This document shows, in pieces, positions 1-32,697 of a stretch of DNA of 32,697 nt (its first letter is position 1; every line of letters starts with the position of its first letter). The position numbers and the translations under genes are program-made. Under the pieces are notes generated by a model, which saw only the letters and a list, made by a program, of their open reading frames with translations, ran no database searches and was not told the DNA's origin. Source of the DNA: Clostridia bacterium (GTDB lineage: Bacteria; Bacillota; Clostridia; Oscillospirales; CAG-272); NCBI GenBank assembly GCA_017935225.1, contig JAGBIA010000041.1, forward strand, positions 1 to 32,697, read 5' to 3'.

Positions 1-228
1 AAGAGTTAGAATCGATGGAATTCTTCCCTTAGCATCAGAGGGCGGTAGCTTCTCCTCTATAACCGTACCATCGGCGACAAGCATTCCTATAAGCTCCGAA
101 ATGCATCCCCAACTGAGCGAAAGTCTTGATGCAAGCTCACGCCGCGTTATATGCCCCTTCGAGCGTATAACCTTAATAATTGCAGAAAGATTGTCGAATC
201 GCTCCGCAGCTTGTTTGTCACTTGGCAT
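1..228 (-). CDS. ROK/MarR-like winged-helix transcriptional regulator, N-terminal part only
   Basis: The gene runs off the left edge, so only the first 76 codons are present. The start is the ATG at 228, preceded by an AGGAGGAAGT ribosome site at 231-240. The visible protein is a helix-turn-helix domain. A helix rich in Ile/Lys/Arg is followed by 'ITRRELASRLSLSWGCISEL', the recognition helix, and then a wing with 'GTVIEEK' and 'GRIPSILTL'. This order (HTH, then a G-R-x-P-x-x-L segment leading into a sugar-kinase-like domain) is typical of ROK-family repressors, which bind sugars and control carbohydrate genes. The kinase-like domain lies outside the window, so a plain MarR/LysR-type wHTH protein cannot be excluded. 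Confidence 0.6.
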   Translation of the reverse strand, partial: MPSDKQAAERFDNLSAIIKVIRSKGHITRRELASRLSLSWGCISELIGMLVADGTVIEEKLPPSDAKGRIPSILTL

Positions 229-267
229 ATACTTCCTCCTGATATTTTTCAACCGTTGATATAATTG

Positions 268-296
268 ATTATATCACAGATATTTATCCTTGTCAA
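268..296 (-). promoter_or_regulatory. Sigma-A type promoter of the ROK-like regulator
   Basis: On the minus strand TTGACA (291-296) and TATAAT (268-273) are separated by 17 bp. Both hexamers match consensus. It lies 40 bp upstream of the start at 228. Confidence 0.75.
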
Positions 297-308
297 TATA
301 TAAAGTAC

Positions 309-339
309 AAAAACCGCAGAAAATTAATCTGCGGTTTTT
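309..339 (-). terminator. Intrinsic terminator after the FAD oxidoreductase
   Basis: A 12-bp perfect inverted repeat (309-320 with 328-339) has a 7-nt loop and A-tracts/T-tracts on both flanks. It follows the stop of the minus-strand gene at 416 and precedes the promoter of the next gene. Confidence 0.75.
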
Positions 340-344
340 GCTTT

Positions 345-400
345 TTTCACCCGGTAGGTAATATACTGCCAAACTGTCCTTTAGGGCACAACCCTATCTG
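345..400. repeat. Possible interspersed repeat fragment
   Basis: The 14-mer AAACTGTCCTTTAG at 371-384 recurs as its reverse complement at 32376-32389. Both copies are intergenic and sit beside a terminator, and both have GGGTT nearby. Two partial copies are too few to define an element. Confidence 0.3.
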
Positions 401-415
401 TCGCGAATTTTTTAT

Positions 416-1663
416 TCAATCTATAAACGCGCCGTTGGCTTTGAGGGTGGCGCGGAGTGTGTCGGTGTTGACCTCGCGGACGGGGAGAGAGTCCTTGATC
501 GCGAGCGCCATCGCGCTTCCTGCCGCCTCGCCGATACAGCAGACCGTGGGCATAATTCTGTAGGATGCCTGCGCGCCGTGATCCGACGAGATGCATCTGC
601 CTGCGACGAGCATATTCGTCACGCCCGTGGGGATGAGCGAGCGGTAGGGAATGGTGTAAAACTCGCCCTCGGGGAAATAATAATGGCTCGTGCCGCTTCC
701 CTCGGGATTGTGGATGTCGATGTCGTAGTTGCAAGCGGCAATTCCGTCCTCGAATTTGGTGAACGCGCGGCAGTCGGCTTCGGTCAGCACGTAGTCGCCG
801 ACTATCATTCGGCTCTCGCGCACGCCGATCTCTGCGGCGGTCATCATCAAAAAGCTGTTCTCAAGTCCATCCGCGTGCTTTTTCATAAATTCGTAGATCT
901 CGTAGACCTGACGGCGAGCGAGAAGCTCTGCCTCGGTCACGTCTGCGGGGTCTGTCGGGTTCTTCTTGACTACGCGAGTCGTGTTGAAGTGGAGCACGTT
1001 GTGTATCGGAGTCTTGAACACAAGCACATTTTCTCGCGGATTGATAAGCTCGCCCGCTTCAAGTGCCTTTTTGTGCGCCTCTGCGAGCTTCGGCTTGCTT
1101 GCGTAGAACTTCTCAACGTCAGCGTTTCCGACTCTGAAGCAAAGCGTCATAGGCTGGCAGAGATTGTCGGACTCTCGACCGAGTATTGTCGGGCAGTCCG
1201 AGAGAAACGCGAGCTGTGCGTCTCCCGTCGCGTCGATGAAATAGTCGGCTTCTATCACGACCTCACCCTGCTTTGTGGCAACCGAGACCGCCGTGATGCG
1301 ATCACCATCCTTGTGAGACTTGAAAATATATGCGTGGTAGAGCAGGGAAACACCCGCCTCGGCAACCATTTCGCTCATAACGTATTTCAGCTCTTCCTCA
1401 AGGAAGGTCTCGCCCCTCATCGCTCCGCGCGCCTCGAGCCTTTCGTGGATCTCGCGGAAGATGCCCGCCGAGAGCGCGACTTCTTTGCCGTCGATCTTGG
1501 TCTTGTAGGGCATAAATGGGTTGACAAGGCAGATATTTGCCGCCCCGCCGAGCGCGTTTGATTTTTCGATTATGATAACGTCAGCACCGCCGCGCGCCGC
1601 CGCCAGAGCCGCCGCAACACCTGCAAATCCGCCGCCTATGACGGCAAGGTCGTATTTTTTCAT
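416..1663 (-). CDS. FAD-dependent oxidoreductase (PF12831-like)
   Basis: This 415-aa cytoplasmic flavoprotein starts with a Rossmann dinucleotide-binding motif (residues 5-20, 'DLAVIGGGFAGVAAALAAAR'), then an acidic strand end ('VIIIEKSNALGG') that would contact the FAD ribose. A central segment reads 'YFIDATGDAQLAFL'. The C-terminus has the family's second FAD-contact block ('AGRCISSDHGAQASYRIMPT...GEAAGSAMAL'). This pattern matches the FAD_oxidored family often found near carbohydrate-use genes in Clostridia and Bacteroidetes; the substrate cannot be read from sequence. The ATG at 1663 has GAGGT just upstream. It is a single-gene unit with its own promoter and terminator. The downstream gene is a ROK-like regulator, but the terminator and new promoter separate the two. 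Confidence 0.8.
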   Translation of the reverse strand: MKKYDLAVIGGGFAGVAAALAAARGGADVIIIEKSNALGGAANICLVNPFMPYKTKIDGKEVALSAGIFREIHERLEARGAMRGETFLEEELKYVMSEMVAEAGVSLLYHAYIFKSHKDGDRITAVSVATKQGEVVIEADYFIDATGDAQLAFLSDCPTILGRESDNLCQPMTLCFRVGNADVEKFYASKPKLAEAHKKALEAGELINPRENVLVFKTPIHNVLHFNTTRVVKKNPTDPADVTEAELLARRQVYEIYEFMKKHADGLENSFLMMTAAEIGVRESRMIVGDYVLTEADCRAFTKFEDGIAACNYDIDIHNPEGSGTSHYYFPEGEFYTIPYRSLIPTGVTNMLVAGRCISSDHGAQASYRIMPTVCCIGEAAGSAMALAIKDSLPVREVNTDTLRATLKANGAFID

Positions 1664-1691
1664 AGCTTACCTCCACAGAAGAGTTTTTTTC

Positions 1692-1720
1692 ATTATAACA
1701 CAAAATTTTGATTATGTAAA
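1692..1720 (-). promoter_or_regulatory. Promoter of the FAD oxidoreductase
   Basis: Minus-strand TTTACA (1715-1720) and TATAAT (1692-1697) are 17 bp apart, about 30 bp upstream of the start at 1663. Confidence 0.65.
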
Positions 1721-1816
1721 TATCAATGCAAAAAATCAGAAATAAATAATTCGCACGCTCGATCAAATGAGTTATAATGCATAAATCGAGAGGAGCTTTT
1801 TTGTTTGTTTTGCGCA

Positions 1817-1846
1817 TTGTCTTTCGCGCATTTGGTGTGATATAAT
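1817..1846 (+). promoter_or_regulatory. Promoter of the lipoprotein gene
   Basis: TATAAT at 1841-1846 is preceded by a weaker TTGTCT at 1817-1822 with an 18-bp spacer. It lies about 28 bp upstream of the ATG at 1874. Confidence 0.5.
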
Positions 1847-1873
1847 AATTACATAAGATAAAGGAGGTCTGCT

Positions 1874-2938
1874 ATGAAAAAACTAATATTCTGCGCGATA
1901 TTGTTTATTATCATATTCAATCTGACTTCCTGCTTTGATATAGGTAATATATTTGAAAACGTAGTTGTTCCCGAAGGAAGTGTACCCGAAAACACTGAGA
2001 AATCTACAACAATTTCTCCTACAGAGAAACCGACCGAGGAGATCGAGCCGGTAATCGAAGATGCTACCTCAAACGTCGGTGAGAAGAAAGAAGTTTATTT
2101 CGCAGCACAGCAAATTTTGAGCAATAACACAGTATCCGAAGAGATGATCTCCGATGTCTTCTTGATCATTGATATTGACAAGGACGATGATTACGATATC
2201 TACAATACAAATACGGGAATTGCAGATACCAATAACGGTATTAAAGCGGCATATTTGTCTTGTTCGAGCGTCACGGGAAGCTTTGGTGAGGCGTACAATA
2301 TTGGTGATGGCTCGTTAGTAAACTTGTGTAGAGAATTCTATGTTGTAGACGGAAGTGAGGTATCGGCGGACAAAGCAAGCTCTGTGTTCGTTGTGAGCAG
2401 GCTTCACAGCTCTATTCTCTTGAGTTCGGTATCGTTTCTGTCATTTGAAAACGGAAAACTTTCCTTAGAGATCAAGTACGCCACAATGCTTAATACGGAT
2501 GACGGTATTCCTACGTGCTATATGATAATTGAGCTTGATAAAGCAGTTGTCAATGGAGATATAACAGAAATCGAGACCTCGTATGGATTTCAAACCTTTA
2601 ATCTCTTTGTAACTAATCATAAAACCGATAACTCTCAAATGTTGATCCCGACTTGGTGGGGAATGAAAGAGGAGTATAAGCTCCATTCCATATTAGGTCA
2701 GAAGGCTGCTTGGAATAGCTCGGTCGACCCGTCGACTGAGTTCGATTATACGGTCGAGATCGTTAACACAAATCAGATCGGTGATAATGCTTATAATCCT
2801 ACTTATGAGCTGACCGACGAAAAAAGAGTTATAAAATACAATTCCGAGCTTGGTATTTGTGTAGAGAACGGTCGCTCGCTTCAGCTTACGGATAGCGAGA
2901 ATGAATATTTTAAATCAATAGTTTCACAAGTAAACTAA
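1874..2938 (+). CDS. Putative lipoprotein of unknown function
   Basis: This 354-aa protein has a short basic start (MKK), a hydrophobic stretch and a lipobox 'LTSC' with the acceptor Cys at residue 20, so it should be lipid-anchored outside the membrane. Residues about 35-70 are a Thr/Pro/Glu-rich linker. The rest alternates beta-strand-like segments, for example 'DDGIPTCYMIIELDKAVVNG'. It includes a DIDKDDDYD stretch that resembles a Ca-binding loop but does not match a strict EF-hand. No domain family is recognised. The start is well supported by AAGGAGG about 7 nt upstream. It is a monocistronic unit, convergent with the symporter gene at 2985, with a shared terminator between them. Confidence 0.7.
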   Translation: MKKLIFCAILFIIIFNLTSCFDIGNIFENVVVPEGSVPENTEKSTTISPTEKPTEEIEPVIEDATSNVGEKKEVYFAAQQILSNNTVSEEMISDVFLIIDIDKDDDYDIYNTNTGIADTNNGIKAAYLSCSSVTGSFGEAYNIGDGSLVNLCREFYVVDGSEVSADKASSVFVVSRLHSSILLSSVSFLSFENGKLSLEIKYATMLNTDDGIPTCYMIIELDKAVVNGDITEIETSYGFQTFNLFVTNHKTDNSQMLIPTWWGMKEEYKLHSILGQKAAWNSSVDPSTEFDYTVEIVNTNQIGDNAYNPTYELTDEKRVIKYNSELGICVENGRSLQLTDSENEYFKSIVSQVN

Positions 2939-2948
2939 AACAATAACC

Positions 2949-2976
2949 AAAAAAGACGGCACTGCCGTCTTTTTTT
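2949..2976. terminator. Bidirectional intrinsic terminator
   Basis: A perfect 12-bp stem (2949-2960 with 2964-2975) has a 3-nt loop, an A-tract on the left and a T-tract on the right. It lies between the convergent lipoprotein and symporter genes and can serve both. Confidence 0.85.
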
Positions 2977-2984
2977 GCTTATAT

Positions 2985-4529
2985 TTAATCCTGATCAAGC
3001 TCTTGTGCCGTCTGTTCCTCAATCTTTGCGTCGTAGGAGAGAATAGGCTTGACGTCCTTTTTCTTTATCTTACGGTCGATATAGTTCTGAGTGATCTTGA
3101 GAACGAGCGGGAAGAGCGCGAGCACGCCGATGAGGTTGGGGATCATCATAAGGCCGTTGAAGGTATCCGAGAGATCCCAAGCGAGACCGCCTTCCATGAT
3201 CGCGCCCGATACCATCATAGCAACGAAAATAAACTTATAGATCTTGACGCCTGTAGAGCCGAAGAGGTACTCGACCGCCTTCGAGCCGTACTGCGACCAG
3301 CCGAGAACGGTGGTGAATGCAAAGAAAAGCATAGCGATGGCGATAAACCAGGTTCCGGGTGCGCCGAAGTATTTGCCGAACGCCTCGGAGACGAGCGTGT
3401 CGCCGTTGACACCGATAGCGGGGGCGCCGGTGGCAAGGTCGATAAATCCGGTAGAGAGAACGACAATTGCAGTCATAGTGCAGACGACGAAGGTATCGAA
3501 GAATACCTCGAAGATGCCCCACATACCCTGCTTTACGGGCTCTTTTACGTTAGAAGAGGAGTGGACCATAACCGAAGAGCCGAGACCTGCCTCGTTCGAG
3601 AACACGCCGCGCTTAAATCCCTGAGTCATAGTCTTCTGGATAAGCACACCGATACCGCCGCCGAGAACTGCGGTGGGCTTGAATGCGTATTTGAAGATAG
3701 AAACAAACATAGGACCGAGCTTGTCGAGGTTGAAACAAAGAATAACGAGCGAGCCGATAACGTAAGCGACTGCCATAAAGGGAACTACGATCTCAGCAAA
3801 TCTTGCAATTCTCTTAAGACCGCCGATTATGATAAGCGCGCCGATGATGAGAAGCGCGATACCGATGATGAGATGGATGATGTCGATGCTCGTGCCGGGA
3901 ATAGTGCCAAGAGACGCGCTCGAGAAGAATGCCGCGTCCATATTGAGAACGATCTTGTTGATCTGTGCCATATTTCCGATACCGAAGGACGCAAGGATCG
4001 CAAAGCAAGCAAAGAGAACTGCAAGAACGGTCGCGATTGGCTTGAGCCATTTCTTGCCGTAGCGCTTGCCAAGACCGTCGGTCAGATAGTACATAGGACC
4101 GCCCGACCACTCGCCGTCCTTGTTCTTGCGGCGATAGTAGATACCAAGCACGTTTTCGGAGAAGTTGGTCATCATTCCGAAGAATGCGGCAACCCACATC
4201 CAGAATACCGCACCGGGACCGCCCGTGACGATAGCCGCAGAAACGCCCGCGATATTGCCCGTACCGACGGTAGCCGCGAGAGCCGCGCAGAGTGCCTGGA
4301 ACTGAGAGATAGTTTTCTTATCTGTGTTCTTGGTGGTCTTGCTGCCCTTTTTGAAGATGCTTGCGATAGTCTGCTTCCACCAGTGACCTATCTTGGTGAT
4401 CTGGAAGAATTTTGTGCTGATGGTGAGCAGAATGCCCGTGCCTATCAGCAGAATGAGTCCGGGAAGTCCCCAGACGGCTGAGTTTACCGCGTCATTTACC
4501 GACGCGACGATTTCAAGAAACTTATCCAT
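2985..4529 (-). CDS. Alanine/glycine:cation symporter (AgcS / SSF-like sodium:alanine symporter family)
   Basis: This 514-aa integral membrane protein has about 10-11 hydrophobic segments and is predicted to import glycine or alanine with Na+ or H+. Family hallmarks are visible: 'FQALCAALAATVGTGNIAGV' early, 'GPGAVFWMWVAAFFGM' and 'VLGIYYR' next, 'GGPMYYL' after them, and 'FSNEAGLGS' in the middle. The last is the substrate/ion-binding signature of sodium:alanine symporters. The C-terminal tail is charged and cytoplasmic. I place the start at the ATG at 4529 (MDKFLEIV), because GGAGGAGAAAC lies immediately upstream; a further ATG at 4586 would add 19 residues without a ribosome site. The gene stands alone behind a glycine riboswitch, which points to glycine as the relevant substrate. 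Confidence 0.9.
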   Translation of the reverse strand: MDKFLEIVASVNDAVNSAVWGLPGLILLIGTGILLTISTKFFQITKIGHWWKQTIASIFKKGSKTTKNTDKKTISQFQALCAALAATVGTGNIAGVSAAIVTGGPGAVFWMWVAAFFGMMTNFSENVLGIYYRRKNKDGEWSGGPMYYLTDGLGKRYGKKWLKPIATVLAVLFACFAILASFGIGNMAQINKIVLNMDAAFFSSASLGTIPGTSIDIIHLIIGIALLIIGALIIIGGLKRIARFAEIVVPFMAVAYVIGSLVILCFNLDKLGPMFVSIFKYAFKPTAVLGGGIGVLIQKTMTQGFKRGVFSNEAGLGSSVMVHSSSNVKEPVKQGMWGIFEVFFDTFVVCTMTAIVVLSTGFIDLATGAPAIGVNGDTLVSEAFGKYFGAPGTWFIAIAMLFFAFTTVLGWSQYGSKAVEYLFGSTGVKIYKFIFVAMMVSGAIMEGGLAWDLSDTFNGLMMIPNLIGVLALFPLVLKITQNYIDRKIKKKDVKPILSYDAKIEEQTAQELDQD

Positions 4530-4563
4530 AGTTTCTCCTCCAAAATGAAATAAAGTAAAGAAA

Positions 4564-4600
4564 TAAAAAATTGACGGCTCGCACAAACACGAACCGTCAA
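4564..4600 (-). terminator. Riboswitch expression-platform terminator
   Basis: On the minus strand an 11-bp stem (4590-4600 with 4571-4581, one wobble pair) with an 8-nt loop is followed by a run of U (4565-4572). It sits between the glycine aptamer and the symporter start, as expected of a transcriptional switch. Confidence 0.8.
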
Positions 4601-4626
4601 AAGTACAACCTTAAGAATAAAGCTTT

Positions 4627-4738
4627 CTTTGTCCTTTTGCCTGAGAGATTTACGTGTTCACGCTTGCCCCTTCGGCCCTCGCATACGCGAGTGTCTCCAA
4701 AGTTCCGTAGGCGTTCAGTCGATTGCTCTTCTGAACGT
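4627..4738 (-). promoter_or_regulatory. Glycine riboswitch, single aptamer
   Basis: Read on the minus strand, the RNA shows the conserved glycine-aptamer blocks CTTTGGAGA, then GGCCGAAGGGGCAA and finally CTCTCAGGCAAAAGGACAAAG, closing a P1 of CTTTG with CAAAG (4698-4702 with 4627-4631). Only one aptamer is present. A short hairpin (CTGAACG 4712-4718 with CGTTCAG 4731-4737) precedes it and may be the 'ghost' remnant described for single-aptamer glycine switches. Downstream come a terminator and then a glycine/alanine symporter gene. Transporter-linked single aptamers of this kind are generally thought to switch expression off when glycine is plentiful; the sign is inferred here. Confidence 0.9.
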
Positions 4739-4766
4739 GTCAACCGGATATTTAATTTGATGAGCT

Positions 4767-4795
4767 ATTATACCACATTATTCGACAAAGGTCAA
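4767..4795 (-). promoter_or_regulatory. Promoter of the riboswitch-symporter unit
   Basis: Minus-strand TTGACC (4790-4795) and TATAAT (4767-4772) are 17 bp apart. The predicted transcript starts about 20 nt before the aptamer. Confidence 0.75.
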
Positions 4796-4803
4796 TAGTT
4801 TTT

Positions 4804-5367
4804 TTAATCTTTTTTAATTTTTTCGTACTCGAAGAACTTTTTCGGGTACGCATAGACCACCGTTTGCGTCTCGTTGTCGATGACGGCGTAAAATTCGTCG
4901 CCCTCAAGCGAGATGTTCTCAAGTCCGTCGACCGAGAGGTGATATTCCTTGCTCCATTTGTAGAGCACCGTGTTCGTAAGACACCACTCTCCCGCCGCAA
5001 AGCAGAAGTGGAATATTGCCTCGTATCTGCCGAATCTGCCGCCGACTCGGCGCACATCCTCGTAGACCGAGGTGAGCGAGGTCTCAAGGACTGAAATGTC
5101 GCAGGCATCAAGACGCTTTTTCTGCTTTGAGTATATAACGCTATTGCATATCATTGAGACCGTAAGGACCGTGCTGATAATAAAAGCGATGCCACCGACA
5201 AGGTACATTCGCGGATCTGCGGTGTAGCCTAAGTAGAGCCAAAACGCCGCAAATGCATAGCAGGATACTCCCACAACTACTACTGCTATCGGGGTTGTTC
5301 CGTTGCGGGCAAGCTCGCTCTTCATATCGGATCTGATCATCTCGTCTGTAATGATATCCTTTTTCAT
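4804..5367 (-). CDS. Small two-helix membrane protein of unknown function (YcxB-like organisation)
   Basis: The product is 187 aa. Two adjacent hydrophobic segments (about residues 26-47 and 53-75) make a membrane hairpin. The N-terminus and a C-terminal domain of about 110 residues are then probably cytoplasmic. The C-terminal part is beta-rich ('EAIFHFCFAAGEWCL...YKWSKEYHLSVDGL...GDEFYAVID') and ends with a Lys/Glu tail. This order resembles YcxB-like proteins, but no diagnostic motif is present and I make no functional claim. ATG at 5367 has GGAGGG 6 nt upstream. Its stop lies just before the symporter promoter, in the same direction; no terminator is evident between them. Confidence 0.6.
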   Translation of the reverse strand: MKKDIITDEMIRSDMKSELARNGTTPIAVVVVGVSCYAFAAFWLYLGYTADPRMYLVGGIAFIISTVLTVSMICNSVIYSKQKKRLDACDISVLETSLTSVYEDVRRVGGRFGRYEAIFHFCFAAGEWCLTNTVLYKWSKEYHLSVDGLENISLEGDEFYAVIDNETQTVVYAYPKKFFEYEKIKKD

Positions 5368-5395
5368 TTCGCCCTCCTGCGAGTTTCTTGATTAA

Positions 5396-5424
5396 ATTAT
5401 AGCATCAGAGAGACAAAAAGTCAA
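5396..5424 (-). promoter_or_regulatory. Promoter of the small membrane protein
   Basis: Minus-strand TTGACT (5419-5424) and TATAAT (5396-5401) are spaced by 17 bp. It is divergent from, and 20 bp away from, the next promoter. Confidence 0.7.
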
Positions 5425-5444
5425 CAGAGATAAACAAAACAGCC

Positions 5445-5473
5445 TTGCAAAAATGGAGAAAGAGTGGTATAAT
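5445..5473 (+). promoter_or_regulatory. Promoter of the phosphatase-fold enzyme
   Basis: TTGCAA (5445-5450) and TATAAT (5468-5473) are 17 bp apart, about 30 bp upstream of the ATG at 5505. Confidence 0.7.
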
Positions 5474-5504
5474 TGACTTGCCAATATAGCCCCGGAGGTG
5501 CAAT

Positions 5505-6260
5505 ATGAAATTAAAGGTCATAAGCTTTAACATAAGGTGTATGGACGACAAGGACGGACATTCTGTCAAGGAGCGCGCGCCGAGACTCAGAAAGGTCATC
5601 GAGCCCTACGCGCCCGACGTTATGGGATTTCAGGAATATACGCCGCTTTGGGAGTCTCATATAGAGGAGCAGTTCGGAGAAGAATACGGAATGTTCAATA
5701 AGTACCGTGCGACGACGGGATGGATAGAGTCCGCGCCGATACTCTGGAGAAAGGATAAGTTCGAGCTTGTACAGAGCGGATATTTCTGGCTCTCGGATAC
5801 CCCCGAGGTCGAGTCGAGAGGCTGGGATAGCCTGCCGCATAACCGTATGTGTGAGTACGTGGTTCTCTCCGAGAAAGAGAGCGGGGAAAAGTTCCTCTTT
5901 ATGAACACACATTTTGGCTTTGGCGACGAGTGCCAGGTAAAGAGCGCAAGACTTATCTGTGAGTACGCAAAGAAGCTCTCGGATCTTCCCACCTTTATCA
6001 CGGGCGACTTCAATATGCGTCCCTCGTCGCAGGGATATGCCGCGATCACCGAGTATTTTACCGACGTGAACGCTCTCACCGCGCGTGATATGAGAAGTAC
6101 GTACCACGGATACGATCTTAGCGTCAGCCGCGACGAGCATATAGACTATTGTTTCGTCGATAAAAAAATAAAGCCGCTCTCCCAGACTATCATCGATACT
6201 CTCGTCGACGGCAAATTCCCCTCGGACCATTTTGGAATTTATTCTGAGATAGAGTTTTAA
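5505..6260 (+). CDS. Endonuclease/exonuclease/phosphatase family protein
   Basis: This 251-aa protein has the full metal-dependent EEP (DNase I-like) fold signature in order: 'SFNIRC' with Asn9, 'GFQE' with Glu44, 'MNTHFG' with His, 'TGDFNMRPSS' (Asp/Asn near residue 168), 'HIDYCFVD' and the C-terminal 'SDHFGI' (Asp/His near residue 243). Such enzymes cleave phosphodiester or phosphomonoester bonds in nucleic acids, inositol phosphates or lipids. This short form has no signal peptide and lacks the extra loops of ExoA/APE1, so a sugar-phosphate or small-molecule phosphodiesterase is as likely as DNA repair. Start choice is firm: GGAGGTGCAAT precedes the ATG. It is transcribed alone. Confidence 0.85.
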   Translation: MKLKVISFNIRCMDDKDGHSVKERAPRLRKVIEPYAPDVMGFQEYTPLWESHIEEQFGEEYGMFNKYRATTGWIESAPILWRKDKFELVQSGYFWLSDTPEVESRGWDSLPHNRMCEYVVLSEKESGEKFLFMNTHFGFGDECQVKSARLICEYAKKLSDLPTFITGDFNMRPSSQGYAAITEYFTDVNALTARDMRSTYHGYDLSVSRDEHIDYCFVDKKIKPLSQTIIDTLVDGKFPSDHFGIYSEIEF

Positions 6261-6270
6261 GAATAACACA

Positions 6271-6301
6271 AAAGGACAGAGAATTTTTTCTCTGTTGTCC
6301 T
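6271..6301 (+). terminator. Hairpin after the phosphatase-fold gene
   Basis: AAGGACAGAGAA pairs with TTCTCTG-TTGTCCTT, with a single bulge. No uridine run follows, so termination is only probable. Confidence 0.4.
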
Positions 6302-6317
6302 TAACAGAGAATTGGGT

Positions 6318-6366
6318 AGCACAAATCGGCATAGGACTTGTTTTCTCTGCCGATTTGTGCTATAAT
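6318..6366. promoter_or_regulatory. 14-bp inverted repeat overlapping a promoter-like site
   Basis: AGCACAAATCGGCA (6318-6331) is repeated perfectly in inverse at 6348-6361. TTGTTT (6338-6343) and TATAAT (6361-6366) with a 17-bp spacer lie inside and at the end of the repeat. The promoter would read toward the phosphotransferase gene at 6641, some 275 bp away. It could be an operator or an RNA hairpin. There is no T-tract. Confidence 0.35.
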
Positions 6367-6376
6367 AGAGTTTACG

Positions 6377-6520
6377 GAAAGCCTTCCTCCGGGAGGAAGG
6401 TGGCACGCGAAGCGTGACGGAAGGAGACTGCGTAACTTTAGGTTTGCACTAACTTCATTGTAACGCACTCTCCTTCAGTCGCCTACGGCGCCAGCTCCCT
6501 CCCGGAGGGAGCCTTTGGGT
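6377..6520. repeat. MITE-like palindromic intergenic element
   Basis: A left arm (6377-6436) and right arm (6462-6520) are imperfect inverted copies of each other. Each arm contains a CTCCGGGAG-type hairpin, a second small hairpin and a GAAGGAG(A)-type block. No coding capacity is seen. The rest of 6521-6640 holds further small hairpins (GGGCTTTGCCC and GCGTTGCTTGCAACGC) and no gene. Elements of this build are common between genes in gut Clostridia. Confidence 0.6.
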
Positions 6521-6640
6521 GCTCGCAACCTTAGGGGTATGGGCTTTGCCCGAAGCCGGCGTTGCTTGCAACGCTGTAATACAAAGGCGAAACTGGCGAT
6601 AAAACAGAACGATAAATAAGAATTTGACGAGGATAAAAAG

Positions 6641-7678
6641 ATGGAATTTCCTTTGACCCTTTATTATGATACCGAGGTGACGGATGTTGAAATCAAAGAT
6701 TCGTCCCATGGCGACATCGATTTTAGAAAAGCATACATTGTAAATGATGGTTCGTCCAAAATTGTTATTAAGTATTTCTCCAATTCTTTCAGTAGTCAAA
6801 AAAGAATTATGGGTTGGTTTCGTCTAATGGACGAATACCGCAAACTTGGTCTGTATTGTCCAGCTATTATCCCCAATCGCCACGGAGAACTGCTTTACAG
6901 ACATACGGTTGATGGTAGGGATTTTTACATTTACGCTGAGGAGTTCTCTATTTTTCAAACAGCAGAGCAATTAGATGTGGAAAAACAGCAGTATATGCCT
7001 GATGTGTTGCGTGCTTTGGGAACAATTGCATCGAAGCATCTAGATTTTTTGGATTTTCCATCTGCTTACTGCTTGTTAGAGCCTTTTGCGGGCGAGGACA
7101 CCACAGATGAAGAGACCGAATGTGCCTTGCTTTTTGTGGACTACATTAAAAAGAATCTACCGCAGCATTTGCCACGGGCAGAAAAACTATTGGATTTATT
7201 CTATAAAAACCAAGAGGAATGTAGAAAAGTATATGGTTCTTTGCCCACATCCTGCTTCCAGTCAGACCTAAATAGCAGCAACATTCTTCTTGATGATAAC
7301 CTAAAATTTGTTGGTTTGTTCGATTTCAATTTATGTGGTAAGGAAAAGATTCTAAACTATGCGATGCGGGAAGCTCTTTGGGCAACCTATCAAAGCTGTC
7401 TTGTAGATAAGGATAATAACTACATTTTCTATTTCGATAAGGAACTTGACGATATACGTATGAAGTCTTTTCTTGAGAATATGTCATATATTCAAGAGAC
7501 ATATTCATTTGGGGAAGAAGAAAAACAGGCATTTCCTATTATACTTCGTTATATAAACACATTTTGGTGGTATTCATTATCGGAACTGGAAGCCTTTAGT
7601 CAAGATGATAGTAAAGTGGAAAAAATGCTTGATTGGTTTGAGCTGCAAATGACACGCAGTGATATAGTACTAGTTTAA
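6641..7678 (+). CDS. Phosphotransferase-like protein (aminoglycoside phosphotransferase / CotS kinase fold), probably acquired
   Basis: This 345-aa cytoplasmic protein has a protein-kinase-like fold. An N-terminal lobe contains 'SSKIVIKYFS' (a candidate ATP-binding Lys). The catalytic loop is 'CFQSDLNSSNILLDD' (residues about 205-219), and the metal-binding loop is 'GLFDFNLCG' (about 225-233). The family motif is normally H-x-D-x-x-x-x-N; here Gln replaces His, while the Asp and Asn are kept. The ribosome site is a modest GAGGAT upstream of the ATG. Base composition is clearly more A+T-rich than its neighbours (TTT, AAA, ATT codons dominate), and palindromic repeats lie on both sides, which suggests transfer. 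It could be an antibiotic-modifying enzyme, or a homoserine- or choline-kinase-like enzyme; the substrate is unknown. Confidence 0.7.
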   Translation: MEFPLTLYYDTEVTDVEIKDSSHGDIDFRKAYIVNDGSSKIVIKYFSNSFSSQKRIMGWFRLMDEYRKLGLYCPAIIPNRHGELLYRHTVDGRDFYIYAEEFSIFQTAEQLDVEKQQYMPDVLRALGTIASKHLDFLDFPSAYCLLEPFAGEDTTDEETECALLFVDYIKKNLPQHLPRAEKLLDLFYKNQEECRKVYGSLPTSCFQSDLNSSNILLDDNLKFVGLFDFNLCGKEKILNYAMREALWATYQSCLVDKDNNYIFYFDKELDDIRMKSFLENMSYIQETYSFGEEEKQAFPIILRYINTFWWYSLSELEAFSQDDSKVEKMLDWFELQMTRSDIVLV

Positions 7679-7709
7679 CAAATTCCAATTTGTCGAACGG
7701 AACAAGAAG

Positions 7710-7742
7710 AACCCCGGCAGACTTAAAAATCTGTCGGGGTTA
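7710..7742. terminator. Terminator-like hairpin
   Basis: AACCCCGGCAGA (7710-7721) pairs with TCTGTCGGGGTT with one G:T pair around a short A-rich loop. The T-tract is interrupted (TTAATTATTT), so it is a moderate terminator for the phosphotransferase-like gene. Confidence 0.5.
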
Positions 7743-7776
7743 ATTATTTGCTTACTGCAGAGCAATTTTTTTATCC

Positions 7777-7824
7777 GTAGGGGCGTTCTGCGAACGCCCG
7801 CGGGCGAACACAGTTCGCCCCTAC
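7777..7824. repeat. Double-hairpin palindromic repeat
   Basis: GTAGGGGCG at the left end is inverted at the right end (CGCCCCTAC). Two inner hairpins, GGGCGTTC/GAACGCCC and GGGCGAAC/GTTCGCCC, share a junction. It has no coding capacity and looks like an interspersed REP-type element. Confidence 0.55.
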
Positions 7825-7892
7825 CGTGGTGTTAGGTGATTTCTCCGCTAAGAACATCTCCCATTTTGTGTCCTTTTTCGTATTAAGCGCTA

Positions 7893-8450
7893 TCAAATGT
7901 CGCTGATATGCTCGCAGATGAGCTGCTTGAGATGTTTTTTGAGGGGAGGGAGGTTGCAGAAGGGGGTATCGAACTCATCGAACGGGTAGCGTTTATACTG
8001 TGCGGCAAAGGATCTTGCGTCGACAGAGTCGAAGGATGATAGGTCGCGCGTATCTATTCTGTATTTAGCCGTAAATCCGTCGTAGAGCTTTTTATGCTTT
8101 GTTGCGCCGATCGCCTCGAGTGCCTCGCTGACAAAGGGGGCGGTCACGCGGCTCGAATTTGTGAAAAATTGGCACAGACCACCGTTATTTACCTCAAGCT
8201 CGAGCCAATACACCGTATAGATAATCTTCTGCGTTCTGTTGAGCGCAGCAAATCCGGCATCGGCGTAATAATAGTCCTGCATCCTATATTCCGCACGGGA
8301 TACGGCGGCTTCAAGGAGCTTTTTCGGCGAGAGAGCGCGTAGCTCGTCAATCGACATACCTACGTATTTGTCTTCCTTTGCGAGCTCGTTTTCGACCATA
8401 GAGCCAAGCGTCTTTCTCAAAAACCTTTCAAGGAGATCGTAAAAACTCAT
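7893..8450 (-). CDS. DUF4375 (DMP19-like) domain protein
   Basis: The product is 185 aa, cytoplasmic and without a signal. The core block reads 'LNRTQKIIYTVYWLELEVNNGGLCQFFTNSS', then 'VSEALEAIGATKHKKLYD', which is the hallmark of DUF4375: an N-N-G-G-x-x-Q-[FY]-[FL]-x-N-S motif followed by an A-L-x-x-I-G-A helix. The biochemical role of the family is not established; one member (Neisseria DMP19) is described as a DNA mimic. The start at 8450 lies 4 bp after the stop of the upstream beta-propeller gene, with GAGGG inside that gene's end. The two should be co-transcribed and translationally coupled. Confidence 0.8.
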   Translation of the reverse strand: MSFYDLLERFLRKTLGSMVENELAKEDKYVGMSIDELRALSPKKLLEAAVSRAEYRMQDYYYADAGFAALNRTQKIIYTVYWLELEVNNGGLCQFFTNSSRVTAPFVSEALEAIGATKHKKLYDGFTAKYRIDTRDLSSFDSVDARSFAAQYKRYPFDEFDTPFCNLPPLKKHLKQLICEHISDI

Positions 8451-8454
8451 ATCA

Positions 8455-9876
8455 TTATCCCTCGAAGCAATAAATATTGCCGTAGCTCCATGTGTAATTA
8501 CTGCCGTTATGGCGGTCGAATGTCATCCAGAAGTAGCGCGTGCGGCTACCCATCTTTACGGGCATCAGCGTGCCCCAACCGCGAAATCCGCCGTCGTCGT
8601 AGTCGAATTTTGCCTCGGTCATACCGCCGCGGTGATATATTCTGTAGTTTGCGCGCTTGTTAAAGTCGTTCCCGCAGACGAAGTAAAGCTCGCCGTCGAC
8701 CTTGACGAAGGATCCGCCCGTCTCCGCGCCGTCATAGCCCGCGCCGATGAATTTATAGCCCTCGAACGCCGAGTCCGACTCGAAGAATACGTATCTGTAT
8801 TTTCTCGTTGTGGGGTCAAGTCGGCAGATCGACATAAGCCATTTATTCGTTTTCTCGTCGTAGAAGAAATCGGGATCCTCGTCGCCGCTAAAGCCCAAGA
8901 ATTCCGAAATTTGTGCGCCCTCGGGAGCTTTTTGCATCAGCGTAAGGTCGACCACGTTGACTCCGAAGCGCATATCTCCCTCAAAGCAGGAGTGACCGAG
9001 GATGTGATCGTGCGCGAACGAGCAGACCCAGAGATACCATCTCTTATCGGCTCTGTGATAGAGCACCGATGCCGCCACGTCGCCGTACCACTTTCCGTCG
9101 CCGCTGTCATAGAAGAGCGCGCCGCAAAGCTCTATCTCCATAGTACCGGGCACCCACGCGAGAACGCCATGGAAGCAGCCGGCCTGCATTCTTATCGAGA
9201 CGGTGAGGTAGACTTTGCCGCCCTCCACCATTATCTCGCCGTTCTCGTATCTGATCGGTCGCATATCCGCGATCGAAATTCCGTTGTCGATATAGGAGAG
9301 CAGACTCTCGACCTCGCTCTCACCGCGAGCCGCGAGCGCGACCTTTCCGCAGGAGAAGGAAGAATAGAGGTTCGAGTTATTGAATTTCTCCTCGTCAAAG
9401 CTGCAAAGGTACTCGGGCTTACCGTTCTGCACAAAATAAATATCGAACGCGCCCGGTCGGCAGCTCACGATAAGCGTAAAGTGCGAGCCGACGAAAGAGG
9501 GAAGAGTGATCTCCTTCTCACTACCCTCGCAACAAAAGCTCACTTTTCCATCTCCGACGAGGACGGTAGCCTCGACCTCAGGGAGAATAAAGGACATTCC
9601 GACCGCGCCCTGCTTGACGCTCGCCGTCAGCTCGTAGGTAGCGTAGGGGAAGAAGCTGCAGACAAGTCTTTTTATCTCGCCGCCGCGCAAGAGATAGCGG
9701 TTTTGCCAGACCACCTCTGCGCAGTCCTCACTCTTGTGCAGTATCGGGTAAAGATCTCCGCGAGAGTCGCTGACAAAATCCTTGCAGAAATTCATCTGCG
9801 CGAGCTTTAACTTCATACTCTTGTAGGGAGAAAATGAAAATATTCTTTTGAATTCGGTGTTAAGCAGATCTTTCAT
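8455..9876 (-). CDS. Beta-propeller protein related to GH43/GH32-type glycosidases, uncertain
   Basis: The product is 473 aa with no signal peptide. The N-terminal half ('VVWQNRYLLRGGEI...GSHFTLIVSCRPGAFDIYFVQNGKPEYLC') looks like a lectin-type beta-sandwich. The C-terminal half has repeated W/Y-rich blades: 'DGKWYGDVAASVLYHRADKR', 'GDEDPDFFYDEKTNKWLMSI' and 'GSRTRYFWMTFDRHN'. The D-P-D-F-F-Y motif and the order propeller plus sandwich recall clan GH-J/GH43 enzymes, which cut plant or mucin glycans. I cannot assign the catalytic acids with certainty, and it may be non-catalytic. ATG at 9876 is chosen over the one at 9894 because GGAGGT (9883-9888) serves it. It is first in a two-gene unit with the DUF4375 gene. 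Confidence 0.55.
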   Translation of the reverse strand: MKDLLNTEFKRIFSFSPYKSMKLKLAQMNFCKDFVSDSRGDLYPILHKSEDCAEVVWQNRYLLRGGEIKRLVCSFFPYATYELTASVKQGAVGMSFILPEVEATVLVGDGKVSFCCEGSEKEITLPSFVGSHFTLIVSCRPGAFDIYFVQNGKPEYLCSFDEEKFNNSNLYSSFSCGKVALAARGESEVESLLSYIDNGISIADMRPIRYENGEIMVEGGKVYLTVSIRMQAGCFHGVLAWVPGTMEIELCGALFYDSGDGKWYGDVAASVLYHRADKRWYLWVCSFAHDHILGHSCFEGDMRFGVNVVDLTLMQKAPEGAQISEFLGFSGDEDPDFFYDEKTNKWLMSICRLDPTTRKYRYVFFESDSAFEGYKFIGAGYDGAETGGSFVKVDGELYFVCGNDFNKRANYRIYHRGGMTEAKFDYDDGGFRGWGTLMPVKMGSRTRYFWMTFDRHNGSNYTWSYGNIYCFEG

Positions 9877-9900
9877 ATCGTGACCTCCAATCATAAGTTT

Positions 9901-9929
9901 ATTATATCACACCCTCGTAGGACTGTCAA
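9901..9929 (-). promoter_or_regulatory. Consensus promoter of the propeller/DUF4375 unit
   Basis: Minus-strand TTGACA (9924-9929) and TATAAT (9901-9906) are perfect hexamers with a 17-bp spacer, 24 bp before the start at 9876. Confidence 0.8.
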
Positions 9930-9950
9930 GCCGCGAGCTTCAAGTTTAGT

Positions 9951-9976
9951 AACAAAAACGGTGGATCTCTCCACCG
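9951..9976 (-). terminator. Terminator of the MFS transporter gene
   Basis: On the minus strand CGGTGGA-GAGA-TCCACCG (9959-9976) is followed by TTTTTG. It comes right after the transporter stop at 9985. Confidence 0.8.
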
Positions 9977-9984
9977 CATTTGTT

Positions 9985-11223
9985 CTAAGTTGTTTCGGAC
10001 TTCTCCTCGTGGTTCTCTAACACGAATTTCTTTATTCTCGGATGGAAGCACATATATATCATAGGAATGAGCGAGATCGCACTTCCTACCGAAAAGACGA
10101 TATAGAGCGGGAGAAGCTCGCCGAGAAGACCGTAGATCACGGTAGAGAGCGCAGAGCCGCCGATAGATGCCGAGCGGATAAAGCCGAGGATCGCGCTTCG
10201 GTTCTCTTCGGGGAGCGCGAGCATCATAGAGGCATTGAATACGGTGTTGCCCGCGCAATTGAGAAATCCCGCGATGAAGGCAAATATACACATCGGGATA
10301 AAATGATCTGAAAAATATGCCGCTACGAAAAAGGGGATAGCGAGCGAAAATCCGAGGCTCATTACCCAAAACCGCACACGATGGCCGAGCTTTATCGCTC
10401 CGAGCAGAAGGACCGCCGAGAGAGACGCCACCGAGAATACCGAGATAAGATATCCGTACTGATCGACCGAAAATCCCTTTTCCATACAGAAGGGAAGGAT
10501 CAGAGCGAGCGGACCTGCCGCAAGCAGATTGATTATGAGCGCGCAGGGTACGAAGATCTTCATACATCCATCCGAAAGAATGGACTTTGCCGCGCTTACC
10601 GAGTCACAAATAACACCCTTCAGCGTCACGGAGTTGCCCTGCTGAACGGTCCTCGGAACGCGCACGAAAAGCTCGGTCGCGGCGGAGTAGAGATTGCTCA
10701 GACCGTTGAACACGACTATCAGCGGAACGCCGAAGAATGCGACCATAGCACCGCTGAACGCAGTTCCGACAAGGTCGATCAGCGAGGATATTCCCGAATG
10801 TATCGACTGTCCGCGCACCATATCGTCGCGCGGGATTATGTCAAGCATCAGAGTGCTGATCGCGGGCGAGTAGAACACGCTGCCGAACGCGGCTAAGAAC
10901 GCCGCGATAAGAACGATCGGAACGCTCAGCGCATCTATATATGCCAGTACGCCGACCGTGAGCATCAGCACACCCTGAAGCGTGTCGATCCCGACCATCA
11001 CCCACTTGCGATTGCACTTGTCCACGATGCTTCCGCAGAAGGGCGAGAGGAACATAGTGACGAACATAGATATCGAGGTCATCACACCCATAAGCGCGCT
11101 CGAGCCTGTTTTTTGATATACCCAGAAGCCTATAGCAACGCTGTACATCAGGTCGCCGATCGTGCTTATCGCGTTTCCCTGCAATAGCAGGATATAATCC
11201 TTGTTCCATAACTTCTTAGCCAT
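9985..11223 (-). CDS. Major facilitator superfamily transporter (MFS_3/EntS-like exporter)
   Basis: This 412-aa protein has 12 hydrophobic segments in two bundles of six. The loop between segments 2 and 3 carries 'GSIVDKCNRKWVMVGID', the MFS A-motif variant G-x-x-x-D-[KR]-x-[GN]-R-[KR]. The N-terminus 'LWNKDYILLLQGNAISTIGDL' is typical of the MFS_3 drug/siderophore exporter group. The likely role is efflux of a small molecule; the substrate is unknown. The start at 11223 has GAGGTTGATAT upstream, and the protein length is normal. It is monocistronic with its own promoter and terminator. Confidence 0.8.
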   Translation of the reverse strand: MAKKLWNKDYILLLQGNAISTIGDLMYSVAIGFWVYQKTGSSALMGVMTSISMFVTMFLSPFCGSIVDKCNRKWVMVGIDTLQGVLMLTVGVLAYIDALSVPIVLIAAFLAAFGSVFYSPAISTLMLDIIPRDDMVRGQSIHSGISSLIDLVGTAFSGAMVAFFGVPLIVVFNGLSNLYSAATELFVRVPRTVQQGNSVTLKGVICDSVSAAKSILSDGCMKIFVPCALIINLLAAGPLALILPFCMEKGFSVDQYGYLISVFSVASLSAVLLLGAIKLGHRVRFWVMSLGFSLAIPFFVAAYFSDHFIPMCIFAFIAGFLNCAGNTVFNASMMLALPEENRSAILGFIRSASIGGSALSTVIYGLLGELLPLYIVFSVGSAISLIPMIYMCFHPRIKKFVLENHEEKSETT

Positions 11224-11252
11224 ATATCAACCTCGCTTTTTACATTGGATAC

Positions 11253-11281
11253 AGTATACCACGGGAGCGCGGAGAAGTCAA
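11253..11281 (-). promoter_or_regulatory. Promoter of the MFS transporter
   Basis: Minus-strand TTGACT (11276-11281) and TATACT (11253-11258) have a 17-bp spacer, about 30 bp before the start. Confidence 0.7.
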
Positions 11282-11333
11282 TACGCTCAAGCTAAGAGGT
11301 GGTTTTGTGGGGATAAGAGGTAGAAATGGAATA

Positions 11334-11362
11334 ACAAAAGGCTGAGTTAACGCTCAGCCCTT
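11334..11362 (-). terminator. Terminator of the small lipoprotein gene
   Basis: GGCTGAG (11340-11346) and CTCAGCC (11353-11359) form a stem. On the minus strand TTTTGTT follows. Confidence 0.7.
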
Positions 11363-11393
11363 TGTCGAGGTGTAGTGGCAGAAAGAATGCCGA

Positions 11394-11870
11394 TTATTTT
11401 TCTATATAGTCCTCAATAAATTCTGCCCACGGTGTTTCACCGCAATAATTTGAATAATCATATTTGTGACGACCTTCTCCGTCACTGCTGACGGCATAAG
11501 AATACAAGCCGCGCGCGGCAATAATATCATATCCACCGTCAGAATAGTTTACAGCTATAATATATCCCCCATAATCACATCCGCCATCCATAGGGATAGG
11601 GAAAAAGACTACTTCTTTCTCAAATGTGAGAGAGCCAAGAGAGTCCCAAAAGCTCGAGTGCTGCTCGGGTTCTAAAATCACAATCGGCTCATTCTCTTCA
11701 AGGAAAGTGTGAATATCTCCCTCGTGATACGTTTTCTCGGGATTATAAATCTCTATGGAACTGACATTAGCCCTATCTTGTGAAAACTTCACATCCTTTT
11801 TTACATTAGCACAAGAGGAAAAACAGAAAATCAGAAGCGAACTGACAAATAATGCAATTATTCTTTTCAT
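11394..11870 (-). CDS. Small putative lipoprotein
   Basis: This 158-aa protein starts MKR, has a hydrophobic stretch and then 'CFSSC', with the lipobox Cys at residue 20, so it is predicted to be membrane-anchored on the outside. The mature part is acidic, with 'GGCDYGGYIIAVNYSDGGYDI' as its most regular segment and aromatic residues throughout. No known domain is recognised. The ribosome site is weak (AGGCGGTAGAGAT). It has its own promoter and terminator. It lies downstream of and co-oriented with the leucine-rich-repeat protein, but the promoter between them suggests separate expression. Confidence 0.6.
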   Translation of the reverse strand: MKRIIALFVSSLLIFCFSSCANVKKDVKFSQDRANVSSIEIYNPEKTYHEGDIHTFLEENEPIVILEPEQHSSFWDSLGSLTFEKEVVFFPIPMDGGCDYGGYIIAVNYSDGGYDIIAARGLYSYAVSSDGEGRHKYDYSNYCGETPWAEFIEDYIEK

Positions 11871-11893
11871 ATCTCTACCGCCTTTCTGGTTTT

Positions 11894-11922
11894 ATTATAG
11901 CACAGTTCTCGGTCTTTTTCAA
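11894..11922 (-). promoter_or_regulatory. Promoter of the small lipoprotein
   Basis: Minus-strand TTGAAA (11917-11922) and TATAAT (11894-11899) are 17 bp apart. Confidence 0.65.
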
Positions 11923-11940
11923 TTAAAAAGAGGGGAGGAA

Positions 11941-13896
11941 TCAATTATTGTGTTTTTCTTTTACGTAAAAAACGCCTGCCATCAGCATAGTAACTACTAT
12001 AGCAAATTGGTTTGCAAGTGCAGTGTTGCAGCCGCTGTTGTTGCTCTTTGTATCGCCCGGAGCTTGCGTCTTTTCGGTGTAAGTATTTTCTCTTAACGCG
12101 TTGCAATTATTACATATGCGGTCTTTGTCGTCGGAATAAACGTGCTCTAAAACATTGACGTATGTATCTTTGTAACTGTGGTCGCAATTTTTGCAGGTGT
12201 GTAACGTATATCCACGTTCTGAACATGTGGGGCTAATAACGGTATCAATATATTCGTGGGTCAGTTTGGGTGTCCACTTGCTTACTACTTTTCCGCAATC
12301 ACAAGTTTTTTGGAGTTTTCCCTCGCTTAGTTCGGTTGCCGGTGTCACTACTTTCCAGGAGCCATAGCTGTGGCTTTCATATAAAATATCGCCGCAGGTA
12401 CAGATTTTTTTATGTTGTGTTTCATCGTGTTCGATGCAAGTATCGTAATCGTGAGTCGCTATTTTATCCATAACTGCCTCTTTGGACTTTTGACAAACGG
12501 TGCAACTGTATTTTTTAAGTCCGGTTGATGTGTGCGTGGGCTTTATGGTAATATTGCCGGTGTCCCATATATGCTCGCCGCTTATCTTGGCGTTACATTC
12601 GTAGCAGGAACCCGCGTGGCTATCGTCTGCTATTTCCCATTGGCAGTTATGATACGTAAAGCTTACGTTTTTGAGACGTTCGAGCCAGCTTTTGTCTTGC
12701 TGAAGAGCATTCCACTCTTCTTGATTGCCGCAAAATATGACCGTCTCCAATGTCTTACAGTCGTTAAAGGCGTCGGCGGCAATACTTTTCCCGCTATTAA
12801 AAATAACGGTTTTGAGGTTGTTCTTCGGAATATAAGAAATAATGGTAGTCGGAATAGTTATCGTTTCAATATTAAACGTAGAGTCAAGTGCATAGCCCGA
12901 TATACCTTTTACTCCATTGGAAAGAACGAGCTTCTTTAGCCCTCTGCAATTTCCTAATGAATAGTTTCCGATCTTAACCGTGTTTGGAATAATGATTTCC
13001 GTCAAGCTATGACAACTATAAAAAGCCTTATTGCCTATACGCTCTACGTTTTCGGAAAAGGTGAAGGATTCAAGGCTTTCACAGCCGTGAAACATATTCT
13101 CTCCTATTTCGGTTATGTGTTGAGGAAAAACAACCGATTTGAGACTCTTGCACCCCATAAACATGCTACGTCCGAGTACTGTAACGTTTTCAGGAATAGC
13201 AATGTGCTCAAGGCTTTTGCAACCTTGAAAGGCTTGTTCTCCAATCTCGGTTACGCCTTGAGGAATACTAATGCTTTTAAGGCTCGAGCAGTTAAAGAAT
13301 GCCCAAGTTTCTATTTTTGTAATAGTGTCGGGAATGACGATGCTTGACATTCTCGATTGGTCGGTAAAAGCGTTGCTTGGTATGGTAGTACCGTTAGTGA
13401 TTGTTACGTTTTCCAGCTTGCAAAAACGAAACGCGTAAATGGCATTGGCGGGAATGGTGATCGTATTGATATATTCACAACCTTGAAACGCATACTCGGA
13501 TACCGAGGTACACGTATTCGGTATCGTGATTTTCCTCAAACCGATACAGTTCCAAAACGAAAGATACCCTATGCTCGTGAGACTACTGGGAATAGTAACA
13601 TTTGATAAATTTGAGCAATTCTTAAATGCATAATTTCCTATGCTTTTAACGCCTTCTTCAATAACGACAGACTTGATGCTGTTCGCATAAGTGCACCATG
13701 CAAGCGAGTCAACAAGCGAATTCATCTCTCCCTCACCTGATATAACAAGCTCTCCCGTGGTTTCGTTTAGCGCCCACGAAAGATCTCCCCAAACGCCGCT
13801 TTGAACCGTATCCTCTGCTAAAACGGGGATAGTCATACATACAGCTAACAAAAGAACCGTTAGTACTACACTTAAAATAATTTGTATTTTATTCAT
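11941..13896 (-). CDS. BspA-type leucine-rich-repeat surface protein with Cys-rich C-terminal repeats
   Basis: The protein is 651 aa. A signal peptide (residues 1-28, ending 'PVLAED') is followed by a small W/L domain. About 13 LRR_5-type repeats come next (about residues 75-410), each with the pattern 'F-x-x-C-x-x-L-x-x-[IV]-x-[IV]-P' (for example 'AFQGCKSLEHIAIPENVTVL'). After them is a region of His/Cys modules with CxxC pairs ('CYEC', 'CTVC', 'CKNC', 'CNNC', plus CTCG and CDCG variants). A C-terminal hydrophobic segment with a charged tail ('ANQFAIVVTMLMAGVFYVKEKHNN') may anchor it. BspA-like proteins bind host or matrix proteins in other species. The ATG at 13896 is preferred, with GGAAAGG upstream; an in-frame TTG at 13911 has no site. 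The gene is A+T-rich relative to its neighbours. Confidence 0.85.
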   Translation of the reverse strand: MNKIQIILSVVLTVLLLAVCMTIPVLAEDTVQSGVWGDLSWALNETTGELVISGEGEMNSLVDSLAWCTYANSIKSVVIEEGVKSIGNYAFKNCSNLSNVTIPSSLTSIGYLSFWNCIGLRKITIPNTCTSVSEYAFQGCEYINTITIPANAIYAFRFCKLENVTITNGTTIPSNAFTDQSRMSSIVIPDTITKIETWAFFNCSSLKSISIPQGVTEIGEQAFQGCKSLEHIAIPENVTVLGRSMFMGCKSLKSVVFPQHITEIGENMFHGCESLESFTFSENVERIGNKAFYSCHSLTEIIIPNTVKIGNYSLGNCRGLKKLVLSNGVKGISGYALDSTFNIETITIPTTIISYIPKNNLKTVIFNSGKSIAADAFNDCKTLETVIFCGNQEEWNALQQDKSWLERLKNVSFTYHNCQWEIADDSHAGSCYECNAKISGEHIWDTGNITIKPTHTSTGLKKYSCTVCQKSKEAVMDKIATHDYDTCIEHDETQHKKICTCGDILYESHSYGSWKVVTPATELSEGKLQKTCDCGKVVSKWTPKLTHEYIDTVISPTCSERGYTLHTCKNCDHSYKDTYVNVLEHVYSDDKDRICNNCNALRENTYTEKTQAPGDTKSNNSGCNTALANQFAIVVTMLMAGVFYVKEKHNN

Positions 13897-13976
13897 TTTA
13901 ACCCTTTCCAATTCAAAAACGACCGCTTTTTTGCTTTTTCGGATAATATGATAGAAGGTATTACCCTTTTTACTAC

Positions 13977-14005
13977 ATTATATCACACTTTTAGGTGCTT
14001 TTCAA
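13977..14005 (-). promoter_or_regulatory. Promoter of the LRR protein
   Basis: Minus-strand TTGAAA (14000-14005) and TATAAT (13977-13982) have a 17-bp spacer. The predicted 5' untranslated region is about 75 nt. Confidence 0.65.
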
Positions 14006-14040
14006 TATTCTCGCGCCACATTTCCGAAATTTCGGCTTTG

Positions 14041-14222
14041 GCGAATGCGAACCGGATTCGGTGCGCTCCCAAAAAGAGAAATATAAAAATTCTCTCAGAT
14101 ATTTCTCCCGACCATCGAGGTCGGGAGAAATATACCCGGAATTTCGCGCCGCTCGCGGTGCGAATGTTGCGAACCGGATCCCGTGCGCTTTGCGCACGGG
14201 GCACGGTTCACTTCGTGCGTAG
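14041..14222. repeat. Palindrome-rich intergenic block with direct repeats
   Basis: A perfect 15-bp inverted repeat (14099-14113 with 14119-14133) stands at the centre. Around it a GCGAACCGGAT-x-GTGCGCT block occurs twice in direct orientation (about 14046 and about 14169). Further small hairpins are GTGCGC/GCGCAC and CGCACGAAGTG-type. I see no gene on either strand in 13897-14265. Confidence 0.5.
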
Positions 14223-14228
14223 CACATC

Positions 14229-14266
14229 AAAAAAAGCAGGACACCTATTGGTGTCCTGCTTTTTTT
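14229..14266. terminator. Terminator after tRNA-Cys
   Basis: A 17-bp perfect stem including the A/T runs (14229-14245 with 14250-14266) with a 4-nt loop starts directly at the tRNA 3' end. It could act in both directions. Confidence 0.85.
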
Positions 14267-14339
14267 GGAGGCGCCACCCGGAATCGAACCGGGGATAGAG
14301 GTGTTGCAGACCTTTGCCTTACCGCTTGGCCATAGCGCC
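14266..14339 (-). tRNA. tRNA-Cys (anticodon GCA)
   Basis: On the minus strand the cloverleaf reads as follows. The acceptor GGCGCTA pairs with TGGCGCC. The D-arm is GCCAAGCGGTAAGGC. The anticodon loop CTGCAAC has GCA at its centre. The T-arm is CCCCGGTTCGATTCCGGG. The discriminator U73 is a cysteine identity element, and CCA (14266-14268) is encoded. The length is 74 nt with CCA. A terminator follows immediately and a consensus promoter lies about 105 bp upstream. Confidence 0.95.
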
Positions 14340-14441
14340 TTATAGCTGTCGGCATTGCCGACTATATTATCATATTCATCTCGCGAGGGAAATATACCGC
14401 GAGAGAATATTGGTTGCGTCGATCTCTCACTCGACTTAAAG

Positions 14442-14470
14442 ATTATATCACAACTTTTCTTGTTTGTCAA
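14442..14470 (-). promoter_or_regulatory. Consensus promoter of tRNA-Cys
   Basis: Minus-strand TTGACA (14465-14470) and TATAAT (14442-14447) are perfect, with a 17-bp spacer. The roughly 95-nt leader before the tRNA contains small inverted repeats but no second tRNA. Confidence 0.75.
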
Positions 14471-14539
14471 GCCTTTTTTTACTTTTTTTAAAAAAGAATT
14501 TTAAAAAGTTGAAAAATTGAAAAAACTTGATTTTTTTAT

Positions 14540-14568
14540 TGAAAAAGTTGTGATAATATGCTATAATA
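14540..14568 (+). promoter_or_regulatory. Promoter of the mgtE leader transcript
   Basis: TTGAAA (14540-14545) and TATAAT (14563-14568) are 17 bp apart, inside an A/T-rich tract. It is divergent from the tRNA-Cys promoter. The predicted transcript starts near 14575, leaving a leader of about 255 nt. Confidence 0.7.
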
Positions 14569-14574
14569 TGCCTA

Positions 14575-14829
14575 AAGGATCGTGAGATCCTATCCTCTAT
14601 GCCCTCGCATTTGAATAAGTTGGGGGAATATATAAAAATAATTATGGAAGGAGACGAATATGAACGCCGACGGGTGCAATCGAAGTTGCAAGTTAAGTTA
14701 TTCTAATTTAATACCGACGGAAAAGTGCAGTTTCGTCTTCTAAGACCTATTTGTCAGGACATCATCGCGCCTTGCGATAAGCTCGTGACCTCTTTTCCGT
14801 TTTTGTGAGGAAAAGGAGGTCATTTTTTT
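14575..14829 (+). promoter_or_regulatory. mgtE leader RNA: candidate attenuator or riboswitch
   Basis: The leader begins with a perfect hairpin (AGGATC-GTGA-GATCCT, 14577-14592), contains a small ORF at 14660-14743, and ends in a strong stem (14787-14798 with 14809-14821, one bulged G). Seven U (14823-14829) follow the stem and abut the mgtE ATG. The 3' arm of that stem holds AAGGAGG, the mgtE ribosome site, so one hairpin can block both transcription and translation. CGGAAAAG at 14718-14725, inside the small ORF, is exactly complementary to CTTTTCCG at 14792-14799 in the terminator 5' arm, which gives a mutually exclusive antiterminator. I see none of the conserved M-box or Mn (yybP-ykoY) blocks. 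Regulation by Mg2+ is inferred from the gene it controls. Confidence 0.6.
14660..14743 (+). CDS. Candidate 27-aa leader peptide upstream of mgtE
   Basis: ATG at 14660 is preceded by AAGGAG (14648-14653) at ideal spacing, a stronger site than expected by chance. The 27-residue product starts MNADGCNRSC and ends EKCSFVF, with three Cys (6, 10, 23) and one Pro (19), then TAA. It has no signal or membrane segment. Codons 20-22 contain the antiterminator sequence described for the leader, so translation of this ORF could decide which hairpin forms. Protein-level homology cannot be judged at this length. Confidence 0.5.
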   Translation: MNADGCNRSCKLSYSNLIPTEKCSFVF

Positions 14830-16236
14830 ATGGATTTTTCTGAAGACAGAGCTTTTTTGGAGCAGCAGGACAGAGACTATCGCAGAGCCATACTTTCTAT
14901 AATCCGCGGAGACAGCGACGATGAGCTGATGCGCTCCTTGCTCGAGGACTACCACGCAAACGACATCGCTGCGGTGCTTGAGGAGCTCAGCGAGGAGGAG
15001 AACGAGAAGCTTTTGCGCGTGCTTGGCAACGAGGCGATGGCAGAGATCGTTGCATATCTCGACGATGCGTCAGAGATCATCGAGCAGATGGATGCCGACG
15101 ATGCGGCTGAGATCATCGAGCAGATGGACGCCGACGAGGCGCTCGAGGTGCTTGATACGCTTGACGAAGAGACTCGTCAGGAGGTGCTCGAGCTTATTGA
15201 AGACGAGGTCAAGCAGGAGATCGAGCTTATCGACTCCTACGGCGACGACGAGTTCGGTAGCGTGATGAGCACGAATTTCATCGCGATCAGCAGGGAACTG
15301 AACGTCAAGGGCGCGATGCGAAAGCTGATTGCCGAAGCGCCCGAGAACGACAATATTTTTACCATCTTCGTCGTCGACGAGGACGGAGCGTTTTACGGCG
15401 CGATAAATCTCAAGGAGCTTATAGTTGCGCGGAGCGATAAGCCGCTTGAGGATCTTATATACAACACCTTCCCGTACGTGCTTGACAAGGAGAGCATCTC
15501 TGAGAACATCGAGCGCGTGAGGGGATATTCCGAGGAGCTCATACCCGTGCTCTCCGAGGTGGATCGCCGCATTCTCGGTGTTATCACCTCGCACGACGTC
15601 ACCGAGATCGTCGATGCAGAGCTCGGTGAAGATTACGCAAAGCTTGCGGCGCTCGGCTCTGAGGAGAACGTGCGTGAGCCGGTATTCAAGAGTATGAAAA
15701 AGCGAATTCCGTGGCTTATCGCGCTTCTGTTCCTCGGACTTGCGGTTTCGGCGGTCGTCGGACTCTTCGAGGGCGTGGTCAAGGAGCTGCCGCTTATCGT
15801 CAGCTTTCAGTCGCTGATACTCGGAATGGCGGGTAACGTCGGCACACAGTCGCTTGCGGTCACGGTCAGAGCGGTCAGCTCGGACGAGCTCGAGGGCGGA
15901 AAGTTCAGATTTATTTTCAAGGAGACTCGCGTTGCTTTCTTCAACGGTGCGCTGATCGGACTGTTTTCCTTTGTCGTAGTTGGAATTTACCTCTCGGCGA
16001 TAGGCGGACATCCTGCGCCTCTTGCGTTCAGCGCGGCAGCCTGCGTGGGTCTGGCGCTCTGCTTTGCGATGATGATCTCGGGCTTTACGGGCGCGGCGAT
16101 ACCGATGTGCTTCCACAAGCTCGGCATAGATCCCGCAGTAGCATCCGGCCCGCTGATCACGACGGTGAACGATCTCGTCGCGGTCGTCAGCTACTACGGA
16201 CTCGCGTGGATACTGCTTATCAATTTCGGAGTTTAA
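14830..16236 (+). CDS. mgtE: Magnesium transporter/channel MgtE
   Basis: The product is 468 aa with the complete MgtE order. An acidic superhelical N domain (about residues 30-130) includes two near-identical 'IIEQMDAD' repeats. A tandem CBS pair follows (about 140-275; 'SVMSTNFIAISRELNV' and 'YVLDKESISENIERV'). A five-helix transmembrane domain (about 285-468) completes it. Signature pore residues are visible: 'LILGMAGNVGTQSLAVTVRA' and the C-terminal 'DPAVASGPLITTVND', whose Asp residues line the Mg2+ path. The protein forms a dimeric Mg2+-gated channel in the cytoplasmic membrane. The ATG directly follows a U-run, and its ribosome site is inside a terminator hairpin. The gene is single and convergent with the anti-sigma-like gene. 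Confidence 0.95.
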   Translation: MDFSEDRAFLEQQDRDYRRAILSIIRGDSDDELMRSLLEDYHANDIAAVLEELSEEENEKLLRVLGNEAMAEIVAYLDDASEIIEQMDADDAAEIIEQMDADEALEVLDTLDEETRQEVLELIEDEVKQEIELIDSYGDDEFGSVMSTNFIAISRELNVKGAMRKLIAEAPENDNIFTIFVVDEDGAFYGAINLKELIVARSDKPLEDLIYNTFPYVLDKESISENIERVRGYSEELIPVLSEVDRRILGVITSHDVTEIVDAELGEDYAKLAALGSEENVREPVFKSMKKRIPWLIALLFLGLAVSAVVGLFEGVVKELPLIVSFQSLILGMAGNVGTQSLAVTVRAVSSDELEGGKFRFIFKETRVAFFNGALIGLFSFVVVGIYLSAIGGHPAPLAFSAAACVGLALCFAMMISGFTGAAIPMCFHKLGIDPAVASGPLITTVNDLVAVVSYYGLAWILLINFGV

Positions 16237-16250
16237 CAATACTATATAAA

Positions 16251-16275
16251 GGGGCTGAATGACTCAGCCCCAAAT
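16251..16275. terminator. Bidirectional terminator between mgtE and the anti-sigma-like gene
   Basis: GGGGCTGA (16251-16258) pairs with TCAGCCCC (16264-16271) over a 5-nt loop. AAATTTTA follows on the plus strand and TTTATATAG on the minus strand. Confidence 0.65.
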
Positions 16276-16276
16276 T

Positions 16277-17605
16277 TTATTGCGTTTTATGCTCGTGGTT
16301 GCTTTGAACCTTTTCGAAATGTTCGGCGTAGCCCTCGATCTCTATGGCGGGAACGTTCGTGAGCGCATAGGTGTCGCCCTCGATGCGCTTATAGAAATTA
16401 TAAAAGGGAATTACCGCGTCTTTGCAAATTCTATAACGCACGCAGACAAAATCATATTCCTCGAAGTCGATCTTTTCCTGAGCCGCCGTGCAAACCGGGC
16501 AGGCGTATCCGCCGATAACGTATCCCTTGCTCAAATACTCCTCGGCTATCTTAAGATCAAGAAGATCTACTTTCTTCGTCGCGTAGCATCTCTCGTACGG
16601 ATCGCTGCGGTACTTTTCGTATCCCACGGAGACGTTATACAGAACGCCGTCGCTTACTAGATCGCCTCCTGTGTTTGTTTCATTGTCAAACCTAAGGTAT
16701 ATGTTGTCTGATAATATGTTTAAAGAAGAATTCAATTCGTGGTCACTTTTGTTGTAGAAATAAACGTAAAAGTAGTCTATTTGCGGCGGATTGTATTCAG
16801 CATCATACACGCGAGATATTTTTATGTCGCTGAACTCAACGCCGAACAACTCAAAAAGTTTTTCTTTTATTGGGATCATATCTTTTTCTATTTCATCATC
16901 GCTTTTTCTTTGATCGACGTTTATAGTCACTCCGTCAAGAGATAGCAGGCAATCTTCAATTGAAAATGCGACGCTGGGGCCGAAAAATGATATTGAATAA
17001 TGGTCTTGATATTGATACAGTGAAAGGACTCTTGCGCCTATTTCGTTGTTTTCAACGCCGTTTCTGATAACTTCTTCTCCGTCGTAGCGTGTTTGTCCCC
17101 AAAAGCCGTACTCGGGAACAGACTCACCGACCATATTGCAGTAGCGTTCCACTATAGGATCCGAAAACGCCTTTAACTCGTTTTCGTTTAAATCTTTTCT
17201 TACCGTGATATAATCGTAGATCAAAGCAGGTTCGTCAAAGTGAAGAGAAGCTGCTTGGAGCGCGTTCGGATCTTTTACTGTTACTTTTGTGTATTTGTTA
17301 GTCGGCACGCCCATTATATTGGGATCTTCTTCCGTCAGCATTGCAAATTCTTCGTAGGTATAAAGCGGACCGTCGACGAACTCGGGCTCTTTGTATGTTT
17401 CCTTGGGTGTTTTTCTTTGAAGCACGCCTATGACCGTGCCGACAAGGATAGCAACGAGTAGGCAAATGCTTGCGGCAAGCAGAAGAGTACGTCGCAAGCC
17501 TTTCTTTTTGAGAATTACGAACGGCTTCGCGTTATACGGCGCGGCTTCTTCTACGTATTTTTCGTCAATGAGACTCATCGAGTTTAATATTTCTCTTTTT
17601 TTCAT
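16277..17605 (-). CDS. Membrane anti-sigma-like protein with CPVC motif (partner of ECF sigma, copy 1)
   Basis: This 442-aa protein starts 4 bp inside the end of the ECF sigma gene (ATGA overlap). A short cytoplasmic N-terminus contains 'SLIDEKYVEEAAPYNAKP' (residues 11-28). A single transmembrane helix (about 38-62) is followed by a large extracytoplasmic domain with no known family. That domain contains 'DQRKSDDEIEKDMIPIKEKL' (about 231-250), a Cys-Pro-Val-Cys motif (369-372) and 'FEEYDFVCVRY' just after it. The paralogue at 29118-30464 keeps all these blocks. Gene order, topology and overlap indicate that the N-terminus restrains the sigma factor and the outer domain senses a signal. Redox or metal sensing by the CPxC pair is only a hypothesis. 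Confidence 0.6.
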   Translation of the reverse strand: MKKREILNSMSLIDEKYVEEAAPYNAKPFVILKKKGLRRTLLLAASICLLVAILVGTVIGVLQRKTPKETYKEPEFVDGPLYTYEEFAMLTEEDPNIMGVPTNKYTKVTVKDPNALQAASLHFDEPALIYDYITVRKDLNENELKAFSDPIVERYCNMVGESVPEYGFWGQTRYDGEEVIRNGVENNEIGARVLSLYQYQDHYSISFFGPSVAFSIEDCLLSLDGVTINVDQRKSDDEIEKDMIPIKEKLFELFGVEFSDIKISRVYDAEYNPPQIDYFYVYFYNKSDHELNSSLNILSDNIYLRFDNETNTGGDLVSDGVLYNVSVGYEKYRSDPYERCYATKKVDLLDLKIAEEYLSKGYVIGGYACPVCTAAQEKIDFEEYDFVCVRYRICKDAVIPFYNFYKRIEGDTYALTNVPAIEIEGYAEHFEKVQSNHEHKTQ

Positions 17606-18159
17606 AAATCAATACCCTCCTTCAATAAATGCTCTCGGAAGCGTTTACGGGTGCGCGAAAGGGTGGATTTTACCGTGCCCTCGGAAATTGAATAATCTGC
17701 GGCTATGCTCTTTATCGAGCTGCAATACCAATATCTGCGCACGAAAATTATTCTTGTCTCTGGCGGTAGCTCTTCAAGAAAGGAATTTATCGCGTCGCGA
17801 AGTAATATCTCGTCAACGGGTGCACCTTTCTCATTCCGAGAAGTTATAAATTCTTCCACTTCCTCGAAGATAAGCTGATTTTCATTTCTTCTTTTCATAG
17901 CGTTTTCATTGGCATACCTGTTGAGCGCAAGATTCCTCGTTAGCTTGCCAAGGTAGGTCGATAAGCGCTCGGGCTTCTTGGGTGGAATACTCGACCACGC
18001 GTGCACATAGGTGTCGTTGACGCATTCCTCCGCGTCAAGCTCGGAATAGAGAATATTGTACGCAATATAGTAGCAGTATGTTCCGTACTTTTCCTGCGCA
18101 TAGCGTATGGCATCCTCTGAGCGTTCCCAAAACAGTTCAACTATTTTTACGTCATCCAT
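17602..18159 (-). CDS. ECF-type RNA polymerase sigma factor (copy 1)
   Basis: The product is 185 aa. Sigma region 2 covers about residues 10-80 ('YCYYIAYNILYSELDAEECV' then 'NDTYVHAWSSIPP'). Region 4 covers about 125-180 ('LPPETRIIFVRRYWY' then 'SIAADYSISEGTVKSTLSRT'), which holds the -35-binding helix-turn-helix. Regions 1 and 3 are absent, as in ECF factors. The ATG at 18159 has AGGAGGTAAAT upstream. It overlaps the anti-sigma-like gene by 4 bp, so the pair is coupled. Its own upstream region carries a motif shared with the second pair, which suggests autoregulation. Confidence 0.9.
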   Translation of the reverse strand: MDDVKIVELFWERSEDAIRYAQEKYGTYCYYIAYNILYSELDAEECVNDTYVHAWSSIPPKKPERLSTYLGKLTRNLALNRYANENAMKRRNENQLIFEEVEEFITSRNEKGAPVDEILLRDAINSFLEELPPETRIIFVRRYWYCSSIKSIAADYSISEGTVKSTLSRTRKRFREHLLKEGIDL

Positions 18160-18182
18160 ATTTACCTCCTATTGTTGTGGCG

Positions 18183-18223
18183 CCTTCACTATAATACACA
18201 GAATTTGAAACGGAAAGGTTGCA
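18183..18223 (-). promoter_or_regulatory. Candidate ECF autoregulatory promoter (copy 1)
   Basis: Read on the minus strand, TGCAACCTTT, 21 bp and ATAGTGAAGG, ending 23 bp before the sigma start. The same two blocks with the same 21-bp gap occur at 31047-31087. TGCAAC resembles the (T/G)GxAAC -35 boxes of ECF sigma factors. No TTGACA/TATAAT pair serves this gene. Confidence 0.65.
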
Positions 18224-18321
18224 CTTTTTTAAAAATTATAGCATATTTTTTAAAAAAATACAATATCGAAGCACAAAGCCTCAAATGTTTAAGAATACTC
18301 GCTAAAAATTCTCAAAAACTC

Positions 18322-18350
18322 TTGTAAAAATGTTCAAGATTTGATATAAT
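18322..18350 (+). promoter_or_regulatory. Promoter of the metG unit
   Basis: TTGTAA (18322-18327) and TATAAT (18345-18350) have a 17-bp spacer. The leader to the metG ATG is about 55 nt, and no T-box is visible in it. The rest of 18224-18321 is A/T-rich, with no gene. Confidence 0.65.
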
Positions 18351-18410
18351 AAACTATGTATTGATATTTTTAGGTTAAAAATAAAATTTTTGACATCGGA
18401 AGGTGATAAA

Positions 18411-20381
18411 ATGAAAGAAAAGTATTACATCACAACAGCGATAGCGTATGCGTCGAGAAAGCCTCACTTCGGAAATACCTATGAGGTAATTATGACAGAC
18501 GCGGTCGCAAGATATAAGAGAGCACTCGGCTACGATGTGTTCTTCTGCACGGGTACCGACGAGCACGGTCAGAAGATCGAGGACCTTGCGAATGCGGCAG
18601 GTATTACCCCCAAGCAGTACGTTGACGGCGTTGCGGGCGAGATCCGCGGCATCTGGGACAAGATGAATTCGAGCTACGACTATTTCATCCGCACGACCGA
18701 CGATTATCACGAGGCAAACGTGCAGAAGATATTCAAGAAGTTCTACGACAAGGGTGACATCTACAAGGGCAAATACGAGGGCTGGTACTGCACGCCCTGC
18801 GAGTCCTTCTTCACCGAGACTCAGGCGGCAGAGGGCAAGTGTCCCGACTGCGGTCGCCCCGTACAGAAGGCGAGCGAAGAGGCTTACTTCTTCAAGATGA
18901 GCAAGTACGCCGATCTCCTTATGAAGCACATCGAGGAGCATCCCGAGTTCATCGAGCCCGAGTCGCGCAAGAAGGAGATGGTCAACAACTTCCTCAAGGC
19001 AGGTCTGCAGGATCTCTGCGTTTCGCGTACCTCGTTCAAGTGGGGAATTCCGGTCGACTTCGACGACCGTCACGTCGTTTACGTATGGCTCGACGCGCTG
19101 ACCAACTACATCACCGCTCTCGGCTACGACGCGGACAAGACCTTTGAGGAGCAGTCCGAGCACTTCAAGAAGTATTGGCCTGCCGACGTTCACATCATCG
19201 GCAAGGACATTCTCCGCTTCCACACTATCTATTGGCCTATCTTCCTTATGGCGCTCGATCTGCCTCTGCCGAAGAAGGTATTCGGTCATCCGTGGTTCAA
19301 CTTCGGTGTTGAGAAGATGTCGAAGTCTCGCGGAAACGTTATCTACGCTGACAAGCTCGCAGAGAGATTCGGCGTTGACGGCGTAAGATATTACGCGCTC
19401 TCCGAGATGCCCTACAATGCAGACGGAAGCATCACCTACGAGTCGGTCATCAAGAGATACAACACTGACCTCGTTAACAATATGGGCAACCTCGTCAAGC
19501 GTACTCTCGATATGCAGAAGAAGTACTTTGATAAGGTCGTTCAGACACCCGTAGCTCATGATGCGCTCGACGACGAGCTGGTTGCAGCTTGTGTTGAGGC
19601 TTACAAGGGCTTTACCGAGAATATGGACGCTTACCACATCGCAGACGCGCTTGAGTGCGTATTTGCTATGTTCAACAGAGCAAACAAGTACATCGACGAG
19701 ACTACACCATGGACTCTTGCAAAGGACGAGAGTCAGCGCGCAAGACTCGGCACGGTGCTCTACAACCTGCTTGAGACTATCCGTTGGGGCGCGGTAATGC
19801 TCGCTCCCATCATTCCCGATACCTCTGCAGAGATACTCGCAACTCTCGGCACCGACGCGTGCGACTATGAGAGCATCGGCTCGGCTGACAAGTTCGGCGC
19901 TATCAAGCCCGAGAGCGTAGTCGGAGACTCGAGAGTTATGTTCGCACGTATCGACGAGGCTAAGCTCCTTGCTGAGCTTGAGGCAGAGATGGAGGCGCAG
20001 AGAGCTGCTGCCGAGGCGGCAGAGAAGGCGAACGCCGCTCCCGAGAAGCCCGAGGGCTGTGCGCTCATCGGCATCGAGGATTTTATGGGCGTTGAGCTCC
20101 GCTCGGCGCAGATAATCTCGGCTGAGAGAGTTCCGAAGGCAAAGAAGCTTCTTTGTCTGCAGGTAGACCTCGGATACGAGAAGAGACAGGTCGTTTCGGG
20201 TATTGCAAAGTTCTATGCTCCCGAGGATCTCGTCGGCAAGAAGATAATCCTCGTTGCTAACCTCAAGCCTGCAAAGCTCTGTGGAATTGACTCCGAGGGT
20301 ATGATCCTTGCAAGCGGCGAGGAGCAGGTAAGAGTTGTATTCCTCGCCGAAGACACACCTCTTGGCGAGCGTATCAGATAA
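18411..20381 (+). CDS. metG: Methionine--tRNA ligase
   Basis: This 656-aa enzyme charges tRNA-Met with methionine in the cytoplasm. The class I signature near the N-terminus is 'KPHFGNTYE' (residues 17-25), where the usual HIGH is HFGN. A zinc knuckle follows ('CTPCESFF' and 'CPDCGRPVQ'), and the second class I motif 'KMSKSRGN' is near residue 302. An anticodon-binding helical domain and a linker of Ala/Glu repeats come next. A C-terminal tRNA-binding OB domain completes it ('IEDFMGVELRSAQIISAERV' and 'GIDSEGMILA'). The start is the ATG at 18411 with GGAAGGTGAT upstream; the in-frame TTG at 18390 is not needed. The downstream tatD gene starts 5 nt after the stop; this metG-tatD order is common in Bacillota. 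Confidence 0.95.
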   Translation: MKEKYYITTAIAYASRKPHFGNTYEVIMTDAVARYKRALGYDVFFCTGTDEHGQKIEDLANAAGITPKQYVDGVAGEIRGIWDKMNSSYDYFIRTTDDYHEANVQKIFKKFYDKGDIYKGKYEGWYCTPCESFFTETQAAEGKCPDCGRPVQKASEEAYFFKMSKYADLLMKHIEEHPEFIEPESRKKEMVNNFLKAGLQDLCVSRTSFKWGIPVDFDDRHVVYVWLDALTNYITALGYDADKTFEEQSEHFKKYWPADVHIIGKDILRFHTIYWPIFLMALDLPLPKKVFGHPWFNFGVEKMSKSRGNVIYADKLAERFGVDGVRYYALSEMPYNADGSITYESVIKRYNTDLVNNMGNLVKRTLDMQKKYFDKVVQTPVAHDALDDELVAACVEAYKGFTENMDAYHIADALECVFAMFNRANKYIDETTPWTLAKDESQRARLGTVLYNLLETIRWGAVMLAPIIPDTSAEILATLGTDACDYESIGSADKFGAIKPESVVGDSRVMFARIDEAKLLAELEAEMEAQRAAAEAAEKANAAPEKPEGCALIGIEDFMGVELRSAQIISAERVPKAKKLLCLQVDLGYEKRQVVSGIAKFYAPEDLVGKKIILVANLKPAKLCGIDSEGMILASGEEQVRVVFLAEDTPLGERIR

Positions 20382-20386
20382 TAAAA

Positions 20387-21196
20387 ATGGCAATTAACTT
20401 TTTTGACAGCCACGCGCACTATTACGACGATCGCTTCTACGGCGAAGAAAATCCTCAAGGAGCGGAAAAGCTCCTTGAGGAGCTTTTTGCTGGCGGACTG
20501 CTCGGCGTGATAAACGTGGGCACCAACCACCGCTCAAATCTTCGTGCGATCGAGCAGGCTAAGAAATATCCGCTTATGTACGTAGCGGCGGGAATTCATC
20601 CCGAGGACGTCGCAAGCACCGACATCGGTGTTGAGGGCGAGCTTGAGAAGCTCTACGCTCTGCTTGAGAACAGAGAAAAAAGGGAAGAGAACAAGATAGT
20701 CGCACTCGGCGAGATCGGGCTTGACTACTATTGGGAGCCCTACGACCGCGAGCAGCAGACCTATTGCTTTGAAGCGCAGATGGAGATGGCGCGCAAGCTC
20801 GATCTTCCCGTCGTGATACACGACAGAGAGGCTCACGGCGACAGCTTTGACGTTGTGTGCAAGTACCCCGAGGTACGCGGAGTTTTCCATAGCTATAGCG
20901 GGAGCGCGGAGATGGCAAAGGAGCTTGTCAAGCGCGGCTGGTATATATCCTTTTCGGGCGTTGTTTCCTTTAAGAACGCCGCAAAGATCAAAGAGGTCGC
21001 AAAGGTCGTGCCGGACGACAGAATTCTGATCGAGACCGATGCGCCCTACCTCGCACCTCATCCGTTCAGAGGAAAGATAAATCACTCGGGCAGACTGTTC
21101 TACACCGCGACCGCACTCGCAGAGGCGAGCGGCAGATCAGTAGAGGACGTAGCGCGACTGACTCGTGAGAACACAAAGAGACTTTTCGGAATTTGA
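20387..21196 (+). CDS. tatD: TatD family metal-dependent DNase
   Basis: The product is 269 aa with an amidohydrolase-like TIM barrel. Metal ligands are visible in the family order: 'DSHAHYYD' (His9, His11), 'GEIGLDYYW' (Glu near 108), 'VIHDREAH' (His near 145), 'GVFHSYSG' (His near 167) and 'IETDAPYLAPHPFRG' (Asp near 219). TatD proteins act as 3'-5' exonucleases on DNA and RNA and take part in DNA repair or decay. No clear ribosome site precedes the ATG. The 5-nt gap after metG suggests translation by re-initiation. Confidence 0.9.
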   Translation: MAINFFDSHAHYYDDRFYGEENPQGAEKLLEELFAGGLLGVINVGTNHRSNLRAIEQAKKYPLMYVAAGIHPEDVASTDIGVEGELEKLYALLENREKREENKIVALGEIGLDYYWEPYDREQQTYCFEAQMEMARKLDLPVVIHDREAHGDSFDVVCKYPEVRGVFHSYSGSAEMAKELVKRGWYISFSGVVSFKNAAKIKEVAKVVPDDRILIETDAPYLAPHPFRGKINHSGRLFYTATALAEASGRSVEDVARLTRENTKRLFGI

Positions 21197-21237
21197 CAAT
21201 ATCAGATGATACCTGTTTTTGACACGGAGGTATAAAA

Positions 21238-23007
21238 ATGACAAAGCTTTTCAAGATTTCAGCACTTCTTCTTATAATCGCGATGCTGCTCTCCTGCTTT
21301 GTCGCTTGCTCGGACACCTCGGGCGAGGACGGCTCGGCAGCACCCTCGGACAGCGAGACCGAGCGTGAGACGGTAGAGGTACCGTCCTTTGAAGAGACCG
21401 GATTACTCGCACTCTTTGCCAACGGCGAGTACACGCTTAAGGTAATAAGAAGTGAATATGCGGACAGCACCGACACCGATGCGTATGCCGCGCTTCGCGA
21501 CGCTCTCAAGAGAAAGACCAAGGCAAATCCCGCGATGGCGACCGACTTTGTTGCGGCTTCCGAGGAGAAGTATGATGGCCCTGCGATACTCGTGGGTGAC
21601 ACCAACTATGCGGAGTCGGAGGAGCTGAACGCGAAACTCAAGAATAACGAATATGCCGCAAAGCTTGTGGGAAACAAGTACGTTATCGCGTACAAGTGTC
21701 CCGAGGGATTTGATGCTATACTAAGAAAGATCAGAGCAAAGCTCAACTCTGCCGATGTCAGCCTCATCACTATCGACGAGAGCTGGAACTTTGAAGGCAC
21801 GCTTGAGGACATATCCTACGTTCCCGATATTGCGGGCGGCTGGGATGAAAGCTTCGACGGCGGCCAGAGCTCTACATACTGCATCAAGGAAGAGAGCAAC
21901 CTTGAGGAATATGAAGCATATCTTGGGGTGCTTGCCGAAAATGGATTTGTGCATCACTCGGGCAGCCGAATTGCCGACTGCGCGTTTGATCTTCTGTATA
22001 CCGACAAGACCATCGCTTATCTGATGTACTTCTCGGATACCAAGCTTTTCAAGCTTTCGATGGACAGCAGAAAGGTATTCTCGCTTCCCACACTCGAGAA
22101 GGATAACGTATATGAGAAGGTCAACGATGCGACTATAACTCAGGTCGGCCTCGGTGACTCGATCAACAACGGTATGCTCTATATATCCAAGATGTCGGAC
22201 GGCAGCTTTATAATCATCGACGGCGGCGTTTCCTCGGGTTATATCTACGACTCGCTCGTTAAGCTCGCAGGACGCGAGGACGATATCCGCGTTGCCGCTT
22301 GGCTCATCACTCATCACCATCAGGATCACGCAGAGGGCTTCAAGAAGACCTCTGAGAAATACGCAGATAAGCTCATAGTCGAGAAGATCATCCACTGTCA
22401 ACCAAGAGCCACACAGCTCAAGCCCGGTGAGGGATCAGACTACGAGCAGGTAAAGAACAGAATTGTAGACGGAATAAGAAACTTCCAGGCGACTAACCCT
22501 GATCTAGAGCAGATCAAGGCGCATCCCGGTATGGAGATCTACATCCGCGACGCAAAGATCACGGTCATTGCGACGATCGACACCGTTGAGCCTAAGATCA
22601 TTTCCAACGTCAACAACGCATCGATGGTGTTCAGAATGGAAGTGGGAGAGAAGAGTATGATCTTCCTTGGCGACTCCGAGCAGATGCAGACCAAGCCGAT
22701 GTACAAGGCTTTCGGCGAGGAATATTTCAGATGCGATGCGCTTCAGCTCGCTCACCACGGCTACGGCAACACGAATACAGGTAACGACTCGCACGTTATC
22801 AACGTAGCCTCCAAGGCGACCGTGGTATTCTGCCCTGTGTCTACTTATCACCTTACAGCTGACGAAGCAAACGTAAAGGGAATGCTTCAGAATCGTATCT
22901 TCTTCGAAAATCCCGACGTCACGGTCCACGTTGGCGGAGAGGATAACGTCACACTTGATCTCTATACGCTCGAGCAGATAGGCGAGCGTTGGGAGCCCAA
23001 GGGTTGA
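21238..23007 (+). CDS. Secreted MBL-fold metallohydrolase lipoprotein (ComEC-like beta-lactamase domain)
   Basis: The product is 589 aa. It has a signal with two possible lipobox Cys residues ('LLSC' at 20, 'FVAC' at 24), then an acidic Ser/Glu linker. The N-terminal half has no recognised family. The C-terminal half (about residues 295-585) is a metallo-beta-lactamase fold with 'WLITHHHQDHAEG' (the HxHxDH motif, near 359), 'FLGDSEQMQ' (metal Asp) and 'LAHHGYGNT' (His), the order seen in ComEC/Rec2-type hydrolases. It probably cleaves an ester or phosphodiester outside the cell. The ribosome site is CGGAGGT. It lies 41 bp after tatD with no clear promoter, so it may be co-transcribed. Confidence 0.8.
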   Translation: MTKLFKISALLLIIAMLLSCFVACSDTSGEDGSAAPSDSETERETVEVPSFEETGLLALFANGEYTLKVIRSEYADSTDTDAYAALRDALKRKTKANPAMATDFVAASEEKYDGPAILVGDTNYAESEELNAKLKNNEYAAKLVGNKYVIAYKCPEGFDAILRKIRAKLNSADVSLITIDESWNFEGTLEDISYVPDIAGGWDESFDGGQSSTYCIKEESNLEEYEAYLGVLAENGFVHHSGSRIADCAFDLLYTDKTIAYLMYFSDTKLFKLSMDSRKVFSLPTLEKDNVYEKVNDATITQVGLGDSINNGMLYISKMSDGSFIIIDGGVSSGYIYDSLVKLAGREDDIRVAAWLITHHHQDHAEGFKKTSEKYADKLIVEKIIHCQPRATQLKPGEGSDYEQVKNRIVDGIRNFQATNPDLEQIKAHPGMEIYIRDAKITVIATIDTVEPKIISNVNNASMVFRMEVGEKSMIFLGDSEQMQTKPMYKAFGEEYFRCDALQLAHHGYGNTNTGNDSHVINVASKATVVFCPVSTYHLTADEANVKGMLQNRIFFENPDVTVHVGGEDNVTLDLYTLEQIGERWEPKG

Positions 23008-23023
23008 TCTTAATAACGCAAAC

Positions 23024-23055
23024 GCCGCAGAAAAGCACTTTCTGCGGCATTTTTT
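23024..23055 (+). terminator. Terminator of the metG-tatD-MBL unit
   Basis: A perfect 10-bp stem (GCCGCAGAAA, 23024-23033, with 23039-23048) has a 5-nt loop and is followed by A and six T. Confidence 0.85.
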
Positions 23056-23143
23056 ATTGCAAAAGTGCGGAATTTTGTAAAAAATCCACAAAAATGAGGT
23101 CGATATTTCTATATTATGAAGTATAAAAAATACAAAAAATCTC

Positions 23144-23172
23144 TTGCAAAATGACGGAATATGCGGTATAAT
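23144..23172 (+). promoter_or_regulatory. Promoter of the EF-G-like gene
   Basis: TTGCAA (23144-23149) and TATAAT (23167-23172) have a 17-bp spacer. It is followed by a leader of about 105 nt. Confidence 0.7.
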
Positions 23173-23205
23173 AATTAAAAGGTTTGTCAAAATGAACCAA
23201 ATAAG

Positions 23206-23277
23206 CAGGAAAACGTGCGATCTCGCACATCCTGTTAAAATATTTTAGAACTTTCCGCTATGGGCGGAAGTGAGGAG
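23206..23277 (+). promoter_or_regulatory. Structured 5' leader of the EF-G-like gene
   Basis: CAGGA and TCCTG enclose an inner GTGCGA/TCGCAC hairpin (about 23207-23234). A second hairpin, TTCCGC-TATG-GGCGGAA (about 23253-23269), ends just before the GAGGAGG ribosome site. No poly-U terminator is present, so any control would be at translation or RNA stability. It matches no RNA family I know. Confidence 0.4.
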
Positions 23278-23286
23278 GAAAAACCA

Positions 23287-25338
23287 ATGGCTGTTGTAGA
23301 CACCAAACAAATCAGAAACCTTGTACTGCTTGGACACGGAGGATGCGGAAAAACGTCGCTTGCAGAAGCAATGATATATATTACCGGCGGCATTGACCGT
23401 CTTGGCCGTGTAGAAGACGGAAACACCGTCTCCGACTATGACGCAGAAGAGACCAAGAGAGGCTTCTCTCTTTCGGCTTCTCTCTTGAACACAACCTGGA
23501 AGGATTGCAAGATCAACATCATCGATACCCCCGGTTACCTCGACTTCGTGGGCGAGGCTCATCAGGGCCTTCGCGTTGCGGACAGCGCACTTATCGTCGT
23601 TGACGGTAAGGCAGGCATCGAGATCGGTACCGAGCAGGCATGGTACTACGCAGAGAACGCAGGTCTTCCCAAGGCGTTCTTTATCAACAAGTTCGACGAT
23701 AACGACGCAAGATTTGCTCACGTTCTCGACGCGCTTCACGTTACCTTCGGTAAGCACGTATGTCCTCTCACCATTCCTATGGTTAAGGACGGAGTCGTTA
23801 CCGGATGTATCGACCTTATCGAGCAGAACGCTCACGTTTTCGATAAGAACGGCAGACACAGCGTTGAGATCATCCCCGCTGAGTCTATGGAAGCAGTAGA
23901 GAAGTACCGCGATATGCTTATGGAAGCAGTAGCAAGTACTGACGAAGAGCTTATGGAGAAGTATTTCGGCGGCGAGGAGATCACTCCTATGGAAGCTACC
24001 AACGCAGTTCACGAGGGTATCATCAACGGTGATATCGTTCCCGTATTCTGCGGCGCTGCTACAAAGCTTTGGGGCGTTTGGACCATGCTCGACAAGATCA
24101 CCGGCTCCTTCCCCAGACACACCGCAAAGAAGGTTGAAGCTCTTGCTGACGGCGACGAGATGGAGATCGCTGTTGACGGCGAGCCCGCAATGTTCGTATT
24201 CAAGACCGTCGCTGACCCGTTCGTAGGTAAGATGTCCTACTTCAAGGTAATGAACGGTACTGTTAAGCGCGATATGCTTATGAAGAACAATACCACCGGT
24301 GAGAGCGAAAAGCTCGCTCACATTTATATCGTAAGCGGTAAGAAGCAGGTCGAGGTAGACGAGCTTGCTTGCGGCGATATCGGTATGGTAGCAAAGCTCA
24401 CCAACACCAATACCAACGATACACTTACCTGGAACAAGGAATTCTCCTATGCTCCTATCACATATCCCACTCCTTACTACTCCAGAGCTATGATTCCTGC
24501 AAGTGCTAAGGACGAGGGCAAGATCTCCCAGAGTATCGCAAAGATGCTTGAGGAAGACCTTACACTTAAGTACGAGAACGATCCCGAGACCAAGCAGATG
24601 GTAGTTTCGGGCCTTGGCGATATGCACCTTGCTGTTATCGCGGCTAAGATGAAGAACCGCTTTGGCGTAACGGTCAACTTTGAGGTTCCCAAGATGGCTT
24701 ACCGTGAGAAGATCACAAAGCGCGCTGACGTTGAAGGTAAGCACAAGAAGCAGAACGGCGGTTCCGGTCAGTACGGTCACGTTAAGATCCGCTTCGCTCC
24801 CGCTGAGTGCGAGGGACTTGAGTTCACAGTATCCGTCGTTGGCGGTACCGTTCCGAAGAACTTCTATCCCGCAGTAGAGAAGGGACTTCAGGACGCTATG
24901 GCAAAGGGTGTTGCAGGCTTCCCGCTCGTAGGACTTGCTGCTGACCTTTACGACGGTTCTTACCACGACGTTGACTCGGACGAAATCTCGTTCAAGACCG
25001 CTGCAAGCATCGCTTACAAGAAGTGTCTTGAGATGGCAGCTCCCGTTATCCTCGAGCCTGTCGGCGATATGGACATCACCGTTCCGGATTCTCTTGTTGG
25101 TGACGTAATGGGTGACCTCAACAAGCGCCGCGGCGCAGTTATGGGTATGGATCCCGCTACGAGAAAGGGCTATACCACCGTTCACGCAGTTGCTCCTAAG
25201 GCAGAGCTCGTTGAGTATCCTATCGCTCTCCGTGCTATGACTCAGGGTAGAGGTAGCTTCGAGTACAAGGTTACCGGATACGACACAGTTCCCGGCAATA
25301 TCGCTGAGAAGATCAAGAAGGACAATGCTCCCGCTTAA
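23287..25338 (+). CDS. Elongation factor G-like translational GTPase (EF-G2 type)
   Basis: The product is 683 aa with the five-domain EF-G order. The GTPase domain has 'GHGGCGKTS' (16-24), switch I 'KRGFSLSAS', 'DTPGYLDF' (about 80) and 'NKFD' (about 134). Domain II includes 'DPFVGKMSYFKVMNG'. Domain IV has 'GGSGQYGHVKIRF', and domain V ends it. The P-loop and the Tyr in DTPGY differ from canonical EF-G (AHIDAGKTT, DTPGH). They match the divergent EF-G2/FusA2-like group, whose role in translocation or ribosome recycling is not settled. The ATG at 23287 is preferred (GAGGAGG upstream) over 23260. Codon use is strongly biased and Lys/Glu-rich, as for highly expressed genes. Confidence 0.85.
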   Translation: MAVVDTKQIRNLVLLGHGGCGKTSLAEAMIYITGGIDRLGRVEDGNTVSDYDAEETKRGFSLSASLLNTTWKDCKINIIDTPGYLDFVGEAHQGLRVADSALIVVDGKAGIEIGTEQAWYYAENAGLPKAFFINKFDDNDARFAHVLDALHVTFGKHVCPLTIPMVKDGVVTGCIDLIEQNAHVFDKNGRHSVEIIPAESMEAVEKYRDMLMEAVASTDEELMEKYFGGEEITPMEATNAVHEGIINGDIVPVFCGAATKLWGVWTMLDKITGSFPRHTAKKVEALADGDEMEIAVDGEPAMFVFKTVADPFVGKMSYFKVMNGTVKRDMLMKNNTTGESEKLAHIYIVSGKKQVEVDELACGDIGMVAKLTNTNTNDTLTWNKEFSYAPITYPTPYYSRAMIPASAKDEGKISQSIAKMLEEDLTLKYENDPETKQMVVSGLGDMHLAVIAAKMKNRFGVTVNFEVPKMAYREKITKRADVEGKHKKQNGGSGQYGHVKIRFAPAECEGLEFTVSVVGGTVPKNFYPAVEKGLQDAMAKGVAGFPLVGLAADLYDGSYHDVDSDEISFKTAASIAYKKCLEMAAPVILEPVGDMDITVPDSLVGDVMGDLNKRRGAVMGMDPATRKGYTTVHAVAPKAELVEYPIALRAMTQGRGSFEYKVTGYDTVPGNIAEKIKKDNAPA

Positions 25339-25389
25339 TCACGGACTGTCGACTTTAGCGCAGAACAAAAACACACAGTAATACAAATG

Positions 25390-25433
25390 AAGCCGCTTTT
25401 GCTGTCGGAAACGATGGCGAAAGCGGCTTTTTG
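25390..25433 (+). terminator. Terminator of the EF-G-like gene
   Basis: AAGCCGCTTT (25390-25399) pairs with AAAGCGGCTT (25420-25429), then TTTTG. The loop is about 20 nt and contains a small inner helix. Confidence 0.7.
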
Positions 25434-25435
25434 TA

Positions 25436-25539
25436 GAAATTTTCGAGCTATATCTCGAAAATTTCATTTTTATGTGTGTTTTTTAGCCGCAAAAACGCTC
25501 TCTGGCGTATTTTTATACGCCGACGAGAACGTTTTTGCG
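25436..25539. repeat. Two nested/serial inverted repeats between the EF-G-like and antiporter genes
   Basis: GAAATTTTCGAG (25436-25447) is perfectly inverted at 25454-25465. CGCAAAAACG (25488-25497) is inverted at 25530-25539 and encloses a further GGCGTAT/ATACGCC hairpin (25504-25521). Neither is followed by a clear T-tract toward a gene. The whole of 25434-25600 has no gene. Confidence 0.5.
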
Positions 25540-25603
25540 ACTTCTGCATCTAAATTCGGCAGTCCCTATATATAAAAATATGTAAAGAAAATCAAAAATC
25601 CTC

Positions 25604-25632
25604 TTGACTTTCTTCTCGTTTAGTGCTATAAT
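25604..25632 (+). promoter_or_regulatory. Promoter of the antiporter gene
   Basis: TTGACT (25604-25609) and TATAAT (25627-25632) are 17 bp apart, 53 bp before the ATG. Confidence 0.75.
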
Positions 25633-25685
25633 CTCAAAGGTCGAAATATAACTGTTAATATACAGCATTTGGTTAGGAGAAAATA

Positions 25686-26993
25686 ATGCAAACCCTTCTT
25701 TCACTTTCAATAGCACTCTTCGTCGGTCTTATGCTCTCAAGACTTGCAAAGCTTGTAAAGCTCCCCGCGGTCACGGCATATCTTGTTGCAGGAATTCTGG
25801 TCGGTCCGTACCTTCTCGGCGCGCTCGGTATCGAGGGACTCGGATTTACAAGTATGGATCAGGTCAAGTCCTTTAGCATGCTTTCTAATGTCGCACTCGG
25901 ATTTATCGCGTTTTCTATCGGAAACGAGTTCAGACTCGCTCAGCTCAAGAAGACGGGTAAGCAGGCGACCGTCATCGGAATAATTCAGGCGGTATTTGCG
26001 ACTTTGGTCGTTGATGCAGCTCTCATCGGTCTGCACTTCATTATGCCCGATAAGCTTCCGCTCCCCGCGGCTATCGTGCTTGGCGCGGTCGCATCGGCTA
26101 CCGCACCTGCGGCAACCCTTATGGTCGTACGTCAGTACAAGGCAAAAGGACCGCTTACCGATATACTCCTTCCCATCGTCGCGCTTGACGATGCGGTAGG
26201 ACTCGTGCTCTTCGCAATATCCTTCGGTGTTGCAAAGGCGCTTATTCACGGAAAGGTAGACGTTCTTTCCATCGTGCTTGAGCCGATCCTCGAGGTAGTT
26301 CTCTCGCTTCTGCTCGGACTTGTGATGGGTCTGCTCTTTACATTCTTTGAGAAATTCTTCCACTCGCGCTCCAAGCGTCTGTCGATGTCGGTGACATTCG
26401 TGTTCCTGACCGTCGCGCTCTCGATGCTTGAGTTTGAGATCGGCGGAGTTCATATTGCTTTCTCGTCCTTGCTCGTATGTATGATGCTCGGAACGGTATT
26501 CTGCAACTGCTGCGACTTTTCCGAGGAGCTTATGGACAGAGTCGACCGCTGGACCGCACCGCTCTTCATCCTCTTCTTCGTGCTCTCGGGTGCGGAGCTT
26601 GAGCTTTCGGTCTTTGCCGATATCGCCATCGTTATAGTCGGTGTGGTTTACATCATCGCACGCTCGCTCGGTAAGTACTTCGGTGCTTTCACAAGTTCAA
26701 AGGCGGTCAAGTGCGAGCCCAATATCGTAAAATACCTCGGAATTACGCTTCTTCCTCAGGCAGGCGTTGCGCTCGGTATGGCTATCAAGGCTAAGGAGTC
26801 GCTTGGTGCTGAGGGCGCGATAATCGCAAATATCACGCTCTTTGCAGTGCTTGTATACGAGCTTATCGGACCGATGCTCACAAAGATCTCGCTTCAGAAG
26901 GCGGGAGAGATCAGCCCCGAGGGCAAGGTCAGCGCAAGAGAAGAGCACAAGAAGCTTCTTGAGAAGGGAGCGCACCACGCAAAACATCAATAA
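25686..26993 (+). CDS. Cation:proton antiporter of the CPA2 (NhaA/NapA-like) type
   Basis: The product is 435 aa with about 12 hydrophobic segments. It begins with 'FVGLMLSRLAKLVKLPAVTAYLVAGILVGP', the classical Kef/NapA start. It contains 'AVASATAPAATLMVVRQY' and 'PIVALDDAVGLVLFAI', where the tandem Asp pair is the ion-binding site of electrogenic CPA2 antiporters. No TrkA-N or RCK domain follows; the C-terminal tail is short and charged. It should exchange Na+ or K+ for H+ at the cytoplasmic membrane and help pH or salt homeostasis. The ribosome site is GGAGAAAATA. It is monocistronic and convergent with the trpB-like gene. Confidence 0.85.
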   Translation: MQTLLSLSIALFVGLMLSRLAKLVKLPAVTAYLVAGILVGPYLLGALGIEGLGFTSMDQVKSFSMLSNVALGFIAFSIGNEFRLAQLKKTGKQATVIGIIQAVFATLVVDAALIGLHFIMPDKLPLPAAIVLGAVASATAPAATLMVVRQYKAKGPLTDILLPIVALDDAVGLVLFAISFGVAKALIHGKVDVLSIVLEPILEVVLSLLLGLVMGLLFTFFEKFFHSRSKRLSMSVTFVFLTVALSMLEFEIGGVHIAFSSLLVCMMLGTVFCNCCDFSEELMDRVDRWTAPLFILFFVLSGAELELSVFADIAIVIVGVVYIIARSLGKYFGAFTSSKAVKCEPNIVKYLGITLLPQAGVALGMAIKAKESLGAEGAIIANITLFAVLVYELIGPMLTKISLQKAGEISPEGKVSAREEHKKLLEKGAHHAKHQ

Positions 26994-26999
26994 AAAATC

Positions 27000-27031
27000 G
27001 GCTGGAGCGAATAGCTCCAGCCAAATTTTTT
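27000..27031. terminator. Bidirectional terminator between antiporter and trpB2
   Basis: A 9-bp perfect stem (GGCTGGAGC, 27000-27008, with 27014-27022) has a 5-nt loop. It is followed by AAA and eight T on the plus strand and by CGATTTTTT on the minus strand. Confidence 0.85.
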
Positions 27032-28408
27032 TTACTTGTCAACCTTGGGAAGTCTTGCAAAGCTTGCTTCAAGCTCCTCGTCGGAGGGAGCGTAGTCGCT
27101 CATCTTTCCGTCGTGGAAACGCTCGTAAGCAAACATATCGAAGTATCCCGTGCCAGTCAGACCGAACACGATGACCTTTTCCTCACCTGTTTCCTTGCAC
27201 TTGAGAGCCTCGTCCATAGCTACCTTGATAGCGTGCGAGCTTTCGGGTGCGGGGAGGATACCCTCGATGCGAGCGAAGTACTCAGCCGCCGCAAATACCG
27301 AGGTCTGCTCGACCGAAACTGCCTCCATAAGTCCCTGATCGTAAAGCTCGGAGAGCGTGGAGCTCATTCCGTGGTAACGAAGACCGCCTGCGTGAGATGC
27401 AGAGGGAATGAAGTTAGAGCCGAGAGTGTACATCTTTGCCATCGGGCAGACTGCACCGGTGTCGCAGTAGTCGTACGCGTACTTACCTCTGGTGAGAGAG
27501 GGGCAGGACATAGGCTCGACCGCGATGAAGCGGTAGTCAGCCTCGCCGCGAAGCTTCTCGCCCATAAAGGGAGCGATAAGACCTGCAAGGTTAGAGCCGC
27601 CGCCTGCACAGCCGATGATGATGTCAGCCTTTACGCCGTACTTGTCGAGCGCCGCCTTGGTCTCAAGACCGATGATAGACTGATGAAGCGCGACCTGATT
27701 GAGCACGCTTCCGAGTACGTAGCGGTAGCCTTCCTTCTTGGTGGCTGCCTCAACAGCCTCGGAGATCGCACAGCCAAGGCTTCCCGAGGTACCGGGATGC
27801 TCGGCGAGGATCTTTCTGCCAACCTCTGTGTCCATAGAGGGAGAGGGAGTGACGGTCGCGCCGTAGGTGCGCATTACCTCGCGTCTGAAGGGCTTCTGCT
27901 CGTAGGAGCATTTGACCATATATACGTTGCAGTCGAGTCCGAAGTAGGAGCAAGCCATCGAGAGAGCCGTACCCCACTGACCAGCACCTGTCTCGGTGGT
28001 AACACCGCGAAGACCCTGCTTCTTTGCGTAGTACGCCTGAGCGATAGCCGAATTTAGCTTGTGGCTTCCGCTTGTGTTGTTGCCCTCGAACTTGTAGTAG
28101 ATCTTTGCGGGTGTCTGCATCTTTCCTTCAAGGCAGTACGCGCGGATCAGAGGAGCGGGGCGGTACATCTTATAGAAATCGCGGATCTCATCGGGAATGG
28201 GGAAATATGCCGTAGTGTCGTCAAGCTCCTGACGGATAAGCTCCTCGCAGAATACGGGAGCAAGCTCTTCTGCGGTGATAGGCTCAAGCGTATCGCCGTT
28301 GAGGAGAGGCGCGGGCTTTTTCTTCATATCGGCGCGCATATTGTACCAAGCGTGAGGACGCTCGCTTTCTTCAAGATAGATTTTGTAGGGAATTGTTTTT
28401 TCTGACAT
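27032..28408 (-). CDS. trpB: TrpB2-type tryptophan synthase beta chain (PLP-dependent)
   Basis: The product is 458 aa. It catalyses formation of L-tryptophan from indole and L-serine with PLP. The PLP lysine lies in 'NNTSGSHKLNSAIAQAYYAK' (Lys117). The phosphate-binding glycine loop is 'IGCAGGGSNLAGLIAP'. The N-terminal extension and the segment 'RPAPLIRAYCLEGKMQTPAK' match the long TrpB2 form (about 450 aa) rather than TrpB1 (about 400 aa). An open frame extends upstream, but the true start is the ATG at 28408: AAAGGAGACATTGAT precedes it, and upstream is the T-box leader. There is no trpA or other trp gene in the window, so it may salvage indole. It is regulated by a Trp T-box. Confidence 0.9.
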   Translation of the reverse strand: MSEKTIPYKIYLEESERPHAWYNMRADMKKKPAPLLNGDTLEPITAEELAPVFCEELIRQELDDTTAYFPIPDEIRDFYKMYRPAPLIRAYCLEGKMQTPAKIYYKFEGNNTSGSHKLNSAIAQAYYAKKQGLRGVTTETGAGQWGTALSMACSYFGLDCNVYMVKCSYEQKPFRREVMRTYGATVTPSPSMDTEVGRKILAEHPGTSGSLGCAISEAVEAATKKEGYRYVLGSVLNQVALHQSIIGLETKAALDKYGVKADIIIGCAGGGSNLAGLIAPFMGEKLRGEADYRFIAVEPMSCPSLTRGKYAYDYCDTGAVCPMAKMYTLGSNFIPSASHAGGLRYHGMSSTLSELYDQGLMEAVSVEQTSVFAAAEYFARIEGILPAPESSHAIKVAMDEALKCKETGEEKVIVFGLTGTGYFDMFAYERFHDGKMSDYAPSDEELEASFARLPKVDK

Positions 28409-28439
28409 ATCAATGTCTCCTTTCTGTGAGGGGGCAAAC

Positions 28440-28701
28440 AAAAAAGTCCGTCCCGCAATAATTTTGCCGGGACAGGACTGATATCCTGCGGTGCCACCCT
28501 GCTTGGCGATCTCTCGCCCACTTACGCATACTATTATATGCTGACCTTGTTCACGGTAGATCACACCGTCGCACATACTCCAAAAAATTGTTTCCGATTG
28601 CCCTCGAAGGTCCATTCAACTGTGTTTTCCTGCCGTGATCGCACCACCCACGGCTCTCTGAAAGGAAGGGAGAACAGCTTACTTACTCCTTCTCAACGGT
28701 T
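28440..28701 (-). promoter_or_regulatory. T-box leader, specifier UGG (Trp)
   Basis: Read on the minus strand, stem I starts GAAGGAGTAAGT. The specifier context is TTGAATGGACC with UGG at 28612-28614 followed by the usual A, matching tRNA-Trp. The invariant T-box sequence AGGGTGGCACCGCAG is at 28486-28500. It is followed by a terminator stem (28445-28481; GTCCTGTCCCGGCA with TGCGGGACGGAC) and TTTTTT. Uncharged tRNA-Trp would pair with the antiterminator and allow transcription of the trpB-like gene, which fits its product. Confidence 0.92.
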
Positions 28702-28719
28702 TAAATAAGTTCAAAATAA

Positions 28720-28748
28720 ATTGTAGCACAACAGAGCCGTTTTGTCAA
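28720..28748 (-). promoter_or_regulatory. Promoter of the T-box/trpB2 transcript
   Basis: Minus-strand TTGACA (28743-28748) and TACAAT (28720-28725) are 17 bp apart, about 20 bp before the T-box. Confidence 0.75.
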
Positions 28749-28790
28749 TATATTTTTTAAAATTTCTTGGTTAGTTTGAGTTGAGATTTT

Positions 28791-28993
28791 TGCCACTTTC
28801 TTTCGTAGAAAGTGGCGCAAAGAACTTGAATGAAGGTAAAAGTTATTGGTAGCGTCGCAGGGAAGTTTCGCTCAAGCCTTTACAAAGGCTTGTCGTGAGC
28901 CGCCGACGAAACGGCGGTCGCTCGTCGCAACGAGCGAAATCTCCTTATTCGGCGTTTCTCTTTGCGCTTTTCGTGCCAAAGAGAAAAGTGGTC
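28791..28993. repeat. MITE-like element, about 200 bp
   Basis: The left end (CCACTTTCT...GGCGCAAAGA, about 28793-28823) is imperfectly repeated in inverse at the right end (about 28955-28991). Inside are further hairpins: AAGCCT/AGGCTT, GCCGCCG/CGGCGG and GCTCGT/ACGAGC. No ORF with a ribosome site is present. 28994-29042 shows nothing else. Confidence 0.5.
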
Positions 28994-29042
28994 AATAAGG
29001 TTAGATGTTATTTTTGTTGAGCTATTTATGCGCGTTCTCAAC

Positions 29043-29071
29043 AGAAAACCGCCGCGCGTACGCGCGGCGGT
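29043..29071 (-). terminator. Terminator of ECF/anti-sigma pair 2
   Basis: A 24-bp perfect palindrome (29048-29071), all G/C with a central GTAC, is followed on the minus strand by TTTTC. It lies 47 bp after the anti-sigma-like stop. Confidence 0.7.
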
Positions 29072-29117
29072 GGATGTGGTATTATTCGACTTCTACGTAT
29101 TCCGTGCCGGTCGATTG

Positions 29118-30464
29118 CTAGTGGTACTTGGCTTGCGACTCGAAATATTCCTCGTAACCCGAGACCTCTATCGCAGGCACGTAGGTCTTGGCGTAGGTTT
29201 TATTTCCGCTGTGTGCATACCCTATATATTTGTAGAACGTATAAAATGGAATCACCTCGGTAAAGCTGTCGATGCCTTCTACATATTGCAACCCCACATA
29301 ATCGTATTCCTCAAAATCAACGGGATCTTGCATAGCCATACACAAGGGGCAGGAATGTCCGCCGAAAACGTAGCCATTGTAGAGTAGCGCTTCTGCATCT
29401 GCAAGAGAGATCATTTTAACTTTTTTGTCGGGAACGTACCTTTCCGTTACGTCGGCTTTGAACTTTACATAATCTATAGAAGCATCTATTAGAATTTCGT
29501 TGCTTACAATATCGTCTGAAAAGTTCTCATAATTGTCAAAGTAGATAGAAATATAATCCGAAAGAGGTTTACTGTAGTAGAGCGCATCGTTAAGAGGGTG
29601 AGCGTCGGCATTGTACAAAAACACGTATATATATTTAATTTTGTACTTCTTGTCGTAGTCGCTATATCCGCGAATGATCTTAATATCGTCGAAATCAGCA
29701 TTGAAAATACTACACAGTTTTTCTTTTATAGGCTGAAAATCGCTCTTTATTTCTTCGTCGCTCTTCCGTTGGTCAATCTGTATTTTGACATCCCCAAGAG
29801 TAATGCCTTCCGTATTGCGAATGCCGTTATCAATACTGAATGAGCTATATAATGGGCTTTGATATGAACGCCAAAAGAATCTTTCATCATCGTATCTTTC
29901 AAACCCCGTTATTAGTCTTTTTTGTCTTTTTTGGCCGTCGTAATACTCGTCCTCTTCAATTTCATAACTTGTGTTTGGTATGAAGATTTCCTTTGATAAT
30001 GCCGAGAGAATACCGTCGGTGAAAGACGAAAACTCCTCTTTGTTAAGTCCCTCTTCTGTTGATATTCTTTTATATACCGTTAAATATTCGGCGTTTGGGA
30101 TCGCCCCTATGTGAAGATATTCTTCGGATGGTACGCAAACTTTGCTATACGCACTTGTGGAAACGGCATCGTACTTGCCCGAGAATAAGTTACCTATATC
30201 CAACGCACTATACTGCGCGTCGTCATATACGGGGATTTGCGGTGGCTCTTCGACCGGTTCGTCTTTTCCAAAAAGGAAGAAGAGCGGTATCGCGGCTACG
30301 CAAAGACACGCGCAGGCGGCTATGAGTGCGACCTTTTTTATTATGCGGTGGCGTATCGCGGCCATCGGCTTTGCGTTCTGCGGTGCCGCCTCTTCGATGA
30401 ACTCGTCCTCGATAAGCTCGAACGAGCGGTGCAGCTTTTCATTTCTTGCTTCTTTCTGGCTCAT
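29118..30464 (-). CDS. Membrane anti-sigma-like protein with CPLC motif (copy 2)
   Basis: The product is 448 aa and paralogous to 16277-17605. The cytoplasmic N-terminus has 'ELIEDEFIEEAAPQNAKP' (16-33), followed by one transmembrane helix (about 42-65). The long outer domain has 'DQRKSDEEIKSDFQPIKEKL' (about 231-250), Cys-Pro-Leu-Cys (372-375), 'FEEYDYVGLQY' and the C-terminal 'VPAIEVSGYEEYFE'. It overlaps the upstream sigma gene by 4 bp (ATGA), as in copy 1. The middle parts of the two outer domains differ much more than these blocks, so they may sense different ligands. No known domain family is recognised. Confidence 0.6.
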   Translation of the reverse strand: MSQKEARNEKLHRSFELIEDEFIEEAAPQNAKPMAAIRHRIIKKVALIAACACLCVAAIPLFFLFGKDEPVEEPPQIPVYDDAQYSALDIGNLFSGKYDAVSTSAYSKVCVPSEEYLHIGAIPNAEYLTVYKRISTEEGLNKEEFSSFTDGILSALSKEIFIPNTSYEIEEDEYYDGQKRQKRLITGFERYDDERFFWRSYQSPLYSSFSIDNGIRNTEGITLGDVKIQIDQRKSDEEIKSDFQPIKEKLCSIFNADFDDIKIIRGYSDYDKKYKIKYIYVFLYNADAHPLNDALYYSKPLSDYISIYFDNYENFSDDIVSNEILIDASIDYVKFKADVTERYVPDKKVKMISLADAEALLYNGYVFGGHSCPLCMAMQDPVDFEEYDYVGLQYVEGIDSFTEVIPFYTFYKYIGYAHSGNKTYAKTYVPAIEVSGYEEYFESQAKYH

Positions 30465-31018
30465 ATATAAATGCCCTCCTTTTGCAGATACTCGCGGAAA
30501 CGCTTGCGCGTGCGCGAAAGTGTGGATTTGACCGTGCCGACGGGAAGGGAATAGTCGGCGGCGATCTCGGATATCGCGCTGTCATACCAATAGCGGCGCA
30601 CGAAAATTATTCTCGTATCTGCGTCAAGCGAGCGCAAAAAGCTATTTATCGCCTCGCGCAGTGCTACGTCGTCTGTGCTCTCGGGCATCGTGCTCGTGTC
30701 GGGGAGCATTTCGCTCACCTCATCGAGAACCGTCGCAAAGGCAGAGTCACGCTTCTCTCGCTTCTGATAAGCGAGGCGGTCGAGCGCGAGATTTCTCGTT
30801 ATTCTGCCGAGATACGCAGAAAGTGCGATCGGTTTCTCGGGCGGCATAGTATCCCACGCGCGCAGATAGGTGTCGTTGACGCATTCCTCGCACTCGGGCT
30901 CGGAATAGAGAATATTGTACGCAATAGCATAGCAGTATTTGCCGTATTTTCTGTCGGTCTCGGAGATCGCATCCTCCGAGCGCTCCCAGAACAGCTCTAT
31001 TATTTTACTGTCTTCCAC
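30461..31018 (-). CDS. ECF-type RNA polymerase sigma factor (copy 2)
   Basis: The product is 185 aa, the same length as copy 1. It has region 2 ('YCYAIAYNILYSEPECEECV' then 'NDTYLRAWDTMPPEKP') and region 4 ('LDADTRIIFVRRYWYD' then 'IAADYSLPVGTVKSTLSRTR'). The start is GTG at 31018, not the upstream ATG at 31078. GGAGGTGACAAC precedes the GTG, and the alignment with copy 1 ('KI[VI]ELFWERSEDAI') begins there. The upstream ATG would lie within the shared ECF promoter motif. The middle linker ('TVLDEVSEMLPDTSTMPEST') differs from copy 1. It is translationally coupled to the anti-sigma-like gene. Confidence 0.9.
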   Translation of the reverse strand: MEDSKIIELFWERSEDAISETDRKYGKYCYAIAYNILYSEPECEECVNDTYLRAWDTMPPEKPIALSAYLGRITRNLALDRLAYQKREKRDSAFATVLDEVSEMLPDTSTMPESTDDVALREAINSFLRSLDADTRIIFVRRYWYDSAISEIAADYSLPVGTVKSTLSRTRKRFREYLQKEGIYI

Positions 31019-31046
31019 GTTGTCACCTCCATACGTTTTTGAAGTC

Positions 31047-31087
31047 CCTTCACTATTAAAGACGATATTTGAGGGCAAAAGGTTGCA
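31047..31087 (-). promoter_or_regulatory. Candidate ECF autoregulatory promoter (copy 2)
   Basis: Minus-strand TGCAACCTTT, 21 bp and ATAGTGAAGG have the same blocks and spacing as 18183-18223. The last block ends 28 bp before the GTG start. A CGTC is found in the gap (about 31061-31064), at a position where ECF -10 boxes often carry CGTC; copy 1 has TGTG there. Confidence 0.65.
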
Positions 31088-31158
31088 AAAAAAGAAAACT
31101 TTTTTTCATTATAGCATATATTTATTATATTTTCAACTGTCAAAATGGACTATTGCAC

Positions 31159-31187
31159 TTGAAAAACGTAGAGCATAGTGATATAAT
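31159..31187 (+). promoter_or_regulatory. Promoter of the metallophosphoesterase
   Basis: TTGAAA (31159-31164) and TATAAT (31182-31187) have a 17-bp spacer, 30 bp before the start. Confidence 0.7.
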
Positions 31188-31217
31188 GGTAGTACCAAAG
31201 AATTGGAGGACAGAATT

Positions 31218-32342
31218 ATGAGCAATCTTCCCGAATATATGCTTGTTGCGCCCACGGTGTATGCTATCGGCGACAAGTACAACATTTTCGTACCCTTCTC
31301 GGACGAGGTAATTATGTGGGTCAAGGTAGGCGAGCACACCTACTACGATCACTGCAACGGAATTCTTCGCTCGAATACAAATATGCACAAGGTCGAGCTT
31401 CCGATGTCGGTGCTTGACGAGGCGAAGGAATACACGATCGTTTATCGAAAGATGATCGAGCGCAAGCCTTACTTCCCGACGAGCGAGGACGAGAGAAGCT
31501 ACACGGTCTCTTTCCGTCCCGTGAAGGATGGCGGCAACATCAACATTTACCATATCTCCGACGCGCACAATCTCGTTGACGAGCCTGTTGCGGCAGGTCG
31601 GTATTTTGGGGACGAGATAGATCTTCTCGTGCTCAACGGCGACATCCCTAACCACAGCGGCGACATAAAGAATTTCAACGCTATCTGCGAGATCGCGGCA
31701 GGCGTTACGGGCGGTCACTGTCCCTGCGTATTCGCGCGCGGCAACCACGACACGCGCGGTATTCACGCTGAGGATATGCCTTACTACATCCCCACGATGA
31801 ACGGAAATACCTATTATACATTCAAGGTCGGCTGTGTCTGGGGACTTCTGCTTGACTGCGGAGAGGACAAGCGCGACACTAACGCTGAGTACGGCGGAAC
31901 GATCTGTTTCCACTATTTCAGAGAGGTAGAGACCGAGTTTATCAAGGAAGTTATCGCGAACGCAGACAAGGAGTACAATGCTCCCGACGTAAAGCACAAG
32001 CTGGTCATCTCGCACGTTGCGTTCACGCATATCCTGCAGCCTCCGTTTGACATCGAGCAGGAGCTTTACGGCGAGTGGGCAAGGCTCGTTCGCGAGCATA
32101 TCAAGCCCGAGCTATTGCTCTACGGTCATCACCACGTAGTTGATATCTATCCCGTAGGATCGGACTTTGACCATCAGGGTCAGGCTTGCACGGCGATCGT
32201 CGGCTCAAGACCGACCTTTGCGAATGCCGACCACCCGAACGGCTTTGTCGGTGCGGGAATCGTTCTCCGCGACGACGGAAAGAAGAGAATTATCTTCAAT
32301 AACGACAAGGGCGAGGTCCTTCGCGACGAGGTTATAGATTAA
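31218..32342 (+). CDS. Calcineurin-like metallophosphoesterase
   Basis: The product is 374 aa. An N-terminal beta-sandwich-like domain (about residues 1-105) precedes the catalytic domain. All metallophosphoesterase motifs are in order: 'ISDAHN' (D-x-H), 'VLNGDIPNH' (G-D), 'ARGNHDTRG' (G-N-H-D), 'VISHVAF' (His) and 'LYGHHHV' (G-H-x-H). These bind two metals and hydrolyse phosphomono- or diesters. There is no signal peptide, so it is probably cytoplasmic; the N-terminal domain could bind a sugar or nucleotide. The start is ATG at 31218 with GGAGGACAGAATT; an in-frame TTG at 31203 overlaps that site. It is a single-gene unit. Confidence 0.85.
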   Translation: MSNLPEYMLVAPTVYAIGDKYNIFVPFSDEVIMWVKVGEHTYYDHCNGILRSNTNMHKVELPMSVLDEAKEYTIVYRKMIERKPYFPTSEDERSYTVSFRPVKDGGNINIYHISDAHNLVDEPVAAGRYFGDEIDLLVLNGDIPNHSGDIKNFNAICEIAAGVTGGHCPCVFARGNHDTRGIHAEDMPYYIPTMNGNTYYTFKVGCVWGLLLDCGEDKRDTNAEYGGTICFHYFREVETEFIKEVIANADKEYNAPDVKHKLVISHVAFTHILQPPFDIEQELYGEWARLVREHIKPELLLYGHHHVVDIYPVGSDFDHQGQACTAIVGSRPTFANADHPNGFVGAGIVLRDDGKKRIIFNNDKGEVLRDEVID

Positions 32343-32402
32343 ATGAAAAATTCCGTGAAGCTTTAGCTTCGGGTTCTAAAGGACAGTTTTGAATAGTTTA
32401 AA

Positions 32403-32440
32403 AGCCTCGACAGGTAATTTTCTGTCGAGGCTAAATTTAT
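32403..32440 (+). terminator. Terminator after the metallophosphoesterase gene
   Basis: An 11-bp perfect stem (AGCCTCGACAG, 32403-32413, with 32422-32432) is followed by AAATTTATTT. The T-tract is moderate. Confidence 0.65.
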
Positions 32441-32452
32441 TTCAATGCATTC

Positions 32453-32481
32453 TTGCATTAAACACATTTATGTGTTATAAT
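32453..32481 (+). promoter_or_regulatory. Promoter upstream of the XRE-type regulator
   Basis: TTGCAT (32453-32458) and TATAAT (32476-32481) are 17 bp apart. A second candidate, TTGTGC (32529-32534) and TATAAG (32551-32556), lies closer to the gene and inside a TTTGTGC/GCACAAA inverted repeat (32528-32562) that may be an operator. Confidence 0.5.
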
Positions 32482-32589
32482 AAACTCAACGCAAAGTTGA
32501 ATCGAACTCGTTTTTAAGTCGCTTCTTTTTGTGCAAATGGTATGCGATAATATAAGCACAAATCAAATACTCAACAAGGAGGTTCGATT

Positions 32590-32697
32590 ATGAAAGAAAC
32601 AATGGGGCAGATCATACGCCGATTACGTAAAGAAAAAAATCTTACACAAGAAGAGCTTGCCGAGCAGCTTGGTGTTACTTTTCAAGCTGTTTCAAAA
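32590..32697 (+). CDS. XRE-family helix-turn-helix regulator, N-terminal part only
   Basis: The gene runs off the right edge; 36 codons are visible. The ATG at 32590 has AAGGAGG (32577-32583) upstream. The protein starts 'MGQIIRRLRKEKNLTQEELA' (residues 5-24) and continues 'EQLGVTFQAVSK', the classic Cro/CI-type HTH with its T-Q-E-E-L-A and V-S-K recognition positions. Such proteins often have a C-terminal TPR or membrane domain, which cannot be seen here. The inverted repeat TTTGTGC/GCACAAA upstream may be its own operator. Confidence 0.85.
   Translation, partial: MKETMGQIIRRLRKEKNLTQEELAEQLGVTFQAVSK

What the first reader, a model, noticed from the sequence alone, without database searches (positions are those of the whole stretch)
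14575..14829. Unrecognised mgtE leader with built-in small ORF and mutually exclusive hairpins
Seen: a terminator hairpin (14787-14821) with seven U directly abuts the mgtE ATG and hides its ribosome site. CGGAAAAG (14718-14725) in the leader is exactly complementary to CTTTTCCG (14792-14799) in the terminator's 5' arm. Known: mgtE is commonly controlled by the Mg2+ M-box, whose conserved blocks I do not find. Inference: this is a different cis-acting Mg2+ or translation sensor. The direction of control cannot be decided from sequence.
Basis: partly seen in the sequence, partly recalled or inferred. Interest (0 to 1): 0.8.

Follow-up and report, generated by a model that had tools for sequence, protein, structure and literature searches.

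The report
Magnesium-transporter leader peptide switch in Clostridia
In front of a bacterial magnesium importer gene lies a tiny gene whose translation appears to decide whether the importer is made; the same tiny gene sits in front of several other magnesium transport genes, apparently with reversed wiring for exporters, so it is probably a widespread, so far undescribed magnesium sensor.

Summary
In detail: a sigma-70-type promoter, a 27-codon sORF, a strong terminator-like hairpin that also holds the mgtE ribosome site, and an exact CGGAAAAG/CTTTTCCG alternative pairing. Rfam has no match. Homologous leaders precede mgtE in many Clostridia. They share an N-terminal sORF motif (M-D-x-x-D-[SG]-x-G-R-S) with near-invariant rare codons (Arg = CGA in 50 of 50 in the table). 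The antiterminator/terminator pair covaries. Strands 1:2, 2:3 and 3:4 form an attenuator laid out like Salmonella mgtQ. Scans also placed the motif upstream of corA, mgtA and CNNM genes. CNNM (probable Mg2+ exporter) leaders, one of them in the window's own genome, keep the sORF but put the terminator's 5' arm at the sORF stop, without antiterminator (21 of 21 examined, three of these before AI-2E genes). Translation should thus switch importers off and exporters on. Best explanation: an sORF whose early translation is Mg2+-sensitive. Mg2+ response, translation and direction are inferred, not shown. I found no description in the papers searched.

The parts
14539..14567 (+). promoter, TTGAAA - 17 nt - TATAAT
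   Evidence: 11 of 12 consensus positions; 1.7 matches expected by chance in the region
14649..14658 (+). strand 1: sORF Shine-Dalgarno region AGGAGACGAA, which can pair with strand 2 at 14732-14741
   Evidence: (p=0.020)
14660..14743 (+). leader sORF, MNADGCNRSCKLSYSNLIPTEKCSFVF, stop TAA
   Evidence: homologues; coding signal
14669..14686 (+). conserved codon block GAC GGG TGC AAT CGA AGT (D-G-C-N-R-S)
14716..14725 (+). strand 2, antiterminator part (AT) GACGGAAAAG inside the sORF
14732..14741 (+). strand 2, part complementary to the sORF start: TTCGTCTTCT
14785..14798 (+). strand 3: terminator 5' arm; 14792-14801 pairs alternatively with the AT strand
14809..14823 (+). strand 4: terminator 3' arm, contains the mgtE Shine-Dalgarno AAGGAGG (14813-14819)
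14823..14829 (+). run of seven U that ends at the mgtE start codon
14830..16236 (+). mgtE, magnesium transporter (MgtE_N, CBS, MgtE)

Best explanation
The leader is a translation-coupled attenuator. When the sORF is translated normally to its stop codon, the ribosome covers strand 2 (AT and the part complementary to the sORF start), strand 3 pairs with strand 4, and the resulting hairpin terminates transcription and hides the mgtE ribosome site: OFF. When ribosomes stall on or fall off the first codons of the sORF (acidic residues at codons 2-5, then the GAY-RGU-N3-GGG-CGA-AGU block), strand 2 is free, strand 2:3 forms and mgtE is made: ON. The sORF 3' end also folds back on the sORF's own start (1:2), which should stop late initiation. 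The input is most likely low Mg2+ acting on ribosome stability, as reported for mgtL/corL/mgtQ of enterobacteria. Shown by comparison: the sORF and its motif, the 1:2, 2:3 and 3:4 pairings, association with Mg2+ transport genes, and inverted layout on CNNM genes. Inferred: translation of the sORF, Mg2+ as the signal, the codon at which the ribosome fails, and ON at low Mg2+.
For: 1) Association. Model R1 (27 leaders) over 391 class genomes: all 10 hits with E<=0.0022 lie upstream of mgtE (one, L157, repeats training locus L076). R1 over 394 order genomes: 6 of the 14 genomes with a hit at E<=0.05 have it before mgtE (3), corA (2) or CNNM (1). Model R2 over 299 phylum genomes: 8 of 16 hits at E<=0.02 (window included) precede 5 mgtE, 2 corA, 1 CNNM. 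In the genus, 28 of 41 hits at E<=0.5 precede mgtE (9), CNNM (16) or AI-2E transporters (3), among them all 14 with E<=0.0048. corA carries a related sORF (MEGDPGS, MDGDAGS and the like) in 10 of 10 genomes of one family. 2) 2:3 versus 3:4: 40 of 67 leaders, 31 of them with 0 of 60 shuffles as good (one of the 31, L101, was on a mis-called frame); covariation. 3) 1:2: 47 of 89 at p<0.05 against 2 of 89 in the control stretch; own 3' end beats swapped 3' ends in 76 of 89; where significant it ends a median 13 nt before the end of the stop codon and covers the AUG in 40 of 48. 4) Coding: substitutions by codon position 55/63/90, synonymous 63 of 167 in frame against 24 of 153 and 31 of 163 (26 pairs I chose). 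5) Codon constraint: CGA 50 of 50 Arg (5.2% in mgtE genes), AGT 45 of 47 Ser6 (10.6%); CGA 14 of 14 in exporter-type leaders. 6) Polarity: 21 of 21 CNNM/AI-2E leaders start the terminator arm -26 to +11 nt from the end of the sORF stop and none has an AT strand at p<0.05, while 12 window-clade mgtE leaders start it +24 to +46 and 10 have AT. 7) Precedent: mgtQ, Asp2/Glu5 codons, 1:2 and 3:4 versus 2:3 (PMC8092293, passages); corL/mgtL (PMC11552253, passages); CNNM proteins as Mg2+ exporters or induced by high Mg2+ (PMC6711546 passages; PMC12421838 abstract).
Against: No expression, Mg2+ or ribosome data for any of these loci were seen. 27 of 67 leaders show no switch by the rule used and 42 of 89 no 1:2 helix at p<0.05; some may regulate by Rho or at the ribosome site. 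The window's own sORF has a single early acidic residue (D4). In 12 leaders outside the window clade AT starts 31-41 nt after the start codon, so a ribosome paused at codons 9-10 would partly cover it; failure would have to come earlier, or be drop-off. Near-invariant AGU/CGA/GGG codons are not explained by acidic residues. Over all importer leaders the terminator position does not separate from the exporter type (36 of 67 within +15 nt, p = 0.17). corA leaders show no clear terminator by eye. L042 keeps AT and terminator but has no recognisable sORF. Of 13 mgtA loci examined only 3 carry the sORF.
Confidence: 0.7

Rival explanations
1. A new Mg2+ riboswitch: the conserved block is an aptamer closed by the 1:2 helix, and the reading frame is incidental or secondary.
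For: Near-invariant nucleotides in the block, a closing 1:2 helix and a possible pseudoknot with 2:3.
Against: The block shows little excess of pairing with the rest of the leader (7 and 8 of 89 at p<0.05, about 4.5 expected). Substitutions favour third positions. Exporter-type leaders keep the start codon and N-terminal motif but lack the 1:2 helix and AT, so the sORF start is the only shared part.
Confidence: 0.13
2. The sORF senses the general state of translation (ribosome number, antibiotics, charged tRNA) rather than Mg2+ itself; Mg2+ transport is regulated because ribosomes hold much of the cell's Mg2+.
For: Rare codons CGA, AGU, GGG are conserved; the output depends on ribosome position by design.
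Against: The recurrent downstream genes are Mg2+ transporters of four unrelated families, not ribosome or resistance genes. AI-2E transporters are the only other recurrent class seen.
Confidence: 0.12
3. A classical amino-acid attenuator reading cysteine, serine or arginine supply.
For: Many leaders start M-D-S-C-D-S-C-G-R-S.
Against: No Cys position is fixed: L044 (MSTDSNGQES) and L047 (MSTDSQSRL) have none in the first nine codons; codon choice, not just residue, is fixed; downstream genes are Mg2+ transporters.
Confidence: 0.03
4. A plain terminator and RBS hairpin with a chance ORF, no regulation.
For: Terminator-like hairpins next to genes are common (recalled).
Confidence: 0.02

Closest known systems
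mgtQ sORF upstream of mgtB, Salmonella (PMC8092293, passages read)
   Same: Tiny sORF with acidic codons 2 and 5; strands 1:2 and 3:4 against 2:3; 3:4 hides the RBS of a Mg2+ transporter gene.
   Different: mgtQ is 8 residues, lies between genes and is reported to act on translation. Here the sORF is a 5' leader of 15-54 codons with a strict codon motif, often with an intrinsic terminator, in Bacillota.
mgtL / corL leader ORFs of mgtA and corA, enterobacteria (PMC11552253, passages read)
   Same: sORF with proline/acidic residues (mgtL); efficient sORF translation lowers expression of a Mg2+ importer. One Bacillota family has corA sORFs starting MEGDPGS, like MgtL MEPDPTP (MgtL sequence recalled).
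   Different: In Salmonella those act through Rho; here intrinsic hairpins are common. No sequence relation was shown. The re-use on CNNM genes with inverted layout has no counterpart that I found.
M-box / ykoK riboswitch RF00380
   Same: Controls mgtE-type genes in other Bacillota (recalled).
   Different: No match at gathering score in the window nor in 60 leader or mgtE loci scanned.
mgtE motif SRC-65-1 (PMC11109978, passages read)
   Same: Predicted element upstream of mgtE.
   Different: 32 representatives, only in Thioalkalivibrio; a structured riboswitch candidate, not a uORF.
ilvB-II uORF attenuator, Corynebacterium (PMC11109978 passages; PMC10272879 listing only)
   Same: uORF with exclusive antiterminator and terminator.
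   Different: Reads Ile/Leu/Val codons.

Membership tests
M-box riboswitch (RF00380) | match to the covariance model | tested here: not met
Mg2+ leader ORFs of the mgtL/corL/mgtQ kind | sORF in the leader of a Mg2+ transport gene | tested here: met
Mg2+ leader ORFs of the mgtL/corL/mgtQ kind | early acidic (or proline) codons | tested here: met
   at least one D/E in codons 2-6 in 89 of 89 (the D of the motif was part of the selection), two or more in 65 of 89; the window has one
Mg2+ leader ORFs of the mgtL/corL/mgtQ kind | mutually exclusive 1:2 / 3:4 and 2:3 pairings | tested here: met
   (importer type; about half of the leaders by strict rules)
Mg2+ leader ORFs of the mgtL/corL/mgtQ kind | sORF translation efficiency rises with Mg2+ and lowers importer expression | not testable with these tools
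   needs reporters
Mg2+ leader ORFs of the mgtL/corL/mgtQ kind | Rho-dependent output (mgtA, corA of Salmonella) | tested here: inconclusive
   intrinsic hairpins with T-runs in many leaders; Rho cannot be tested
Mg2+ leader ORFs of the mgtL/corL/mgtQ kind | common descent of the peptide | not tested
   only a resemblance MEGDPGS to MEPDPTP (the latter recalled)
amino-acid attenuator | run of codons for one amino acid of the regulated pathway | tested here: not met
riboswitch in general | conserved aptamer fold independent of translation | tested here: inconclusive
   one search finds little pairing for the block; one search shows a coding signal; no ligand test possible

The most novel reading that the evidence does not exclude
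One Mg2+-sensing leader peptide, defined by an acidic start and near-invariant wobble-read codons (AGU, GGG, CGA, AGU), serves as a plug-in sensor across Bacillota. The same N-terminal sORF is wired to antiterminators on Mg2+ importers (mgtE above all) and directly to terminators on Mg2+ exporters (CNNM), so that sORF translation turns import off and export on. The sensing step may be decoding of wobble codons by a Mg2+-poor ribosome, not only acidic-peptide drop-off. Genes with exporter-type leaders, such as the AI-2E-family transporter, would then be unrecognised Mg2+ exporters.
Probability: 0.4. Interest if true: 0.92.

Novelty: new variant of a known kind. Interest (0 to 1): 0.82.

Why it matters
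Mg2+ control by leader peptides is known from enterobacteria; in Bacillota the textbook device is the M-box riboswitch (recalled). A translation-based Mg2+ sensor shared by importers and exporters of four transporter families would explain how Clostridia whose mgtE loci show no M-box (the loci tested here) control Mg2+, give a second, separately built test of how low Mg2+ disturbs early translation, and offer a signature (MDxxD[SG]xGRS with CGA-AGU) that finds new Mg2+ genes, for example the AI-2E family proteins.

Tried and rejected
Whole-leader duplex energies gave long gapped duplexes and were informative at best in part of the window clade (output was also cut). Several sORF starts were mis-called (L083, L086, L089, L094, L101, L111; L013), corrected from then on. 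A gapless terminator rule missed most CNNM terminators because of one A-C mismatch; replaced by folding. Applied to all 88 importer leaders, one search finds a terminator in 67 and no clean separation from the exporter type (36 of 67 within +15 nt, p = 0.17), because T-rich stretches inside sORFs are picked up. The polarity claim rests on the comparison with 12 mgtE leaders of the window clade, whose terminator arms, like the exporter arm positions, I named after reading them; 2 of these 12 (L013 p=0.06, L037 p=0.59) show no significant AT.

The +1 frame of the motif reads WTVVTVxGEV in many leaders (by eye); rejected as it closes early and has no start. A local hairpin around CGAAGU is seen by eye in some leaders only. 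L016, L128, L159 and L197 do not fit the motif pattern and were left out of the codon table; L015 (MSADGWLR, Arg codon CGT) was never in that set; in the f119 and mgtA leaders Arg is CGA in 6 and CGG in 1. The first members were found with nucleotide seeds that include CGA and AGT, and the regex demands the motif in frame, so codon bias and in-frame indels are partly selected; itself is blind to codon choice, and all 28 hits above 15 bits, scored without regard to frame, have ATG or GTG 9 or 12 nt upstream. In the hand-picked covariation table L015/L043 and L051 were dropped because no AT strand was seen; identical rows count once. For A4 I used 47 of the 59 leaders. Shuffles treat leaders as separate although they are related (L008 and L009 are near copies), so p-values are not independent. 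R2 was trained on many of the mgtE leaders it later re-found. Chance hits of the models are counted in the text.

M-box absence was tested only on the loci named. No structure prediction was run: a 27-residue peptide would tell little.

Full report
WHAT IS THERE. The window (contig C80 of an incomplete 2.05-Mb genome) comes from an uncultured Clostridia genus; named near relatives are gut metagenome bins called Clostridia or Oscillospiraceae bacterium. A promoter at 14539-14567 drives a leader with an sORF (14660-14743) and a hairpin whose 3' arm is the mgtE ribosome site and whose U-run ends at the mgtE start codon. Rfam finds nothing in the leader at gathering score.

THE FAMILY. Upstream of the orthologous mgtE in the genus the sORF recurs with very different 3' halves: MNADGC[NS]RSC, MSTDGSCRSS, MNADSNGHGC, MSADSQGQSC, MSSDCNGRGC. 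Of the 12 genus loci with 49% or more MgtE identity (L008-L019), 11 have such an sORF (L015 is degenerate; L019 is a partial gene); of the 13 loci with the divergent MgtE (24-27%), only L025 scored. Related leaders occur in Lachnospiraceae and others: MDSCDSCGRSRSDG, MDGSDSHERSTG, MSNSDSNGRSRS. A PWM scores above 12 bits in 59 of 154 distinct mgtE upstream regions. In 60 leader or mgtE loci scanned, Rfam's only gathering-level hits were two tRNAs and one 6S RNA, none in a leader.

SPECIFICITY. Sequence-only models of about 50 nt were run over whole genomes. R1 over 394 order genomes gave 14 genomes with hits at E<=0.05: the window, G009 and G395 before mgtE, G401 and G473 before corA, G447 before CNNM, the rest without a leader on reading. 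Over 391 class genomes it gave 20; all ten hits with E<=0.0022 precede mgtE, nine of them not in the training set. R2 over 150 genomes of one family gave 22 hits at E<=0.02: 19 precede mgtE (many were in training), one a Mg2+ P-type ATPase, two are unrelated. R2 over 299 phylum genomes gave 16: 5 mgtE, 2 corA, 1 CNNM, 8 others by reading (three of these the same glycine-rich small protein); about 6 are expected by chance. In the genus R2 gave 41 hits at E<=0.5: 9 mgtE, 16 CNNM (15 by Pfam, L307 by its start alone), 3 AI-2E and 13 without a leader; all 14 with E<=0.0048 are in the first three groups. Targeted looks found a related sORF before corA in 10 of 10 genomes of one family (MDGDTGS, MDGDAGS, MEGDAGS, MEGDPGS, MEADPS) and before mgtA in 3 of 13 loci examined (MDGCPRSQ, MDGNPRSR, MDSNPRNP).

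THE sORF IS READ AS CODONS. It has a start codon at proper distance from a Shine-Dalgarno sequence; gaps between start and motif in the alignment are of three bases (the selection favours this). Substitutions between close relatives fall 55/63/90 on codon positions 1/2/3, and the synonymous share is 63 of 167 in frame against 24 of 153 and 31 of 163 out of frame. Codon choice in the block is extreme: Arg9 CGA 50 of 50 (5.2% of Arg codons in 61 mgtE genes), Ser6 AGT 45 of 47 and Ser10 AGT 34 of 38 (10.6%), Gly8 GGG 28 of 39 (10.9%), while later sORF codons are ordinary (CGA 10 of 108 Arg). Exporter-type leaders, not used to define this, have CGA 14 of 14. The block pairs little with the rest of the leader (7 and 8 of 89). 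Whether the constraint is decoding (AGU, CGA and GGG are typically read by wobble; recalled) or another RNA-level contact is open.

THE SWITCH. In 40 of 67 leaders a strand inside the sORF pairs with the 5' arm of a T-tailed hairpin after the stop; in 31 of these none of 60 shuffles scores as high. The strands are unrelated in sequence: GACGGAAAAG (window), GATGGACAAAG (L067), TGGGCGGAT (L080), ACGGTAT (L130), TATAATGATGGATT (L161), CTGCGGTGGCAGGGG (L199). In the window clade the pairing is kept through double changes: 95% of cells paired, 5 of 8 pairs changed on both sides, covariation 0.481 against 0.243 in shuffles, 0 of 500. A further helix joins the sORF start region to the sORF 3' end: 47 of 89 leaders at p<0.05 and 21 at p<=0.01, against 2 of 89 for the stretch just downstream; own beats swapped 3' ends in 76 of 89, mean score 19.83 against 14.60. 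Where significant it ends a median 13 nt before the end of the stop codon, where a terminating ribosome would cover it. This gives the four-strand layout of a classical attenuator, and that of Salmonella mgtQ, where acidic codons 2 and 5 favour 2:3 and free the RBS of mgtB (PMC8092293, passages).

OPPOSITE WIRING ON CNNM GENES. In the genus the same sORF start (MDNCDSDGNCRST, MDGDSTGRST, MDSDGNCRST) precedes CNNM-family genes in 16 loci, one of them in the window's own genome (L293, G000:C21), and AI-2E-family genes in three. L218 and L144 from other families make 21. In all 21 the terminator (typically GCATAACC...GGCTATGC-TTTTTT) starts -26 to +11 nt from the end of the sORF stop, and in L293, L297 and L299 the stop codon lies inside its 5' arm. 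None has an antiterminator strand at p<0.05; of the 16 tested for the 1:2 helix only L218 is borderline (p=0.05, 0.03). The window-clade mgtE leaders place the terminator arm +24 to +46 nt after the stop and 10 of 12 have the antiterminator. A ribosome that reaches the stop should block termination on CNNM genes and permit it on mgtE. CNNM-type proteins are reported as Mg2+ exporters or exporter regulators (MpfA, PMC6711546, passages) and as induced by high Mg2+ (CorC and MgpA, PMC12421838, abstract). The pattern is what one sensor for both arms of Mg2+ balance needs, and it points to Mg2+ sufficiency as the condition under which the sORF is well translated.

KNOWN OR NEW. mgtL, corL and mgtQ work alike, so the principle is known. 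The family, its codon signature, its use in Bacillota and the inverted re-use were not found in the literature searches (PubMed Central open subset only). The published mgtE motif is confined to Thioalkalivibrio (PMC11109978, passages). I file it as a new variant of a known kind. It works like mgtQ/mgtL; descent from them is not claimed.

LIMITS. All evidence is comparative. The sign of the response, the role of Mg2+ and the failing codon are inferences. About half the leaders lack one or other helix by the strict rules, corA leaders show no clear terminator by eye, and over all importer leaders does not separate the two layouts.

Noticed in passing
L277, L278, L279: Exporter-type leaders with the same sORF start precede an AI-2E-family transporter (PF01594) in three genomes of the genus; possible unrecognised Mg2+ or cation exporter.
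   Followed up: partly
window 14266-14339 (-) and 14442-14470 (-): Divergent tRNA-Cys gene (anticodon GCA) with a 12-of-12 sigma-70 promoter match; shared with relatives L002 and L003.
   Followed up: no
window 4619-4710 (-) and 28465-28705 (-): Glycine riboswitch and T-box leader.
   Followed up: no
window 14060-14235: GC-rich patch with several inverted repeats, by eye, between the tRNA gene and the leucine-rich-repeat surface protein gene; similar patch in L003.
   Followed up: no
L042, about 1400-1500: mgtE leader that keeps the CGGAAAGG antiterminator/terminator pair but has no recognisable sORF motif.
   Followed up: no
L067 and L068, after the terminator: A further hairpin spans the T-run (CTGTTTTTGGG with CCCAAAACAG; TGTTTTAGG with CCTAAAACA), differing in sequence but both pairing (by eye).
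   Followed up: no
L012, L014, L128, L044 and other window-clade leaders: A small hairpin encloses the sORF stop codon (for example GAGCTGTAATTAAAATACAGTTC) and the antiterminator helix can extend beyond it (by eye).
   Followed up: partly
L149 and L151: corA leaders in other families of the order with sORFs MTADPYGRSC and MSADGNGRWC, close to the window's own motif.
   Followed up: partly
G494:C50 48781-49789 (L140, L153, L155): Three R1 hits in about 1 kb of one contig, not a leader; L140 reads as repetitive coding sequence.
   Followed up: partly
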